Shown: piece by piece, positions 1 to 64,000 of the stretch
How positions within the stretch are numbered: the stretch's first letter is position 1
Layout of the letters: each line of letters opens with the position of its first letter
Assembly (NCBI GenBank): GCA_029862005.1
Contig: JAOTYD010000005.1
Coordinates: 62,001 to 126,000 of the forward strand
Direction of reading: 5' to 3'
DNA: 64,000 bases
Source of the DNA: Gammaproteobacteria bacterium
GTDB taxonomy: Bacteria; Pseudomonadota; Gammaproteobacteria; GCA-001735895
Notes under the pieces: model-generated
What the model saw: the letters and a program-made list of their open reading frames with translations, nothing else
Told to the model about the DNA's origin: nothing
Database searches by the model: none
Translations under genes and position numbers: made by a program

Positions 1-358
1 CGGGACTGAGGCGATGAATCTCGTCGATAAACAGCACGTCATGCGGTTCGAGATTGGTTAGAATCGCGGCAAGATCACCAGCCTTCTCCAGCACCGGTCC
101 TGACGTCTGGCGCAAATTCACCTGCATTTCGTTGGCGATAATATGCGAGAGGGTGGTTTTACCCAGGCCCGGTGGGCCGAATACCAGTACATGATCAAGC
201 GCCTCGCTGCGTTTTATCGCGGCCTGAACAAAAATACTCATCTGTTCGCGAACTTCATCCTGGCCGACGTAATCACTGAGTAGCCTGGGTCGCAGCGCAC
301 GATCCAGCGATAACTCCTCTGCGATCGCTTCCGGGTCGATCAATCGATCTTCGTTCAT
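1..358 (-). CDS. ruvB: RuvB, Holliday junction branch-migration ATPase (partial, N-terminal 119 codons)
   Basis: Only the N-terminal part is present; the gene runs off the left edge. RuvB is the AAA+ motor that, loaded by RuvA, pulls DNA through Holliday junctions. The fragment begins [11 protein letters not shown], continues with [15 protein letters not shown], carries a Walker [11 protein letters not shown] at residues 61-70 and reaches the Walker [11 protein letters not shown] at the cut end. The ATG at 358 overlaps the ruvA stop as ATGA, so ruvA and ruvB are translationally coupled. It is the last visible gene of a yebC-ruvC-ruvA-ruvB operon. The call is near certain. Confidence 0.97.
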
Positions 359-957
359 GCCTTAACCGACGTTTGCAACGCCTTTTTGATCAATTCCGAG
401 GCGCTCGCTTGCGTTCCGTCCTGCTGCTGTACCCGACCGATCATCTTTTCTGCATCGGCCGGCCTGTAACCCAGTGCCTGCAGGGCTTCGATGGCCTCGC
501 CCATGATCGAATGCCCGCCAGATGAAACCTCGGAAGCAGGCGAATCGCCCGCCAGGACCTCGACCTTGTCCCGCATTTCAATGATCAGTCGCTCGGCCGT
601 TTTTTTACCAACTCCCGGCAATCTTGTCAGCATCGCGACGTCGTTATTCAAAATGCAGAGCCCGAACTGCTGACCATCGATTCCGGACAGAATCGTCAGT
701 GCCATTTTCGGGCCAACGCCATTAATCCGTATCAGCTGTCGGAACAGTTTGCGTTCCTGCTCGTCTTTGAACCCAACCAGACTGTGGGAATCGTCCTTAA
801 CCAGCAAATGCGTCCAGATTGATATCCGATCGCCGACTTCGGGTAGCCGGTAAAATGTCGTCATCGACACATCGGCTTCGTAACCCACTCCGTTGCAGTC
901 GATCAATATTTGCGGAGCACGCTTGGCGGCCAGTATACCCGTCAATCGACTGATCAT
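355..957 (-). CDS. ruvA: RuvA, Holliday junction-binding subunit
   Basis: RuvA binds four-way junctions as a tetramer and recruits RuvB rings. At 200 aa it has the usual length. The N-terminal OB-fold domain ([21 protein letters not shown]) is followed by two helix-hairpin-helix motifs, [13 protein letters not shown] (about 78-90) and [13 protein letters not shown] (about 113-125). The C-terminal domain III (about 152-200) contacts RuvB. It overlaps ruvC upstream (start at 957 against the ruvC stop at 954) and ruvB downstream by 4 bp each, consistent with one polycistronic mRNA. Nothing unusual is seen. Confidence 0.98.
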
Positions 958-1478
958 CTTCGGCGACTTCTCCTGCGCTTAAGTAAACTGGCGTCGATAC
1001 CCGTTTTCTGACGCGTAGCATAAAATTGTGCATGACAGATAGCAATTGCCAGGCCGTCGGCCTCGTCAGCCTTCAACTGCAGACGAATGCCGAGCAAACG
1101 TTTCACCATGTGCTGCACCTGCTCCTTGTTGGCAGCACCCGAGCCGACAATAGCCTGCTTGATTTCTCGCGGGGCATATTCGGCAATTTCAAGGCCGGCC
1201 CGGTAAGCGGCACAGATAGCGGCACCACGCGCCTGGCCAAGCTTCAATGCGGAATCCGGGTTACGCGCCATGAAAACGTTTTCGATGCTCATCTGTTCTG
1301 GCCGGTGTATTTGAATCACATTTTCGATTTCATTAAAAATACAACCCAGGCGTTGTGGCAGGCTATCGCCGCTGACCCGGATATTGCCACTGTCGATATA
1401 CCTCAAGCGATTAGCCTGATTCTCGACGAGACCAAAACCGGTAGTACGTGATCCAGGGTCAATGCCCAGGATAATCAT
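954..1478 (-). CDS. ruvC: RuvC, Holliday junction resolvase
   Basis: RuvC is the dimeric endonuclease that nicks Holliday junctions symmetrically. The 174-aa product keeps the four catalytic acidic residues of the RNase H-like fold at the positions known for E. coli RuvC: D7 (in MIILGIDPGSR), E66 (SIENVF), D138 and D141 (KADEADGLA). The C-terminus is a basic RRRSRRR tail. Its ATG at 1478 shares a base with the yebC TAA (TAATG), so the two genes are coupled, and it overlaps ruvA by 4 bp. It should be active. Confidence 0.98.
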   Translation of the reverse strand: MIILGIDPGSRTTGFGLVENQANRLRYIDSGNIRVSGDSLPQRLGCIFNEIENVIQIHRPEQMSIENVFMARNPDSALKLGQARGAAICAAYRAGLEIAEYAPREIKQAIVGSGAANKEQVQHMVKRLLGIRLQLKADEADGLAIAICHAQFYATRQKTGIDASLLKRRRSRRR

Positions 1479-2224
1479 TAAGCCTGGGCCTCGTACGCTT
1501 CCTCTGGAATTTCAGCGTTGTAATAAACATCCTGCACGTCATCCGAGCTTTCCAGCAGGTCGACCAGGCGCAGCACCTTCTGGGCGTCCTCTAGATTCAG
1601 CTCGGCATTGGTGAACGCGCGCATCGTCAGGTCCGAATCGCCCGGTTCAAGCCCAGCATCCGTCATTGACTGCTTCACGGTCACGTAATCTTCAGCCGCG
1701 GTGAGCACTTCGATACTACCATCATCGGCAACTATGACATCGTCTGCGCCCGCTTCCAGCGCGGCCTCCATGACACTGTCTTCGTCATGCTCGGGTGAAT
1801 AGAGCAGCACGCCCACATTATCGAACAGGTAAGCCACCGAACCGCTCTGCCCGAGATTTCCACCCGCCTTGGTAAAGGCATGACGGACCTCGGCAACCGT
1901 ACGATTTCGATTATCGGACAGGCAATCGACGATCACCGCCACACCTGCTGGGCCGTATCCCTCGTAACGAATTTCCTCGTAATCGGAACCATCGAGTTCG
2001 CCGGCACCACGCTTTACCGCGCGTTCGATGGCATCCTTGGGAACCGATTGGGACTTGGCCTTGTCGACCGCGGTGCGTAACGACGCATTGGCATCGAGAT
2101 CTGATCCACCTGCCTTGGCGGCAACGACAATTTCCTTGATCAAACGGGTAAACAGCTTGCCGCGCTTGGCATCCTGCGCTTTCTTACGGTGCTGAATGTT
2201 TGCCCATTTGCTGTGACCCGCCAC
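1478..2224 (-). CDS. yebC: YebC/TACO1 family protein
   Basis: YebC-family proteins bind ribosomes or act as regulators; recent work connects them with relief of ribosome stalling, and older work describes DNA binding. The 248-aa sequence starts MAGHSKWANIQHRKKAQD, the family signature, and continues with NIERAxKRG-like and LSDNRNRTVAEVRHAF segments typical of full-length YebC. The start is GTG at 2224, preceded by a GAGG-like ribosome binding site. It lies directly upstream of ruvC with a 1-bp overlap, the standard gammaproteobacterial arrangement. The ruv functional link is contextual only. Confidence 0.96.
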   Translation of the reverse strand: MAGHSKWANIQHRKKAQDAKRGKLFTRLIKEIVVAAKAGGSDLDANASLRTAVDKAKSQSVPKDAIERAVKRGAGELDGSDYEEIRYEGYGPAGVAVIVDCLSDNRNRTVAEVRHAFTKAGGNLGQSGSVAYLFDNVGVLLYSPEHDEDSVMEAALEAGADDVIVADDGSIEVLTAAEDYVTVKQSMTDAGLEPGDSDLTMRAFTNAELNLEDAQKVLRLVDLLESSDDVQDVYYNAEIPEEAYEAQA

Positions 2225-2276
2225 TGTTTCAACCTCGGTGAAAATGGCGCTATGTTATCACTATTTTGGCGAAGCT

Positions 2277-2936
2277 TTACCAGCCAGGGGGGAGTTTCTT
2301 CTCGATTGTGATATGTTTACCTTCTATCGAGATGTAACCACCGGTTTTCAGTTCTTTGAGGATGCGATGCACCATTTCGCGGGTGGCACCAACCCGGCTG
2401 GCGATGTCTTGCTGGGTCAGTTTTTCGGTGACCAGCTTTTCACCCACTTCGTCGGCGTGCTTGTAAAGCACCCGGACCACGCGGTTGTAAACGTCCTCGA
2501 GCGCAAGGCTACTGACTTCTTCGGTCAGATCCTGGATCCGATGGATCAGTAAATCAATAATCTGCATGCTCACGGTGGGCTTTTTCAGCAGTGTATCCAT
2601 GAAAATCTGGCGCGAGATAATGCCGAAGGTAGAGTCCTCGGTGGTGATGATACTGGCCTGTCGCGGGATTCCTCCCAGGGGTGCCAGTTCCCCGAAAGCC
2701 TCGCGTTCGCCCAGTGTATTGATGATGATTTCCTTACCCTTGTCATTGTGCAGGAACACGTCAACCTTGCCCTGCAGGATGACATAAAACGAATCGGTTT
2801 CGTCACCCTGGCTGACAATCACGGTATTCTTCGGAAACTGGCGAATAACGGTTTGCGAAGCGACACTTTCAATGTCTTCCTCGCTCATACCTCGAAACAG
2901 CGTAATTTCTTCGAGTGTTTCGTTTAGGGTTGCCAT
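2277..2936 (-). CDS. CRP/FNR-family transcriptional regulator without cysteines
   Basis: The 219-aa protein has an N-terminal cyclic-nucleotide-binding-like beta-roll (about 10-125, with GELAPLGGIPRQAS in the phosphate-binding-cassette position), a dimerisation helix (about 125-155) and a winged helix-turn-helix (LTQQDIASRVGATREMVHRI, 173-192). There is no cysteine anywhere, so an FNR-type iron-sulfur sensor is excluded. The cassette retains GE...R.A, so a cyclic nucleotide ligand is possible but not proven. It follows gpmI and precedes yebC on the same strand, with 70 and 52 bp gaps. Target genes cannot be read from the sequence. Confidence 0.9.
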   Translation of the reverse strand: MATLNETLEEITLFRGMSEEDIESVASQTVIRQFPKNTVIVSQGDETDSFYVILQGKVDVFLHNDKGKEIIINTLGEREAFGELAPLGGIPRQASIITTEDSTFGIISRQIFMDTLLKKPTVSMQIIDLLIHRIQDLTEEVSSLALEDVYNRVVRVLYKHADEVGEKLVTEKLTQQDIASRVGATREMVHRILKELKTGGYISIEGKHITIEKKLPPGW

Positions 2937-2971
2937 AATTATTATTTAATCGCGCACTGGTTGGGCGACAA

Positions 2972-2999
2972 TCATTACTAAATTTTCGTTGCTAATCAA
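2972..2999 (-). promoter_or_regulatory. Candidate sigma70 promoter for the CRP/FNR regulator
   Basis: On the minus strand TTGATT (2994-2999) and TAATGA (2972-2977) are separated by 16 bp and sit 36 bp upstream of the regulator's ATG, in the AT-rich gap after gpmI. The match to -35/-10 consensus is fair only. It would allow transcription independent of gpmI. Confidence 0.4.
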
Positions 3000-3006
3000 G
3001 GTTATT

Positions 3007-4548
3007 CTACAGGTTGTCGCTGATGACGGACCGACCAGTCATCGCCGGGGGCTGTGGAATACCCATTAACTGCAGTACGGTCGGGGCGATTGCCGAAAGA
3101 TCGCCGCCCGGGAGCAGCGCCTGCACATCGTGGTCAATGACCAGGCAAGGCACCGGATGATTGGAGTGCTGGGTATGTGGTTTGCCTGAATCCGGGTCCA
3201 CCATTTCATCACAGTTGCCATGATCAGCAGTCAGTACGACAGCGTAATTACTCGCAATCGCGGCCTCGAGCACACGGCCCACTTCACGATCCAGGGCCTC
3301 AACGGCCTTGATGATGGCCTCGCGGACCGCCGTATGTCCTACCATGTCACCGTTGGCAAAGTTGACCACGATAAAGTCGTAACCCTCGGTCTGCATCGCC
3401 TCGATTACGCTATCGGCCACTTCAGCCGCACTCATTTCGGGTTGCAGATCATAGGTGGCAACCCTCGGTGACGGGATTAAACTGCGCTCCTCGCCGGGAT
3501 AGGGCGCTTCGCGACCGCCGTTAAAGAAAAACGTGACATGCGCGTATTTTTCGGTTTCAGCACAATGCAGTTGCGTTAAACCCGCATCACTGATGACACT
3601 ACCCAGCGTGGTCTCGGGCCACATCGGTGTAAACGCGATCGGCGACTCTAGCCGTGAGTCGTAGTGCGTCATACAGGTAACCGTGATCGGGTGGTAGTTC
3701 TCGCCACGCTCAAACGCATCAAACTGCTCGAACGCGAAGGCTGCGCAGATCTGGCGTACGCGATCGTTGCGAAAATTAAAGAAAATCATTTCGTCATCGG
3801 CCTGCAGGGTTTGCATTCCAGGCAAATGCGCCGGTCGGATAAACTCGTCATTGTCACCCATATCATAGCTTTGCTGGATCGCGGCATGTGCCGACTCCGC
3901 GGCAATGCCATTGCCGTGCACGATGTTATTCCAGGCAAGTTCGACTCGATCCCAGCGTTGGTCGCGATCCATCGCGTAGTAACGCCCTGACACGGTACCG
4001 ATGTGGCCTCCGCAAGCCTGAAGTAATTCCTCGAGTTGGGGTAGGTAAGACAATGCTGCCTGGGGCGCGGTGTCGCGCCCGTCGGTAATCATGTGTACTT
4101 GCGGCACAACCTCGTGCTGGTGACATAAACGAATCAGCGCAGAAAGATGGTCGATATGGCTATGTACACCGCCATCCGAAACCAGGCCGACGAGATGCAG
4201 CGGTCTGTCGGCAGACTTTGAGGATCGCACCGCGCCCAGCAAGGCTGCATTTTCGTAAAAACTGCCGTCCTCGATCGCGTCATCAATGCGCACCAGGTCC
4301 TGCTTGACGATAGTGCCACTGCCAATGGTCATGTGGCCAACTTCCGAATTGCCCATCTGACCCTCGGGTAAGCCCACACCGCGTCCCGAAGCTTCCAGTT
4401 CAGTCATCGGATAGCTGGCAAAGTAATGATCGAAATTTGGCGTCATGGCCTGAATAATCGCATTATGAGCAGGATCCGGATTAATTCCGAAACCATCGAG
4501 GATGCACAACAGAGTTGGACGGCGCAGCGTCCCGGGCCTGGATGTCAT
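3007..4548 (-). CDS. gpmI: 2,3-bisphosphoglycerate-independent phosphoglycerate mutase
   Basis: GpmI interconverts 3- and 2-phosphoglycerate in glycolysis and gluconeogenesis using two manganese ions and a phosphoserine intermediate. At 513 aa it has the full family length. The N-terminus has the metal-binding PTLLCILDGFG, the nucleophile is Ser68 in QMGNSEVGHMTIGSG, and the C-terminal metal site reads VVLTADHGNCDEM. The ATG at 4548 gives an N-terminus MTSRPGTLRRP with a few residues before the alkaline-phosphatase-like core, normal for the family. It has its own good promoter candidate and no close upstream partner. Confidence 0.97.
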   Translation of the reverse strand: MTSRPGTLRRPTLLCILDGFGINPDPAHNAIIQAMTPNFDHYFASYPMTELEASGRGVGLPEGQMGNSEVGHMTIGSGTIVKQDLVRIDDAIEDGSFYENAALLGAVRSSKSADRPLHLVGLVSDGGVHSHIDHLSALIRLCHQHEVVPQVHMITDGRDTAPQAALSYLPQLEELLQACGGHIGTVSGRYYAMDRDQRWDRVELAWNNIVHGNGIAAESAHAAIQQSYDMGDNDEFIRPAHLPGMQTLQADDEMIFFNFRNDRVRQICAAFAFEQFDAFERGENYHPITVTCMTHYDSRLESPIAFTPMWPETTLGSVISDAGLTQLHCAETEKYAHVTFFFNGGREAPYPGEERSLIPSPRVATYDLQPEMSAAEVADSVIEAMQTEGYDFIVVNFANGDMVGHTAVREAIIKAVEALDREVGRVLEAAIASNYAVVLTADHGNCDEMVDPDSGKPHTQHSNHPVPCLVIDHDVQALLPGGDLSAIAPTVLQLMGIPQPPAMTGRSVISDNL

Positions 4549-4583
4549 TGAGATAATCGAAACTACGGTCTGGGTAGCAGTGA

Positions 4584-4612
4584 ATCATACCGTAAAACCC
4601 TATCCGGGTTAA
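4584..4612 (-). promoter_or_regulatory. Candidate sigma70 promoter for gpmI
   Basis: The minus strand carries TTAACC (4607-4612) and TATGAT (4584-4589) with an optimal 17-bp spacer, 35 bp before the gpmI start. Both hexamers match the consensus at four or five positions. Confidence 0.5.
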
Positions 4613-4646
4613 CAATCCTGCCATCAGATTTTTAAACCTTTATACC

Positions 4647-4913
4647 TTATACCTTGATATCGATGATTGTTCCAAGCGCCTGGCTGGAAGCCTCGAGCGA
4701 CCTGGCATTGGCGCGCACGGCACGCACGATTTCGCCCTGCTCGACCAGCGCACGATCACGTGAACCGGGGGCAAAAGCATCGCTGCTCTGTTGCTGGGCA
4801 ACCTGTGCAACATTTTGATCCAGCCGCTCAAGCTGCTCGCGAATACCCTCGACCGCGCTGCGGTTGGCATCGGGGATAGTAGTTTGAGGTCTGGCTGATT
4901 CCGTTATATTCAT
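4647..4913 (-). CDS. Small hypothetical protein with a flagellar-rod-like C-terminus
   Basis: I do not recognise the family. The 88-aa protein is hydrophilic, predicted helical and rich in Gln, Ala and Ser, with no signal peptide or membrane segment. Its end, SLEASSQALGTIIDIKV, resembles the D0 C-terminal helix of axial flagellar proteins (pattern LxxxxxxxGTLLDIxx), which suggests distant kinship with rod or hook proteins or with the small Pseudomonas-type proteins that share this ending. No flagellar gene is nearby. The ATG at 4913 is the only good start. It is flanked by gpmI and an unknown secreted protein on the same strand. Reality of the gene is likely, function unknown. Confidence 0.6.
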   Translation of the reverse strand: MNITESARPQTTIPDANRSAVEGIREQLERLDQNVAQVAQQQSSDAFAPGSRDRALVEQGEIVRAVRANARSLEASSQALGTIIDIKV

Positions 4914-5022
4914 AATCGCGCTATCCGCTGATAAACAGGATAAGTCTAGCTAAATTGCCTGTTTTCGCCCGGATAACGCCGGGACCAGGGACTAACGGAG
5001 TAAATACCGCGATAAACGGTAG

Positions 5023-5562
5023 CTAGTAAATCGAAAATGATTCAGCTTCCGCCGTTAACTGTCTTTTGTAGTTGGCCCTTTCAGCAAGCAAGGCCGACAT
5101 GCTAACGGGATTGATGTAGCTGAGCCGGGTCTTGTTGTGTTGCCAGTCACTGCTGAGTTCGATTTCGATTCCATCGCGTTGCCAGCGATACTTGCGGTCC
5201 GAAATAAATCTTCCGGCTTGCGTTTTGGCGGCACCATATTTGGCAGTTAATTTGGATAGTATCGGTGCTGGATTCAGACTTTCGAACTCGTATTCGGCAA
5301 AGGCGAAACGTTGATCCTGCTTGACAAAACCCAGATAAAGCCGGGTTGATCCCGCTAACGCGCTCGAACTGTCATAAACGTCAAACCAGTTGTCCTTGCC
5401 GCCTTCCCGTATCAATCGCGCGCCGGCAGTTTTTACCGCGATGCGCAATTCGGTGCTGTTGGTGGATTTAAGATTAACACCGAACAGCTCCAGCGCGACC
5501 ACGGGCCGAATCGAGCCGCCGATCAGGCCAATCAGGAACACTATCTTGAAAACAGCTTGCAT
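5023..5562 (-). CDS. Secreted protein of unknown function
   Basis: I do not recognise this 179-aa product. The N-terminus (MQAVFKIVFLIGLIGGSIRPVVA) is a signal peptide with a likely cleavage after VVA, leaving a periplasmic protein starting LELFGVNLKS. The mature part alternates short beta-type segments (GSTRLYLGFV, RFAFAEYEFE) with a conserved-looking KLTAKYGAAK and RKYRWQRDGIEIEL, as in small periplasmic beta-sandwich proteins. Similar unnamed proteins occur in gammaproteobacteria, but no function is known to me. It stands alone between the 88-aa gene and tatC on the same strand; a gene on this strand and codon use like the neighbours support that it is real. Confidence 0.7.
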   Translation of the reverse strand: MQAVFKIVFLIGLIGGSIRPVVALELFGVNLKSTNSTELRIAVKTAGARLIREGGKDNWFDVYDSSSALAGSTRLYLGFVKQDQRFAFAEYEFESLNPAPILSKLTAKYGAAKTQAGRFISDRKYRWQRDGIEIELSSDWQHNKTRLSYINPVSMSALLAERANYKRQLTAEAESFSIY

Positions 5563-5684
5563 ACCCGATGTTATCGGGCAGATTCAGAATTTATTAAATG
5601 GGGAATGACGTAACCGTGGCCCGAGACGTCAACCGCTGAGAGACCTGTGTTATCGAGGTCAATCTCCGGTTTGGCTGACCCGCA

Positions 5685-6569
5685 TCAGGTTTTGTCAATC
5701 CGGGCCTCGTCGGCTTCGGCCTGTTCGAGTTCCGCTTCCATCTCTTCATCGGTCAAAGGCTGGTGGTCCGGAACGACGCCGTTTTCGCTCTCCGAACCCT
5801 CGTCGTCGTCTTCATATTCCTCGTCGAACAAGCGATCCTTGAAAATTATCTTCGATGCAATCAATCCCCCTTCGAACAATAACCAGACAGGCAGCGCCAA
5901 CAGCACTTGTGAAATCACGTCTGGCGGGGTTAACAGCATGCCGAGAATAAATGCGCCGACGATTATAAACGGACGCTTTTCAGCCAGCTTCTTGGGAGTC
6001 GTAAAACCGATAGCGACAAGGATTATGGTTGCAATCGGCACCTCGAAGGCAAGCCCGAAGCCAAAGAACAGCGCTAACACGAAATCCAGGTAGCGCCCTA
6101 TATCGGTCGATATATTGACCATCTCGGGACCAACGCTGGTAAAAAACGCGAATACCAGTGGAAAAACGACGAAATAGGCAAACGACACGCCGGCGTAAAA
6201 CAGCAGAATGCTCGACACCAGCAGCGGCATGGCAATGCGTTTTTCATTGGCGTAGAGCCCGGGCGCCACAAATGCCCAGCACTGGTAGAGAATAACCGGC
6301 ATCGCCAGGAATACCGACAGCATTAATACCAGCTTGAACGGTGTCAGGAAAGGCGAGGCAACATCAATCGCGATCATGTTGGCACCTTCCGGCAAATGAC
6401 GCGTCAAGGGCTCCGCCAGGTAAACATAGATGTCATTAGCCCAGTAGAAAAGACCCAGGAAGATCACGAGTATTGCGACCACCATGCGTACCACGCGATC
6501 ACGCAACTCGACCAGATGCGACATCAGGCTGCCGCTTGCGCTGGGTTCCGGGTTATCTTCTTCGGTCAC
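5685..6569 (-). CDS. tatC: TatC, twin-arginine translocase receptor subunit
   Basis: TatC is the polytopic inner-membrane protein that, with TatB, recognises twin-arginine signal peptides of folded proteins. The 294-aa product shows [12 protein letters not shown] near the N-terminus, the cytoplasmic signature, followed by six hydrophobic segments and [16 protein letters not shown]. An acidic cytoplasmic tail ([15 protein letters not shown]) extends beyond the usual length of about 250 aa. The start is GTG at 6569, overlapping the tatB stop (GTGA), so tatB and tatC are coupled. The long acidic tail is unusual but still of unknown relevance. Confidence 0.97.
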
Positions 6570-6985
6570 GATTTAGCTTTACCGCCCCGATCAGTCGAAA
6601 CTGGCTCCGCTACGGCACTTGGATCAGGTTTATCAATTTCGGGAGCACTGCCTTGCTCGTCGCTGGCACCGATTTCATCAAGATCTTGCACCAGTGATTC
6701 ACCGGCATCGCTGACCGCGTTGACTTCCTTTTCGAAGGCCTTACCGGCGACATTCATGGAATCCTTTATGGTATCCAGTTCGCGCTGCTGGTCGGCGAGA
6801 ATCTGGCGTAGTTCATCGGCGCGCAATTCCTGTTCGACATCTGCCTTGACACTGGTCATGAATCGCTTCAAGCGGCCGAAATATTTTCCCGCGGTACGCG
6901 CCACTCCCGGTAAACGTTCGGGACCAATGACGATAAGCGCGACGATACCGATCAGCATCATCTCGGTGAAGCCCATGTCAAACAT
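6566..6985 (-). CDS. tatB: TatB, twin-arginine translocase subunit
   Basis: TatB pairs with TatC in the receptor complex. The 139-aa protein begins with the family membrane anchor [20 protein letters not shown] and the hinge GPERLP, then an amphipathic helix ([16 protein letters not shown]) and a variable acidic cytoplasmic tail. The GPERLP motif distinguishes it from TatA, which has FG at the hinge. It lies 52 bp downstream of tatA and overlaps tatC by 4 bp. Length and order are normal. Confidence 0.96.
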
Positions 6986-7037
6986 ATTATTTTTTATCCG
7001 AAACTCGGCCAGGAAGAAATCCGTTCAACCGTCTGGT

Positions 7038-7256
7038 TTAAACCTTGTCTTCTTCTTTCACCTTACCTTCGATAATCTGGCTCTCGGATTCCGCCTCGTC
7101 CTTACCGGCTTCCTCTTCTTTAACCGATTTCTTGAAACTCCTGATTGCGCCACCCAGATCTCCGCCAACGTTGCGCAGTTTCTTGGTGCCAAACAACAGG
7201 ATCACAATCGCCAGGATTAATAACAGCGACCAGATACTAATTCCACCAAATCCCAT
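7038..7256 (-). CDS. tatA: TatA, twin-arginine translocase pore subunit
   Basis: TatA oligomerises to form the transport conduit of the Tat system. The 72-aa product has [20 protein letters not shown] as membrane helix, the FG hinge (LLFGTKKL) and an amphipathic helix ([18 protein letters not shown]), then a charged tail. The ATG at 7256 has a GAGGTG ribosome binding site just upstream. It begins 8 bp after hisE ends, so tatABC appears to be read through from the histidine operon, an arrangement common in gamma- and betaproteobacteria. Confidence 0.96.
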
Positions 7257-7264
7257 CTTTCACC

Positions 7265-7591
7265 TCATTTACTTTGTTCGCGTGCGGCTTTTTCATCGAT
7301 TCCCGAGACACCAAAGCGACGCTCCAGTTCTTCGAGTACCAGTCTTGCATCCAGATTCTGTTGTGCCAGCATCACCATGCAGTGGAACCAAAGGTCCGCG
7401 GTTTCATGAACAATTTGCTGTTCATTGCCTGATTTCGCGGCAATGATTGTTTCAGCCGACTCTTCACCAATTTTTTTCAGTATGGAATCGAGACCTTGAT
7501 GATACAAACCCGCCACGTAGGACGATTTAGGATCAGCGTCTTTTCTCGATGCCAGTACTGCCATCAGGCGCAGGAGTATATCATCACTCAT
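7265..7591 (-). CDS. hisE: Phosphoribosyl-ATP pyrophosphohydrolase
   Basis: HisE hydrolyses phosphoribosyl-ATP to phosphoribosyl-AMP, the second step of histidine biosynthesis. The 108-aa monofunctional enzyme carries [31 protein letters not shown] and the [13 protein letters not shown] helix with acidic metal ligands. It is separate from hisI, as in many beta- and gammaproteobacteria, instead of fused as in E. coli. Its ATG overlaps the hisI stop by 4 bp. It is the last his gene before tatA. Confidence 0.96.
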
Positions 7592-7971
7592 CGATAAATC
7601 TCGTCGGGATTTTTGATAATTTCTTCATCGATTTCCCATTCTCCATCCTTTAAAACACGAAAGAAACAGCGCCTCCGGCCCGTATGACAGGCGATTCCGC
7701 CGATCTGTTCGACCTGCAGTAACACCACATCGGCGTCGCAGTCGACACGAATTTCCCGCAACTGCTGGACGTGACCCGACGATTCACCCTTAAACCAGAG
7801 CTTTTGGCGAGACCTGGACCAGTATACTGCACGACCCTGTTCGCTGCTCAGTTGCAGGGCTTCGCGATTCATCCAGGCCATCATTAATACTTCACCCGAC
7901 TGGTAATCCTGTGCAATCGCCGGTACCAGGCCATCACTATTCCACTTAAGCTGTTCAAGCCAGTCAGTCAT
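7588..7971 (-). CDS. hisI: Phosphoribosyl-AMP cyclohydrolase
   Basis: HisI opens the adenine ring of phosphoribosyl-AMP, the third step of histidine synthesis, using zinc. I place the start at the ATG at 7971 ([10 protein letters not shown]) because the family begins there and this start overlaps the hisF stop by 8 bp; an open frame extends further upstream but only inside hisF. The 127-aa product has [21 protein letters not shown], the zinc-site DCDADVVLL and [10 protein letters not shown]. It is a stand-alone enzyme overlapping hisE by 4 bp. Confidence 0.96.
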
Positions 7972-8740
7972 CACGCACCTCGATTCCCCGGTCACGCATA
8001 AACGCCTTGGCTTCGCTGATACGGTACTCGCCAAAATGGAAAATACTCGCCGCGAGCACCGCATCGGCTTTACCCACGAGAATACCGTCCGCCAGGTGCT
8101 GTAAATTGCCGACGCCGCCCGATGCAATTACCGGAACCCGCACCGCTTCCGAGACTTGCCGATTAAGCTCGTTATCAAAACCGGCCCTGGTACCGTCACG
8201 ATCCATGCTGGTCAAAAGAATTTCACCGGCACCGTACGCATCCATTTTTTGCACCCATTCGAGTACATCGATACCCGTCGGCTTGCGGCCACCGTGTGTG
8301 AATATTTCCCAGCGATCAGCCTCGTCGTCCGCGTTTACCCGCTTTGCATCAACCGCAACCACGATACACTGGGAACCGAACTTGTCCGCCGCATTGGCAA
8401 CAAATTCGGGATTGAATACTGCCGCGGTATTAATACTGACCTTATCGGCTCCGACATTAAGCATGCGCCTGATATCGGCTAACTCACGAATCCCGCCGCC
8501 CACCGTTAACGGAATGAACACCTCGCGCGCCACGTCCTCGACCACGTGCACCATGGTCTCACGATCGTCAGAACTTGCGGTAATATCGAGAAAAGTCAGC
8601 TCGTCAGCACCCTCGAGGTTATAGCGTCGAGCGTTTTCAACCGGATCTCCGGCATCGCGTATTTCGACGAATCTGATTCCCTTGACGACACGGCCATTGT
8701 CGACGTCAAGACAGGGGATGATACGTTTTGCTAGCGACAT
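7964..8740 (-). CDS. hisF: Imidazole glycerol phosphate synthase, cyclase subunit
   Basis: HisF uses ammonia delivered by HisH to convert PRFAR into imidazole glycerol phosphate and AICAR. The 258-aa (beta/alpha)8 barrel starts [20 protein letters not shown]; the catalytic acids correspond to D12 and D131 (VVAVDAK). Phosphate-binding loops PLTVGGGI and [10 protein letters not shown] are intact. It lies 15 bp after hisA and overlaps hisI by 8 bp in the histidine operon. Confidence 0.98.
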
Positions 8741-8755
8741 TGAAACGGGATCAGG

Positions 8756-9487
8756 CTAGTTCTGATCGATATAAGCCTGAGCTTCGGGAAGGATGATAGT
8801 ACGCTCGTACAGGGCGCGACCGATAATAACTCCCTCGATGCCCGAATCCTTGACCGCATTGAGCTGGATTATGCACTCCATGTCGGTAACACCGCCCGAG
8901 GCGATGACCGGAACGCTGATCGATTCAGCGAGTTGCCTCGTGGCTTCAACATTAACGCCCTGCATCATGCCATCACGGCTTATGTCGGTATAAACAATTG
9001 CTGCTACGCCCTGGTCCTCGAAGCGGAGCGCCATTTCCTGCGCGCTGTGATCCGATCCCTCGGCCCAGCCGTGTACGGCCACCATTCCATCCCTGGCATC
9101 GAGACCAATGATGACATTGCCCGGAAATTCGGCACATAACTGGGTGATGAACTCGGGTCGTTTTACCGCCATGGTACCGATAATCACATAACTGACCCCG
9201 GCTTCGAGATACGATTCGACAGTTTCTATGCTGCGGATGCCGCCACCAATCTGGATCGGCATGTCCGGAAACGAAGAACAGATTTCCTGGATAACGTCGG
9301 CGTTGGCAGGTGCGCCCTCGAATGCGCCATCAAGGTCAACCAGGTGCAGCCTGTTGCAGCCCTGTTCCACCCACTTGCCGGCCATCGACACGGGATCGTC
9401 AGAAAACACGGTGCTTTCATCCATGTTGCCCTGGCGCAGTCGAACGCAGTGACCTTCTTTTAAATCGATTGCCGGAATCAAAATCAT
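8756..9487 (-). CDS. hisA: ProFAR isomerase
   Basis: HisA performs the Amadori rearrangement of ProFAR to PRFAR in histidine biosynthesis. The start is set at the ATG at 9487 ([17 protein letters not shown]), which overlaps the hisH stop as ATGA; a longer open frame upstream is inside hisH. The 243-aa barrel carries D8 in the first strand, the second catalytic Asp in IIGLDARDG, and phosphate loops QIGGGIRS and VIASGGV. It is a sister fold to HisF next door. Confidence 0.97.
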
Positions 9488-10131
9488 GGCTGACCGTTCC
9501 AATTTACAAAGTTTCGCAATAACTGCAGGCCCGAATCCGAACTTTTTTCGGGATGGCATTGCATGGCAAATAAATTATCTCGTGCAATGGCGCTGGTAAA
9601 GCTGAAGCCGTATTCGGTAACACCTGCCGCCAGGTCCGGCACCTCGGCATCGAGATAATAACTATGCACGAAATAAAACCTGCTGCCATCAGCTATCGAA
9701 TGCCAAAGGGGATGCGATTGGATTTGCGTCACGCGATTCCAGCCCATGTGTGGAATCTTTAGTTTAACGCCGCTTTGGTCCTTATGGCCATCACCAAAAT
9801 ACTTTACCTGCCCCTCGAAAAACCCGAGACATGCCGTGCCCTGGTTTTCTTCGCTGCGATCGACGAGCACCTGCATACCCATGCAGATACCGAGAAAAGG
9901 TTGTTCCGCTGCGGCGATCAGGATCGCTTCACGCAAGCCGTAATCGTCGATTGCCCGCATGCAGTCACCCGCCGCGCCCTGGCCCGGAAACACGACGCGA
10001 TCGGCATCGAGTACCTGCTGCGCCGTGGATGTCAGTATCACCTGGTCCTTCCCGTCCGTAACGACTTCCAGCGCGTTAACGACCGACCGGAGATTTCCCA
10101 TGCCGTAATCGACCACGGCAATCGTTTGCAT
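9484..10131 (-). CDS. hisH: Imidazole glycerol phosphate synthase, glutaminase subunit
   Basis: HisH is the class I glutamine amidotransferase that feeds ammonia to HisF. The 215-aa protein has the catalytic triad: Cys83 in [12 protein letters not shown], His193 and Glu195 in [12 protein letters not shown]. The N-terminus [16 protein letters not shown] is the family signature. It is 3 bp from hisB and overlaps hisA by 4 bp, so HisH and HisF are co-produced. Confidence 0.98.
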
Positions 10132-10134
10132 GAG

Positions 10135-10728
10135 CTAAAGCGATCCCTTGGTCGAAGGAATCGCACCCTGCATGCGTTCATCAGCGGAAACGGCAAAGCG
10201 CAGTGCGCGACCGAATGCCTTGAAGATCGTCTCCGCAATGTGGTGCGCGTTTTGACCAAAAAGATTATCGATGTGCAGGGTTGCAGGAGCGTGATTGACG
10301 AAACCCTGAAAGAATTCGTGAATCAGGTCAACATCGAACCCGCCGATGCGGGGGCGGGAGAAATCAACCCGATACTCGATACCCGGACGGCCCGAAAAAT
10401 CGATAACAACCCGCGACAGGGCTTCGTCCAGCGGCACGTAGGCATGACCGTAACGCATGATCCCCTGCTTTTCCCCCAGCGCCTCTTTGAACGCCTGACC
10501 CAGCGTAATACCAATATCTTCAACCGTATGATGATCGTCGATATGGAGATCTCCCTTGGCGGTGATCGCCAGGTCGAACGAGCCGTGCCGGGCTACCTGC
10601 TCCAGCATGTGCTCGAGAAACGGAATCCCGGTATCGAAACTCGATTTTCCACTACCATCGAGGTTAAGCACAACATTGATCTCGGTTTCCAGTGTGTTGC
10701 GGCTGACTTTTGCACTACGATCTGACAT
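10135..10728 (-). CDS. hisB: Imidazoleglycerol-phosphate dehydratase
   Basis: HisB dehydrates imidazole glycerol phosphate in histidine synthesis using manganese. At 197 aa this is the monofunctional enzyme; the N-terminal histidinol-phosphatase half found in enterobacterial HisB is absent. Metal-binding and catalytic motifs are [29 protein letters not shown] and [15 protein letters not shown]. It is the first gene of hisBHAFIE-tatABC. The 92 bp upstream contain no run of His codons, so a classical his attenuator leader peptide is not present. Confidence 0.97.
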
Positions 10729-10820
10729 CTATAACCCAATCAGGCAGGTTTCGAGAGGCGCTGATAATAATCGACATCGTGGTTAAATTCGACCCTTAAT
10801 CGGTGGTTGCAGCCATTGAA

Positions 10821-11255
10821 TCACTCCAGGATGAAAGTTACCGGGCCATCGTTAACCAGGTGGACCTGCATATCGGCACCAAATCGGCCGCAGGCAACCC
10901 GGTCATAGGCGGCACGCGCATAGTCGACCATGAAATCGAATATCCGGTTGCCATGCTGCGGGCTCGCGGCAGAGGTGAAACTTGGTCGTCGCCCCTTGCG
11001 GGTGTTTGCTGCCAACGTGAACTGTGGCACCAGCAACAGCCCACCTTCGATATCGATCAGCGATCGGTTCATTTTACCCTCGGCATCGGCGAAGATCCGG
11101 TAATTGAGCAGGCGATCAATGAAGCTTTGGGCAGTAGGCTCATCATCCTCGGCTTGCACCCCGACAAATATCAATATTCCCCGTTCGATTTGCGCAATCG
11201 TCTCCCCGCCAACACCAACCCGCGCCTCGCTAACGCGCTGCAATAGTGTAATCAA
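10821..11255 (-). CDS. dtd: D-aminoacyl-tRNA deacylase
   Basis: Dtd removes D-amino acids (and glycine from tRNA-Ala) from mischarged tRNA. The 144-aa product has the expected length, the N-terminus MITLLQRVSEARV, the active-site segment LLLVPQFTLAANTRKGRRP and the C-terminal Gly-cisPro motif NDGPVTFIL. Its start codon overlaps the end of the pip gene by 4 bp, so both are probably co-transcribed. It ends 92 bp before hisB. Confidence 0.97.
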   Translation of the reverse strand: MITLLQRVSEARVGVGGETIAQIERGILIFVGVQAEDDEPTAQSFIDRLLNYRIFADAEGKMNRSLIDIEGGLLLVPQFTLAANTRKGRRPSFTSAASPQHGNRIFDFMVDYARAAYDRVACGRFGADMQVHLVNDGPVTFILE

Positions 11256-12196
11256 CCCAGAATTTCCAGCATCGCATTGCAGCTATCGACCAGGGCATTC
11301 GATATACCATGCTCGGTTACCGCATGACCGGCATCATTGATGATCTTGAGCCGGGCTTCCTCCCAGTTTTGCTTCAACAGCAGGGCCTGATCAATGGGAC
11401 ACACCATGTCGTATCTTCCATGCACGATATAACCGGGAATATGGCTAATCCTGTCCATGTCTTCGATCAACTGGCCAGGTCGCAGGAAACAATTGTTACA
11501 AAAGTAATGGCATTCGATGCGAGCGATGCTGAGCGCGATATGCGGATCGCTGAAATGGTCGATGACATTTTTGTCGGGCAGCAAGGTTACCGATGAACCC
11601 TCCCAGATCGACCAGGCCTTGGCGGCACCCATGCGGACAATTTCATTATTGCTGGTTAGCCGCTGGTAGTAGGCAGTGATGATATCGTCTCGCTCCTGCG
11701 GCGGTATCGGTTCAATAAAGTGTTCCCAGGCCTCCGGAAAAATACGCGCCGCCCGACCGTTAAAGAACCAGTCAATATCCTCGTCGCGACCCAGGAATAT
11801 TCCGCGTAATATCAATCCCAACACCGGTTCCGGATGGGTCTGGGCATAGGCCAAAGCAAGCGTGGATCCCCACGACCCGCCGAACACAACCCAGCGATCA
11901 ATTTCCAGGAATTTGCGAATTTTCTCGAGATCGGCGACGAGGTCCCAGGTGGTATTATCCTCGAGACTTGCATGGGGCCTCGATTTTCCGCTACCGCGCT
12001 GGTCAAAAAGTATGATGCGATAGGCCTCGGGATTGAAGAAACGCCGATGCCCGGGCTCGCAGGAGCCGCCTGGGCCGCCGTGCAAAAAAATGACCGGCAC
12101 ACCGTTGGGATTACCACTTTCTTCGATATATAAGGTATGCAGGTCGGTTACCGGGAAACGCCAGGTCTTGGTTGGTTGTATGGCGGGAAATAACAT
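11252..12196 (-). CDS. pip: Proline iminopeptidase
   Basis: Pip (peptidase family S33) releases N-terminal proline from peptides in the cytoplasm. I choose the ATG at 12196 (MLFPAIQPTKTWRFPV), which matches the family start; about 50 extra in-frame upstream codons look non-coding. The 314-aa alpha/beta hydrolase has the oxyanion motif HGGPGGSC, FDQRGSGKSRPH, the nucleophile elbow GGSWGSTLAL, the Asp region GRYDMVCP and the catalytic His in DAGHAVTEHG. It is coupled to dtd. It is preceded by a 329-bp intergenic region that holds an inverted repeat. Confidence 0.95.
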   Translation of the reverse strand: MLFPAIQPTKTWRFPVTDLHTLYIEESGNPNGVPVIFLHGGPGGSCEPGHRRFFNPEAYRIILFDQRGSGKSRPHASLEDNTTWDLVADLEKIRKFLEIDRWVVFGGSWGSTLALAYAQTHPEPVLGLILRGIFLGRDEDIDWFFNGRAARIFPEAWEHFIEPIPPQERDDIITAYYQRLTSNNEIVRMGAAKAWSIWEGSSVTLLPDKNVIDHFSDPHIALSIARIECHYFCNNCFLRPGQLIEDMDRISHIPGYIVHGRYDMVCPIDQALLLKQNWEEARLKIINDAGHAVTEHGISNALVDSCNAMLEILG

Positions 12197-12299
12197 GCGC
12201 GTGGCAAATCTCCGGTCGGTTTTTGTAGGATTAAACCTACATGAATGAGAGGTCGAAGCTGACAACTGCACAGCATGGCTGCGATATCTGCCCCACGCC

Positions 12300-12325
12300 T
12301 GTCGTGACAATATACTATCACGACA
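12300..12325. repeat. Inverted repeat, operator candidate upstream of pip
   Basis: Perfect 8-bp arms TGTCGTGA and TCACGACA flank a 10-bp AT-rich centre containing TATACT. The spacing (18 bp centre to centre) suits a dimeric regulator. The centre is -10-like on the plus strand, and TTGTCA on the minus strand (12305-12310) is -35-like for pip, 104 bp upstream of its start. Confidence 0.5.
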
Positions 12326-12422
12326 CAGGACCTGGTCGACAGGCACGGAAGACAGCCACGGCAGGCAGATGCAACAACACGAACACCGCTAAAATTAAAC
12401 TGGATTCTCTCTCCTCGAGATA

Positions 12423-12460
12423 ACCTGGGCCTGGTCAAAACGTGGCCGGGTCTTTTTTTT
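12423..12460 (+). terminator. Rho-independent terminator-like hairpin, plus strand, orphan
   Basis: ACCTGGGCC (12423-12431) pairs with GGCCGGGT (12444-12451), with one bulge and one G-T pair, and is followed by CTTTTTTTT to 12460. The orientation is plus, although both flanking genes are on the minus strand. Confidence 0.5.
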
Positions 12461-12525
12461 GACTTCTCGCGGGATCGCTATTGAGAGCGCGATTATCCGA
12501 TGCCCACGCGAGCGCGGGGACGTCT

Positions 12526-13350
12526 TCAATCAGTACCAGGTGCCAGCTGATGGAAGTCAAACAGTTCGCGATCGAGCAGATGCGATGCAGTTACCTTGCC
12601 GAGCGAGTTGACGATATTGTCGACGCGACCGGGGTAAACCTCATCCCATTGCTGCAGCATTCGTTTGACCGCCTGGCGCTGCGACCCGGGTTGAGAGCCA
12701 CACAGGTTACACGGAATAATCGGAAAATCCCGCAGCGCAGCGTACTGTTTTATCAGCGCCTCGCGCACGTAAGCCAGTGGCCGTATTACGATGTGACGCT
12801 GGTCATCACTCCTGAGCTTGGCCGGCATCGCTTTTAGCCTGCTGTTAAAGAACATGTTCAGAAACAGCGTTTCGACAATGTCGTCCGCATGATGACCCAA
12901 TGCTATCTTCGTGGCTCCAAACTCGGCCGCCGCGTTATAAAGAACACCCCGGCGCAATCTTGAACACAGCGAACAAGTCGTTTTGCCCACAGGTACCAGG
13001 CGCTTCACGAGGCTGTAGGTATCCTCCTCGACTATCCTGAATTCGACCCCCAGCGAAGCCAGGTAATCCGGTAAAACCTGTTCGGGAAAACCGGGTTGCT
13101 TTTGATCCAGGTTGACCGCTACCAGTTCAAAATCGATCGGCGCCGCCTTTTGCAGCGCAAGTAACATATCGAGCAAGCTGTAGCTGTCAGCACCGCCCGA
13201 CAGGCAAACCATTATTCGGTCGCCTGCTTCAATCATATTAAAATCACAAATGGCACGTCCGACCTTGCTGCGAATTTTTCGCTCAAGCTTACCCAGGCCA
13301 GGATGCTCCAGTGCGCTGGTGTCTACTTCTCTGCTAGTCTGGCTCATCAC
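12526..13350 (-). CDS. ttcA: tRNA 2-thiocytidine(32) synthetase TtcA
   Basis: TtcA thiolates cytidine 32 of certain tRNAs using ATP and an iron-sulfur cluster. The 274-aa protein has the PP-loop [13 protein letters not shown] (residues 49-61) and two CxxC motifs for the cluster, [12 protein letters not shown] and PCNLCGSQ. In E. coli the PP-loop reads SGGKDS; here the Lys is Ala, within the general SGGxDS pattern. Start is GTG at 13350 or ATG at 13347; the trkH stop codon ends immediately before 13350, so the genes abut. It is probably co-transcribed with trkH. Confidence 0.94.
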
Positions 13351-14802
13351 TTACTTGCGCCAGAATGAAGGTGTAAACAAAACCAGCAAGGTGAAAATTT
13401 CCAGCCGACCCAGCAGCATCGCCATGCACAGTATCCACTTAGCGGGATCATTAATAGAAGCGAAATTCCTGCCTACATCGCCAAGCCCCGGGCCGAGATT
13501 ATTTAGGCAGGCTGCTACCGCTGAAAACGCCGTTTCCTGGTCCAGGCCGGTCGCCATCAGCAGCAGGATCATCAGTGCCGAGATCGCGAAATAGGCTGCG
13601 AAAAAACCCCACACAGCTTCGATGACGTTTTCCGGCATCGACTTTTTCCCAATCTTGACCGCTATTTGCGCATTTGGATGTACCAGTCGCCGCAACTCGC
13701 GAACTCCCTGCTTGACCAGCAGCAGGATACGAATCACCTTGATGCCACCCCCGGTAGATCCCGAACATCCCCCGATGAAACTCACGTAGAGCAGTAGAAC
13801 CGGCAGGAATCCCGGCCAGCTGTAGTACTCGGCGGTGGTAAAACCGGTCGTGGTGCCGATTGATACAACCTGGAATAATCCCTCGATGATCGATTCGGTA
13901 GTCGAATCGAAAGTGTGCTTCAGTTGCAGGTAGCCAATTGTAATCACGCTGACAATAAACAGCACCAGGATGTAGGTGCGAAACTCTGCATCGCGTTGGT
14001 ACGGCTTCAGCGAACGATGTCGGAAGGCAGTAAAGTGGATCGCAAAATTAATTCCCGAAAGCAGCATGAAAACGATCGCGATGAACTGGATCGCGGTGCT
14101 GTCGAAGTATCCGATACTGGCATCATGGGTGGAGAATCCACCGATCGCCACGGTCGAAAAGGAATGTGACATTGCATCAAAAAATGACATCCCTGCCATC
14201 CAGTAAGCCAGGCAACAGGCCACGGTCAGTCCCAGATAGATATACCACAAGGCTTTCGCGGTCTCGGTGATGCGCGGTGTCAGCTTGGTATCTTTCACCG
14301 GGCCCGGGGTTTCAGCACGAAACAGCTGCATGCCCCCGACGCCAAGCATCGGTAACACCGCCACCGCGAGTACGATAATCCCCATACCGCCAAGCCATTG
14401 CAGTTCCTGTCGATAAAGCAATAGCGAGTGAGGCAAATCATCGATGCCGACAATGACTGTGGCTCCAGTCGTGGTAATCCCGGAAATCGATTCGAACACC
14501 GCGTCGGTAATTGAAATATCGTAGATCCCGGACAGGTAGATTGGCAGTCCACCGGCGACACCCAACACCGTCCAGAACAGCACCACCACCAGAAATCCAT
14601 CGCGCAAACGCAGCTCTCTCCGATGCTGACTCACCGGCAGGTAAAACAGGAACCCGGTAACCAGGGTCAGGGCGAATGCTTCTACGAAGGGCAACACCGC
14701 ACCATCCTTGTAAATCAGGCCGGTAACGATTGGCGGTAGCAGCGTACTGCTGAATACCATCATCAGCAGGCCAAGAATGCGTTGTATTACGAGGAGCTGC
14801 AT
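13351..14802 (-). CDS. trkH: TrkH, potassium uptake membrane subunit
   Basis: TrkH is the ion-conducting subunit of the low-affinity potassium uptake system. The 483-aa protein is very hydrophobic and has the four pore-loop repeats with selectivity-filter glycines: SGITTTGATV, FSTVAIGGFSTHD, SIGTTTGFTTAEY and NNLGPGLGDVG. It follows trkA by 19 bp on the same strand, and TrkA is its regulatory partner. Length and topology are those of the family, with the start MQLLVIQRILGLL at 14802. Confidence 0.97.
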   Translation of the reverse strand: MQLLVIQRILGLLMMVFSSTLLPPIVTGLIYKDGAVLPFVEAFALTLVTGFLFYLPVSQHRRELRLRDGFLVVVLFWTVLGVAGGLPIYLSGIYDISITDAVFESISGITTTGATVIVGIDDLPHSLLLYRQELQWLGGMGIIVLAVAVLPMLGVGGMQLFRAETPGPVKDTKLTPRITETAKALWYIYLGLTVACCLAYWMAGMSFFDAMSHSFSTVAIGGFSTHDASIGYFDSTAIQFIAIVFMLLSGINFAIHFTAFRHRSLKPYQRDAEFRTYILVLFIVSVITIGYLQLKHTFDSTTESIIEGLFQVVSIGTTTGFTTAEYYSWPGFLPVLLLYVSFIGGCSGSTGGGIKVIRILLLVKQGVRELRRLVHPNAQIAVKIGKKSMPENVIEAVWGFFAAYFAISALMILLLMATGLDQETAFSAVAACLNNLGPGLGDVGRNFASINDPAKWILCMAMLLGRLEIFTLLVLFTPSFWRK

Positions 14803-14821
14803 TTAAATAATGGTTCAGTTC

Positions 14822-16198
14822 CTAGAAATAGGTGATTCCGACCTGGAACAGTTTTTCGACCGCGGCGATCTTCTTTTTGTCGGTCAGAAACAGTATTACG
14901 TGGTCTTCGGATTCGATCACGGTATCGTGATGGGCAATAATGACATCATCACCACGCACGATTGCGCTGATACGTGTGCCCTTGGGTAGCTTGATATCTT
15001 CGATCGCGCGACCGACCACCCGCGATGATGACTTGTCACCATGCGCAATCGCCTCGATCGCCTCGGCCGAGCCACGCCGCAGGGCATGTACCGCGACCAC
15101 GTCACCCCGCCTGATATGGGCAAGCAGTGCGCCGATGGTCACCTGGTGCGGCGAAATCGCAATATCGATCAGGCCGCTTTCGACCAGGTCGACATAGGCG
15201 GGTCGGTTAATCAGCGACATGACTCTTTTTGCGCCCATGCGCTTGGCCAGCATCGACGACAAAATATTGGCTTCGTCGTCATTGGTGAGGGCGCAGAAAA
15301 CATCCATGGACTCGATATTTTCTTCGCGTAACAAATCCGGATTGGCGGCATCACCCAGGAGCACGATGGATGAATCCAGGACTGCCGCTAACTCACGCGC
15401 GCGCGCCGGGAACATCTCGATTACCTTGACCTGGTAATCCTTTTCCATCATCGCTGCAAGTTGCCCACCGATATTGCCCCCGCCGGCCAGCATGATGCGC
15501 TTGTTGGGTTTTTCCAGCCGGCGTATTTCCGATATAACGGTCGGGATGTGTTCACGCGCGGCGAGCAGAAACACCTCGTCTCCAACCTCGATCACGCATT
15601 CGGCAGATGGCTGGATCGACTCGCCTCCACGAAATATGGCCGCTACCCGCATATCGATTCCGGGCACGACTTCATTCATGGTCTTAAGCTCACGCCCGAC
15701 CATCAGACCGTCATGATAAGCCTTAACTGCCACCAGCTGTGCTCTACCCTCCGCGAAATCAAGCACCTGCAGCGCACTGGGGTGCTGGATCAAGTGGTAA
15801 ATATAATCGGTGACCAGCGACTCCGGGCTGATCATGAAATCGACCGGGATCGAGTCTTCGGCAAATAAACCGGGTCGGCGCAGGTATTCGGGTGAGCGAA
15901 TGCGCGCAATCTTGGTTGGCGTATGGAAAATGGAGGACGCCACCTGGCAGGCGATCATGTTGATTTCATCACTGTTTGTCAGGGCGATCAACATATCGGC
16001 ATCGTCGGCACCGGCGTCCTCGAGCAAACCGGGGTATGACCCGTTGCCACAAATGGTGCGAATATCAAGCCGGTCCTGCAGGTCAGAGAGAATTTGCTGG
16101 TTCGTATCGACGACGGTAATTTCATTGCTTTCTTCCTTGGCCAGCTCAGTTGCTACCGTCGAGCCTACCTGCCCGGCGCCTAAGATGATTATATTCAT
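14822..16198 (-). CDS. trkA: TrkA, NAD-binding regulator of potassium uptake
   Basis: TrkA forms the cytoplasmic gating ring of Trk systems. The 458-aa product has the tandem arrangement RCK_N-RCK_C-RCK_N-RCK_C, seen in the two dinucleotide-binding motifs [13 protein letters not shown] (residues about 7-19) and [11 protein letters not shown] in the middle. The ATG at 16198 lies 6 bp after ntrX. The order ntrY-ntrX-trkA-trkH is known in proteobacteria and links nitrogen/redox signalling with potassium homeostasis by position only. Confidence 0.97.
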
Positions 16199-16204
16199 AG
16201 TTTG

Positions 16205-17464
16205 TTATTGTTTTTTTGTTTGCAGGCCTAAAGATTTCAACTTGCGATAAAGGTGGGTTCTTTCCTGTCCAACCCGACGCGCCAACTCTGACACATTGTT
16301 GTCACTGAGCGCCAGGTGCCTTGACAGGTATTCGCGCTCGAACGCTTCACGCGCTTCCCTGAGATCAAGATTCAGATCAATTGTAATTTGCATTTTATCA
16401 TTCATATCGGTGTCGGCATTTGTCGCGATCGAGCGCAGCATTGCCTCGATTTCCGACAGTTCGATATTCTCGGAGTCACTATTTTTCAAAACCGCCTTCA
16501 CAAACTGCTTGAGCTGGTTGATTTCACCGGCCCAGTGATGATTGCGCAACAGGTTTTGCGCAGCAACGTCAAAATGGCGATAAGGCAATTGCTCATGATC
16601 GCTAAACCAATTGACATAATATTCCAGCAATTGAGGAATATCCTCGACATGATTATCCAGCGGGGAAATAATAATCGCGGCGCGCCACATTTCCGCCAGG
16701 CGTGGGTCGACCTGGGTATTTTTTTTCAGTTCATCGTAATCAAATCGACTCGAAACAATGAAACGAAATTTCGAATCCTGATTGGTTAGCTGAATAGCGG
16801 CCAGCAGTTCGGCCTGCTGTCCAAGACTGAGATCAGTAATTTCCTCGACGTAGAGGTTGGCTTTGAGGGGCAGTAATTCCCGAATATCCTGGCTGGTATC
16901 AAAAATATCCATGCCACCCACCGATTCGCTGAGGTAATCGGCCCAGATACCTCGACCACTGCCAGCGGGGCCCGATAAGAAAACCACCTGATTGGTGCCA
17001 CGCAAATCCTGCATACGCTGCTTCAGATTCTGCACAAAAAGACTGTTGCCGACCGGCTCCTCCCGCCGGCGTTTACTTTCCTGTCGCAGGTTAATCGCAC
17101 TGCCTGCAAGGGCTGTCTTTACGGTACTTATCAGCTTGGCCATTGACAGCGGCTTTTCGACAAAATCAATCGCGCCGTAACGGGTCGCTTCAACCGCGGT
17201 TTCGACCGTACCGTGTCCTGACATCATGACAACCGGGCAATGGTCGCGACCTGATGACTTCCACTGTTTCAATAGCGTTACGCCATCAACATCTGGCATC
17301 CAGATATCAAGCAGCACGAGATCGGGGTCGGTGGTACGCCTGATTTCATTAGCTTCCTTTGCATGCTCCGCCACATCCACAAGGTAACCTTCATCCTCCA
17401 GGATATCTTTCAGCAGAAAACGAATATCGGGTTCATCATCAACCACCAGAATTCGGGCGCTCAT
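16205..17464 (-). CDS. ntrX: NtrX-like response regulator with degenerate AAA+ domain
   Basis: This 419-aa protein has a normal receiver domain (phospho-acceptor D53 in VLLDIWMPDVDG; switch MSGHG; K104 in FVEKPLS), a shrunken NtrC-type AAA+ region and a Fis-type helix-turn-helix at the end (NNVSELARRVGQERTHLYRK). Walker A reads GPAGSGRG at 165-172, with Arg for the usual Lys; Walker B reads LYVEEITD, with Glu for Asp; and only about 30 residues separate them, so the sigma54-contacting GAFTGA loop is absent. It should bind DNA in response to NtrY but not activate sigma54 holoenzyme. Its start overlaps ntrY by 4 bp. Confidence 0.88.
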   Translation of the reverse strand: MSARILVVDDEPDIRFLLKDILEDEGYLVDVAEHAKEANEIRRTTDPDLVLLDIWMPDVDGVTLLKQWKSSGRDHCPVVMMSGHGTVETAVEATRYGAIDFVEKPLSMAKLISTVKTALAGSAINLRQESKRRREEPVGNSLFVQNLKQRMQDLRGTNQVVFLSGPAGSGRGIWADYLSESVGGMDIFDTSQDIRELLPLKANLYVEEITDLSLGQQAELLAAIQLTNQDSKFRFIVSSRFDYDELKKNTQVDPRLAEMWRAAIIISPLDNHVEDIPQLLEYYVNWFSDHEQLPYRHFDVAAQNLLRNHHWAGEINQLKQFVKAVLKNSDSENIELSEIEAMLRSIATNADTDMNDKMQITIDLNLDLREAREAFEREYLSRHLALSDNNVSELARRVGQERTHLYRKLKSLGLQTKKQ

Positions 17465-19665
17465 GGCATTACCCTGGTTTTTAACGGCTCGACGGAAGCC
17501 CCCGCGGTAGCCTCATTCGCGGCAACCGACGCGGGTAGAGACACGGTGAATTTTGCGCCGCCCCGTCGAGACTCCTCGACGCGCACGGAACCACCGTGCT
17601 CATCAACGATTTTTTGCACAATCGCAAGGCCAAGACCGCTACCAGAAGTCTTGGTAGTCACATAGGGATCAAACAAGTTTTCCGCAACCTCGGCCGCAAT
17701 ACCCTTGCCACTATCTTCGACCGCAATTTCTGCCCAGCTGCGATCGGGATGCTCTATATATTCTGTTTTCAATGCTATCCAGCCTTCGCCTTCAATCGTC
17801 TCCAGGCTGTTTTTGATCAGATTGTGTATCAGCTGGCGCAAACGGACGTCATCAGCCTCAATCACCGGTAGCGACTTGTCCAGTTCCAGTTCGATTTCGA
17901 CTGACGTATTGTTACCATGGTAAAGCACTGCAAATTCTTCCAGCATCGCATTGACGTTAACCCACTGCGGTTTCTGGGTCGGGGATCGGGCATATTCGGT
18001 AAAGGCATTAACCATGGACTTCATCGCCTCGACCTGCTGTACGATCGTGTGCGTGTAGCGGTCCAGCATTGACTGTTTCTCGGCACTGACTTGGCCGCTT
18101 AACTTGCGATGTAGTCGTTCAGCAGATAGCTGAATCGGCGTTAACGGGTTCTTGATTTCGTGCGCCAGCCGGCGCGCCATTTCACTCCATGCCGATTCTT
18201 TCTGTGCCTGGATCAGTTCAGTCAGGTCATCCACCACGATGACCTGTTCATTCCGATCATAGCTTTGAGACAGCAATGTCGTGCCGCGAACGCGGAGGAT
18301 TTTCTTGCCACCCTGGATGTATATGACAATTTCCTCCTGCCATTCCTGGTCGTTATTCAAGTGCGACTCCACGGCATCGAAAAACGGCGCCATCATCGGG
18401 TACTTCTGCACGACATATGCCATAGATAATTCGGAAAAATAATAATTATCAATATCAAAAATCAGGCAGGCGGCGGGGTTACCGCTTTTGATAAGCCCGG
18501 TTTCGTCAATTGTCAGTACACCCGAGGTAATGTGTTCCATTACCGATTCCAGGTAATTTCTTTGTAAAGCCTCCATGCGCTGACTTTGTTCTGCGATCGC
18601 GCGGCTGCGCGAGATCTTGCGCGTCATGGTGTTGAAGGAGCGCAACAGGAATCCGAGCTCGTCACTGCCTGACAGGTTCAACTGCTTTTCGTAATCTCCA
18701 GCCGCAACCGCCTTGGTGCCCTCGACCAGGTCATTAATGGGCGCAACCAGTTTACGCGCGGCGACAAACGCGAGCCATATCGCTGACAGGACACTTAGCA
18801 ACCAGATAATCGATAGTGCCATAGTAAAACTGGTTTTTAGCGGATCGCGTAATACCGCAAGTTCCTTGTAATGATCATGGGCCTTCTGTACCCCCACGGT
18901 CAGTTCGTTAAGCCGATCGGTAAACGGGTATTGTGCCTGCAGCGTTTTTGATGGCACAGTGGCGTCCAGGCTTTGCACCAGTATGACAATCTGTATCGCA
19001 AGACCATAGACCGGATCATCAACCAGTTTCAGGTAAGGTTTATCTATATCGAGATCGCCAATATCCGTTAACGGCAGCGCCTCGGGCAATTCGGTGGAGT
19101 CAATGCTGCTGGAGGCGACGATAGAATTCGTGTGGTCATACAGGGTTACTTCGTTGGCACCGTATTTCTCACGAATTTCATCGAGGTAGACGATCAGCAC
19201 TTCGTTGTCTACTTCCACTATTTCGTTCGCGGCTGCGCGCGTCTTGTTAAGCGCATCTCGCTTGCGCAGATCAATGGCGCTGCGACCAAGCTGGAGGGAA
19301 TCCTCGAGGGCTATCTCGATGCCAACGTCAAACCAGCTGTCGATGCCCCGATGCAGGAAGCTCAGCGAGAAGTAATAGACCACGCTCACCGGGATAATCG
19401 TCAACAGCACGAACACGCCAATCATACGTGCGGTCAAGTGCGAGCCGATCGCTTTCAGACGGTACTGGACGATCAGCTTGTAAACGTTATAAACGATCAG
19501 GCCAAGCAGGGCGACAAGGCCGATCGCATTAAAAAATATGAGCCAGTTGTAATACTTGCCAAAGGTGGCTGCCTGCGAAGTCGCATCGCTGATTGCATAA
19601 AGTGATGCCATCAGTAAAACGACCAGAGCCAGGATAGAGGCAGTATTGCGGAACGTGCTATTCAT
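17461..19665 (-). CDS. ntrY: NtrY-like sensor histidine kinase
   Basis: This 734-aa membrane kinase is the partner of NtrX. It shows two N-terminal hydrophobic segments, then a further one (TARMIGVFVLLTIIPVSVVY), an extracytoplasmic sensor region, a fourth segment near residue 285 (FTMALSIIWLLSVLSAIWLAF), a HAMP linker, a PAS region (GVLTIDETGLIKSGNPAAC), the HisKA box RRLAHEIKNPLTPIQLSAERL (phospho-His in AHEIKNP) and an ATPase domain (NLIKNSLETI, DSGKGI, GSGLGLAIV). It overlaps DUF4390 and ntrX by 4 bp each. Family members sense redox or nitrogen state; the signal is not evident here. Confidence 0.94.
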   Translation of the reverse strand: MNSTFRNTASILALVVLLMASLYAISDATSQAATFGKYYNWLIFFNAIGLVALLGLIVYNVYKLIVQYRLKAIGSHLTARMIGVFVLLTIIPVSVVYYFSLSFLHRGIDSWFDVGIEIALEDSLQLGRSAIDLRKRDALNKTRAAANEIVEVDNEVLIVYLDEIREKYGANEVTLYDHTNSIVASSSIDSTELPEALPLTDIGDLDIDKPYLKLVDDPVYGLAIQIVILVQSLDATVPSKTLQAQYPFTDRLNELTVGVQKAHDHYKELAVLRDPLKTSFTMALSIIWLLSVLSAIWLAFVAARKLVAPINDLVEGTKAVAAGDYEKQLNLSGSDELGFLLRSFNTMTRKISRSRAIAEQSQRMEALQRNYLESVMEHITSGVLTIDETGLIKSGNPAACLIFDIDNYYFSELSMAYVVQKYPMMAPFFDAVESHLNNDQEWQEEIVIYIQGGKKILRVRGTTLLSQSYDRNEQVIVVDDLTELIQAQKESAWSEMARRLAHEIKNPLTPIQLSAERLHRKLSGQVSAEKQSMLDRYTHTIVQQVEAMKSMVNAFTEYARSPTQKPQWVNVNAMLEEFAVLYHGNNTSVEIELELDKSLPVIEADDVRLRQLIHNLIKNSLETIEGEGWIALKTEYIEHPDRSWAEIAVEDSGKGIAAEVAENLFDPYVTTKTSGSGLGLAIVQKIVDEHGGSVRVEESRRGGAKFTVSLPASVAANEATAGASVEPLKTRVMP

Positions 19666-20255
19666 GACGCGGGATGCTTAACCTCCCATTCATACCACTC
19701 GCTTTTCAAGTCCCAGTCATTATCCCACAACGAGCTGGATTTGAGGGGCAATGGTAATTCATCCGTATCAATGCCAAATCGTGCGCGCGCATAATATTTC
19801 CTGTCAGCAGTCAGATTGTTGATATCAAGCATGGGGTAATTGTAAACCACTTCGATGAATTGCACCGCAGCTTTGCGATCCTGGAAATAGTGTCGCTCGG
19901 AGCTGTTTATGTCGCGTACCACGTACGCATCGAGCATCGGTAACCGATGCAACAGATATTGCTGCTTCAGTGAAACAATCCTGTCATCGAACCAGTAACG
20001 TTTTTCTGAACGAATCTCGATCTCGAACATCATCGGAACTGCAAAACCCTGATCAAGCGCGATCGAAATATAATCCGGAATTTCGCTCGCTACCTCCATA
20101 TCGAGAAGCAGCCAATCTTGATCCAGCGTAAATCCCGCTTTTTCAATTACAAACGAATCCCTGTCCTGAGCCTGTGCCGGGAACGACAGTGAACCTGCCA
20201 CTACCAGGCATGCCAGGTATAGCGCAGGGTAGCTGATTCGCGCGATGGTTTTCAT
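19662..20255 (-). CDS. DUF4390 domain periplasmic protein
   Basis: This 197-aa protein has a signal peptide (MKTIARISYPALYLACLVVA, likely cut after AQA) and a beta-rich mature part of the DUF4390 type, known from the same position between rsmB and ntrY in many beta- and gammaproteobacteria. The function is unknown; conserved location suggests it assists or modulates the NtrY sensor domain in the periplasm, which is inference. Start and stop overlap rsmB and ntrY by 4 bp each, so production is coupled to both. Confidence 0.85.
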   Translation of the reverse strand: MKTIARISYPALYLACLVVAGSLSFPAQAQDRDSFVIEKAGFTLDQDWLLLDMEVASEIPDYISIALDQGFAVPMMFEIEIRSEKRYWFDDRIVSLKQQYLLHRLPMLDAYVVRDINSSERHYFQDRKAAVQFIEVVYNYPMLDINNLTADRKYYARARFGIDTDELPLPLKSSSLWDNDWDLKSEWYEWEVKHPAS

Positions 20256-21553
20256 TTGCCGCCAGACTTGGTCAGCAAACCGTAGAAAAAGCCGTCCATG
20301 TTATCGCTACCGGTGAGTATCTGGCGTCCATGAGGTCGCAGTTCACCCCAGTCGACATCGTTCAACTCGATCTCGACACAGTCCGCGTGACGTTCCAGGA
20401 ATTTCGAAATCTGGTTTTCATTCTCATCCTTGAAAATCGAGCAGGTGCAATACAGCATTCTCCCTCCGGGGTTCAACAGACGCCACAGCACATCCAGGAT
20501 TTTCCGTTGATGCGCAAGCAACGGCATTATATCGCTTTCGCGGCGTAATAGTTTGATATCCGGATGCCTGCGCATGACGCCGCTGGCGCTACAGGGTACA
20601 TCAACCAGAATGCAGTCATAGTTGTTGCCGTCAAACCAGGTTTCGGGGCTCGCAGCATCGCCGATCAAAACTCGTGCAGCCTTATCAATTCGCCGTAAAT
20701 TCTGATGTAATCTGTGCATACGGGACTCACTGCTATCGAGAGCGTCGAGTTTAATATTCTCGTAGTGTTGAAGCAGATGAGCCGTCTTGCCGCCCGGCGC
20801 CGCGCAGGCATCGAGCACACGCGCGTGCGATCCGCAGCCCAGTAGCGGCGCGGCGATCTGCGCTGCAGCATCCTGGACGCTCATCACGCCCTGCGCAAAT
20901 CCGGGTATTTGCGTGACGTCGCACGGGGATGACAGCTCGAGTGCGCTCTCTATCCTGACATGCCTGCTGGCGTCGATACCGGCAGCAGATAACTCGTTAA
21001 TCACAGCGCCGATTTCGGCGTGTCGGGTATCAACCCGCAGCGTCATCGGGGGCCGGGCATTACCCTGGATTAAAACCTGCTCGGCCTGTTCCCCCCAGTC
21101 GCGGCGAATTCGCGCCAGCACCCAGTCCGGGTAGGCATTCAAGGACATGTTACTATCCAGTTCAATCTTGTCTCTAACAACACCACGCAGCAACGCGTTA
21201 ACCAGACCTTTTGCCCAGGCCTTTTTTTGTGCCAGCGCGAGCTTGACCGTTTCATTCACCGCTGCATGAGGCTCGGTGCTCATGACCAGAAGTTGATAAA
21301 GGCCCAGTATGAGAATAACTTCGATATCGCGATCCCGCGCGCGCAGCGGTTTTTGCAGTCGACCTGAAAGCAGGGCTGACAGGGCAAAATACCAACGACA
21401 AAAACCGAAAACAAGCTCGCGGCTTAGCGCCAGGTCCCGCTTGTCAAGCACCAGTGACCGGTACCAGTCACTGTTGAAGATTTCGTCCAGGGAGCGTCCG
21501 ACATCAACCACCTGCAGGATAACCTGCAGCGCGATCCAGCGGGGATTGGTCAT
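20252..21553 (-). CDS. rsmB: 16S rRNA m5C967 methyltransferase RsmB
   Basis: RsmB (Sun/Fmu) methylates C967 of 16S rRNA. The start is the ATG at 21553 (MTNPRWIALQVILQVV), 5 bp after fmt; a longer frame would run into fmt. The 433-aa protein has an N-terminal NusB-like RNA-binding domain (to about 140) and a SAM-dependent domain with VLDACAAPGGKTAHLL, the catalytic cysteine in DVPCSASGVMRRHPD and the second cysteine in YCTCSIFKDENE. The order fmt-rsmB is typical of the family. Confidence 0.97.
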   Translation of the reverse strand: MTNPRWIALQVILQVVDVGRSLDEIFNSDWYRSLVLDKRDLALSRELVFGFCRWYFALSALLSGRLQKPLRARDRDIEVILILGLYQLLVMSTEPHAAVNETVKLALAQKKAWAKGLVNALLRGVVRDKIELDSNMSLNAYPDWVLARIRRDWGEQAEQVLIQGNARPPMTLRVDTRHAEIGAVINELSAAGIDASRHVRIESALELSSPCDVTQIPGFAQGVMSVQDAAAQIAAPLLGCGSHARVLDACAAPGGKTAHLLQHYENIKLDALDSSESRMHRLHQNLRRIDKAARVLIGDAASPETWFDGNNYDCILVDVPCSASGVMRRHPDIKLLRRESDIMPLLAHQRKILDVLWRLLNPGGRMLYCTCSIFKDENENQISKFLERHADCVEIELNDVDWGELRPHGRQILTGSDNMDGFFYGLLTKSGGK

Positions 21554-21558
21554 ATTTG

Positions 21559-22494
21559 TCACCACTTGCCCAGGCGGTACCCGCTCAGGTTTCTGGCATT
21601 CAATGCCTCTGCAGCGGTACATTTATTGCGCCCCGCAAACTGCAGCTCGGTCACCTGCAATACACCTTCGCCACAACTCACGTAGACTCCCTCGGCATCG
21701 TGCGCAACCACGTCTCCCGGTAACCCGGGATCGACATGCGCATTTATCCGGGCCGACCAGAGCCGCAGATTGTCATCTTCGATAAAAGTATAGCTGACCG
21801 GCCAGGGATTGAAGGCACGAACCTCCCTCAGTAAAACCTCCGCGGGCTTGTTCCAGTCAACTTCGGCCTGACGTTTTGTCAGGCGCGGCGCGTAGGTGGC
21901 CTGTGCTTCGTCCTGAACCCGTGCCTGCTGTATAGCCTGTTCGATGTTATCCAGTGATTCCATCAACAGCCCGGCCCCCACGGGGGCCAGTGCATCATGC
22001 AGGTTGGCTGCATTCCAGCATGGATCTACTTCGACCGCACGACTCGAAATCATCGCCCCGGTATCGAGCCCCTCATCCATTTTCATCAATGTTACCCCGC
22101 TGCGCTGATCGCCGGCTAAAATTGCCTGCTGTATGGGTGATGCTCCGCGCCACCGGGGTAACAGCGAAGCATGTATATTGATACAACCCAGACGCGGCGT
22201 TTCAAGCACCGCCGTTGGCAGCAACAGCCCGTAGGCAGCAACAACCATCAAGTCCGCGTCGCATGCGCGTAAATCGTCCAATGCCCTGGTGTCGCTGAAA
22301 GTCGTGGGCTGAAACAGGAGCAGGTCATGCTCGAGTGCAATTTTCTTGACCGGACTTTGCTGTAACTTGCGACCGCGGCCCGCCGGGCGATCCGGCTGGG
22401 TATACACTGCTACCAGGCTGTGCTCACTGCGCAGCAATGACTCCAGCGCCGGAACCGCAAATTCCGGTGTACCCGCGTAGACTATTTTGAGCAT
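21559..22494 (-). CDS. fmt: Methionyl-tRNA formyltransferase
   Basis: Fmt formylates initiator Met-tRNA. The 311-aa product begins MLKIVYAGTPEFAVPALESL and has the folate-binding and catalytic stretch INIHASLLPRWRGASPIQ (catalytic Asn and His), then GVTLMKMDEGLDTGAM with the catalytic Asp. The C-terminal OB-fold domain binds tRNA. It is 13 bp after def, the universal def-fmt pair. Nothing unusual is visible. Confidence 0.98.
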   Translation of the reverse strand: MLKIVYAGTPEFAVPALESLLRSEHSLVAVYTQPDRPAGRGRKLQQSPVKKIALEHDLLLFQPTTFSDTRALDDLRACDADLMVVAAYGLLLPTAVLETPRLGCINIHASLLPRWRGASPIQQAILAGDQRSGVTLMKMDEGLDTGAMISSRAVEVDPCWNAANLHDALAPVGAGLLMESLDNIEQAIQQARVQDEAQATYAPRLTKRQAEVDWNKPAEVLLREVRAFNPWPVSYTFIEDDNLRLWSARINAHVDPGLPGDVVAHDAEGVYVSCGEGVLQVTELQFAGRNKCTAAEALNARNLSGYRLGKW

Positions 22495-22507
22495 TGCCGG
22501 AGGGAAA

Positions 22508-23014
22508 CTAGCTGGCCTGTTGCTTCAGGGATTTGACCAGCTTACTGCGAATGCGGTCGCGTTTCAGTTTCGACAGGTAGTCGACAAACAGCTTGCCTTC
22601 GAGGTGATCCATTTCGTGCTGGATGCAGACAGCCTCGAGCCCTTCAGCCTCAAATTCGTTGAGCGCTCCGTTTTCGTCGTGTGCCCGCACTCGAATGTGC
22701 TCAGCGCGCCGAACCTTTTCATAGTATCCAGGAACCGACAGGCAGCCTTCGTCCATTTCTTCTTCTCCGTTCGCATCGAGTATCTCCGGATTGATCAGGC
22801 ACCTCGGCTGGTTGCGGGCTTCTGAAACATCCATCACCAGCAGGCGAATATGCCGATCAACCTGGGTCGCGGCGAGCCCGATACCCGGCGCCTCATACAT
22901 GGTTTCGAACAAATCGCTGACGAATTGCCTGAGTTCCTCGTCAAACTCGGTGACCGCTTTGGCGACCGTTCTAAGTCGTGGATCGGGAAAATGTAAGATA
23001 TTTAGTAAGGCCAT
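22508..23014 (-). CDS. def: Peptide deformylase
   Basis: Def removes the formyl group from nascent proteins using a metal ion. I use the ATG at 23014 ([14 protein letters not shown]), giving 168 aa, because the family starts here; an ATG 15 bp upstream is also possible. The three active-site motifs are [18 protein letters not shown] and [15 protein letters not shown] (the two metal His and catalytic Glu). It is the first gene of def-fmt-rsmB and is divergent from the LysM lipoprotein gene, sharing a 138-bp control region. Confidence 0.97.
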
Positions 23015-23091
23015 GGGCAAGTACTTCAAGAAGAGTTATAGCTAGTTGTTCCAAGTTAATGATTATATTAGAGTCTTCCCGGTTAAATACC

Positions 23092-23119
23092 TTGTAGTCG
23101 GTTTTTTTTAGTCTACAAT
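23092..23119 (+). promoter_or_regulatory. Candidate promoter for the LysM-dprA-smg-topA direction
   Basis: TTGTAG (23092-23097) and TACAAT (23114-23119) are 16 bp apart. The -10 is a 5/6 match; the -35 is weak. The hexamers are also inverted repeats (TTGTAG/CTACAA), and the spacer is a T8 tract. An AGGGG ribosome binding site (23143-23147) precedes the ATG at 23153. Confidence 0.5.
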
Positions 23120-23152
23120 CCATCAATCAACACCGCATTTTCAGGGGTTTTT

Positions 23153-24352
23153 ATGCCTATTACCAACAATAGACAGTTAATAAAAGGAATGATTCTGCTC
23201 TCAGGTATGTTGCTGATAACCGCCTGCGCCGAACCACCATCACCCTACGCGGTTGTTTATGAGCCTGAAGAGGCACCCGAAGTCGTCACTGTCGCGGCCA
23301 AGACCCCGGAACCCGTGGCCGAGCCACAACCGGAACCAGTCGGACCTGTCGTCTATGAACAGGAATATCCGGAAACCTACATTGTACAGGAAGGCGATAC
23401 TCTGTGGGATATCTCAACCGTTTTTCTGCGTGATCCCTGGTACTGGCCTGAAATCTGGTTCAAGAATCCGCAGGTCGAAAATCCGCACCTGATTTACCCG
23501 GGTGACACCCTGGCAATTATCTATGTCGGCGGCGAACGCAAGGTCCAGATCCTGTCCCGGGGTCCTGAGGGCTCGGTCCTGTCGCAGACCTCAGGCGGGC
23601 TCAATATTGTTAAAGTCAATCCCCGGATCCGTTCAAAACCGATCGATGCCACGATTCCATCGATACCGATTGATTCAATCCGCCACCTGATCGAGCGCCC
23701 GCTGATAATCGACGAGGACACGCTGAACAACTCCGCCTATGTCCTGACCAGTTTTGACAACCACTTGATCAACAGCATCAACGACAAGCTTTACGTTCGT
23801 AATCTTGATACGACAGACGGTAGCGGCCGTTACCAGATTTACCGCCCCAGCCGCCCGCTTTACGACCCGATTACCGACGAGCTACTGGGTTACGAGGCGC
23901 TTTATGTCGGTGAATCCAAATTATTGCTGCGCGGCGATCCGGCTTCCATACGGGTGACGAATTCCGATCGGGAAATCCTGCGGGACGATCGCGTCATGCC
24001 GATGAACAACACCAGTTTCGAGCGTGATTTCATCCCCAGGCCACCGAAAAACGAAGTTAATGGCGAGATCGTCGCGCTACTGGACGCGATATCTCGAACC
24101 GGTGTCTATCAGACTATTGCCATCAACCTGGGGCAACGAGACGGTCTGGAAAGCGGCAATATTCTGCGCATACGTCGTGTCGGTGGGATCGTCGGTGACA
24201 GGAGAGAGGAAGATCCGAGATTCCGCGTCAAGCTTCCCGACGAATCGGTCGGTATGGCAATGATTATCCGCTCGTTCGAGAAAATGAGCTATGCGCTCAT
24301 CATGGAAGCTGATATACCCATCAAAATTCGGGACCAGGTCGAGTCTCCGTAA
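23153..24352 (+). CDS. LysM-domain lipoprotein
   Basis: The 399-aa protein has a lipoprotein signal (MPITNNRQLIKGMIL... with lipobox LITAC, Cys25), a Pro/Glu-rich linker and one LysM domain (residues 75-125, YIVQEGDTLWDISTVFL to IYPGDTLAIIYV) that should bind peptidoglycan. The remaining 270 residues are a beta-rich domain of unknown role with repeats such as GLNIVKVNPRIRSKP. This LysM protein is regularly found upstream of dprA and opposite def in gammaproteobacteria. Likely envelope-anchored from the inner or outer membrane; Asp is absent at +2, which favours the outer membrane. Confidence 0.9.
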   Translation: MPITNNRQLIKGMILLSGMLLITACAEPPSPYAVVYEPEEAPEVVTVAAKTPEPVAEPQPEPVGPVVYEQEYPETYIVQEGDTLWDISTVFLRDPWYWPEIWFKNPQVENPHLIYPGDTLAIIYVGGERKVQILSRGPEGSVLSQTSGGLNIVKVNPRIRSKPIDATIPSIPIDSIRHLIERPLIIDEDTLNNSAYVLTSFDNHLINSINDKLYVRNLDTTDGSGRYQIYRPSRPLYDPITDELLGYEALYVGESKLLLRGDPASIRVTNSDREILRDDRVMPMNNTSFERDFIPRPPKNEVNGEIVALLDAISRTGVYQTIAINLGQRDGLESGNILRIRRVGGIVGDRREEDPRFRVKLPDESVGMAMIIRSFEKMSYALIMEADIPIKIRDQVESP

Positions 24353-24379
24353 CTGTCAAAGTTTCAAGTATCAGTCACT

Positions 24380-24403
24380 AACACCAGGCACCCGCCTGGT
24401 GTT
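24380..24403 (+). repeat. Hairpin between the LysM gene and dprA
   Basis: AACACCAGG (24380-24388) and CCTGGTGTT (24395-24403) form a perfect 9-bp stem with a 6-nt loop, extendable by CACT/AGTG across a 2-nt bulge. There is no T tract, so it is more likely an mRNA stabiliser or attenuator than an intrinsic terminator. Confidence 0.5.
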
Positions 24404-24422
24404 ATAGTGTTGGGGTCTGCAA

Positions 24423-25541
24423 ATGGAACATGGAGACCACATGCAAAAGGATTTGCTACCTGATTTTCTGCATCTTTACCACAGTCTTGGGCCGGGCCGT
24501 AAAGGCCTGTTGGATTTGCTCGGGCAATTTGGGGGGAACCCCGTACGAATTCGCAGCTGCTCTACGCCTGCGCTCAAAGCCAGTGGATTGGGGCACGACG
24601 CTATCGTGAGACTCAGATCCCGGCAACATCCGCGGGTTGCAGCAGACCTGGCCTGGGCCGAATCAAGCTATAACCATCTGGTTTGTTACGACGACAGTGC
24701 CTATCCCGAATTACTGCGCCAAATCGCTGATGCCCCGGTGTTGCTTTATGCCAGCGGTGATTTATCACTGTTGAACGAACCTCAAATCGCAATTGTCGGC
24801 AGTCGTCGCTGCACCCCGGGAGGCGCGCAAAACGCGTTTGATTTCTCGTTACAGCTGGCCGCTGCCGGCTTTACGATCACCAGTGGCATGGCACTCGGAA
24901 TCGATTCAGCTGCCCACCGGGGAGCCCTGGAAAGTGGCGGTAAAACCATCGCGGTTACCGGCACCGGGCTCGATCTGGTTTATCCCAGGCACAATCAAAA
25001 GCTCGCCGGGGAAATTCTGGAACACGGAATAATGGTGTCCGAATTTCCGCTCGGGACCCCTGCCCGGTCTGCAAATTTTCCGCAACGTAATCGCGTAATC
25101 AGCGGACTCGCGCTGGCGACACTGGTGGTCGAGGCAGCTCGGCGCAGTGGCTCCCTGATTACCGCACGACTCGCGGCTGAACAGGGACGCGAAGTACTTG
25201 CTATTCCCGGCTCGATCCATAATCCACAAAGCCGCGGCTGCCACCAGTTGATTCGCGATGGTGCGGCGATCGTCGAGTCGCCGGCAGATATTGCAACTGA
25301 GCTTGCCGGACCTGCAAGTCTCCTGCTTGATCAAAATACTTCTCAAACGGTCGAGCACAACCCTGAGATTGATGCCGCCTCCAGGCGCCTGCTCGATGTG
25401 ATCGGATACGATCCTGTGACCTGTGACATACTTGTGCAACGCAGCGGCTTGACCATCGACAAGCTTTCATCCATGCTACTGGTACTCGAAATGAATGACT
25501 TAATTCAATCAGCACCTGGCGGCTGCTTCGTCAGGATCTAA
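24423..25541 (+). CDS. dprA: DprA/Smf, DNA-processing protein
   Basis: DprA loads RecA onto incoming single-stranded DNA during natural transformation. The 372-aa protein has an N-terminal SAM-like region, the Rossmann-like core (IAIVGSRRCTPGG, TITSGMALGIDSAAHRGAL, GTGLDLVYPRHN, FPQRNRVISGLA, SGSLITARLAAEQGREVLAIPG) and a C-terminal winged-helix domain (about 310-372). The start ATG at 24423 may instead be the ATG at 24441. It is widely conserved even in species not known to be competent, and other competence genes are not in the window. Confidence 0.95.
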   Translation: MEHGDHMQKDLLPDFLHLYHSLGPGRKGLLDLLGQFGGNPVRIRSCSTPALKASGLGHDAIVRLRSRQHPRVAADLAWAESSYNHLVCYDDSAYPELLRQIADAPVLLYASGDLSLLNEPQIAIVGSRRCTPGGAQNAFDFSLQLAAAGFTITSGMALGIDSAAHRGALESGGKTIAVTGTGLDLVYPRHNQKLAGEILEHGIMVSEFPLGTPARSANFPQRNRVISGLALATLVVEAARRSGSLITARLAAEQGREVLAIPGSIHNPQSRGCHQLIRDGAAIVESPADIATELAGPASLLLDQNTSQTVEHNPEIDAASRRLLDVIGYDPVTCDILVQRSGLTIDKLSSMLLVLEMNDLIQSAPGGCFVRI

Positions 25542-25553
25542 ACCGGGGTACTC

Positions 25554-26036
25554 ATGAAAGAAGGCGTTATAGACGTGCTGATGTACATATTTTCAAGCTA
25601 CGCAGACCAGGACGACAATCTGCCCGAGGACCGTGATGGCATTGACGCCGATTTACGCGCTGCTGGCTTCGAACCGCTGGAAATAGATAAGGCCTTCGCA
25701 TGGCTGGATGGATTGGCACAGGTCGAAGACGACACCGCCATGGATCAGTCCGATATCGCGACGCGAGTGCTGGCACCGGAAGAGTGCGCCCGCCTCGCCT
25801 ATAACGCCCAGGGTTTTTTGCTGTTCCTGGAGCAGTCCGGCGTGCTGACCCCGCGTCTGCGTGAAATGGTAATCAATCGCGTCATGGCGCTTGAATCGGA
25901 CTCGGAAGTCGATATCGAGGAATTAAAGTGGATCGTAATGATGGTGTTGTTCAACAGTTCGGAAGAGCAGGATGAAAATGCCTTGATGCATTACGAAGAT
26001 ATCGTGTTTGCGGATCAACCCGCTGTATTTCACTGA
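25554..26036 (+). CDS. smg: Smg/DUF494 family protein
   Basis: Smg is a small acidic cytoplasmic protein of unknown molecular function, conserved next to dprA and topA in gammaproteobacteria. The 160-aa product begins MKEGVIDVLMYIFSSYADQD and ends with an acidic helical region (LKWIVMMVLFNSSEEQDENALMHY split over 138-155), as expected. It lies 12 bp after dprA and 42 bp before topA, consistent with an operon. Confidence 0.93.
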   Translation: MKEGVIDVLMYIFSSYADQDDNLPEDRDGIDADLRAAGFEPLEIDKAFAWLDGLAQVEDDTAMDQSDIATRVLAPEECARLAYNAQGFLLFLEQSGVLTPRLREMVINRVMALESDSEVDIEELKWIVMMVLFNSSEEQDENALMHYEDIVFADQPAVFH

Positions 26037-26078
26037 GCAGGAATTGTGTCAATTTTAGTTGCGGACCAGTAATATCGA

Positions 26079-28487
26079 ATGGCCAGCCACCTAGTTATCG
26101 TAGAATCTCCAGCTAAAGCAAGAACCATTGAAAAATACCTCGGTAAGGACTTCAAGGTTCTGGCCTCGTATGGCCATGTCCGCGATTTGATTCCAAAGGA
26201 AGGCGCGGTCGAAACCGATAATAATTTTAAAATGAATTACACGCCTGTCGAGCGCAACCAGAAGCACCTCTCGACGATAAAAAAGGAACTTAAAAAAGCC
26301 GATTCACTTTACCTGGCAACTGACCCGGATCGCGAAGGCGAGGCAATCTCCTGGCATTTATACGAATTGCTCAAGGAAAAGAACCTGATGAAAAACAAGC
26401 GCGCCTACCGGGTCGCGTTCTACGAGATTACCAAACAGGCGGTTTCTGAAGCCATTGCCCATCCACGTGAAATTACCATGGACCTGGTTAACGCCCAGCA
26501 GGCACGCCGGGCCCTCGACTACCTGGTGGGATTCAACCTGTCGCCGCTGCTATGGCGCAAGATAAGACGGGGACTGTCGGCCGGTCGGGTGCAAAGCCCT
26601 GCCCTGCGCATGATCGTCGAGCGCGAGCTTGAGATTGAGGCGTTTAATCCGCAGGAATACTGGAGTATCGAGTCAGACAACAATTTTAACGACGAGGCTT
26701 TCAGCGCCAGGCTTAACCAGCTGGGCGGCGAAAAAGTTAAACAGTTCACGATTACCAACGCCGACCAGGCTAATGACGCCTATCGCATACTGAACGAGGC
26801 AGCGCAGGGTAAATTACGTGTTGCCAGAGTTGAAAAGAAACAGCGCAAGCGCAATCCCGCGGCACCGTTTACAACCTCGACCCTGCAGCAGGAGGCAGCG
26901 CGTAAGCTCGGATTCGGCGCACAGCGCACCATGCGCACCGCACAGAAACTTTACGAAGGCATCGATATCGGCGCCGGACAGGTTGGACTTATTACCTACA
27001 TGCGTACCGATTCAGTCGCCTTATCCAATGACGCACTGGATGAAATACGTGAATTTATCGCCGAAAAATTTGGCGAAAATAACCTGCCGGAACAGCCGCG
27101 CGAATATAAAACCAAATCCAAGAACGCCCAGGAGGCGCACGAAGCAATTCGCCCGACAAGTGCACGCAATGAACCTTTCAAGATCAAGGAGCACCTCGGC
27201 GACGACGAATTTCGACTTTACAGCCTGATCTGGAAACGCACCATGGCTTGCCAGATGATTCATGCGACGCTGGACACGGTCTCGGTCGATCTTGCCTGTG
27301 GCAGCGATAATACCTTCCGGGCAAATGGCTCGACGATTCGCGACCCGGGCTTTATGCGGGTATACATCGAGGACAAGGATGAGCCCAAGAAAGATGACAA
27401 CAAGGAGAACCTGCTGCCGCCGCTCGCGGAGGGCGACATCGTGGATCTGCATAAAATCAGGCTGGAACAGCATTTCACCGAACCGCCGCCGCGTTACAGC
27501 GAGGCATCGCTGGTCAAGACGCTCGAAGAATACGGCATCGGCCGACCTTCAACCTATGCATCGATTATTACCACCCTGCTCGATCGCGAGTATGTCGAAC
27601 TCGAAAGCAAGCGTTTTCATCCGACCGATGTAGGCCGGGTGGTTGCAAGATTCCTGACCCAGCATTTCCCGCAATATGTCGATTACGATTTCACCGCGCA
27701 ACTCGAGGATACCCTCGATGAAATCTCGCGTGGTGAAGCCGAATGGTTGCCATTGATGGAAGAGTTCTGGACGTCATTTAAGCAGCGAGTCGATGACAAG
27801 ATGGAAAATGTCACCCGTGACGAAGCGATCCAGGCACGTCAACTCGGTGTCGATGAAAAATCAGGCAAGCCGATTTCAGTACGCATGGGACGTTACGGGC
27901 CATTTGTCCAGATCGGCACCCGCGAGGACGAGGAAAAACCTCGCTTTGCAGGATTGAGACCAGGCCAGAAAATGGATTCGATTACGCTCGAGGAGGCACT
28001 CGAGTTATTCAAACTGCCTCGTGAACTCGGGGTATCACCCGAAGGCGAACAAATCTCTGCCAATATCGGTCGCTTTGGCCCCTATATAAAATACGACAGC
28101 AAGTTTGTATCACTCAAGACTGCCGAGGGCGACGATCCTTACACCGTCACGCTGGAGCGGGCACTTGAACTGGTAGCGGAAAAGAAGGAGTTTGATGCTA
28201 ACCGTGAAATCAAGGTGTTCGAAGGTACCGATATTAAAATCCTGCGCGGTCGTTACGGGCCATATATTACCGACGGCAACAAGAATGCCCGTATCCCCAA
28301 GGACGTAGAAGATCCGTCTAGCCTTGACCTGGCAACCTGCCAGGAGTTGATCGAAAAAGCGCCGTTACCCAAATCAAGACGCAAGAAAGCAGCGGCCAAG
28401 AAGAAAGCTGCGCCCAAGAAGGCCGCCAAGAAAAAAACCGCAAAAAAGAAAGCTGCCAAGAAAAAGGCAACCGCCGACGCCGACTGA
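26079..28487 (+). CDS. topA: DNA topoisomerase I with C-terminal repeats and Lys-Ala tail
   Basis: TopA relaxes negative supercoils through a 5'-phosphotyrosine intermediate. The 802-aa enzyme has the Toprim domain (MASHLVIVESPAKARTIEKYL; DPDREGEAI), the catalytic Tyr307 in GLITYMRTDS, and after residue 600 three topoisomerase C-terminal repeats with the motif GRYGPF/Y (MGRYGPFVQ, NIGRFGPYIK, LRGRYGPYIT). E. coli-type Cys4 zinc ribbons are missing. It ends in a 38-residue Lys/Ala tail (KKAAAKKKAAPKKAAKKK...), histone-H1-like, as also known in Xanthomonas and mycobacteria, expected to grip DNA non-specifically. Confidence 0.97.
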   Translation: MASHLVIVESPAKARTIEKYLGKDFKVLASYGHVRDLIPKEGAVETDNNFKMNYTPVERNQKHLSTIKKELKKADSLYLATDPDREGEAISWHLYELLKEKNLMKNKRAYRVAFYEITKQAVSEAIAHPREITMDLVNAQQARRALDYLVGFNLSPLLWRKIRRGLSAGRVQSPALRMIVERELEIEAFNPQEYWSIESDNNFNDEAFSARLNQLGGEKVKQFTITNADQANDAYRILNEAAQGKLRVARVEKKQRKRNPAAPFTTSTLQQEAARKLGFGAQRTMRTAQKLYEGIDIGAGQVGLITYMRTDSVALSNDALDEIREFIAEKFGENNLPEQPREYKTKSKNAQEAHEAIRPTSARNEPFKIKEHLGDDEFRLYSLIWKRTMACQMIHATLDTVSVDLACGSDNTFRANGSTIRDPGFMRVYIEDKDEPKKDDNKENLLPPLAEGDIVDLHKIRLEQHFTEPPPRYSEASLVKTLEEYGIGRPSTYASIITTLLDREYVELESKRFHPTDVGRVVARFLTQHFPQYVDYDFTAQLEDTLDEISRGEAEWLPLMEEFWTSFKQRVDDKMENVTRDEAIQARQLGVDEKSGKPISVRMGRYGPFVQIGTREDEEKPRFAGLRPGQKMDSITLEEALELFKLPRELGVSPEGEQISANIGRFGPYIKYDSKFVSLKTAEGDDPYTVTLERALELVAEKKEFDANREIKVFEGTDIKILRGRYGPYITDGNKNARIPKDVEDPSSLDLATCQELIEKAPLPKSRRKKAAAKKKAAPKKAAKKKTAKKKAAKKKATADAD

Positions 28488-28499
28488 ATTCAGCCTGAT

Positions 28500-29057
28500 A
28501 TGAGTCCCTGGGCACTGAATCGCTTCGTCCACGAAGTATCTCGTGGTGCCGTATTCGGATATCCAACGGACACCGTGTGGGGGTTTGGCTGTCACCCGTT
28601 AATCGCCACCAGCGTGTCTCGCATTTTGCAGATAAAAAATCGCAACCCGGACAAGGGCCTGATTCTACTGTCATCCCGAATCGAATACTGTGCGGCATAC
28701 CTGGACATCGAAACCGATCAACTGGACCTGCTTCGATCACCGGGTGAACGACCAGTCACCTGGCTGGTAACGGCAAGCGAGTTTTGTCCAGTCTGGATTC
28801 GCGGTATCTATCCGACCGTCGCAATCCGAGTTACCAGTCATCCTTTAATTCAATCCATCTGTGATGGCCTGCAGGCGCCACTAGTTTCAACCAGCGCTAA
28901 CCGCAGCGGCAAGGCAACAGTGCGAAACTCGATCCAGATGCGCAAACAATTCGGCGCCGAGCTAGACTATATCGTAACTGGATTTCCCACAGGCAGCCTG
29001 CAGCCAAGTGAGATAAAATCATTGGACAACGGAACAATTCTCAGGGCCCGTAATTGA
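28500..29057 (+). CDS. tsaC: Threonylcarbamoyl-AMP synthase
   Basis: TsaC (YrdC/RimN) makes threonylcarbamoyl-AMP for the t6A37 modification of ANN-decoding tRNAs. The 185-aa protein has [40 protein letters not shown] and the conserved [11 protein letters not shown]. It follows topA by 12 bp and overlaps hemF by one base. This is the short, single-domain form, typical of gammaproteobacteria. Confidence 0.95.
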
Positions 29058-29971
29058 TGGATACCGATATCGAGCGCGTTAACCGCTACCTGCAACGCCT
29101 GCAAAACAGTATTACCAGCGAGTTACAGCGTATTGACGGCAAAGCCGAGTTTGAAACCGACATCTGGCAGCGGGATGCGGGCGGTGGTGGGCGCAGTATG
29201 GTGTTGCGTGAAGGCGCCGTGTTCGAGCAAGCGGGCGTCAACTATTCAGAAGTCTTCGGTGAAAACCTGCCAGCGTCCGCAACTGCCCACCGTCCCGAAC
29301 TTGCGGGAAGAAAATTTCGTGCCATGGGCGTATCCCTGGTGATTCATCCAGACAATCCATACATCCCGACCTCGCATGCGAACCTGCGCTTTTTTGTCGC
29401 CGAGAAAGCTGGCGAAGCACCCATCTGGTGGTTCGGCGGAGGTTTCGATCTGACCCCCTATTATGGTTTCGAGGAAGATTGCAAACACTGGCATCAGATT
29501 GCCAAACAAGCCTGTGATCCTTACGGCGCTGGAACTTACGCCGAGTACAAAAAATGGTGCGATGAATATTTCTACCTGAAACATCGCAGCGAGCCACGCG
29601 GCATCGGTGGGTTATTTTTCGACGATTTGAATGAGCCCGATTTCGAGCAGGCTTTTGCCTTCATGCGCAGCGTCGGCGACCACTATTTGCCGGCCTACAC
29701 GCCCATCGTCGAGCGTCATAGGAACGACGCATTTGGCGAACGTGAAAAAAATTTTCAACTGTACCGCCGCGGCCGCTACGTGGAATTCAATCTGGTTTAT
29801 GATCGTGGTACCCTGTTCGGTCTGCAGTCCGGCGGACGCACCGAATCGATCCTGATGTCCTTGCCCCCGGTCGTGCACTGGCGTTATAACTATCAACCTG
29901 AAGCGGGTAGCCCCGAAGCAAGGCTAACCGATTTTTTTCTTGAAGCGCGCGACTGGTTGGCACAAAATTAG
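29057..29971 (+). CDS. hemF: Oxygen-dependent coproporphyrinogen III oxidase
   Basis: HemF oxidatively decarboxylates coproporphyrinogen III to protoporphyrinogen IX in haem synthesis. The 304-aa protein shows [70 protein letters not shown] and [16 protein letters not shown], all family signatures. The start ATG at 29057 shares its A with the tsaC TGA; an in-frame TTG at 29054 also exists. Presence of HemF indicates an oxygen-respiring life style. Confidence 0.97.
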
Positions 29972-29973
29972 TC

Positions 29974-30396
29974 ATGGATAACGAATTTCCCGAAATCGAG
30001 ATTGCTGGCAGCAACTCCGAAGTCAATAAATGTGATCTCTGTACCAATTCAAAATGCTGCACTTACATAACCCAGCAAATTGACAAGCCACGTTCCAAGT
30101 ACGATTTTGAAATTTTATTATGGCAGGTATCGCACGATGGTGTCGGGGCCTACAAGGACGAGGACGGCTGGTTCGTGATGTTCGAGGGGCGCTGCCAGCA
30201 TTTACTCCGCGATGGACGTTGCAATATATATGAAATCCGTCCAACTATTTGCCGGTCGCACAGCAACGATTACTGCGAGTACGATGCGCCCGCCGAAGAG
30301 GGTTTTGATCTCTACTTCCCGGATTACAAATCGCTTTTAAAATACTGCAAGAAAAAATTCAAACGCTGGTCCACTGGTAATCCCCCGCCGTCCTGA
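29974..30396 (+). CDS. YkgJ-type cysteine-cluster protein
   Basis: This 140-aa cytoplasmic protein has the YkgJ (CxxCxxxxCC) zinc- or iron-sulfur-binding pattern: KCDLCTNSKCC near residue 18-28, then GRCQHLLRDGRCNIYEIRPTICRSH with three further cysteines and YCEYDAP. Function of the family is unknown; a metal-binding role is probable. It starts 2 bp after hemF ends, so co-transcription with haem synthesis is likely. All eight-plus cysteines are intact. The C-terminus is basic. Confidence 0.85.
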   Translation: MDNEFPEIEIAGSNSEVNKCDLCTNSKCCTYITQQIDKPRSKYDFEILLWQVSHDGVGAYKDEDGWFVMFEGRCQHLLRDGRCNIYEIRPTICRSHSNDYCEYDAPAEEGFDLYFPDYKSLLKYCKKKFKRWSTGNPPPS

Positions 30397-30409
30397 TCGT
30401 AATTTCGCG

Positions 30410-31174
30410 ATGGAGCTTACTAGCAAATATCGCATCCTAGCCGGGATCAGTATGGTTGCGGTTATCGCGGCGATACTTGCACCGCGTATCGCACAGGACC
30501 CTCTGTATCACCAGTTTGCCGATCAGAATGCCTACCTGTCGATTCCAAACACGTTAAACGTATTGACCAACCTTTTTTTCGCCTGGATTGGCATCGAAGG
30601 CCTCTACCGTCTATTGCGACAAAAATCACTAAGCCTTATCCATACGCTGTATCCAGCCTACCTGGGTTTTTTCAGTGCGCTTGTTCTGGTAGCCCTTGGT
30701 TCCGGCTACTATCACTGGTTACCCGACAACCAGACGTTGGTCTGGGATCGCCTGCCAATGACAATTGCTTTCACATCATTTTTTACGATCCTGCTGGCGG
30801 AACGAATTTCGATTCCGCTGGCACGAACCCTGTTCCCTTTGCTCATCGTCGCCGGCATCAGCAGTATTATTTACTGGTATCTGAGCGAACAGCAGGGCCG
30901 GGGGGACCTGCGTCCCTATGCACTGGTCCAGTTCCTGCCAATGCTTTTATGCCCGCTGATCCTGTTGCTGTTCAGCTCACGCTATACGCGCAGCAACGAT
31001 ATCTGGTGGTTTCTTGCCTGGTACCTGGTAGCCAAGATTTGCGAAGCCTTCGATGCCGAATTACTGAACAGCTTGGGGGTAGTTAGTGGTCACAGTCTAA
31101 AGCACATAGCAGCGAGTATCGGCTGCCTGGTCTTTTTGCGGCACCTTCGATTTAGAACGGAGGCAGGTCTGTGA
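30410..31174 (+). CDS. CREST-superfamily (ceramidase-like) membrane protein
   Basis: The 254-aa protein has about seven membrane helices and the metal-hydrolase pattern of the CREST superfamily (alkaline ceramidases, PAQR receptors, Per1): Ser/Asn-rich PNTLNVLTNLFF, His and Asp in GSGYYHWLPDNQTLVWDRLPM, and the final HxxxH in SGHSLKHIAASIG. These residues would bind zinc in the membrane. Bacterial homologues probably hydrolyse or transacylate lipid amides, but the substrate is unknown. It follows the YkgJ-type gene by 13 bp and overlaps the DUF523 gene by 4 bp. Confidence 0.8.
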   Translation: MELTSKYRILAGISMVAVIAAILAPRIAQDPLYHQFADQNAYLSIPNTLNVLTNLFFAWIGIEGLYRLLRQKSLSLIHTLYPAYLGFFSALVLVALGSGYYHWLPDNQTLVWDRLPMTIAFTSFFTILLAERISIPLARTLFPLLIVAGISSIIYWYLSEQQGRGDLRPYALVQFLPMLLCPLILLLFSSRYTRSNDIWWFLAWYLVAKICEAFDAELLNSLGVVSGHSLKHIAASIGCLVFLRHLRFRTEAGL

Positions 31175-31662
31175 AGAAAATCCTGGTCAGTGCCTGTTTG
31201 CTCGGCAGTCCTGTGCGCTACGACGGCAGGTCGAAATTGCTGGAAAATCCTGCGCTCGAAGCACTCATGACACAACAGCGGGTTATCAGCTTTTGTCCCG
31301 AGGTGGCCGGCGGCTTACCAGTGCCCCGCTCCGCAGCTGAAATCCAGAGCGGTGATGGTCATGCAGTGATCACCGAACGGGCACGAGTTTGTACCCGGGA
31401 AGGAGAGGATGTCACCGCCTATTTTATTGCCGGTGCGCACCAGGCCCTGGCACTGTGCCGCGAGCATGATATCGATGTTGCGATACTAACCGAGTCAAGT
31501 CCGTCCTGCGGCAGCAGCCAGGTTTACGACGGTAACTTCAGCCGCAGCGCGATCGCGGGGAGTGGTGTCACCACGGCACTTCTCCGGCGACATGGTATCC
31601 GGGTATTCAACCAGTTTCAGCTCGAGACGGCCTGCAGCTGCCTGGAAAGCAGTGCAGACTGA
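31171..31662 (+). CDS. DUF523 domain protein
   Basis: The 163-aa protein is a stand-alone DUF523: KKILVSACLLGSPVRYDGRSK, FCPEVAGGLPVPRSAAEI and LTESSPSCGSSQVYDG are its signatures. Conserved Cys (SACLLG, FCPE, SCGS) suggest metal or persulfide chemistry. In other species DUF523 is fused to DUF1722 or stands near sulfur-related genes; function is unproven. Start is GTG at 31171, overlapping the preceding gene by 4 bp. It ends the hemF-containing plus-strand run; a 98-bp gap follows. Confidence 0.85.
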   Translation: MKKILVSACLLGSPVRYDGRSKLLENPALEALMTQQRVISFCPEVAGGLPVPRSAAEIQSGDGHAVITERARVCTREGEDVTAYFIAGAHQALALCREHDIDVAILTESSPSCGSSQVYDGNFSRSAIAGSGVTTALLRRHGIRVFNQFQLETACSCLESSAD

Positions 31663-31760
31663 CCTAACTCATGGCGCCAGAATTCACACGATATTGATTT
31701 ACTCCGATAAGTTCTTGATACAGAATTAGCCATTAACGATCTCGCCCATGGAGCAAGTCA

Positions 31761-32330
31761 TTGGCTACCCCGGATCAAAAATATGTCCCGATCATCGACT
31801 TCATTCTGAATCTGTTTGCCCAGCGTGGCGCACAGGAGTACATGGGTGAGGCCGTCACGATGTCACAACACATGGAACAAAGCGCGGCCTGTGCAGTCGC
31901 CGATGATGCCCCGGACAGTCTCGTCGTCGCCGCACTGCTGCACGACATCGGACACTTTATCGGCGAACATCCGATAGAGGCCCTGGAAAACGGCATCGAC
32001 AACAATCACGAGGAAGCCGGGGCAGACTATCTCAAGCCCTACTTCCCCCCGTCGGTGACAGAGCCCATACGTTTGCACGTGCCCGCCAAGCGCTATCTAT
32101 GTGCAACCGATGCCGGGTACCTCGGTCAGCTTTCGGACGCCTCTGTCAATTCGCTCAAGGTCCAGGGTGGCCCGATGAGTCCTGCAGAGATTGAAACCTT
32201 TGAAGCCAATCCCTTCCACAAGGACGCGGTTCAGCTTCGACTGTACGATGACGATGGCAAGGTTGCCGGCCTGGAGATCAAGCCGGTGACCGAGTATCGC
32301 ACGAGGCTCGAGTCGCTGTTATCAGGTTGA
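31761..32330 (+). CDS. tmpB: PhnZ/TmpB-type HD-domain phosphonate oxygenase
   Basis: This 189-aa protein belongs to the mixed-valent di-iron HD oxygenases that split the C-P bond of 1-hydroxyphosphonates. All ligands known for PhnZ can be matched: Tyr27, His37, His61-Asp62 (LLHDIGHF), His83, His106 and Asp155, with Glu30 of the YMGE motif at the substrate-binding position. With the following TmpA-like oxygenase the best-fitting role is TmpB, which turns 1-hydroxy-2-(trimethylamino)ethylphosphonate into glycine betaine and phosphate. The start is TTG at 31761 with GGAG 7 bp upstream; the nearby ATG at 31748 is out of frame. The gene symbol is by analogy. Confidence 0.8.
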   Translation: MATPDQKYVPIIDFILNLFAQRGAQEYMGEAVTMSQHMEQSAACAVADDAPDSLVVAALLHDIGHFIGEHPIEALENGIDNNHEEAGADYLKPYFPPSVTEPIRLHVPAKRYLCATDAGYLGQLSDASVNSLKVQGGPMSPAEIETFEANPFHKDAVQLRLYDDDGKVAGLEIKPVTEYRTRLESLLSG

Positions 32331-32331
32331 A

Positions 32332-33459
32332 ATGAACCAGATCGAGTTATTTTCCTACAATGCCGACGAACTGACGATCGTCTGGGAGGATACCAGCGAG
32401 AGCCAGTTGCAGGCAATCTGGCTACGCGACCACTGTCAGATGCCAGATAGCCTCAATCCGGACAATGGCCAGCGCCTGCTGAATATAACCGATATACCGT
32501 GGGACCTTAAGATAGAGACGGTGACGCTGGAGGACAGGCATTTAATCGTGCATTTCGCGCCCGACGGTCACTGCTCGGAGTTCGACCTCGACTGGCTGTA
32601 CGACAATTGTTACTGCCTGAATCGACAGAGTGATGATCGCAGCGAAGTGGGCAAAATTCTCTGGTCGGGTACATCATTCGAGCAGGGTTTACCGCGCTAC
32701 TCCTTCGCCAACTTTTGCGAACAGCCCAAAAGCAGGCTCGCGGCACTGCAGATCGTCCGGGACTACGGGTTCGTGCTGCTTGACGGGGTGCCCTGCGAAC
32801 CGGGCCAGCTGCTCAAGGTCATCGAACAGTTCGGCTACGTACGCGAGACCAATTACGGCCCTTATTTCGAGGTACGCACCAGGGTTGATCCTAGCAACCT
32901 TGCCTATACCAACCTGGGGCTCGGCTGCCATCTCGACAATCCCTACCGCGACCCGGTACCGGGCTTACAGTTACTGCACTGCCTCGAGTCTTCAACCGAG
33001 GGTGGCGAATCAATCCTCCAGGATGGTTTCATGGCGGCGAAAATTCTGCGTGAAGAGGACTCGGCTCATTTTGGCTTACTGAGTCAACACTGGGTCAGCT
33101 TTCGTTTTCGCGACAGTACTGCAGATCTGCAGGCCAGGGGACCGCTGATCGAGGTTAACGACCTCGACGAGGTCATCAAAGTGCGTTTTAACAACCGTTC
33201 GATCGATACCCTTCGGCTACCGCCTGCGGTCATGCGGCCGTTCTACCCGGCCTACCGTCACTTCGCCGAAATTCTCGAACGCGGGGAGCAACAAATTGTG
33301 TTCAAGCTTCAACCCGGTGAACTGATCCTGTTCGACAACACGCGTATCCTGCACGCACGCACAGCCTATTCAGCCGGTGGAACCCGGCATTTGCAGGGTG
33401 CCTACAGCGACCTCGATGGTCTCTATAGCAGCTTGCGCAAGCTCAAAGCAATTGCATGA
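32332..33459 (+). CDS. tmpA: TmpA/gamma-butyrobetaine hydroxylase-type 2-oxoglutarate oxygenase
   Basis: The 375-aa protein has the N-terminal DUF971-like domain and C-terminal TauD/GBBH fold. Iron ligands are His200, Asp202 (LGCHLDNPYRD) and His341 (RILHARTAY), with Arg352 for 2-oxoglutarate. GBBH relatives hydroxylate gamma-butyrobetaine; TmpA hydroxylates 2-trimethylaminoethylphosphonate. Coupling by 1 bp to the PhnZ/TmpB-type gene favours TmpA. Oddity: the N-terminal zinc site, CxCxxC in GBBH, reads HCQMPDS, so two of three cysteines are gone although the His (FAPDGH) remains. Substrate is inferred, not shown. Confidence 0.8.
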   Translation: MNQIELFSYNADELTIVWEDTSESQLQAIWLRDHCQMPDSLNPDNGQRLLNITDIPWDLKIETVTLEDRHLIVHFAPDGHCSEFDLDWLYDNCYCLNRQSDDRSEVGKILWSGTSFEQGLPRYSFANFCEQPKSRLAALQIVRDYGFVLLDGVPCEPGQLLKVIEQFGYVRETNYGPYFEVRTRVDPSNLAYTNLGLGCHLDNPYRDPVPGLQLLHCLESSTEGGESILQDGFMAAKILREEDSAHFGLLSQHWVSFRFRDSTADLQARGPLIEVNDLDEVIKVRFNNRSIDTLRLPPAVMRPFYPAYRHFAEILERGEQQIVFKLQPGELILFDNTRILHARTAYSAGGTRHLQGAYSDLDGLYSSLRKLKAIA

Positions 33460-34154
33460 AATACCGTGGGATTGTCTTCGACAAGGACGGTACGCTGCTC
33501 GATTTCAACCGGACCTGGCTCCCGGTTTATCGTTTCGCCGCCCGGGAATTCGCCGCAGGTGACGCTGTCCTCGAAGACCTGTTACTCACGCAACATGGCT
33601 TTCAACCTGAGCGCAATGGTTTCGTCGGCGGCAGCCTGCTGGCGGCGGGTAATAATCGACAGATTGCTGGCGCCTGGGCCGATCAGATCAATAAACCCGA
33701 CCAGGTGGAACATATCAGCTCCCGGCTGCACGAAATCTTTCATCACCAGGGAGCACTGCATGCGACCCCCGTTAAACATCTTGCCAACACGCTGCGGGAA
33801 TTAAAGCAATCCGGCAAAAAACTCGGCGTGGCCACTGCCGATAGCCACCAGGGCATTATCAATACGCTGAAATCCTTCGACGTACTGCACGAATTCGACT
33901 TTCTCGCCGGCTACGACAGCGGTCACGGCGTCAAGCCCGAGGCGGGCATGGTGGTTAGTTTTTGCGAGCAACTTGCGCTTGATGTCGAAACCGTCGTGGT
34001 TGTCGGCGACAATCTCCACGATATCGAGATGGGCAGAAACGCGAACGTCGGTCTTTGCATCGGCGTACTCACGGGCACCAGTACGCGTGACGAGCTTGAG
34101 TCCATCGCCGATATCGTTCTCGACGACATCAGCGCGCTACCGGACGCGATCTAG
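33456..34154 (+). CDS. HAD-family hydrolase, third gene of the phosphonate cassette
   Basis: The 232-aa HAD phosphatase has all four motifs: FDKDGTLLDF (nucleophile D9, acid/base D11), GVATADSHQG, the Lys in GVKPEAGM and VVVVGDNLHDIEMG. It resembles Gph-type phosphatases with a helical cap of about 80 residues. Its ATG overlaps the TmpA-like gene's TGA by 4 bp, so it is made together with the oxygenases. It could remove a phosphate from a by-product or act as a C-P hydrolase like PhnX, though the PhnX Schiff-base Lys is not evident. Its end overlaps the convergent sulfurtransferase by 4 bp. Confidence 0.8.
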   Translation: MKYRGIVFDKDGTLLDFNRTWLPVYRFAAREFAAGDAVLEDLLLTQHGFQPERNGFVGGSLLAAGNNRQIAGAWADQINKPDQVEHISSRLHEIFHHQGALHATPVKHLANTLRELKQSGKKLGVATADSHQGIINTLKSFDVLHEFDFLAGYDSGHGVKPEAGMVVSFCEQLALDVETVVVVGDNLHDIEMGRNANVGLCIGVLTGTSTRDELESIADIVLDDISALPDAI

Positions 34155-35005
34155 TCAGTAACCACCGGCAATTCGCCGGGTAATCCCCATTCACACCACG
34201 AACCATCGTATATGGCGAGGTTCTGAAGACCTATATAGTGGGCGGCAAACGCGATTACGCAGGCAGTAACGCCAGACCCACAGGTATAAATGGTCCGGCG
34301 ACTGCCTGCTATCAGCGGGGATATTATTTCTTCAAGCTCCGGTTTCGACTTTAACAGTCCGTGTTTAAACACATCCGCAAACGGAAGATTTACCGCTCCC
34401 GGCATGTGCCCGCGACGTAAACCCGGGCGCGGTTCTTCGGCGGCTCCACTAAAACGAGGTTCGGGACGCGCATCCAGCACGCACATCGAAGCATCATCGA
34501 GCGCGTTCAAGACCTCTGCCGTGTCAGCAATAAATTCGGGGTTCATGTGGGCAACAAAATTACCAGCCTCGTATTCCGGAACAACGGTCGTACTCTCGAT
34601 CGGATACTCGGCCTGGTCCCAGGCAACCAGTCCACCATCCAGCAAGGCCACGTTTTCGCAACCCATCGCGCGCAGCATCCACCATCCGCGCGGACTTGAA
34701 AACATGCCCATCGTGTCGTAAACAACAACCACGCTGTCCTGGTTTAGCCCCAGTGCCTGCAGCTCGCGGGTAAAAATCGCTTCATTCGGCATCATGTGAG
34801 GCAGATCGGAATCGGGCGCGCAGATTTTTTGATCGAAATCGAAAAATCTTGCCCCGCGAATATGTTTCTGTTGCCACTCCTTGAAACCATCGCGTCTGGT
34901 CGCCGGCATGTGCCAGCTGGCGTCAAAAACAATTAATTCTGCCGCGTCGAGATGCTGTCTCAACCAGTCAACGCTAACCAAGGAATCGGGTAGTTTCAAT
35001 GCCAT
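34151..35005 (-). CDS. sseA: 3-Mercaptopyruvate sulfurtransferase
   Basis: This two-domain rhodanese (284 aa from the ATG at 35005, MALKLPDSLVSVDWL) has the mercaptopyruvate-type active site CGSGVTAC with catalytic Cys242; thiosulfate rhodaneses have CRxGxR instead. It moves sulfur from mercaptopyruvate to a thiol acceptor in the cytoplasm. A longer frame from a GTG at 35071 is unlikely. It is convergent with the HAD gene (shared CTAG) and divergent from the EamA transporter. E. coli uses the symbol sseA for this family. Confidence 0.93.
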   Translation of the reverse strand: MALKLPDSLVSVDWLRQHLDAAELIVFDASWHMPATRRDGFKEWQQKHIRGARFFDFDQKICAPDSDLPHMMPNEAIFTRELQALGLNQDSVVVVYDTMGMFSSPRGWWMLRAMGCENVALLDGGLVAWDQAEYPIESTTVVPEYEAGNFVAHMNPEFIADTAEVLNALDDASMCVLDARPEPRFSGAAEEPRPGLRRGHMPGAVNLPFADVFKHGLLKSKPELEEIISPLIAGSRRTIYTCGSGVTACVIAFAAHYIGLQNLAIYDGSWCEWGLPGELPVVTD

Positions 35006-35097
35006 AATCAAGTTATCTATTAACCCTAATCGCACGCAACATATCCAATTGCTCGGCAACTGGCAAGCCACAAACTCTGCCGCTATAGTGAGGCGCT

Positions 35098-35970
35098 ATG
35101 TTCGATCTCTCCAAGCGCAACAGCGGCGTACTTTTCGCGCTGCTCACCGCCTGCGGTCTGGGCGCAATCACCACGCTCGCCAAAATCTTTTATGCCGATG
35201 GCGGCAATGCATTGACGTTGATGTTGATGCGAGCCCTGGCATCGACCCTGGTTTTCGGCCTGCTTATCCTGATCAGGCAAGACAGGTTCAGGGTAGATCC
35301 TGGGCTACGCAAATCTTTGATCGCGCTCGGAATTTTCTGGTCCGGCGGGATGATTTGCTACCTGGTCGCGGTTGAGACCATCTCGGTCAGCATCGCAGTA
35401 CTCATTTTTTACTTCTACCCCTTATTGGTGTTGGCCTACTCGATTGCCAGTCGCCAACTCGTGGCATCGGTGCCGCTGATCACCCTGTTTTTGGGCGCAT
35501 TCCTGGGTCTATACCTGGCTTTATCCGGTGGCGAAATCAGTGTTGACGTGAATGGCATTCTGTTTGCCATCTTGGCCAGCTGCGGTGCGGCCTTCACTTT
35601 TATCTGTGGTGCGCGGGTCGCGCCCGCCACGTCCCCCCTGCTGATGACCTTCTGGATTAACACGATCGGTCTGATCCTGATCATACCACTGGTGGCGGGT
35701 AGGCTCGTTCTGCCCGATTCACGGCAGGCATTGATCGCGCTTGCCACGGCTACCCTGTTGTACCTGATTGCGATCCTTAGCCAGTTCCAGGCACTGGCAC
35801 GTTTACCGGCTGCGCGTGCCGCATTCCTGCTTAACCTCGAGCCAGTGGTATCAATAGTGCTGGCTTACCTCGTGCTGAGCGAAACCCTCAGCATTCTGCA
35901 AGCCTGCGGCGCGGTCCTGGTGCTTTCGACAATTATCCTTTCGCTGCGATATAAACCTGCCCCGACTTGA
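35098..35970 (+). CDS. EamA-family drug/metabolite transporter
   Basis: The 290-aa protein has ten hydrophobic segments arranged as two EamA halves (about 8-140 and 150-285), the usual architecture of DMT exporters. It begins MFDLSKRNSGVLFALLTACGLGAITTLAK and has the ILEPVV-like loop LNLEPVVSIVLAYLVLSE of the second half. Substrates of this family are amino acids, nucleosides, or other metabolites and cannot be predicted. It is divergent from sseA, with a 92-bp gap. The window contains two other EamA genes. Confidence 0.9.
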   Translation: MFDLSKRNSGVLFALLTACGLGAITTLAKIFYADGGNALTLMLMRALASTLVFGLLILIRQDRFRVDPGLRKSLIALGIFWSGGMICYLVAVETISVSIAVLIFYFYPLLVLAYSIASRQLVASVPLITLFLGAFLGLYLALSGGEISVDVNGILFAILASCGAAFTFICGARVAPATSPLLMTFWINTIGLILIIPLVAGRLVLPDSRQALIALATATLLYLIAILSQFQALARLPAARAAFLLNLEPVVSIVLAYLVLSETLSILQACGAVLVLSTIILSLRYKPAPT

Positions 35971-36022
35971 ACCGCCGGCTAGATTCAGGCAATGTCACAT
36001 TAATTTCAGCGGAGATTCCGAT

Positions 36023-36997
36023 ATGAGCAAAGCAATTACAATTCACCAGACCGGCGGCCCGGAAGTGCTAACCTGGGAAGACGTCGAAGTCGGCGCTCCC
36101 GGCCAGGGCCAGGTGCGCCTACGGCAATCGGCTTGTGGCTTGAATTATATCGATGTTTATGGCCGCAGTGGCATGTACCCGGTTGGCGATCTGCCCGCCG
36201 TAATCGGTATGGAGGCCTCGGGTGTCGTTGAATCGGTGGGAGAAGGCGTCGATGGCTTCGCCATCGGGGACCGGGTCGCTTATCCAATGACCCTCGGGGC
36301 CTATGCCGAGGCTCGCCTGATCGATACCGACAAGCTGGTCAGAATTCCGGATTCGATCAGCGACGAAACCGCTGCCGCGATGATGCTCAAAGGATTGACC
36401 GCGCATTACCTGCTGTTCAGAACCTACCCGGTACAGGCCGGGGACAGCATACTCGTATACGCGGCCGCCGGCGGCGTCGGCCAGATACTGTGTCAATGGG
36501 CGAATCGACTGGGCGCCAACGTCATCGGTTGCGTTGGATCGGAAGAAAAGGCTCAACTCGCACGCGATCATGGTTGTCACCATACCATTCTTTATCGCGA
36601 GGAAGACATTCCGTCACGGGTTCGGGAAATCACGGCAGGTGTGGGGGTTGCAGCAGCATATGACTCAATCGGTAAAGCCACCTTCGACGCATCGTTGGAT
36701 TCGTTGCGCCCCTTCGGCGTGCTCGCGACTTATGGCAACGCGAGCGGCCCAGTCGATCCTTTCAGCCCACAGATTCTTGCCAGCAAGGGCTCGCTCTACG
36801 TAACCCGACCCACGCTGGCAACGCATATCTCGAACCGCGCCCTGCTCGAAGAAGGCGCCCAGCGCCTGTTTGACGCGGTCGAGAGCGGTCAGGTCAAGAT
36901 CAGCATCAATCAAACCCTGGCCCTGGCCGACTGTGCCGAAGCACATCGTCAGCTCGAAGCTCGTGAAACCACCGGTTCTACCATACTAAAAATATAG
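36023..36997 (+). CDS. qor: NADPH:quinone oxidoreductase (zeta-crystallin type)
   Basis: The 324-aa medium-chain dehydrogenase lacks structural zinc-binding cysteines, as expected for quinone oxidoreductases. It has the substrate domain RQSACGLNYIDVYGRSG and the NADP-binding motif YAAAGGVGQILCQWA, then the C-terminal HRQLEARETTGSTILKI of the family. It reduces quinones or other electrophilic carbonyls with NADPH. The ATG at 36023 is preceded by GGAG. It is monocistronic; the 381-bp gap that follows has no gene. Confidence 0.92.
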   Translation: MSKAITIHQTGGPEVLTWEDVEVGAPGQGQVRLRQSACGLNYIDVYGRSGMYPVGDLPAVIGMEASGVVESVGEGVDGFAIGDRVAYPMTLGAYAEARLIDTDKLVRIPDSISDETAAAMMLKGLTAHYLLFRTYPVQAGDSILVYAAAGGVGQILCQWANRLGANVIGCVGSEEKAQLARDHGCHHTILYREEDIPSRVREITAGVGVAAAYDSIGKATFDASLDSLRPFGVLATYGNASGPVDPFSPQILASKGSLYVTRPTLATHISNRALLEEGAQRLFDAVESGQVKISINQTLALADCAEAHRQLEARETTGSTILKI

Positions 36998-37110
36998 ACA
37001 AAAACTGTTCGACCAGTACAGTTTATAGAATAACTGACAGTCTCGCCCAAACGGCCACAAAGGCTGCCTGAATCGAGCTTTATCAGATCCCGATGAATGC
37101 ACATTTTTTG

Positions 37111-37147
37111 ATGCTTATTTATTTATAAATCAGTTGCTTATAAGCAT
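37111..37147. repeat. Inverted repeats in the DUF1127 upstream region
   Basis: ATGCTTAT (37111-37118) and ATAAGCAT (37140-37147) are perfect 8-bp inverted repeats separated by 21 bp. The right arm overlaps the perfect palindrome GCTTATAAGC (37136-37145), and another palindrome, TTTATAAA, lies between them. This fits a two-site regulator, about 230 bp upstream of the ATG. Confidence 0.5.
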
Positions 37148-37308
37148 ATTTTAAGAAATCTTCAAAACCGTCAATATAGCGTCGTGATAGACCCCACAGT
37201 TTGCCTGTGAACTAGTTCATAGGTCGTCAATTGGGCAATTATTGTTATGGTAAACTGTTATGTACACTTTTCAATTAAACTGAATCTGTTACTACTTGCG
37301 CTGCTATC

Positions 37309-37357
37309 TATAATACCCCTCATTGATTAACAGCACTGCGGGGCATGTGCCCCTCAG
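37309..37357 (+). promoter_or_regulatory. -10 box and leader hairpin of the DUF1127 gene
   Basis: A consensus TATAAT (37309-37314) has only a poor -35 at 17 bp (CTGTTA). The transcript would carry a hairpin CTGCGGGGC-ATGT-GCCCCTCAG (37336-37357; GGGGC/GCCCC core, CTG/CAG base) between the start site and the AAAGGAG at 37365-37371. Confidence 0.55.
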
Positions 37358-37378
37358 TCTTATTAAAGGAGCAACACC

Positions 37379-37621
37379 ATGAACACAAAAGCAAAGCAAT
37401 TCCACCTGATCGACGATATGGACATCTCCGCATTGACTTTCGCCGCCATTGAGCGTGTCGAAGCATTCGGAGTCACAGTAGGCAAACTGGTTCAGACCTG
37501 GATACGTCGTTCCCAGGAACGTCGCATGCTGTTGCAGATGGGTCCGCACATGCTGGACGATATCGGCCTGACTCCTGGTGACGTTGCTAACGAAGCTGCT
37601 AAATTCTTCTGGCAGAAATAG
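37379..37621 (+). CDS. DUF1127 domain small protein
   Basis: This 80-aa protein ends with a DUF1127 motif (IRRSQERRMLLQMGPHMLDDIGLTPGDVANEA, spanning about residues 41-72), an Arg-rich helix then an acidic turn. Members of the family are RNA-binding or regulatory micro-proteins in alphaproteobacteria and appear in stress and phosphate responses elsewhere. The N-terminal 40 residues are an additional amphipathic segment. The gene has a very good ribosome binding site, AAAGGAG, 7 bp before the ATG, and its own promoter and terminator, so it is a compact, probably strongly expressed unit. Confidence 0.9.
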   Translation: MNTKAKQFHLIDDMDISALTFAAIERVEAFGVTVGKLVQTWIRRSQERRMLLQMGPHMLDDIGLTPGDVANEAAKFFWQK

Positions 37622-37630
37622 AAAGTTATC

Positions 37631-37665
37631 CCGGTGTGGGTCACAAGACCCACACCGGTTGTTTT
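37631..37665 (+). terminator. Strong Rho-independent terminator of the DUF1127 gene
   Basis: CCGGTGTGGGTC (37631-37642) and GACCCACACCGG (37647-37658) form a perfect 12-bp stem with an ACAA loop, followed by TTGTTTT. It starts 10 bp after the stop codon. Confidence 0.9.
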
Positions 37666-37715
37666 ATACGGGCTCACTGTATATTGAATCCAAACCCTCC
37701 CGTCTAAAGCGGAAC

Positions 37716-38480
37716 TCACTGTTTCAGCCGATACCCGGTTTTAAACATCCACCATACTAAAATCAGGCAAGCCACCAGGAACAGGCTGATCATGGCCAGG
37801 CTTACCGCTACACTGACGTCTGCGACTTCAAAGAAACTCCAGCGAAACCCGCTGATCAGGTACAGCACCGGGTTGAAAAGCGTAACCGTTTGCCATACCG
37901 GTGGCAGCATACTGACCGAGTAAAAACTCCCCCCGAGAAACACCAGTGGCGTGATGACCAGCATCGGGATCAGCTGCAACTTTTCAAAATTAGTAGCCCA
38001 CAGCCCGATAATGAAGCCAAACAACGCGAAAGAAATGCAGGTCAGCACCAGGAACAGCACCATCACGAACGGATGGGCAATGTTCAGGTCCACAAACAGA
38101 TTCGCGGTAATCAAAATAATCGTTCCGAGTATCAACGATTTACTCGCCGCTGCCCCGACATAACCCACTACAATTTCAACAAAGGATATGGGGGCGGACA
38201 TGACCTCGTAGATCGTACCGTTAAATTTCGGGAAAAAGATGCCAAACGATGCGTTAGAAATACTTTGCGTCAGCAGCGACAGCATTACCAGTCCCGGGAC
38301 AATAAAGACACCATAAGATACGCCGTCTATTTCTTCGATTCGCGAGCCGATCGCAGCGCCGAATACCACGAAGTAAAGCGAGGTAGATATCACCGGTGAA
38401 GCAATGGTTTGCAACAACGTGTGCCAGGCTCGCAACATTTCGTACTTGTAAATTACCTTGATCGCCTGGAGATTGATCAT
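37716..38480 (-). CDS. yadH: ABC-2 type permease (YadH-like)
   Basis: The 254-aa membrane protein has six hydrophobic segments of the ABC-2 transporter family and the conserved [14 protein letters not shown] motif before the last helices. Size and pairing with a 308-aa ATPase match the E. coli YadG/YadH pair, an exporter of unknown substrate (polysaccharide- or drug-efflux-type). It overlaps the ATPase gene by 4 bp. It ends 51 bp from the DUF1127 terminator on the other strand. Confidence 0.88.
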
Positions 38481-39403
38481 CGCGAATTCACCAATCTGAC
38501 AAATATTTCCTCCAGTGAGCTCTCGCTTGTTTGCAAATCCTTTAACGATATTCCGACCTCGTTCAGGCTCTGCAACAAGGCAGTTATTCCGGTTCTTTCC
38601 ACGTCGGGATCGTAGGTATAGGTCAATTGACTCCCATCTTCCGAAGGCTCCAGGTTATAGGCCCCGAGCGCATCGGGAACCCGATCGATCGACTGCTTGA
38701 GTTCGATCAGCAGAGTTTTCTTACCCAGTTTTTGCATCAGGCATTGCTTGTCGTCAACCAGAAGCAGTTTTCCATCATTGATGATGCCAACTCGGTCGGC
38801 AATCTCCTCTGCCTCTTCGATATAGTGCGTGGTTAATATGATCGTAACGCCGGAATCGTTCAAGCTTCGTACCATTTTCCACATATCCTTGCGCAACTCG
38901 ACATCGACACCGGCGGTGGGTTCGTCAAGAAACAGGATACGCGGTTCATGTGACAAAGCCTTGGCAATCAAAACGCGACGCTTCATACCACCCGAAAGTT
39001 CTCGCAGCTCGCTGTTCTTTTTGTCCCACAGTGACAGGTCCTTGAGCAATTGCTCGAGGTAGGCAGGATCAGGTTTTTTGCCAAACAGGCCCCGGCTAAA
39101 ATTGACCGTATTCCAGACCGTATCAAAGGCGCCCAGGGTCAGTTCCTGTGGAACCAGGCCGATCAGGTCGCGAGTAACCCGATAATCGGTGACTATATCG
39201 TGGCCCGCTACAGTTACCGAACCTGTACTCGGCGAGACAATGCCACAGATGATCGAAATCAGCGTGGTCTTGCCGGCTCCGTTAGGGCCCAGCAAAGCCA
39301 GAATTTCACCTTCATTGATTTCGAGATCAACCGCACTCAGCGCCTGGTGCCCACTTTGATATACCTTGGACAGGGCTTTAATATTGACTATGGAATTTTG
39401 CAT
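38477..39403 (-). CDS. yadG: ABC transporter ATP-binding protein (YadG-like)
   Basis: The 308-aa protein has Walker [10 protein letters not shown], signature [15 protein letters not shown], Walker [13 protein letters not shown] and the switch His in [13 protein letters not shown]. The length equals E. coli YadG, and the YadH-like permease follows. The last 80 residues form a regulatory extension ending [16 protein letters not shown], typical of ABC-2 ATPases. It would energise the permease from the cytoplasmic side. A short gap separates it from the divergent thioesterase-like gene. Confidence 0.93.
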
Positions 39404-39523
39404 CGCGCGATTCTACTATCAGATCCCGATCATGAATATCAGAATATACAGGCACCGGTAGACCTGCTTTCAACACGGCTTTGAAAAATCTATACTGCGG
39501 TGCAAGACGACCAGGGAACGCTA

Positions 39524-39979
39524 ATGAAGACATTCAGGTTTCACTCAGAGCCGGTGCAGGACAGCTGGCTCGACCACTACGGGCACCTCAACGAAGCCTA
39601 TTACCTGGTTCCGTTCAGCAATACAACCTGGATTATGCAGGATCATTTCGGCATCGGCACAGACTATTTCGACACGACCGGCTGCGCGATATATACCGTC
39701 GAAACTCATTTGCGTTATTTGAGCGACGTTCGCGCTGGCTCGACGCTGGATATTGAAACCCTGATGCTTGGCAGCGATGCCAAGAAAATCTGGTTTGCCC
39801 ATCAAATGCTGGTCAATGACGAACTCTGTGCCACCGCGGAATTCATGACCCTGCATTTCAACACGCGTGAAGACCGCACTATGGAGATGCCCGAAGCGAT
39901 CCAGGCAGAGTTGAAGGCGGCCGAAGTTGGGACGCTACCCGACTGGGTTGGTCGCCAGATAAGCCTGGTCAAGAAATAG
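39524..39979 (+). CDS. Thioesterase, betainyl-CoA thioesterase-like
   Basis: This 151-aa hotdog-fold protein (start at the ATG at 39524 with AGGGAA 7 bp upstream; an in-frame GTG at 39500 is less likely) has the catalytic DHYGHLNEAYYL motif of 4HBT thioesterases and YTVETHLRYLSDVRAGSTL, which I recall from the thioesterase half of L-carnitine dehydrogenase fusions (CdhB-type, betainyl-CoA to glycine betaine). No carnitine dehydrogenase or BKACE is beside it. A TATACT (39491-39496) may be its -10. Its end overlaps the AllA-like gene by 11 bp. Confidence 0.75.
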   Translation: MKTFRFHSEPVQDSWLDHYGHLNEAYYLVPFSNTTWIMQDHFGIGTDYFDTTGCAIYTVETHLRYLSDVRAGSTLDIETLMLGSDAKKIWFAHQMLVNDELCATAEFMTLHFNTREDRTMEMPEAIQAELKAAEVGTLPDWVGRQISLVKK

Positions 39980-40634
39980 CAGGCTGCAGCGGCACGTTTA
40001 GAAAAACCCCGAATTCCTGGGCGATGTTACAGCTCACGCGCGCATGCACCCTGCCCTGGCGATCGCGAAACGACTGTCCGCGTGTCGACGCAAATACGCC
40101 GTCGTGCCAGATACCCGGGTGTATGTACAAACCCCGGCTGCCGTCGCACCACAGGGCGACAATATCCTCGAGCGCAAGATCGTCTCCCGGCATTGCCAAC
40201 GGCACGACAAAGGGTTGGTTGTCCAGGGGGTAGAACAACTGTCCCCCGTCGGGATGGTAATTCATGTGCCACAGTATTACCCGCTTCGGGTCCTGCTCGG
40301 TATCTTCGCTGGCAGTTTCCGGGTTGGTCGACCAACCGAGAATGTAGTCGCCGTTAACCGCGTCGTTTTTCGCGCGTAATACTTGCCCATGCCATTCGCT
40401 ATGGAAGATGCCTTCAACGGTACCGGCCTCGTCGCCGGTACCGGCATCCACCGGTCGCCAGCCCTGGGCCGGCCATTGCACGATTTCGATATCGAAGTTA
40501 TCCGGATCGTCAACCAGGCAACCAAATCCCTTGACCGATTCATCGTCAGCCACGACAAGTGGCACATCGTACCAGGGTAATTGTCCCGGGACATCGGGAG
40601 ACAGGTAATCGATCGGTTCAGCTACTTGATTCAT
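39969..40634 (-). CDS. AllA-like cupin, putative ureidoglycolate lyase
   Basis: The 221-aa protein (start at the ATG at 40634, MNQVAEPIDYLS) resembles ureidoglycolate lyases: the C-terminal double-stranded beta-helix carries NYHPDGGQLFYPLDNQPFVVPLA split at 110-135 and GSRGLYIHPGIWHDGVFAS, the His-x-Pro/His metal signature of AllA. AllA frees urea from ureidoglycolate in allantoin breakdown, but no other allantoin gene is here, so a related cupin function is possible. It is convergent with the thioesterase (11-bp overlap) and lies 41 bp downstream of the SDR end. Confidence 0.6.
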   Translation of the reverse strand: MNQVAEPIDYLSPDVPGQLPWYDVPLVVADDESVKGFGCLVDDPDNFDIEIVQWPAQGWRPVDAGTGDEAGTVEGIFHSEWHGQVLRAKNDAVNGDYILGWSTNPETASEDTEQDPKRVILWHMNYHPDGGQLFYPLDNQPFVVPLAMPGDDLALEDIVALWCDGSRGLYIHPGIWHDGVFASTRGQSFRDRQGRVHARVSCNIAQEFGVFLNVPLQPAIS

Positions 40635-40674
40635 GGCTAAGATTTCCTTCAAATCCGCAAGCGAAAACGTACTT

Positions 40675-41379
40675 TTAAAAATTCTCGACCCAGGGACGCA
40701 GATCGAGTTCATGCGTCCACGCACTTCGGTGCTGGTTCAATACCGCTATGTAGGTTTGCGCGATCGCATCGGGTTCGAGCTCGGCATCGTTCTCATTACT
40801 GCCAGCATCGGCGTCCGTCAAATCCCGTCCCGGGGCCGCGATGCCGCCATCGATAATGAAATGGGCTACGTGAATATTCTCCGGACCCAGTTCGCGCGCC
40901 AGGCTTTGCGCCAGGCCGCGCAGCGCAAACTTGCCCATCGCAAAGGGCGCAAAATTAGGAAAACCCTTGATGCTCGCGGTCGCACCGGTAAAGAACAGCG
41001 CGCCACCACCAAGTTGCTTCATGCCGATAGCTGCCTGTTGCGCAACCAGGAAAGCGCCATAGGCGGTCTGCATTAGCGAATCCAGTACCAGTTCTGGATC
41101 GAGGTTTGTAATGGGCCCCGCGGTATAGGCGCTCGCGTTGTAGAGCACAACATCGGGCGTGCCCACCGCCTGCTGCATCGAATCAAATAACTCCCGCACC
41201 GAGTCGACCGATGTCGCGTCACAGGTGATGGCATGCGCACCGATCTTTGCACACAGTGCATCGAGCTTGGCGATATTTCGCGCTGCCAGCCCGACCTTGT
41301 AATCCTCAGCTGCCAGCGCGCGCGCGAACGCCGCACTGTTGCCACTGCCAGCACCAACGATTAAAGCAATTTTTGACAT
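40675..41379 (-). CDS. Short-chain dehydrogenase family protein with altered active site
   Basis: The 234-aa Rossmann protein has the cofactor motif VGAGSGNSAAFARAL and a NAG-like NAS81-83, but the YxxxK catalytic motif reads FxxxK (Phe146, Lys150 in FAPFAMGKFALRG) and the position of the catalytic Ser is Ala133. The sequence is otherwise a normal classical SDR and continues LAQSLARELGP. I recall a subfamily with the same Phe, so this may be its rule. Either it is a reductase using another proton donor, or it binds cofactor without oxidoreduction. Upstream of the AllA-like gene on the same strand. Confidence 0.8.
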   Translation of the reverse strand: MSKIALIVGAGSGNSAAFARALAAEDYKVGLAARNIAKLDALCAKIGAHAITCDATSVDSVRELFDSMQQAVGTPDVVLYNASAYTAGPITNLDPELVLDSLMQTAYGAFLVAQQAAIGMKQLGGGALFFTGATASIKGFPNFAPFAMGKFALRGLAQSLARELGPENIHVAHFIIDGGIAAPGRDLTDADAGSNENDAELEPDAIAQTYIAVLNQHRSAWTHELDLRPWVENF

Positions 41380-41478
41380 TTCACCACCCCTTGATCCATA
41401 GTTGCCGAGGCCTCATTAAAACGCCCGCACACCGATTTGTATAGCCTAATTTGCATGCGACCCGTTCACGGCGATCCT

Positions 41479-41988
41479 TTAACGCAATGCTCGATATTCC
41501 GTCCATATCAGGCAGACTGATGCGGTAAGGTCCGGATCTTCGCTTGCAACCCGCTGATCCATTGCAGACTCGCTGATCCAGTTGCCATCGTCAATCTCTT
41601 CCGGGTGCAGCACCATCGGTCCATCGTGTTGGTAACGATAGACCATGCAGTGCTCGTAGCCGGTGAGTTCCGAAGCCTGCAATTTGAACAATGATTCAAG
41701 CGGCCGCCCGACCTTTATTCCCAACTCCTCTTCGATCTCTCGTCGCGCGCAGTCGTCGTAACTCTCACCACTGTCGACATGCCCCGCGGCCGAAGAATCC
41801 CACTTGCCCGGTTGCTCGTCCTTGCTCAGCGAACGTTTCTGCAGAAACAGTTCCCCGGCACTGTTAAAAACCAGGATGTGCACCGCGCGGTGCATCAGGC
41901 ACTCGGCGTGAATTTCGCCGCGGGTCTTGACGGCGATGATATTGTCGTTTTCATCGACGACATCGAGCAGTTCATGGCTGACGGACAC
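41479..41988 (-). CDS. Nudix hydrolase, YfcD/IDI-like
   Basis: The 169-aa protein has a complete Nudix box, GHVDSGESYDDCARREIEEELGI, from residue 69 to about 91, preceded by LMHRAVHILVFNSAGELFLQKRS, as in YfcD and isopentenyl-diphosphate isomerase relatives. It should hydrolyse a nucleoside diphosphate derivative with a divalent metal; the substrate is unknown. The start is GTG at 41988 with a GGAG ribosome binding site. It is single, between the SDR gene and the LysE transporter. Confidence 0.88.
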   Translation of the reverse strand: MSVSHELLDVVDENDNIIAVKTRGEIHAECLMHRAVHILVFNSAGELFLQKRSLSKDEQPGKWDSSAAGHVDSGESYDDCARREIEEELGIKVGRPLESLFKLQASELTGYEHCMVYRYQHDGPMVLHPEEIDDGNWISESAMDQRVASEDPDLTASVCLIWTEYRALR

Positions 41989-42144
41989 GATTTTTCTCCA
42001 GGGGCTCCAGGTATCGCGAAGTCTATCCCGAATGATCGGAAAATCGAATTGCCTTTACCCGGGCAATGGTGAATCATTCAGCATGATCGCGCACATTCAT
42101 GTCGCGGAATAACACCAGGCAAAGTCTGATTTCAGGAGAAACGC

Positions 42145-42762
42145 ATCGAGCCGGAACTATTTGTTTCGTTTGTGATATTCGGGGTGATTGCGGCCGTCAC
42201 GCCCGGGCCCAACAACGTGATGCTAACCACGACGGGGCTTAATTTCGGCGTGCGTCGCGGTGTGCCGCATTTACTCGGCATCTGCATCGGTTTTCCGGTC
42301 ATGCTGGCGCTGATCGGACTGGGCTTCGGAACCCTGTTCCAGCTTTACCCGATTCTGCATGAACTGATTAGGATGGTGGGTATCGTTTACCTGCTTTACC
42401 TGGCCTGGAAAATTGCAACCACCCGCACGGCTGGCGGTGAAATCAGCCAGTCAAAGCCGATTAACTTCTGGCAGGCAGCCGCGTTCCAATGGGTCAATCC
42501 GAAGGCCTGGATCATGGGTAGCAGTGCGCTTGCCGCCTATACCACGCTGGATGACAACTATTTCATCCAGGTACTGATAATCTGCCTGACTTTCCTGTTG
42601 ATCACGATACCCTGTGCGGGCGTCTGGCTGGTGTTCGGTGCCGGGTTGCAACGCTTTCTGAAAGATCCCGGTCACCTGCGGATTTTTAATATCATCATGG
42701 CGCTGTTGCTGATCGCTTCGATCCTGCCAGTGGTCTGGGAGATGGCAGCCGGAAATCCGTAA
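42145..42762 (+). CDS. LysE-family amino acid exporter, apparent ATC start
   Basis: This is a six-helix LysE/RhtB exporter with the family signature ITPGPNN (here VTPGPNNVML) near residue 19. Translation from the first conventional codon (GTG at 42172) removes the family's N-terminal helix start. Reading back in frame gives IEPELFVSFVIFGVIAAVTPG, exactly the normal length; its first codon is ATC at 42145, 6 bp after a consensus AGGAG (42134-42138). I place the start there (205 aa). ATC starts are very rare; a sequencing or mutational change from ATG would give the same picture. Confidence 0.8.
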   Translation: MEPELFVSFVIFGVIAAVTPGPNNVMLTTTGLNFGVRRGVPHLLGICIGFPVMLALIGLGFGTLFQLYPILHELIRMVGIVYLLYLAWKIATTRTAGGEISQSKPINFWQAAAFQWVNPKAWIMGSSALAAYTTLDDNYFIQVLIICLTFLLITIPCAGVWLVFGAGLQRFLKDPGHLRIFNIIMALLLIASILPVVWEMAAGNP

Positions 42763-42771
42763 GACTCAATT

Positions 42772-43272
42772 CTAGTTGCTTGTGCTCGCGGCTATGAATG
42801 CCTCGACGACGCCCGTCTCTACCGCACCGGCCTGCTTGGCCTTCAATTCTCCATCAGGTCCGAAAATCAGGAAACTGGGTGTGCCGATCCATTGGCTGCC
42901 GGTAGTAATCTGATAATAGGCCGTTACTACCTCAGGCTCCGCAATCAGGTTTACGAAATTCAGCTGGTGACGGGTCACAAAATCAACCGCGGCTTGCTGC
43001 CGCTCGGCTCCATCGAGGGTAACACCGAGCACCGTGGCATTTTTGTCTGCATGTTTTTGGTGGAACCGCTGATAATCATCCACTTCACGCTCGCAGATCT
43101 CGCAATCATGCGCCCATATCATGACGATCAGCCACTTGCCTTGCTGGCTATGGTTCTCGATGGTTTCAAAAGCACCGGATTTCAGGTTCTGAAACAGCGG
43201 TGAACTGGATAAGGCAGGCGTAGCAAACACCAGCAACAGGAGAATTGATAAAATCGAGCTTGATTTGGTCAT
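42772..43272 (-). CDS. Thioredoxin-fold thiol oxidoreductase (TlpA/AhpC-TSA like)
   Basis: The 166-aa protein (ATG at 43272; a TTG at 43278 is possible) has a signal peptide (MTKSSSILSILLLLVFATPALSS), then a thioredoxin fold with CxxC as CEIC in IWAHDCEICEREVDDYQRFH, and the cis-Pro segment IGTPSFLIFGPDG. It is a periplasmic thiol-disulfide reductase. The gene is downstream of the DsrE-like gene on the same strand, 120 bp away with an inverted repeat in between. It fits a sulfur or cytochrome-maturation role. Confidence 0.85.
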   Translation of the reverse strand: MTKSSSILSILLLLVFATPALSSSPLFQNLKSGAFETIENHSQQGKWLIVMIWAHDCEICEREVDDYQRFHQKHADKNATVLGVTLDGAERQQAAVDFVTRHQLNFVNLIAEPEVVTAYYQITTGSQWIGTPSFLIFGPDGELKAKQAGAVETGVVEAFIAASTSN

Positions 43273-43327
43273 CTTCAAGGTCAGACAAGCGAATTTTAAG
43301 CTAATCGCTTAAATGTCTATGAGATAA

Positions 43328-43361
43328 CTGCCGGTGCGCAGATTTCACTGTTCACCGGCAG
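43328..43361 (-). repeat. Inverted repeat between the DsrE-like gene and the thioredoxin-fold gene
   Basis: CTGCCGGTG (43328-43336) and CACCGGCAG (43353-43361) form a perfect 9-bp stem with a 16-nt loop, about 30 bp after the DsrE-like stop. The downstream minus-strand bases are only partly T (TTATCTC), so terminator function is uncertain. Confidence 0.5.
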
Positions 43362-43392
43362 ATAGATTACATTGCTCCTACAGGGTAGATCG

Positions 43393-43878
43393 CTAGGGTT
43401 TGATATATGAGTATCCCATCGCCTGCAGCTTGGCCACTTCGGCAACGCCACTGGGAACGATATCTTCACTCGAAACGTCGTAGAGGTCGGTTTCATAGTC
43501 GACCTTGCGACCGCGTACCGTGTTGGCACAGACGTGAAAGTCGACGCCCTGTCCTTTCAAATCAGTTACCTTTGCGGTCATTTTTTCGTCGGCATTGGCG
43601 TTCTTGAATTTTTTCAGCTTGTCCAGTGCTTCAGGCTCGAGCAGCAATGCCAACCCATTGCCATGCAGTACAACCTTGAGATCGAGATTTTCGGCGCCGA
43701 CCGCGTTGATATGGTTTTGAATGTTGCGCAATGCGCCTGCTTGCTGCTTCGGATTATCGTAGTTGATGTGATAAACAACTTTTTGCTTGCCATAGCCTTC
43801 TGCGGCTATCGCCTGCCCTGCTACCCAGTAGCTTGAAACCAGCAGCGTCGCTATCACCAGTTTTGTAATCGCTTTCAT
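43393..43878 (-). CDS. Periplasmic DsrE/DsrF-like protein
   Basis: The 161-aa protein has a signal peptide (MKAITKLVIATLLVSS, likely cut after AIA) and the DsrE fold: VVYHINYDNPKQQAGALRNIQNH, LDLKVVLHGNGLALLL and GVDFHVCANTVRGRKVD, in which one Cys (FHVCANT) occupies the typical persulfide-carrying position. Exported single-Cys DsrE proteins occur near sulfur-oxidation or thiosulfate genes. It has an ideal AGGAGGA ribosome binding site. It lies 88 bp downstream of a FixJ-type regulator and shares its strand. Confidence 0.85.
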   Translation of the reverse strand: MKAITKLVIATLLVSSYWVAGQAIAAEGYGKQKVVYHINYDNPKQQAGALRNIQNHINAVGAENLDLKVVLHGNGLALLLEPEALDKLKKFKNANADEKMTAKVTDLKGQGVDFHVCANTVRGRKVDYETDLYDVSSEDIVPSGVAEVAKLQAMGYSYIKP

Positions 43879-43966
43879 ACTTTTCCTCCTCGCACGTTAG
43901 AATGCTTCTAAGCTTATGCCAACCACCTAATAATTATAATCAGGGAATTCCCCTATGCCACTAAGT

Positions 43967-44590
43967 TCAAAGTTTATCCTTTAATATCAGGCAGATACGG
44001 ACCAGTTCGGAAAGCGACCTGGCCGCGGTCTTTTCCATAACCCGGGCGCGGTGAATTTCCACGGTCTTTTCGGAGATTCCTAGCTGAGCCGCCACGGCCT
44101 TGTTAGTATTGCCTTCGACCACCAGGCACATGACTTCACGCTCACGCTCGGTGAGATTTTCCAGCGCGTTAGCCGCCCTGGTTTTTTCAATCTCTGCATC
44201 ACTGATTTCGCGACCCAGCTCGAGCGCGGTTTTGACGCAGGCCAGCAATTCCTCGTCGGCATAAGGTTTTTCCAGGAAATCATAAGCCCCCTGTTTCATG
44301 GCCCTGATAGCGACCGGGACATCGGCATGGCCGGTCAACACGATAACGGGCATCAGGTTATGCCTGGCATTGAGTTCTTCCTGGAGCTGCAGTCCGCTTT
44401 TTCCGGGCATGCGAATATCGACCATAATGCAGCCGTTGCAGTCGCTGCTCCAGAATTCGAGAAACGCCTGGGCCGATGCGAAAGCCTGTGACGCGATACC
44501 CTCGGTGCCGAGCAACCAACACAGGGATTCGCGTGCGGATGGGTCGTCATCGACCACATAGACCACCTCGTTTTGATCTTCCGCTGTCAT
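43967..44590 (-). CDS. FixJ/TtrR-type response regulator
   Basis: The 207-aa regulator has a receiver domain (acidic pair YVVDDDPSA, phospho-acceptor D58 in IMVDIRMPGKSG, switch VLTGHADVPVAIRAMKQGAYDFLEKP) and a LuxR-type helix-turn-helix (LTEREREVMCLVVEGNTNK to EKTVEIHRARVMEK, about 145-188). It is FixJ-like. It overlaps the kinase gene upstream by 4 bp, a standard kinase-regulator pair. Targets could be the adjacent DsrE-like gene. Confidence 0.94.
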   Translation of the reverse strand: MTAEDQNEVVYVVDDDPSARESLCWLLGTEGIASQAFASAQAFLEFWSSDCNGCIMVDIRMPGKSGLQLQEELNARHNLMPVIVLTGHADVPVAIRAMKQGAYDFLEKPYADEELLACVKTALELGREISDAEIEKTRAANALENLTEREREVMCLVVEGNTNKAVAAQLGISEKTVEIHRARVMEKTAARSLSELVRICLILKDKL

Positions 44591-46455
44591 GTTATCGGCA
44601 GTGTGAAGCGGAAGGTCGGACGTTGCGCCTCGTCGACCAGGTATTCGATCGTACCGCCATGCGCTTCGACGATCGAGCGACTGATCGAAAGCCCCATACC
44701 CATGCCTTCGGACTTGGTTGTAAAAAACGGATCAAACAGATGTTCTATCACGTCTGCGGGCAATCCCTCGCCGTTATCGCTTACCGCCACGGCCACGGCC
44801 CCCGAACCGGTGCTGACGACGTCTATCCCGATTTCCCTTGCCGGCTGATCGACAGCGCCAACGGCGTCGACAGCGTTAACCAGCAAGTTAACGACGACCT
44901 GCTCGATCTGCACCCGGTCAGCGACAATATCGATAACATCATCGGCGCAGTTAAACCTGACCTCGATGCCGTACTGATCCAGGCGGGGGTGCAGCAGCTC
45001 AACCGCGGAATCGATGCAGTTGCGCAGATTAAAGTGCTCGTGCTTGTGCTCGCCGCGTTTAATGAACTCGCGCAGGCCTTTAATAATGTCGGCGGCCCGG
45101 CGTGCATCGTTACCGATGTTGACGATGGCCTCGTGCAACTCGGTATCGCCATTACCCCGCTTTTGCAGCAAGCGCAGGCTGCCGTTGCTGTAGTTCAGAA
45201 TTGCTGTCAGCGGCTGGTTGAGTTCATGCGCAATTCCGGTAGCCATCTCGCCCATGGTGTTGAATCGGGAGATATGCGCCAGCTGGGCCTGGTTTTCCTG
45301 GGCCAGCCGATTGATTTCGGCCAGCTCCGCCGTACGTTCAGCGACCCTAGCTTCGAGTTCGTCCTTATGTTTTGCCAGCAGTTCCTGGGCCTGCCTGCGC
45401 TGATTGGCTTCCGCGCGGAACTTCAGTTCGGACTGGGAGATGCGCCGATTGGCGCGGCCGATCAGAGCCAGCATCACCATTAACAGCAACATCATTGCCA
45501 GGCTGAATATGATCCAGCCCTTGTACTCCCGCCAGACCAGGGTGAGACTCGGTTTACCCAGGTAGGCATAGGGGGCGATTTCGAGCTGACGAAACAGTTC
45601 GTGCACCGGGCCGTAATCGAGCGGAATGGTCCAGCCCGCGGCGAAGGCACTGGCGGCGGCAGCGTTATCCGGTTGCAGCTGCAGCAGCGCGATCGCGACG
45701 CGTTGCGCGAGCTTTTCGGGCGTTTTGCGTGCCTTGGCGAATGGCCACTCGGGATAAAGCCGGGTACTGTGCAGAAACGGGAAAGTGTCGCTATCCCTTG
45801 CACCGAGCACCTTGATACTGTCGATATCGATCAGCCCTTCGACAGCCATACGCTCTAGCGTACCGCTACGCACGGTGCCGGCGTCGACCCTGCTTGCGAT
45901 CACCGAGTAAACGATTTCGTCCTGTGGAAACCCGATAAACCTGAGACGCTCGAGATCCGCAAACGGATCGACCCCGACCTCGATCATTTCGCGCCAGGCC
46001 ATCTGGAATCCGCCAAATGCGTTCCGGCTAACTGCCATCATGGTATGGTCCGCCAAATCCTCGATTCGGTTCAGTTCCGGGTGATCGCGACGAGTGAAGA
46101 TTACCGCACCGAACTGGGTGAAATCCTGGCCCAGGTGACGCACTTTCAGGGTAGCCAGACGAGATATGCCGAACGCATTCTCGAGTACCACGTAATTGCC
46201 GGTGTTGGTCAGCACAAAATCAAGCTTGTCCTGTTCGACATGAGAGCGCATGCCTTCGAGGCTCAATGGGACTATCTTGAACTGATATTCGGCCATGCTC
46301 GAACTCAGATATTCGGCAGTCGGAAACCAGCGCTCGAGTGCATCCTGCTCGCCGCGAAACGCAAGCACGCCAATTGTCAGTTCCGCCTGTGCGAACGTGG
46401 CAATCGGCCAGGCGCTCCCGGCAAACAGACATACCAGACCGAGACAAGCTGCCAA
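44587..46455 (-). CDS. Sensor histidine kinase with PhnD-like periplasmic sensor (TtrS-like)
   Basis: The 622-aa kinase has an N-terminal signal segment, a periplasmic PhnD/SBP-type ligand-binding domain (about 25-300: ELTIGVLAFRG, DFVLTNTGNYVVLE, DEIVYSVIASRVDAGTVRSG), one membrane helix (about 313-334), a coiled coil (340-395) and a HisKA/ATPase module with His410 in ATGIAHELNQPLTAI and DNGEGLPADV. This is the layout of TtrS (tetrathionate) and ThsS (thiosulfate) sensors. Start is TTG at 46455; frame continues upstream to about 46515 without ATG, so the N-terminus is uncertain. Ligand could be a sulfur oxyanion or a phosphonate. Confidence 0.9.
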   Translation of the reverse strand: MAACLGLVCLFAGSAWPIATFAQAELTIGVLAFRGEQDALERWFPTAEYLSSSMAEYQFKIVPLSLEGMRSHVEQDKLDFVLTNTGNYVVLENAFGISRLATLKVRHLGQDFTQFGAVIFTRRDHPELNRIEDLADHTMMAVSRNAFGGFQMAWREMIEVGVDPFADLERLRFIGFPQDEIVYSVIASRVDAGTVRSGTLERMAVEGLIDIDSIKVLGARDSDTFPFLHSTRLYPEWPFAKARKTPEKLAQRVAIALLQLQPDNAAAASAFAAGWTIPLDYGPVHELFRQLEIAPYAYLGKPSLTLVWREYKGWIIFSLAMMLLLMVMLALIGRANRRISQSELKFRAEANQRRQAQELLAKHKDELEARVAERTAELAEINRLAQENQAQLAHISRFNTMGEMATGIAHELNQPLTAILNYSNGSLRLLQKRGNGDTELHEAIVNIGNDARRAADIIKGLREFIKRGEHKHEHFNLRNCIDSAVELLHPRLDQYGIEVRFNCADDVIDIVADRVQIEQVVVNLLVNAVDAVGAVDQPAREIGIDVVSTGSGAVAVAVSDNGEGLPADVIEHLFDPFFTTKSEGMGMGLSISRSIVEAHGGTIEYLVDEAQRPTFRFTLPIT

Positions 46456-46648
46456 TCGACGAGTCCTGAAGGCAGCGATTATTCGTCTTGAGAATTGGAT
46501 CCAGCCACCCCCTTTGCCTTAGTGGGTTTTTACTCAAACTGACCAAACAATGGACAGGCCTCAACATCTTCGTATCGAAAACAACAACTTCAAACAGTCA
46601 GAAACATACGATACATGCTTAGCTTTAAAATTGGCAAACCTATCCAGC

Positions 46649-46703
46649 AAAAAAAAAGAGGCGTCAGGAAACTTTTCGGAAAGTTTCCTGCCGCCTCTTT
46701 TTT
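46649..46703 (-). terminator. Strong bidirectional Rho-independent terminator
   Basis: A 17-bp stem with one T/C mismatch (46658-46675 with 46680-46697) and a TCGG loop is flanked by nine A on the plus strand (46649-46657) and six T (46698-46703). It therefore ends transcripts in both directions. On the minus strand it lies 9 bp after the 67-aa gene at 46713-46916 and insulates it from the TtrS-like kinase gene. Confidence 0.92.
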
Positions 46704-46712
46704 ATCTGTTAT

Positions 46713-46916
46713 TCAGAGTTTCGCGAACTGGCGCAACAAGATGTTAAACAGGTTACCCCGGGAATCCGGCTTCGTGGCAGCACGTCGCGTTGCCTGCAAT
46801 TCATCAGTGTCATGTCGTGAAGGGCTGAACATTGGATCACTGATCAGGCTTTCCAGACCCTCGGCAAACATAACGGCGGGATTGTTGGTATGGATGTTGT
46901 TTTTTACTTTTCTCAT
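46713..46916 (-). CDS. Small hypothetical protein between terminator and SARP gene
   Basis: I do not recognise this 67-aa product (MRKVKNNIHTNNPAVMFAEG ... FNILLRQFAKL). It is basic, hydrophilic, without membrane segment or Cys. Support for its reality: it begins with an ATG having GAGG about 11 bp upstream, ends 9 bp before a very strong terminator in the right direction, and is divergent from the SARP-type regulator with an AT-rich control region of 188 bp between. The plus-strand frame overlapping it (46615-47004) passes through the terminator hairpin and is rejected. Confidence 0.5.
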   Translation of the reverse strand: MRKVKNNIHTNNPAVMFAEGLESLISDPMFSPSRHDTDELQATRRAATKPDSRGNLFNILLRQFAKL

Positions 46917-47010
46917 TTCGGGTGCCTCGTTGCGTGTTTGTGGTTTCGACAGTTGCCATTCTCGTCAGGCATCGTTAAATCCCTTGCCGAATCGCGTTAA
47001 ATAACCCAAA

Positions 47011-47032
47011 ATAATCATTAAATAATCATTAA
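47011..47032. repeat. Tandem direct repeat ATAATCATTAA in the SARP upstream region
   Basis: Two exact, abutting 11-bp copies (47011-47021, 47022-47032) lie 72 bp before the SARP-type gene. SARP regulators bind tandem repeats with one helical turn spacing, which the 11-bp period matches, so autoregulation is plausible. Confidence 0.6.
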
Positions 47033-47104
47033 ATTTTATAACTAACTGATTTTAAACGTATTTTAATCAATTAATATTCTGAAATTCGCTTCCGGGGAAG
47101 CCTG

Positions 47105-50100
47105 ATGTCGAAGTTGGAACTCATATTGCTGGGCCAATTCGAATGTTTGCTGCCATCAGGCACGCGAATTTCGTTGTCGATGCGCAAGGCCGAAGTCCTG
47201 TTGGCCTATCTCGCCCTGACCCCCGGATTACGTCACCCGCGCGAACGCCTGATCAACCTGCTGTGGAGCGATCGCAGCGAAGAACAGGCGCGCAACTCGC
47301 TGCGCCAATGCCTGAGTACGATCAGAAAATCGCTTGGCGACGTGGCCGACATGGTGCTGCAGGTCGATCGCACCACGGTCAGCCTGATACCCGAATTGAT
47401 CGATATCGACGTGCACGAGTTCGAACGTCTCGCCGGTGAGGGTGACTACGAATCCCTGATCACCGCGGCCGGTCTCTACCAGGGGGAGTTTCTCGAGGGC
47501 ATATCAATCCGCGATGCGTCATGCCAGGAATGGCTCGCCAGCGAACGTGGCCGCTTCAAGCGCCAGTTTATCGAGATCCTGTCGGAGCTGGCCCAAACCC
47601 AACTGCTCAGCCACGATTTCGGTAACGCAATCAAATCCACCGAGCGCCTGGTCAAGCAGGACCCGCTCGGCGAATTAGGCTGGCGTTTACTGATGCGCAG
47701 TTACTACGAACATGGCGATCGCAATCACGCACTGATGGCGTTCCGTCGCTGCAGCGACACCTTGCGCAAGGAACTGAATGTTGAACCCGAGATTGCGACG
47801 GTTGAATTGCGCGATCAGATCGCCGGCGGAGAGGCCAGTGCAGCACCCGTGCCAGTCCCGAAACCACCGGTTGATTCAACCGCGTCAACCGAACACAGTA
47901 TCGCGGTGCTGCCATTCGACAACCTGTCGGGAGACCCGGAACAGGAATACTTCAGCGACGGCATTACCGATAGCATCATCCTGAACCTGTCGCTTTTCCC
48001 TGGGCTCAATGTCAAATCACGAAATTCGAGCTTCGCCTTCAAACAACAAATCAAGAGCCTCGGCGAAATATCGCAAGAGCTCGGGGTCGATTACATCGTC
48101 GAGGGAAACATTCGCAAGTCATTAGAACGGATTCGCATCACAGTGCAGTTAATCGAAGCCGCTTCCGGCAACCAGGTCTGGGGTAAGCGTTACGATGCCG
48201 AAATCGATAACCTGTTCGATCTCGAAGAAGAGTTGAGCCGCAGCATCGCCGCCACGGTCACCGGCCAGATCGAGTCTGACCTACAACGAATCGCCATCGG
48301 CAAAAGCGCGGCGGGACAACAGGCCTACGACCTGTTGCTAAGCGGCATCTTTCACTGCAACAAATTTAACCGGCAGGACATGGCCATCGCGATCGATAAG
48401 CTGAACCAGTGCCTGGCAATTGATCCGGATAACATTCGCGCACACGCAACCCTGTGTTTCTGCTACGCAATGACCTGGATGGAACGCTGGGTCGAGGATT
48501 ACGAACCCTGCTTCGATCTGGCTGGTGTACATGCTCGCAAGGCTCACACGATGGCTCCGGAGCTGGGATACGTACAGCTGGCTTACGCCGAATATCTGAC
48601 GGTTTCACGGGAATACGATGAAGCTGAGCACCAAATCGAAAAGACCCTGAAAAATAATCCCAACGACGCCAATGCCCTGGCGCAAAAATCATTTAATCAG
48701 ATAATGCAGGGCGACTTCGAAAATGCATTGAAAACCGCCGAACTAGGATATGAACTCGATCCTTATCAGCCCTGGATCAAGTGGAATATTGCTGAGTCAT
48801 TATATCACTGTGGGCACTACAGCGATGCACTCGACATAATTACAAAACTTGGTAATGCGCCCGGTTTCATCACAATTTATACAGTAACGGCTAATGTAAA
48901 ACTGGGTCGAATGGAGCAGGCTCGCAAGGCACTACGGCTATTTCTGCGAAACTGCCGCGAGTCGATGTTGACGTTACCACAAGATAGCGATGACTGGATG
49001 CGCTACACCATGAATAACGCCCCATTTAGGGATTCCGAAATCAACCAGGGCATCATTGATTGCCTGCTTGCGGCTGGGCTCGAGGAGGAATTATCGACGC
49101 TGGCCGCACCAGGTGTCGGCAATGATTTACCCTCGATCGCGGTACTGCCGTTCGAAAATATGAGTGGCGATCCGGAACAAGAACATTTCGCCGACGGTAT
49201 CACCGCCGACATTATCTCGACACTGTCGAAGTTTCCACACCTGCGCACCATCTCGCGATATTCAACGCTGCAATACAGAACTGACAAGCCTTCGATTGCC
49301 AGGATCTCGAAAGAACAAAATGCGCGCTACTTGCTCGAAGGCAGCGTGCGCAAAAACGGTAATCGCATTCGTGTCAGCGCCGAACTCATTGATGCCACCG
49401 ATGAGAAAATCTGCTGGAGCGAACGTTACGATCGCGATCTAGATGATCTTTTCGCGGTACAGGATGAATTAACCAGGCAAATCGCACTTGCTATGAAAGT
49501 GCATCTCGACGATGGCGAAAAGGCGGTACACCGCTCCAAAGGTGCTACCAGTATCAAGGCATGGGAATTGGTTATGACGGCGGCCGATATGCAGGATACG
49601 CATATCCGCCAACATATCCTCGATGGACGCGCGATGGCCGAGCAGGCTATCGCGCTGGATCCGAACTATGCCTATGCCTGGGTGACTTTGGGCTGGTCAT
49701 ACTGGCAGGAAGCTTACAATGGCTGGAGTGATCAAATCGACCAACCGATCGAACAGGCGGATAAGGCTAACCGGCAGGCAATGAGTCTGGATCCGAACTA
49801 CGGCGAAACCTGGAGTCTGTCCGGCATGATCCATCAAATGAAACATGAGGCGGCCGAATCGATCGAGGCCTGTCGCAAGGCCGTCGAACTCGAGCCCGGC
49901 AGTGCCGAGGTACACGCGCTGACAGCGTGGGCTTACATCGTCAACGGGGAATATGAGCAGGCACGCCAGTACGATCACAACATGCGCATGTTGTGTCCGA
50001 TCAGGCCCGCATGGTACTACCTGGTCAGTGGTGGAATCGAGCAGCGTAGCGGTAATCTCGAAAAAGCCATCGAGATTTATCAGCAGTCCATCGAAGTCGA

Positions 50101-50302
50101 ACCTGACTCCCCACTAAGCCGCTTCTATCTAATCGATGCCGTGATGGAAATCGGCGACGAGGCAGGCGCTCGAAAACTCGCCGATGAAATTCGGGCACTC
50201 GACAATTCGGTGAACGGCAGAGGTTTGGTGCACACGTTCTCGTACGATGAGAGTCAGCGCCAGCGTTTTCACGACAACCTCGCAAAATTCGACCTGGTTT
50301 AA
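47105..50302 (+). CDS. SARP/BTAD-type regulator with duplicated TolB-like and TPR modules
   Basis: The 1065-aa protein starts with a SARP-like winged-helix (1-98: LELILLGQFECLLPSGTRI, RERLINLLWSDRSEEQARN) and BTAD helical repeats (99-245). Then come two similar halves, each opening with a TolB-like domain: SIAVLPFDNLSGDPEQEYFS from residue 265 and SIAVLPFENMSGDPEQEHFA from about 677, each followed by roughly 250 residues of TPR-like helices. No nucleotide-cyclase domain is left. Such proteins are common in marine gammaproteobacteria as CadC/adenylate-cyclase-linked TPR regulators. It ends in a shared TTAA stop with the MlrC-type gene. Confidence 0.85.
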   Translation: MSKLELILLGQFECLLPSGTRISLSMRKAEVLLAYLALTPGLRHPRERLINLLWSDRSEEQARNSLRQCLSTIRKSLGDVADMVLQVDRTTVSLIPELIDIDVHEFERLAGEGDYESLITAAGLYQGEFLEGISIRDASCQEWLASERGRFKRQFIEILSELAQTQLLSHDFGNAIKSTERLVKQDPLGELGWRLLMRSYYEHGDRNHALMAFRRCSDTLRKELNVEPEIATVELRDQIAGGEASAAPVPVPKPPVDSTASTEHSIAVLPFDNLSGDPEQEYFSDGITDSIILNLSLFPGLNVKSRNSSFAFKQQIKSLGEISQELGVDYIVEGNIRKSLERIRITVQLIEAASGNQVWGKRYDAEIDNLFDLEEELSRSIAATVTGQIESDLQRIAIGKSAAGQQAYDLLLSGIFHCNKFNRQDMAIAIDKLNQCLAIDPDNIRAHATLCFCYAMTWMERWVEDYEPCFDLAGVHARKAHTMAPELGYVQLAYAEYLTVSREYDEAEHQIEKTLKNNPNDANALAQKSFNQIMQGDFENALKTAELGYELDPYQPWIKWNIAESLYHCGHYSDALDIITKLGNAPGFITIYTVTANVKLGRMEQARKALRLFLRNCRESMLTLPQDSDDWMRYTMNNAPFRDSEINQGIIDCLLAAGLEEELSTLAAPGVGNDLPSIAVLPFENMSGDPEQEHFADGITADIISTLSKFPHLRTISRYSTLQYRTDKPSIARISKEQNARYLLEGSVRKNGNRIRVSAELIDATDEKICWSERYDRDLDDLFAVQDELTRQIALAMKVHLDDGEKAVHRSKGATSIKAWELVMTAADMQDTHIRQHILDGRAMAEQAIALDPNYAYAWVTLGWSYWQEAYNGWSDQIDQPIEQADKANRQAMSLDPNYGETWSLSGMIHQMKHEAAESIEACRKAVELEPGSAEVHALTAWAYIVNGEYEQARQYDHNMRMLCPIRPAWYYLVSGGIEQRSGNLEKAIEIYQQSIEVEPDSPLSRFYLIDAVMEIGDEAGARKLADEIRALDNSVNGRGLVHTFSYDESQRQRFHDNLAKFDLV

Positions 50303-51813
50303 CCACCGTGCACGGGCACCAGTGGTTCGAGTCGAACGCCCCCACGCAGGTTTTGATATTTCATGTCAGTGAGCTTGCAATAATTCGCGCCGGGTGACAG
50401 CACCACCAGGGTTTCGGCGGCAATTGGATCAAAGTCGGCACGAAAATGTACCGTGCTCTTGACCGCGACGATTTTCTGTTCGGTCGGTTCGATACCCAGA
50501 TGACGAATCATCGCCAAGTCGAGGCACTGCGCACGCGCACTGCCGACGACAACGCGTACCTCGGAGTTATCATCAATAATCCGCAACAACGCCATGTTGC
50601 CCAGTTCAGCCATTGAATTGAGGTTCATTACGCCAGTGAAATCAAATCGCCCATCGCCGAGTGCTTCGACAGCGAATTGCCCGCGATAAGGTTCCACACC
50701 TGCGAAACCACTCTTGGCCCCAAGCTCAACCTCGAGTACCGCGCCGACACCCGCCGCATGGGCCATATTCGAGACTTCGGGATCATATAGCATCGCCAGC
50801 ACCGCCTGTTGCGCACCATGGCGCACCAACGCCGCAAGCAGTCCCGTCGTGTCCGAAGTGCCACCGGCACCCGGATTGTCCTGTGCGTCAGCGAGCACCA
50901 CCGGCTTGTCCGAATCATTGTCCATAGCGCGCAGCACCGCATCATCCGCTGAAAACGTTTCAAAGGTAAAATCCGCCTCTGCATCGAGCACCTGCTGATA
51001 TAACTGGTCTGCGGTTGCTTCGACCGTATCTTCATCGACACCATAGGCGACCACCGCGGCACCACATTCGGCAATATCCGCCGGTGGAAACCCGGTCGCA
51101 AAATCAACGTCACTCATCCCCGTCCTCAGACTCATCGCATCGAGCGCACCGTAGAGCGAACGGCAGGGCTCGAAGTCCGTGCATTGCGAGGTGAGCGGGA
51201 ACAGGAAGGGAATTTTGCGCATGGCCTTGTGCAGTCTATGCCCGGCAAGTAAAAACTCGAGCAATTCGAAAGCGCGAGCACCGGTGGCGGCCATATCGAG
51301 ATGCGGGTAGGTTCGATAAATGGTCATCGCATCACTGTGTTCCACCATGCCTTCGGTGACATTCGCATGCAGGTCGAGACTGATCACGACTGGAATTGCA
51401 GGGCCGACGATTTCACGCACGCGGCGCAGCAATTCGCCCTCCCCGTCCTGGTAATGCTGCGTGACCATCGCCCCATGTAAATCTAGGTAAACCGCTTCCA
51501 ATGACCTGCCCGTGCGCAACCCCGAGCAGATTATATCCGCGACCCGTTCAAACGCGTCGCGCGTGACGTAACTGCTGGGTTCGGCCGCACACCAGCACAG
51601 AGGTAGCAGTCGATGCCCCGCCTGCTGTGCTGTTTCGATAAAACCGGAAAGCGGGATGTTGAGCCCTGCCATGGCTTCGATCAACGGCTCGCCGACGGCC
51701 AGACCTGGCCAGCTGTCGGCGCGCTCAAAATTCTCGAAAGGCGCCAGGTGCGGGGCGAAGGTGTTGGTTTCGTGTTGAAAGCCACCAACAGCAATGAGCT
51801 TGTGATCAGACAT
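50299..51813 (-). CDS. M81 family metallopeptidase (MlrC-like)
   Basis: The 504-aa protein belongs to the MlrC family named for the microcystin-degrading enzyme. Signatures: AVGGFQHETNTFAPH at the start, ISLDLHANVTEGMVEHSDAM and YRTYPHLDMAATG with zinc-binding Asp/His, and VLADAQDNPGAGGTSDTTGLL. Most homologues are in bacteria that never meet microcystin and act on other small amides or peptides. It is convergent with the SARP gene, their stop codons overlapping as TTAA. Confidence 0.9.
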   Translation of the reverse strand: MSDHKLIAVGGFQHETNTFAPHLAPFENFERADSWPGLAVGEPLIEAMAGLNIPLSGFIETAQQAGHRLLPLCWCAAEPSSYVTRDAFERVADIICSGLRTGRSLEAVYLDLHGAMVTQHYQDGEGELLRRVREIVGPAIPVVISLDLHANVTEGMVEHSDAMTIYRTYPHLDMAATGARAFELLEFLLAGHRLHKAMRKIPFLFPLTSQCTDFEPCRSLYGALDAMSLRTGMSDVDFATGFPPADIAECGAAVVAYGVDEDTVEATADQLYQQVLDAEADFTFETFSADDAVLRAMDNDSDKPVVLADAQDNPGAGGTSDTTGLLAALVRHGAQQAVLAMLYDPEVSNMAHAAGVGAVLEVELGAKSGFAGVEPYRGQFAVEALGDGRFDFTGVMNLNSMAELGNMALLRIIDDNSEVRVVVGSARAQCLDLAMIRHLGIEPTEQKIVAVKSTVHFRADFDPIAAETLVVLSPGANYCKLTDMKYQNLRGGVRLEPLVPVHGG

Positions 51814-51870
51814 GGGAACCCTGTAACCGAAATCGGTAACAGGGTAATGTTTTCAGCGTAAATATAAAGT

Positions 51871-52614
51871 CTAAGCTGCTTTGGCGTTAGCAAGATAGGT
51901 TTCCAACGCTTCTGAACCACCTATCCGCTCTCCATTGATAAACACTTGCGGTACCATCGAACGTCCAGACACCGCACGAATCGTAGATTCGGTAAAATCC
52001 CGGTTGAGCACCAGTTCGTCGAACTCGATCCCGCTGTCACGCAACAATTCCTTGGCCTTGGCGCAGAAAGGACAGCCCTCGCGACTGAAAACGGTCACGT
52101 CGAGCGGCAGCTCTGCTTGCGGGGCAATGTAGTGCAGCATGGTTTCGGCATCGGAAACCTCGAACGGATCACCCGGCAGGTCCGGCTCGATGAACATCTT
52201 TTCGATGATACCGTTCCTGACCAGCATCGAGTAACGCCAGGAGCGCTCACCGAATCCAAGATCATCCTTAGCGACCAACATACCCATACCGCGAGTGAAA
52301 TCGCCGTTACCATCCGGGATAAAGGTGATTCGGTCGGCATGTTGTTCCTGCTGCCACCGGTTCATGACAAAAGCGTCATTGACCGAAATACAGACGACGT
52401 CATCGACACCCTGCTGCTTCAGCGCCGGCGTTAACTGGTTGTAACGCGGCACGTGCGACGAGGAACAGGTCGGGGTAAACGCGCCCGGCAATGCGAACAC
52501 GACCACGGTCCTGTTGTTGAACAATTCATCGCTACTGATATCGACCCATTCATGTCCCTGGCGGGTCTTGAAGATCACCTGCGGGACTTTTTGACCTTCG
52601 AAATTCTGTAACAT
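51871..52614 (-). CDS. Peroxiredoxin-glutaredoxin fusion (Prx5/Grx hybrid)
   Basis: The 247-aa protein joins a Prx5-type peroxiredoxin (peroxidatic Cys50 in [12 protein letters not shown]) with a glutaredoxin (Cys181 and Cys184 in [14 protein letters not shown]; cis-Pro in MVPQVFING). It reduces peroxides at the expense of glutathione without a separate reductant. The same fusion is known from Haemophilus and other gammaproteobacteria. It has AGGAG about 10 bp before the ATG at 52614, with a very AT-rich 106-bp leader (52615-52720), monocistronic. Confidence 0.95.
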
Positions 52615-52720
52615 AACTTTAGCTCCTGTGTGACTGTTGAATCAGAACAGGTACGAGTATGCGGAGATACTATTGATTTGTATATTTAATTGATTTTATT
52701 ATTTTAATATATTATATCTA

Positions 52721-53557
52721 TCATTTAGTTGCGCTACGAGATAGCAACACTTCGGCATTGCGAAATGCTATGTTTTCGGCGATTTCTCGCGGCAGGTCTT
52801 GCAGCCAGCCGCGCGACCAGTCCGCATATTCACCCACGTAAAACCAGCGCTCCGGTGTGTAGGTATCGGTACCGAGTAAAAAACGGGTTGGAAACTGCTT
52901 AAACATCTCACGCCACTCGTCTTCGACTGTTCCCCGAAATGCGAATTCTTCTCGAAACGACAGATCGGCCCACAGGTTGGGATACTGTTGCAGCGTGTTA
53001 GCGATCACCTCGGGCGATTCGAATCCTGCATGCGCCCACAGCACCAGCGCATCCGGATTGGATTTAAAGATCCGATGCACTGCATCTACATCGACATGCG
53101 CATGCAGGAATAAATTGTACTGCTTTGCCAGCGCGATCACGTGCTGCAACACAGGCAAATCGATTTGCTCGCCGTTGGCGTGAAACTCGCCGATCCCGGC
53201 ATAAAAATAAGTTGCCAGCCTGTCGGACAACATCGATTTTACCGATTCGTCATGCATCCAGCTCGAGAGCTCACCGCGCTTACGATAGGGTCGTAACACC
53301 GGCACAACCAGTTCGGGGGCAAGGCGGTATAATTTTTGTGTTCCTTCATCGCTGGAACTGGACACCAGCGCTTTTTTCAAGCCCGCTGTTTTCATAATTT
53401 CAATGGCCCTTTCCGGTGATAGCACATCCCAGGCATCGTGGCTGTAATGAATGTGCGCATCGACCAGCGGTATTTCTTCGGCTCCGGTCGGCAGACTTAA
53501 TGCCAACAGTATTATGGCGTTAAAGAATTTCAAACAAGGCTTTTCAAGCACGCCCAT
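52721..53557 (-). CDS. Secreted amidohydrolase-family protein
   Basis: The 278-aa protein has an N-terminal hydrophobic signal (KFFNAIILLALSLPTGAEE) and a TIM-barrel amidohydrolase pattern: DAHIHYSHD (metal-binding HxH), HAHVDVDA and WAHAGFESPEV for further His, and LLGTDTYTPERW for the last Asp. It resembles the Amidohydro_2 type (decarboxylase- or lactonase-like). Substrate unknown; location periplasmic. ATG at 53557 has a strong GGGAGGAG ribosome binding site; its start overlaps the EamA gene by 14 bp. Confidence 0.8.
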   Translation of the reverse strand: MGVLEKPCLKFFNAIILLALSLPTGAEEIPLVDAHIHYSHDAWDVLSPERAIEIMKTAGLKKALVSSSSDEGTQKLYRLAPELVVPVLRPYRKRGELSSWMHDESVKSMLSDRLATYFYAGIGEFHANGEQIDLPVLQHVIALAKQYNLFLHAHVDVDAVHRIFKSNPDALVLWAHAGFESPEVIANTLQQYPNLWADLSFREEFAFRGTVEDEWREMFKQFPTRFLLGTDTYTPERWFYVGEYADWSRGWLQDLPREIAENIAFRNAEVLLSRSATK

Positions 53558-54449
53558 TCTCCTCCCTTGTTTTACGTTCCCCGATCAGGTAAAGCGAGGT
53601 AACCAGCAGCAACGCGCTGATCCACATTAGCGGGCTCGGGCGCTCTGCGAAGATCAGCATTCCCCACATCACACCACTGATCACCATGAAGTAATTCGCG
53701 TGCGATGTATAAATCGGCCCTTTGAGCCGAATCAGTTCAAAATAGATATAAATATCGATCAGCGCAATCGTCGCCATGAACAGAATTGCGCTATGCCCCT
53801 GGTTCCAGGATTGCACGTCCTGCCACTGCCAATGAAACATTGAAAAAGCGACCATTAGCACGCTCGCGTATATCGCTTCACCACAGGCTACCTGGTAGGA
53901 ATCAGAACCCGAAGGCCAGCAGCGCGCAGTAAAATTGTGGTGAATTGCATAACTGATCGGCACCGTCGTGGCCAGCAACAACCAGTACCAGGCAACGGCT
54001 TCGTTGATGTGGGTATCCGGCAACAGGATCGCAAAAATTGCAACCGCCCCAACCAGAACACCGACCACCCTTGGCATATTGATAGTGTCGGTTTTCATTA
54101 TCCAGGCAATTAACAACGTAGCCAACGGCGAGATACTGACGATCAGGGTTAAAACACTGGCAGGCATGTGGGCAATCACCAATAGCTCGGCAATCATCGG
54201 CAACAGGTAACCGGTTAACGCGCAAACCAGGTAGAAGAGGTGATGCCTGGCGCTAAACTCGGGTTTGCGGCGACGCAGCAGTGCAATCGTGATCATCCCG
54301 GCGCCGACACCCAGGGTTGTCAGGGTAATAATCCCGATATAGGAGATTCCGGACAGCGCCGCGACCTTCAGCATGGAAAAGTACAAGCCCCAACTGCTGC
54401 CGAGGAACACCAGGTAGATAATCGGGCGTAGTTCTATCGTCGAGAGCAT
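53544..54449 (-). CDS. EamA-family transporter
   Basis: The 301-aa protein has ten hydrophobic segments in two EamA halves, beginning MLSTIELRPIIYLVFLGSSWG and containing VLTLIVSISPLATLLIAWIM in the first half. It probably exports a small metabolite. It is followed by and overlaps the amidohydrolase gene, suggesting that the two work on the same compound, which is an inference. The 207-bp divergent region separates it from the OmpR-type regulator. Confidence 0.88.
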   Translation of the reverse strand: MLSTIELRPIIYLVFLGSSWGLYFSMLKVAALSGISYIGIITLTTLGVGAGMITIALLRRRKPEFSARHHLFYLVCALTGYLLPMIAELLVIAHMPASVLTLIVSISPLATLLIAWIMKTDTINMPRVVGVLVGAVAIFAILLPDTHINEAVAWYWLLLATTVPISYAIHHNFTARCWPSGSDSYQVACGEAIYASVLMVAFSMFHWQWQDVQSWNQGHSAILFMATIALIDIYIYFELIRLKGPIYTSHANYFMVISGVMWGMLIFAERPSPLMWISALLLVTSLYLIGERKTREENGRA

Positions 54450-54539
54450 GGAGACGGGGTCATAGCGGCGCAGCGAGCAAGCCTAACGTAGTTCGAATTC
54501 GTTTGATACCCGTCACAGTTTCCAGAAGCAATGGTAATC

Positions 54540-54555
54540 TTCAGCTTAATTTCAG
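54540..54555 (+). promoter_or_regulatory. Direct repeat upstream of the OmpR-type regulator
   Basis: TTCAG occurs at 54540-54544 and 54551-54555, exactly 11 bp apart and joined by CTTAAT. OmpR/PmrA-class proteins bind direct repeats with this period (PmrA: CTTAAT-N5-repeat), so autoregulation is possible. They lie 102 bp before the ATG. Confidence 0.4.
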
Positions 54556-54656
54556 TTTGTTTTTCTAGGCTAGCTATTATTAGGGAAATGCTGCCCTCGG
54601 CAGATTACTTTGGTATGACGGGGAGGAGTATACTTAGACGGAGTTATAAAACGATC

Positions 54657-55322
54657 ATGAAATTATTACTGGTAGAAGACTCGGAACGTTTGCAGCGCTC
54701 GCTCTCCACGGGACTTAAAAAGCATGGCTTCGCCGTGGACCAGGCCTTCGATGGTGAACAGGCGTTATCCTATATCGCGGTCAATCAATACGACTCCATC
54801 ATCCTCGACCTGATGTTGCCCAAAATCGATGGTTTAACCGTACTCACCAAGCTGCGCAGTGACGGTAAAGACTGTCATGTGTTGATCCTGTCGGCCAACG
54901 ACCAGACCGAAGACCGCGTGCGCGGTCTCGATCTTGGTGCGGACGATTACCTGGTGAAGCCATTCGCATTCGACGAGCTGGTGTCGCGCCTGCGTGCGTT
55001 GAATCGGCATCGTTCAGGTGTCAAGAATCCGGTGATCGAAATCGACGGCGTCAAGGTTGATTCGGTGACACGGCAGGTGCTGTTCGACGACAAAGAAATC
55101 GCGCTAACCCCGCATGAATACCAATTGCTTGAATTCCTGGCTCGTCGCAGAGGACGGGTGTTTTCGCATGACCAGCTGATCGATCAACTTTACGATGCGA
55201 GCAGCTATGTCACCCGCAATGCCGTTGAAGCACACGTCAGCGCATTGCGTAAGCGTCTAAGAATCGCGGGTGCTCCTAAACTGGTTCAAACCCGCCGCGG
55301 TTTTGGATACCTGATCAAGTAG
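54657..55322 (+). CDS. OmpR/PmrA-family response regulator
   Basis: The 221-aa regulator starts at the ATG at 54657 (MKLLLVEDSERLQRSL); a longer frame reaching back to 54531 has no family support. The receiver has phospho-acceptor D51 in IILDLMLPKIDG and Lys in DYLVKPF; the C-terminal winged helix carries LTPHEYQLLEFLARRRGRVFS and TRRGFGYLIK. It is 5 bp upstream of the sensor kinase gene. It resembles QseB/PmrA/CusR. PepSY and barrel genes next to it are the likely targets. Confidence 0.95.
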   Translation: MKLLLVEDSERLQRSLSTGLKKHGFAVDQAFDGEQALSYIAVNQYDSIILDLMLPKIDGLTVLTKLRSDGKDCHVLILSANDQTEDRVRGLDLGADDYLVKPFAFDELVSRLRALNRHRSGVKNPVIEIDGVKVDSVTRQVLFDDKEIALTPHEYQLLEFLARRRGRVFSHDQLIDQLYDASSYVTRNAVEAHVSALRKRLRIAGAPKLVQTRRGFGYLIK

Positions 55323-55327
55323 CGTTC

Positions 55328-56770
55328 ATGTATTCGATTCGCAACAAGCTCAATTTTACCATCATGGCCAGCATGATCGTGGTGTTGTCTGTAACCGCAG
55401 CGTTTCTCTACCTGCGCGTTGCAAGCCACGTCGAAGCGGTTTTTGATGGTGCCGTGCTTAACAAGGCCCACTCGCTAATTTCGTTGACCGAACTTGACGA
55501 GGAGGGACTCGAGTTCGATTTTGCCGAGGAAGGCGTGATGCTGGAATTTCAGCAAGGCGAAAACCTGGAGTACTACCAGCTATGGGAACAGGGAATTGAT
55601 TTGCTGATTAAATCGCCATCACTGGAGGAAGCCGATCTGCCCCGCCTGTCAACCGTGCTCGGTCAACATCAGTTTGCGGATTTGCCATTACCCGATGGCC
55701 GTGCTGGCCGCTTGATCGAGATTAATTTCATGCCGCGCGTCGAGATCGAGGATGACCCGGATGATGAGGATTACGGGGCTGAAATCCCCCCGGCAAAACC
55801 GGTCACGATGGTATTTGCGCGCGAGCGCGAGTCACTGGACGATACGCTCTTTGTCATCGGCAGCACGATCTTCGGAGTAATATTGATCGTGCTTATGATC
55901 GTGGGACTGCTGGTCTGGCGACTGGTCGGCAGTGGCTTGTCACCGCTGTCGAACCTGGCAAAACAGGTCAGCGAGATCGATGAATCGAAACTCGACACCA
56001 GGCTTATCCACGAAGGCGATCAAAGTACCGAAATTGCACCGATCGAAAATCAGCTGAATCACCTGCTTGAACGTTTGCAGTCGGCGTTCGAGCGCGAAAA
56101 ACGGTTTTCGTCTAACGCCGCACATGAATTGCGGACCCCGCTGGCCGAGCTGAAGACCCTGGCCGAAGTTGCCAAAATGGTGCCGGACGATCCGGAGCAG
56201 GTGACTTCATTTTTTAACGATGTCGGCGAAATTTCCGGGCAAATGGAAAAAGTGGTTACGACTTTGCTCGAGCTGGCTCGCTCCGAGGCGGGTCTGTTGC
56301 GGGTTGATCCTGAAGATATCGAGCTGTCGCGTTACTGCGATGAAATATGGCAACACACAGTCAATGGCGGCGCCGGCAACAGGTCACTGGTCAAACATAT
56401 GCCCGAAGACCTGGTTATCAATACCGACCGCGATAAACTCGGCATGATACTGAGTAACCTGTTTGGCAACGCGGTCAGTTATAGCCCGGACAATGCCGAA
56501 ATTGAAATTGCGGCAGAAATCCGCAACAACAATATCGTTCTCGAGGTTAAGAATGCTTCAACCGATTTAAAACCCGAGGATATCGTGCATATGAAAGATC
56601 GCTTCTGGCGCAAGCATAAAATACAGGGAGAAAACGGTCATTCGGGACTGGGGCTCACCCTGGTCGAAGCGCTCGCCAAAATCATGAAACTGGAGGTTAG
56701 CCTGCGACTCGACAACCAGCACACCTTTATGGTTACGATTTCGGGATTACACCCCGCGCTACAAAAGTAA
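55328..56770 (+). CDS. Sensor histidine kinase with acidic periplasmic loop
   Basis: The 480-aa kinase has membrane helices at about 10-32 and 174-198 and a periplasmic loop of about 140 residues that contains a very acidic run, EIEDDPDDEDYG (139-150). HAMP follows, then HisKA with His266 in SSNAAHELRTPLAELKTL and an ATPase domain ending GHSGLGLTLVEALAKIM. An acidic loop is what PmrB-type metal sensors use, so a cation or cationic peptide may be sensed; this is inference. Four bases separate its end from the convergent barrel gene. Confidence 0.93.
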   Translation: MYSIRNKLNFTIMASMIVVLSVTAAFLYLRVASHVEAVFDGAVLNKAHSLISLTELDEEGLEFDFAEEGVMLEFQQGENLEYYQLWEQGIDLLIKSPSLEEADLPRLSTVLGQHQFADLPLPDGRAGRLIEINFMPRVEIEDDPDDEDYGAEIPPAKPVTMVFARERESLDDTLFVIGSTIFGVILIVLMIVGLLVWRLVGSGLSPLSNLAKQVSEIDESKLDTRLIHEGDQSTEIAPIENQLNHLLERLQSAFEREKRFSSNAAHELRTPLAELKTLAEVAKMVPDDPEQVTSFFNDVGEISGQMEKVVTTLLELARSEAGLLRVDPEDIELSRYCDEIWQHTVNGGAGNRSLVKHMPEDLVINTDRDKLGMILSNLFGNAVSYSPDNAEIEIAAEIRNNNIVLEVKNASTDLKPEDIVHMKDRFWRKHKIQGENGHSGLGLTLVEALAKIMKLEVSLRLDNQHTFMVTISGLHPALQK

Positions 56771-56773
56771 GCC

Positions 56774-58105
56774 TTAGAATTCGTACTCGAGCTCGATCTT
56801 CCAGAATTGACTGGTTTCGCCATCGTAATTACGGCCGGGCTCAATATTATACGCTTTGCCCGCCTTAAATTCTGCCACGACTAGCCGCAGCTCCATACCG
56901 TCGAAAGCTTCCACCGTGAGTACCAGGTCGATTTCCTCGCCGATATCCTTGCTGGTGCCGTTAAGCTCAAAGTCGATAGCGGCATCTCTTAGCTCGTCGA
57001 TGACGCGGTCTTGCGCGTACTCGAAAGCCAGTAACCCGATCTCAACATTCTCGTTGATCTCATATTCGACCCCGATGGTTTCGACAACCAGGTTGCCGAG
57101 TTCCGGCTGGAACAATTCGCCGAACACTTCGGAGTCACCTTGCAGTCCATTTTGTCTGTATTCACGCTCGCCCTCTGCCCGGCCGAGGATAAAAGACCAG
57201 TCATCCGCCTGTGCGGGTGACCAGTTGATCAGAAAGCCGCGCGCGGATCCCCTGACTCGACTTTTCAAGGGATCACCGTCGACATCGGAAGTCCCGCCGG
57301 GCATCGCTTCGAATTCGTAAACGGTTTCGTCACCGCTAACCCTGGCGTAATGTAACTCGACTTCAAGCTCACCCATCGTGTCGTCTTCGAACTCACCCAG
57401 ATAACTGATTCCGGTCCAGGTCAGATCTGCATCCTCTTCATCTTCCTTATCCGTATCGATGGTTTCGCCGTCGATGAATGACGAGGAGTCGTCCTGTTGG
57501 TCCAGGTAATAAAAATGCAATGACTGATTATCGGCAATTTCCCAACCCAGGCTTGCGAGAATACGTTGAATTCCATCGGTCTCGGGGTCGATAAAATCCT
57601 GGTCGGTGTTTTCACGTGATTGTTCTTCAGCCAGGCCGATCAAGGCTTCGAAATTACCATAACTGGATTCCAGCTTGACGGCGTCGAGCTCTTCATCCCA
57701 CCATAACCACCATTCACCGATACCGAGGAATTCAACCCGACCAATACTGAAATCCGAAGCGATTTCATCCCCGAATTCCACCCCGATTCCGATTTGCTTG
57801 CGTTCGAATCCAGAAATATCCTCTTCTTCCAGACCGGCAGGTTCGATGGTTTCGACTTCATCTTTCAGACTACCGGCGAAAAATGCGTACCAATGATCAT
57901 CGATTTGATACAGGAGATCGAACTCGAATTCATACTCCTCGATTTCGAGCCGCTTTTCCGTAGGCTCGTCGCCAAGGGTCAAGTCATCCAGTTCGGATAA
58001 TTCAGCACTGATCAGAAATTCGTATTCGAGCGGAAACCCTTCTTCGGCGCTCACTACAGAGCAAACCCAGATACTGGTAAAAATGATTAAAATAAGTTTT
58101 CGCAT
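56774..58105 (-). CDS. Acidic outer-membrane beta-barrel protein (AlgE-like)
   Basis: The 443-aa protein has a signal peptide (MRKLILIIFTSIWVCSVVSA), alternating amphipathic strands and a C-terminal Phe (KIELEYEF) that mark an outer-membrane barrel. It resembles AlgE-type alginate-export proteins (strand patterns such as SFILGRAEGEREYRQNG) but I am not certain. It is remarkably acidic (LTLGDEPTEKRLEIEEYEFEFD). It is convergent with the kinase, and the promoter region has a palindrome. Possible roles are polysaccharide export or cation-dependent porin. Confidence 0.7.
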   Translation of the reverse strand: MRKLILIIFTSIWVCSVVSAEEGFPLEYEFLISAELSELDDLTLGDEPTEKRLEIEEYEFEFDLLYQIDDHWYAFFAGSLKDEVETIEPAGLEEEDISGFERKQIGIGVEFGDEIASDFSIGRVEFLGIGEWWLWWDEELDAVKLESSYGNFEALIGLAEEQSRENTDQDFIDPETDGIQRILASLGWEIADNQSLHFYYLDQQDDSSSFIDGETIDTDKEDEEDADLTWTGISYLGEFEDDTMGELEVELHYARVSGDETVYEFEAMPGGTSDVDGDPLKSRVRGSARGFLINWSPAQADDWSFILGRAEGEREYRQNGLQGDSEVFGELFQPELGNLVVETIGVEYEINENVEIGLLAFEYAQDRVIDELRDAAIDFELNGTSKDIGEEIDLVLTVEAFDGMELRLVVAEFKAGKAYNIEPGRNYDGETSQFWKIELEYEF

Positions 58106-58191
58106 GGATCGATCCTCAGTTTTTCTTCAGATTGGCGGGCTAGCATCGTCCCTGAAGCTTGAGACTCGTGTGGACAGGTTTCGGCTTGCTG

Positions 58192-58221
58192 CTGGATTAA
58201 TCCAGAATCAATAAAATTATA
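58192..58221 (-). promoter_or_regulatory. Promoter and operator-like palindrome of the barrel gene
   Basis: A consensus TATAAT on the minus strand (58216-58221; no clear -35) is followed by the perfect palindrome CTGGATTAATCCAG (58192-58205), 11 bp downstream, around the likely transcription start. This position fits a repressor operator. The barrel ATG is 87 bp further. Confidence 0.55.
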
Positions 58222-58360
58222 GCGGAGGAAGAATACAAAACCTGCGAAAAGCATAACAAACGAAAAAGTCTATTAGCAACTGCTATCTGCCTTGCCTTTG
58301 GCCGAATGATTCGCGGACCAGGGCACCGGGCATTATTGCCCATTTACCGGCAAGTAATGC

Positions 58361-58606
58361 CTAGTCGTCTATCCCAACCTTCACGATTTCGCCGTCAAGG
58401 CTAATGATGGCTTCGAGTTTCTGGCCTTCATGTTTGAAGTCGACCTCGTAGATTTTTTTGCCTTTGTAGGTCTCCTTTTCGATTTCGGTGATCTTCGCGC
58501 CAGGGTAGGCGGCTTCGATAATTTCCTTGACGTCCTTTTTACCAATCGCGGACGCTGGTCCGCATAACATCACCAGGCCAATGGCAATATAGAAGGCTTT
58601 ATTCAT
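58361..58606 (-). CDS. PepSY-domain secreted small protein
   Basis: The 81-aa protein (ATG at 58606, MNKAFYIAIGLVMLCGPASA) has a cleavable signal and a PepSY domain (KKDVKEIIEAAYPGAKITEIE, KKIYEVDFKHEGQKLEAIISLDG). PepSY proteins are small periplasmic inhibitors or chaperones often near OmpR-type two-component systems. A hairpin GGGCA-TTAT-TGCCC (58328-58341) lies after the stop, without T tract. It sits 255 bp upstream of the barrel gene on the same strand. Confidence 0.88.
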   Translation of the reverse strand: MNKAFYIAIGLVMLCGPASAIGKKDVKEIIEAAYPGAKITEIEKETYKGKKIYEVDFKHEGQKLEAIISLDGEIVKVGIDD

Positions 58607-58643
58607 ATTTGTCGATTCCCTCTGCAACATTTAAGCTACGCCG

Positions 58644-59573
58644 ATGTTACACGAATCAACCGAAGCTGCCACGCATTCGATCGATAGCCGGCACGGCTAC
58701 GCGATGTTGCTGATGGTGATCGGTTCGATCGCGATCAGCTTCGGTGGCCTGGTGCAGCGTAACATTGAAGTAGCCGACCCCTGGCAAATCAATGTCTATC
58801 GGTCCCTGGGCATGCTCCTCGCGATTGCGCTAATTATCGCCATTCAAAACAAAGGCCGGATTATTCATACCCTGCGTGGGATTGGGCGCTTCGGCCTCCT
58901 CGCGGGAATCCTGCTTATGGTTGCCGGAATTTGCTTCATCCAGGCGTTGACCCACACCACGGTTGCGAACGCATTGTTCGTGCTCGGTGCAATACCCTTC
59001 TTTGCGGCTTTGCTGGCGCGCATATTTCTCGGCGAAAAACTGCGCAACGCAACCCTGGTGACGATGCTGTTTGCCGGCTGCGGGCTTGTTCTGATGATAC
59101 TCAATGGCATCAGTGTCGGTTCGGGCTTCGGTAACCTGATGGCCCTGGTGACGGCGCTCAGTTTCGCCAGCTACGCGGTGGTGGTGCGATACCGGCGCAA
59201 GATTGAAATGTTGCCCACGCTACTGATCTCGTCGCTACTCATTATTATCATTTCATTGACGGTTAGCGGTGGCGACATGGATATTCCACTAAACGATATT
59301 TTGCTATCGCTATTCTGGGGCGGCTGCCTGTCGGGTTTCGTCAACTGGATGTTCATCTTCGCGTCGCGTCATCTCGCCGCCGCCGAAGTCACGCTTATCA
59401 TGCTGCTCGAATTCGCGCTCGGGCCGATCTGGGTATGGCTGTTTGTCAACGAGGTTCCGACGCGCTGGACACTGATCGGTGGTGCGGTTGTCATTACCGC
59501 GGTGGCGGTGCGGGCCATCCTCGAGTTAATGCATAAATCGCGCCCCGAGCAAACCCCGAGCCAACCGGTCTAG
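58644..59573 (+). CDS. EamA-family transporter
   Basis: The 309-aa protein has ten hydrophobic segments in two EamA halves, with a cytoplasmic hydrophilic tail. The N-terminus (MLHESTEAATHSIDSRHG) is longer than average. The motif LIMLLEFALGPIWVWLF lies in the second half. It is divergent from the PepSY gene, 37 bp apart, and its end overlaps the cysteine dioxygenase gene by 4 bp. It could export a sulfur-containing or other amino acid; the substrate is unknown. Confidence 0.9.
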   Translation: MLHESTEAATHSIDSRHGYAMLLMVIGSIAISFGGLVQRNIEVADPWQINVYRSLGMLLAIALIIAIQNKGRIIHTLRGIGRFGLLAGILLMVAGICFIQALTHTTVANALFVLGAIPFFAALLARIFLGEKLRNATLVTMLFAGCGLVLMILNGISVGSGFGNLMALVTALSFASYAVVVRYRRKIEMLPTLLISSLLIIIISLTVSGGDMDIPLNDILLSLFWGGCLSGFVNWMFIFASRHLAAAEVTLIMLLEFALGPIWVWLFVNEVPTRWTLIGGAVVITAVAVRAILELMHKSRPEQTPSQPV

Positions 59574-60085
59574 GCGCTCAGACTGGCTACCATCGGATCG
59601 GAAAACACGGTGATTTCACCGGTCTCACGATCGTATAGGTTGATGTTGTCGAGGTAAGGCGAATAGATGTGCAGGGTGACGAGGTTGCCGTCACCGTTAT
59701 TGCGAATTTCGTGAATGTCGTCGTCGAACGAACCACAGACTTCGCCGGCCCGCATCGTCGTCACCGATTTCTCGACCAATCGACTGTTCTCCCTGGCGAA
59801 ACTGGTTTCCGTCGCGACACCCTCGATCACGCGCACCCCGCAGGAGGCGCCCTTATGATCATGAATCGGACTCGCCTGCCCCGGCTTCCAGCACAGCACC
59901 AGCGCATAAAATTGCGGCCCGTACGCCAGCAGGTTACGGCTGTAGCGCTCGTCTGAAAAATGAATATGATCCGCCAGCAGTTCAGCCGAAATAGAATCGT
60001 CTTGCAGGCGGTCTGTCAATTCATCCAGCGAAATCTGCTGCTCAAATGAACGCAGCCAGCCAGTCAATTCTTCGATATCGCGCAT
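59570..60085 (-). CDS. Cysteine dioxygenase
   Basis: This 171-aa cupin oxidises cysteine to cysteine sulfinate. The full active site of mammalian CDO can be placed: iron ligands His75 and His77 (ASPIHDHKGAS) and His125 (DDIHEIRN); Arg50 (YSRNLL) for the carboxylate; Cys82 and Tyr141 (LHIYSPYLD) for the Cys-Tyr cross-link. The Arg distinguishes it from mercaptopropionate dioxygenases that have Gln. It is the last gene of Rieske, 2-hydroxyacid dehydrogenase, CDO, with only a 1-bp gap to the dehydrogenase. Confidence 0.93.
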   Translation of the reverse strand: MRDIEELTGWLRSFEQQISLDELTDRLQDDSISAELLADHIHFSDERYSRNLLAYGPQFYALVLCWKPGQASPIHDHKGASCGVRVIEGVATETSFARENSRLVEKSVTTMRAGEVCGSFDDDIHEIRNNGDGNLVTLHIYSPYLDNINLYDRETGEITVFSDPMVASLSA

Positions 60086-60086
60086 A

Positions 60087-61103
60087 TCAATATCCCAGTT
60101 CCGGGCGCACCACGTTCAACAGTTCATCTCCTGCCAGGTAGCGCTGCAAATTTTTGAAAAACAACTCCAGCGTAATCGGTACGTAATTGTCGCCATCATC
60201 GGCCGATACGTGCGGCGTGACAACAAAATTCGGCGCAGACCACAGAGGAGAATCATGCGGCAATGGTTCTTCATCAAAAACATCGATGACAGCGCCCGAT
60301 AAATCACCACTGGCCAGTAAATTAGCGAGTGCTTCGTAATCGAAGGTCGAACCTCGACCCACGTTGACAATACCGGCACCCGCTTTTAGTGATTGCAAGC
60401 GTTGCCGATCAAACAGGCCACGGGTCTCCGGCGTGGACGGCAGGGATACGAATATATAGTCCATCCGCGGTAATACCGCGTCCAGCTGATCCATTGCAAC
60501 CATTTCATGCACGTGGGGATGAGGCTGGCCATGGCGACTGACACCGATAATATGCACTGGCATCTTGTCGAGCTGCTGGGCAGCACCACCACCGATACTG
60601 CCAACACCGATCAGGCCTACGGTCTTGCCCTCGATCGGCGTCGAAAACAGGGAATTCCAGGTCGCAGTGCGCTGGTTACTCAGGATCGCCGGCATTTTAT
60701 TGTGCAGCATTAAAACCGCCATCAGGGCGTATTCACCAGCCTTGTCGGCATGCGCGCCCTTGTTATTGGTAATCGTTACACCTTCGGGGACCCAGTCCAT
60801 CGGGCACAGGTGCTCGACCCCGGCACCGATGCAGTGAATCCATTTTAACCGTGGCGCGACTTCGGCAAGATTCTCAGTGGGCAAATCCCAGGTCAGCAAT
60901 ATCTCGGTGTCACGCATCGAATCGGCCCAGTGGTCGGTATCCCAGTCGACAAAAACCTCGAGTTGCGTCGCAAGCTCGGGGTAGCGCTGGGCAACCTGCT
61001 GATACCTGTCCATCGAGATCGTAAACACCGGTTCGCTTTCGGGTGTAGATGGAAAGGTATCCGGACCCGCATGATTGTTCTTGATATGCAGCTTGATGGT
61101 CAT
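60087..61103 (-). CDS. D-2-hydroxyacid dehydrogenase
   Basis: The 338-aa NAD-dependent dehydrogenase has GLIGVGSIGGGAAQQL for the cofactor and the catalytic triad Arg in VNVGRGSTFD, Glu in DVFDEEPLPHDSPLW and His in VVTPHVSADDG. These enzymes reduce 2-oxo acids (or oxidise the D-hydroxy form) and belong to the GhrA/YcdW-like class. Its ATG overlaps the Rieske oxygenase stop by 4 bp, so it acts in the same pathway. Substrate unknown. Confidence 0.92.
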   Translation of the reverse strand: MTIKLHIKNNHAGPDTFPSTPESEPVFTISMDRYQQVAQRYPELATQLEVFVDWDTDHWADSMRDTEILLTWDLPTENLAEVAPRLKWIHCIGAGVEHLCPMDWVPEGVTITNNKGAHADKAGEYALMAVLMLHNKMPAILSNQRTATWNSLFSTPIEGKTVGLIGVGSIGGGAAQQLDKMPVHIIGVSRHGQPHPHVHEMVAMDQLDAVLPRMDYIFVSLPSTPETRGLFDRQRLQSLKAGAGIVNVGRGSTFDYEALANLLASGDLSGAVIDVFDEEPLPHDSPLWSAPNFVVTPHVSADDGDNYVPITLELFFKNLQRYLAGDELLNVVRPELGY

Positions 61104-62434
61104 TCGCGGTATCCGGATTCAAGTGTTTTGAGTGCGTCGATGACGCTTTCAACCCGTGCTTCGCCAGTCAACGACTCGGCATCAAACTGGAAACGCATGA
61201 CCTGCTCACCGATCGCGTTCAAGCGACTGCTATCATCATTCGCGTCCTCGTCTATATTCAGCACCGTATCACCACCATAGGTCGGCACCGGACTGGGCCA
61301 GAAATCAGTGACATGGCCAGGTTCGATGCCGCTTTCCAGGTCGCGACAAAGCTTACGCAGTTTCTTGCGGTACTGGATAATGCCCTTGTCACTCGACACC
61401 AGGTGTTCCATTTTCTGGTCGGCAATACGGCCCATACCCTCGACAGCCTCGGCATCACCGGGAAATCGTTGTCTCTGATCATAGCTGCGATCCATGCGTT
61501 CTCCCTGTTCAATCAGCTCCGGACCTTCGGGCGTATTGTATTCCTCCGGATCGGCCCGATCGCCAAAGATCGCCCATGCAAACGCGGTGCTGTTTTCATC
61601 ATCGATCGGCACCACCCAGCGTGAAAAAGCAGTTCGACCATAATAGATTGGCCGAGTGCCGTCGGCTGAAAACGCCGCACCCGCTTGCGTGAAGTTGGGC
61701 AGCATCAACTCGTTGACCCGAACCCAGACATGATCGTTGACCCGGCGCACATTGGCGCCGAGGAAGGTCATTTCGCGCTCGTAAAACAATAGTTCGCCAA
61801 GTTCGCCCATGCCCTCAGAAAATTGCGGCCGACTCATGCGGGAATGCAGAAAACTGGTGTGGATCGGATCGAGAATCGCATCCAGTACTTGCAGCCAGTT
61901 GCAGCGGTAGTCGGCACGATAAGGTACCAGGGTCTGGCCTTCGATTTCGAAGGTATCGTAAAGCGGAAACTCCGGCATGCGCTCGATCGGTCCCAGGTAG
62001 GCAAACACCAGCCCCCGGTATTCCCTGACCGGGTAGGCACCGAGCCGTGTCTGCTGCTTGACCAGGTCGGATATTTTTTCCGGTTGCCCGGGTATCTCGA
62101 TAATGCTGCCATCGATATCGAACAACCAGCCGTGGTAACAACACCGGATGCCTTCGTCCTCACAGATCCCGAACTCCATCGATGCCCGTCGATGCGGACA
62201 TTGCCTGTGAACCAGGCCGTAGCGCCCGGTCTTATCGCGGAATAAAACCAGTTCCTCGCCGAGTAGTTTAATCAGGCGCGGAACCTCCTCGACTTCGCGG
62301 GTTAACGCAACCGGTTGCCAGTAGCGGCGCAAGTATTCGCCACAAGCACTACCCTTCGATGTCCTGACCAGGATTTCGTCGCTTTTACCATGCTGAATCT
62401 CGGTGTAACCCCGGTAGTCAAGCTTGTCAGACAA
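61100..62434 (-). CDS. Rieske non-haem iron oxygenase, alpha subunit
   Basis: The 444-aa oxygenase has the Rieske cluster ligands Cys79, His81 (HRQCPHRRAS) and Cys98, His101 (RCCYHGWLF) and the mononuclear iron site with His192 and His197 in LDAILDPIHTSFLHSRM. It is nearest in style to phthalate-4,5-dioxygenase and vanillate demethylase oxygenases. Its ferredoxin or reductase partner is not in the window, so it must borrow one. Start is TTG at 62434; the ATG 11 bp upstream is in another frame. First of the three-gene group with the dehydrogenase and cysteine dioxygenase. Confidence 0.93.
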   Translation of the reverse strand: MSDKLDYRGYTEIQHGKSDEILVRTSKGSACGEYLRRYWQPVALTREVEEVPRLIKLLGEELVLFRDKTGRYGLVHRQCPHRRASMEFGICEDEGIRCCYHGWLFDIDGSIIEIPGQPEKISDLVKQQTRLGAYPVREYRGLVFAYLGPIERMPEFPLYDTFEIEGQTLVPYRADYRCNWLQVLDAILDPIHTSFLHSRMSRPQFSEGMGELGELLFYEREMTFLGANVRRVNDHVWVRVNELMLPNFTQAGAAFSADGTRPIYYGRTAFSRWVVPIDDENSTAFAWAIFGDRADPEEYNTPEGPELIEQGERMDRSYDQRQRFPGDAEAVEGMGRIADQKMEHLVSSDKGIIQYRKKLRKLCRDLESGIEPGHVTDFWPSPVPTYGGDTVLNIDEDANDDSSRLNAIGEQVMRFQFDAESLTGEARVESVIDALKTLESGYRE

Positions 62435-62603
62435 TGTTTTGCATTTCCTCGTGCCGAGGCGAAAAAACTTACCCCATGCTTAAGCATGGCGCAACTACAG
62501 TTTGGATCTACCGCGCACCGTGGACCGTGGGCAAAGAAAATAGATTTGTCGAAAATGCGGTGCTCGCGACTACGCGTGTTTGTGGCGAGTATATTTACCG
62601 GAC

Positions 62604-62867
62604 CTAGTTCCCGTCGACTATTCCAATGCTTTGTTTGACTTCGTCGGTCAGCCGCTGGCGACTCTCCTCCGAGGCAAAAAACCATGTCAGGATCCATCCG
62701 ATCATAACCAGGACCACTAGAATCTTAAGGAAGGCTGCGACTTTCTGATTGGCCTTGAGCGCTGCAACACGGGCGCGATTGGCGGTGTAGGTACGGTAAA
62801 AAAATCCAATGACCTTGAAAAAGGGGCCATAAAGGAAGTCAAACCACTTGGCGTAGGATTTTTGCAC
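62604..62867 (-). CDS. Small membrane protein of unknown function
   Basis: The 87-aa product has one membrane helix (KILVVLVMIGWILTWFFA, about 48-65) preceded by a basic-aromatic stretch (DFLYGPFFKVIGFFYRTY) and followed by a charged tail ending KQSIGIVDGN. No family is recognised. The start is GTG at 62867, with an ATG at 62869 out of frame. It lies on the same strand as the Rieske gene but 169 bp upstream, so it may be independent. It may be a real inner-membrane protein. Confidence 0.55.
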   Translation of the reverse strand: MQKSYAKWFDFLYGPFFKVIGFFYRTYTANRARVAALKANQKVAAFLKILVVLVMIGWILTWFFASEESRQRLTDEVKQSIGIVDGN

Positions 62868-62972
62868 ATTTACAACCCGGGCTTGCGTGCAGCGATATTG
62901 CGAAACGGTATCTTACCTGCGATATGGCTTCATTGATAGAAAAGCCCGATAGCTCTTAATACGGTACCTTTG

Positions 62973-62989
62973 GTATTGAATTTCAATAC
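62973..62989. repeat. Palindrome upstream of the DUF2339 gene
   Basis: GTATTGAA and TTCAATAC are 8-bp inverted arms around a single T (62973-62989), with a half-copy TTCAATGAAAGGTATT to the right. It lies in the 292-bp divergent gap (62868-63159) between the 87-aa membrane protein and the DUF2339 gene; no gene is seen in the gap. Operator function is possible. Confidence 0.45.
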
Positions 62990-63159
62990 ATTCAATGAAA
63001 GGTATTGCCATAGGGCCTTCGACAGCTATGCTTGTAACGATTTATGCGGTTTATCTTTGTGGGCTTTTAATGATCAGTGACTTGCTTTCGTCAATACTGA
63101 GTTAGTGCCCGAATCCCTGGCTGTATAGTTGTGTAAACCTACTATAATCAGAAACTTAT

Positions 63160-64000
63160 ATGGACTTCTTCTCATTAATTATCCCTTCAGTCGTGCTGTT
63201 GTGGGTCGGACTGCCGGTCGCGGTAATCGTGCTGTTATGGATCACACGCAGCAAGACAAACCGCTTACAGCAGCAGATAGACGCCTTGCGTCATCAGGTT
63301 GCAGACCTGCAGATACAAACCGCACAAGGCCCCGAAGCCCATAGCGAAACAGTCGACGAACCGGCCGCAGACGAAAAAGTCGAAATCGAAGAACGGCTCG
63401 AGCCTGAAACGACCCAGGTCCCACCGGAAATCGAAGTTCCGCAAGAACCCCTACCTGCAGCAGCCGCAGCCATGGCACCCGCTGCTGCCAGCCCGGCGCA
63501 CGATACGGGTACACGTGCCAGGAATCCGGTCGATCAATTCGAAGACTTTTTGCGGCGCATCGGTAACGCGGTGGCTTCCTATTTCACCGACGGCAACATT
63601 TTCGTACGCATCGGCATCCTGGTGTTATTTTTCGGTGTCGCCTTTTTGCTCAAGTACGCGGCCGAGAATTCGCGCATTCCACTCGAGTTTCGCTTCATGG
63701 GCGCCGCCTTCGGCGGGCTGGTGTTGCTGTTGCTTGGTTGGCGCCTGCGCCTAAGCAAAACCATTTACGCCCTGTTACTGCAGGGTGGTGGCATCGGCGT
63801 CATTTATATCACGATATTTGCCGCATTTCGACTTGCCGACCTGCTGCCGCCGGCGCTCACCTTCGCGTTACTGGTCTTCTTTTCGGCTTTCGCGGTTGCG
63901 CTGGCAATCCTGCAGGACTCGAAGGCGCTTGCAATTTACGCCGTGCTGGGTGGTTTCCTGGCACCATTCCTGGCGTCGACCGGTAGTGGAAACTACATCG
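63160..64000 (+). CDS. DUF2339 membrane protein (partial, N-terminal 280 codons)
   Basis: The gene runs off the right edge. The protein starts MDFFSLIIPSVVLLWVG, a membrane anchor, followed by a coiled coil (SKTNRLQQQIDALRHQVADL), an Ala/Pro/Glu-rich linker to about residue 125, then DQFEDFLRRIGNAVASYFTDG and a string of hydrophobic helices, the DUF2339 pattern of long (about 900 aa) polytopic proteins. Function is unknown. A TATAAT (63143-63148) lies only 11 bp before the ATG, with no visible ribosome binding site, so translation may be leaderless or nearly so. Confidence 0.9.
   Translation, partial: MDFFSLIIPSVVLLWVGLPVAVIVLLWITRSKTNRLQQQIDALRHQVADLQIQTAQGPEAHSETVDEPAADEKVEIEERLEPETTQVPPEIEVPQEPLPAAAAAMAPAAASPAHDTGTRARNPVDQFEDFLRRIGNAVASYFTDGNIFVRIGILVLFFGVAFLLKYAAENSRIPLEFRFMGAAFGGLVLLLLGWRLRLSKTIYALLLQGGGIGVIYITIFAAFRLADLLPPALTFALLVFFSAFAVALAILQDSKALAIYAVLGGFLAPFLASTGSGNYI

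Follow-up and report, generated by a model that had tools for sequence, protein, structure and literature searches.

Three adjacent genes in the window, i.e. the whole stretch of 64,000 nucleotides analysed here, encode an HD-domain oxygenase, a TmpA-type oxygenase and a HAD phosphatase (Table 1). As judged from its sequence, the cassette very probably converts a trimethylated phosphonate to glycine betaine and phosphate. We further propose that the three genes constitute a translationally coupled operon that would obtain phosphate and methylated amine from quaternary-amine phosphorus compounds, an explanation that, taken as a whole and with the HAD step included, we consider to have about an even chance of being right. 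The same gene order recurs in 15 genomes of the genus, the window's own among them, and the cassette is more than a chance arrangement.

Table 1. Features of the cassette and of related oxygenase genes in the window genome
Feature	Position	Strand	Size	Description
HD gene	31761..32330	+	189 aa	HD-domain diiron oxygenase, TmpB/PhnZ-like; TTG start
TmpA-type gene	32332..33459	+	375 aa	2-oxoglutarate/Fe(II) oxygenase
HAD gene	33456..34154	+	232 aa	HAD-superfamily phosphatase, helical cap inserted after motif I
HD stop codon (32328-32330) to TmpA start (32332)	32328..32332	+	1-bp gap	Seen in the sequence
TmpA stop / HAD start	33456..33459	+	4-bp overlap	ATGA, seen in the sequence
Further oxygenase, window genome (G000)	C10:5636-6718			TmpA/GBBH class
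Further oxygenase, window genome (G000)	C1:118190-119260			TmpA/GBBH class
Further oxygenase, window genome (G000)	C42:3988-5058			TmpA/GBBH class

The coordinates, strand, gap and overlap given in the initial annotation of this DNA are all exact, and its assignment of the three protein families is borne out by profile and structure matches. The ATGA overlap between the TmpA-type and HAD genes is also present in other members of the genus. As had been remarked before, the cassette stands without a transporter at its side, and none of the adjoining genes could be recognised as encoding a phosphonate transporter or regulator. No import route was found, and the window's own genome lacks choX. A scan for promoters and terminators returned fewer sites than in shuffled sequence.

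The second gene product scores 436.5 bits against the NCBIfam TmpA model NF049936 (cut-off 400), and it also narrowly passes the gamma-butyrobetaine dioxygenase/hydroxylase model TIGR02409 (420.4 against 414.75). Its nearest solved structure is TmpA (PDB 6npb), and the 14 residues compared, drawn from the aromatic cage, the phosphonate contacts and the iron ligands, all agree with that structure. These positions include the cage residues Y175, F179, Y192 and Y358, the iron ligands H200, D202 and H341, and the pocket residues N189, N288 and R289; the latter three are invariant within the genus and correspond to the phosphonate contacts N187, N287 and R288 of TmpA (PMC9296572). BBOX1 has Ala where the window oxygenase has R289 and TmpA its phosphonate-binding Arg, and the window protein does not show the BBOX-type pocket without the extra Arg that would be expected of a gamma-butyrobetaine hydroxylase. 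In a tree of 77 sequences (quick search, SH-aLRT support only), the oxygenases of the genus form one clade (SH-aLRT 99), whose sister group is canonical TmpA with 6npb among its members (99). Both groups jointly make up a 54-row clade with 95% SH-aLRT, and BBOX1 and bacterial GBBH-like proteins fall outside it. The clustering with true gamma-butyrobetaine hydroxylases that would have spoken against a TmpA-type enzyme was not seen, and the residues and the tree rule out a gamma-butyrobetaine hydroxylase. Three further oxygenases of the TmpA/GBBH class occur in the window genome, with 244-308 bits to the TmpA model; the copy on C10 (L199) lacks the TmpA pocket residues.

The HD protein finds its best NCBIfam match in TmpB (NF049941) with 218.7 bits, below the cut-off of 300, which is reached by no HD protein among the genus members; therefore, we name it TmpB-like and not a member of the TmpB family. 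It likewise misses the Phn-HD model TIGR03276 (203.7 bits, cut-off 214.6), and the PhnZ1 model ranks after these. Among solved structures TmpB (PDB 6npa) comes first and PhnZ (4mlm) second, and the HD proteins of the genus form a clade sister to canonical TmpB (quick tree search, SH-aLRT only). The iron set of PhnZ/TmpB is complete and conserved, although one residue of the set first proposed has to be replaced: Tyr27, His37, His61, Asp62, His83 and His106 were named correctly, whereas the last ligand is Asp163 and not Asp155. Residue 155 is freely variable, being D, Q, S, L, A or N, while Asp163 is invariant and aligned with the last PhnZ/TmpB ligand. Tyr27 belongs to a conserved Y27xxE30 loop, as described for this type of HD oxygenase (PMC8177086). 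The HD protein of the Olavius algarvensis Gamma 3 symbiont (L088:5392-5961) has His for the Tyr of this loop. Another genus relative, G002, carries a second HD protein of the PhnZ/TmpB type (C39:7905-8444, 111.6 bits), distant from the cassette.

Taken together, the TmpA cut-off, the tree, the pocket residues and the HD ligands support the earlier proposal of an oxidative phosphonate pair of the TmpA/TmpB type. TmpA and TmpB convert 2-trimethylaminoethylphosphonate (TMAEP) to hydroxy-TMAEP and then to glycine betaine and phosphate (PMC10574752). By strong analogy with the two families, the TmpA-type enzyme would hydroxylate 2-trimethylaminoethylphosphonate at C1, and the HD diiron oxygenase would cleave the C-P bond to yield glycine betaine and phosphate. 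Since the HD protein lies below the TmpB cut-off and both oxygenases stand in clades sister to the canonical ones, the substrate could differ, and the pair might act not on the trimethyl compound but on 2-aminoethylphosphonate with two, one or no methyl groups. The replacement of Tyr by Phe at cage position 192 in some genus members is compatible with such a shift. However, the window oxygenase retains the whole TmpA cage and the phosphonate contacts, and TmpA is described as highly substrate-specific (PMC10574752); we regard a change of substrate as quite unlikely.

The distribution of the three genes bears on the role of the HAD protein. The HD, TmpA-type and HAD genes are contiguous in 15 of the 18 TmpA-bearing genomes of the genus, the window included; two of the other three loci (L082 and L085) are cut by contig ends, and in G011 HD-TmpA and HAD lie on separate contigs. 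The HAD gene thus does co-occur in other genomes, and the objection that such co-occurrence might be absent fails in its plain form. HD and HAD also occur without TmpA in G013, G021, G017, G019 and the Olavius algarvensis Gamma 3 symbiont; in the symbiont they are adjacent, and its genome yielded no TmpA. G004 has kept HAD with its HD gene reduced to a C-terminal remnant, and G008 has HAD with both HD and TmpA missing. In the TmpA-less genus members HAD is under purifying selection (dN/dS about 0.08-0.13). A reading of their HD genes as plain pseudogenes is not supported where this is measurable, G004 excepted (dN/dS 0.08-0.18, with synonymous sites near saturation). Within the genus, HAD is thus nearly a core gene, whereas the member that varies is TmpA. 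None of 32 genomes, the window's own among them, yielded the C-P lyase protein PhnJ in a search that detected the E. coli positive control. Near the HAD gene, MttB-like and DMGDH-like genes were observed in G017 and G008; in G017 (L074:5954-12703) an MttB-like methyltransferase, a DMGDH/GcvT-like FAD oxidoreductase, an unassigned 441-aa protein, HD and HAD run on one strand without TmpA.

Outside the genus, HAD accompanies TmpA at only 2 of 34 loci, which are 0 of the 14 canonical loci of other classes and 2 of the 20 in the Granulosicoccaceae family. TmpA precedes HD in all 14 alphaproteobacterial-type TmpA-TmpB loci and in those Granulosicoccaceae-family loci that have an HD gene, an order that is reversed in the window genus. 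The two Granulosicoccaceae-family genomes with HAD show the order HAD-TmpA-HD, and their HADs belong to a different clade than those of the genus; this other order and other clade imply that the HAD-TmpA pairing probably arose twice. Various neighbours were seen at the TmpA loci outside the genus. An enolase-superfamily (MR_MLE) gene directly follows TmpB at two canonical loci (L210:4184-6009, with a 4-bp overlap, and L212:4080-6010) and possibly encodes an accessory enzyme such as a racemase. A divergent LysR regulator adjoins TmpA at L205:4925-5812 and L207:7339-8226, and an ABC-transporter ATPase gene lies downstream of TmpA-TmpB at L200:3210-4463; the window cassette has neither.

The initial annotation had supposed that the HAD might clear a side product or widen the range of phosphonates. 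The 4-bp overlap across much of the genus and the two apparently independent pairings would suit a HAD dedicated to TmpA/TmpB, removing phosphate from an inhibitor or a side product of their pathway. Nevertheless, 32 of the 34 other TmpA loci lack HAD, purifying selection acts on it in genomes without TmpA or HD, and the choline operons that bear it (see below) carry neither gene. We find this role decidedly unlikely, and neither part of the supposition is supported. On the distribution of the HAD, we also reject the view that it catalyses an invariable third step after TmpA and TmpB.

The HAD protein matches Pfam HAD_2 and has the HAD catalytic motifs, with D9, D11, K160, D185 and D189 invariant in 146 homologues. 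Its AlphaFold model (pLDDT 96.3) is a standard capped HAD, and the fold neighbours are generic HAD phosphatases, so that the fold indicates no substrate; the sequence likewise names none. The NCBIfam search reached no equivalog cut-off, the nearest curated models being PpaX and phosphoglycolate phosphatase, all far below their cut-offs. Weak similarity to PhnX and PhnX-like models might suggest a phosphonatase that cleaves a phosphonoacetaldehyde-type intermediate. However, the score against PhnX (TIGR01422) is 39.6 bits with a cut-off of 220, and there is no Lys between residues 11 and 79, leaving the Schiff-base Lys53 of PhnX without a counterpart. The missing cap lysine excludes the PhnX mechanism, and we give a PhnX-type enzyme practically no credence.

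More was learned from the relatives of the HAD gene. A scan of named genomes found matches mostly in Alphaproteobacteria, and an order-wide sample of Kiloniellales contained HAD in 48 of 61 genomes. There, choXWV, betI, betB, betA or bmt lie within about 5 kb of HAD at 35 of the 40 loci fetched, whereas none of 16 comparably long control stretches taken from these genomes has such a gene. The controls are few, and the 35 loci do not stand for 35 independent events and may go back to few ancestral linkages. Several of the choline/betaine neighbours at the sampled loci score above NCBIfam equivalog cut-offs, and the choline operons in question contain no TmpA or HD gene. In Rhodospirillales and Kiloniellales, HAD follows choX-choW-choV or is divergent from betA, near betI, betB and betaine-homocysteine methyltransferase. 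Where it ends the choline-import operon choXWV, the ChoV-HAD gaps are mostly -11 to 51 bp. In the HAD tree (quick search, SH-aLRT only), the window-genus clade is sister to three HADs of choXWV operons with 90% SH-aLRT, a placement that would fit HAD having come from a choline operon of Alphaproteobacteria. The position directly after choV that is typical of most Kiloniellales relatives is not found in the window, where the neighbour is TmpA, and the kinship is one by tree only. We found no report in open-licence papers of this HAD beside TmpA or in choXWV operons.

Orthologues in other contexts were also observed: in Rhizobium, HAD lies between waaA (KDO transferase) and lpxK in a lipid A context (L096:4568-7873 and similar), and in Mesorhizobium it is beside pgi. 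Neither context has a choline gene, so the ancestral HAD activity may be general. The HAD could accordingly be a house-cleaning phosphatase, of the kind that acts on phosphoglycolate or sugar phosphates, and do no more than share the transcript, with HD and TmpA alone forming the phosphonate pathway. The distant PpaX and phosphoglycolate phosphatase matches, the generic folds and the retention of HAD without TmpA would all agree with this. It is more difficult to reconcile with the choline/betaine linkage and its absence from the controls, or with the separate linkages of HAD to tmpAB, betA and MttB/DMGDH-like genes. We judge it a serious alternative, though an unlikely one.

We favor the reading that the HAD belongs to choline and betaine metabolism. 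Based on gene context, and with moderate confidence, it would be a cytoplasmic phosphatase from a lineage tied to choline import and betaine metabolism. Its substrate may be a quaternary-amine phosphate ester, with phosphocholine as the likeliest candidate, which it would hydrolyse to choline and phosphate. BetA scores above its cut-off in 18 of 32 genomes, including the window's own, and its presence in most members of the genus provides a route from released choline to betaine; BetA would feed choline from the HAD reaction into the betaine pool that the phosphonate also supplies. The HAD would thus be a parallel entry to the pathway and not a step in it. While the association with choline genes is observed directly, a quaternary-amine phosphate ester, perhaps phosphocholine, is the substrate that we infer from it. 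Since choline selectivity has been reported for ChoX (PMC10132767), a cytoplasmic source of phosphocholine is unaccounted for, which counts against phosphocholine. As a tentative extension, which we think somewhat less probable than not, the HAD may found a new family of cytoplasmic phosphatases specific for phosphocholine or similar quaternary-amine esters, widespread in alphaproteobacterial choline operons and twice recruited beside TmpA/TmpB.

If true, HAD and TmpA/TmpB would be one unit mining both the ester and the phosphonate forms. The analysis extends the TmpA/TmpB pathway by a divergent, rearranged branch in a clade of Gammaproteobacteria to which the Olavius algarvensis Gamma 3 symbiont belongs and in which no C-P lyase was found. 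In addition, it draws attention to an uncharacterised HAD encoded behind choline importers in tens of genomes of Alphaproteobacteria. Growth on phosphocholine by a Pho-independent, unidentified route is reported for a marine bacterium without PhoX or PhoB (PMC10132767), and the HAD is a testable candidate, and nothing beyond that, for such use of phosphocholine by marine bacteria. Its kinship with choline-uptake operons hints at a general strategy for obtaining phosphate from molecules that resemble choline.

Among known systems, PchP, the phosphorylcholine phosphatase of Pseudomonas aeruginosa, and PHOSPHO1 share the HAD superfamily with the window protein. Cells produce PchP when they grow on choline, betaine or dimethylglycine, and the protein is exported, with 349 aa (327 mature) and the motif DMDNT (PMC3170909); it is longer than the window HAD, which would be cytoplasmic. 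The PhnY*/PhnZ pathway for 2-aminoethylphosphonate (4mlm) resembles the cassette in its two-step chemistry and in the PhnZ iron ligands, all of which are conserved, whereas the partner oxygenase in the window is of the TmpA/BBOX class and the HD protein is, by score, nearer to TmpB than it is to PhnZ. TmpA/TmpB of Leisingera caerulea (6npb, 6npa) agree in both enzyme families, the pocket residues, the diiron ligands, the YxxE loop and the adjacent, co-directional genes. In contrast to that operon of two genes (PMC10574752), the window has proteins in sister clades with roughly 40-50% identity, the HD gene first and an extra HAD. Finally, the choXWV operons of Kiloniellales share an orthologous trailing HAD with 40-54% identity, in some cases from the sister clade; there it follows the choline transport genes, whereas in the window it follows the TmpB-TmpA pair.
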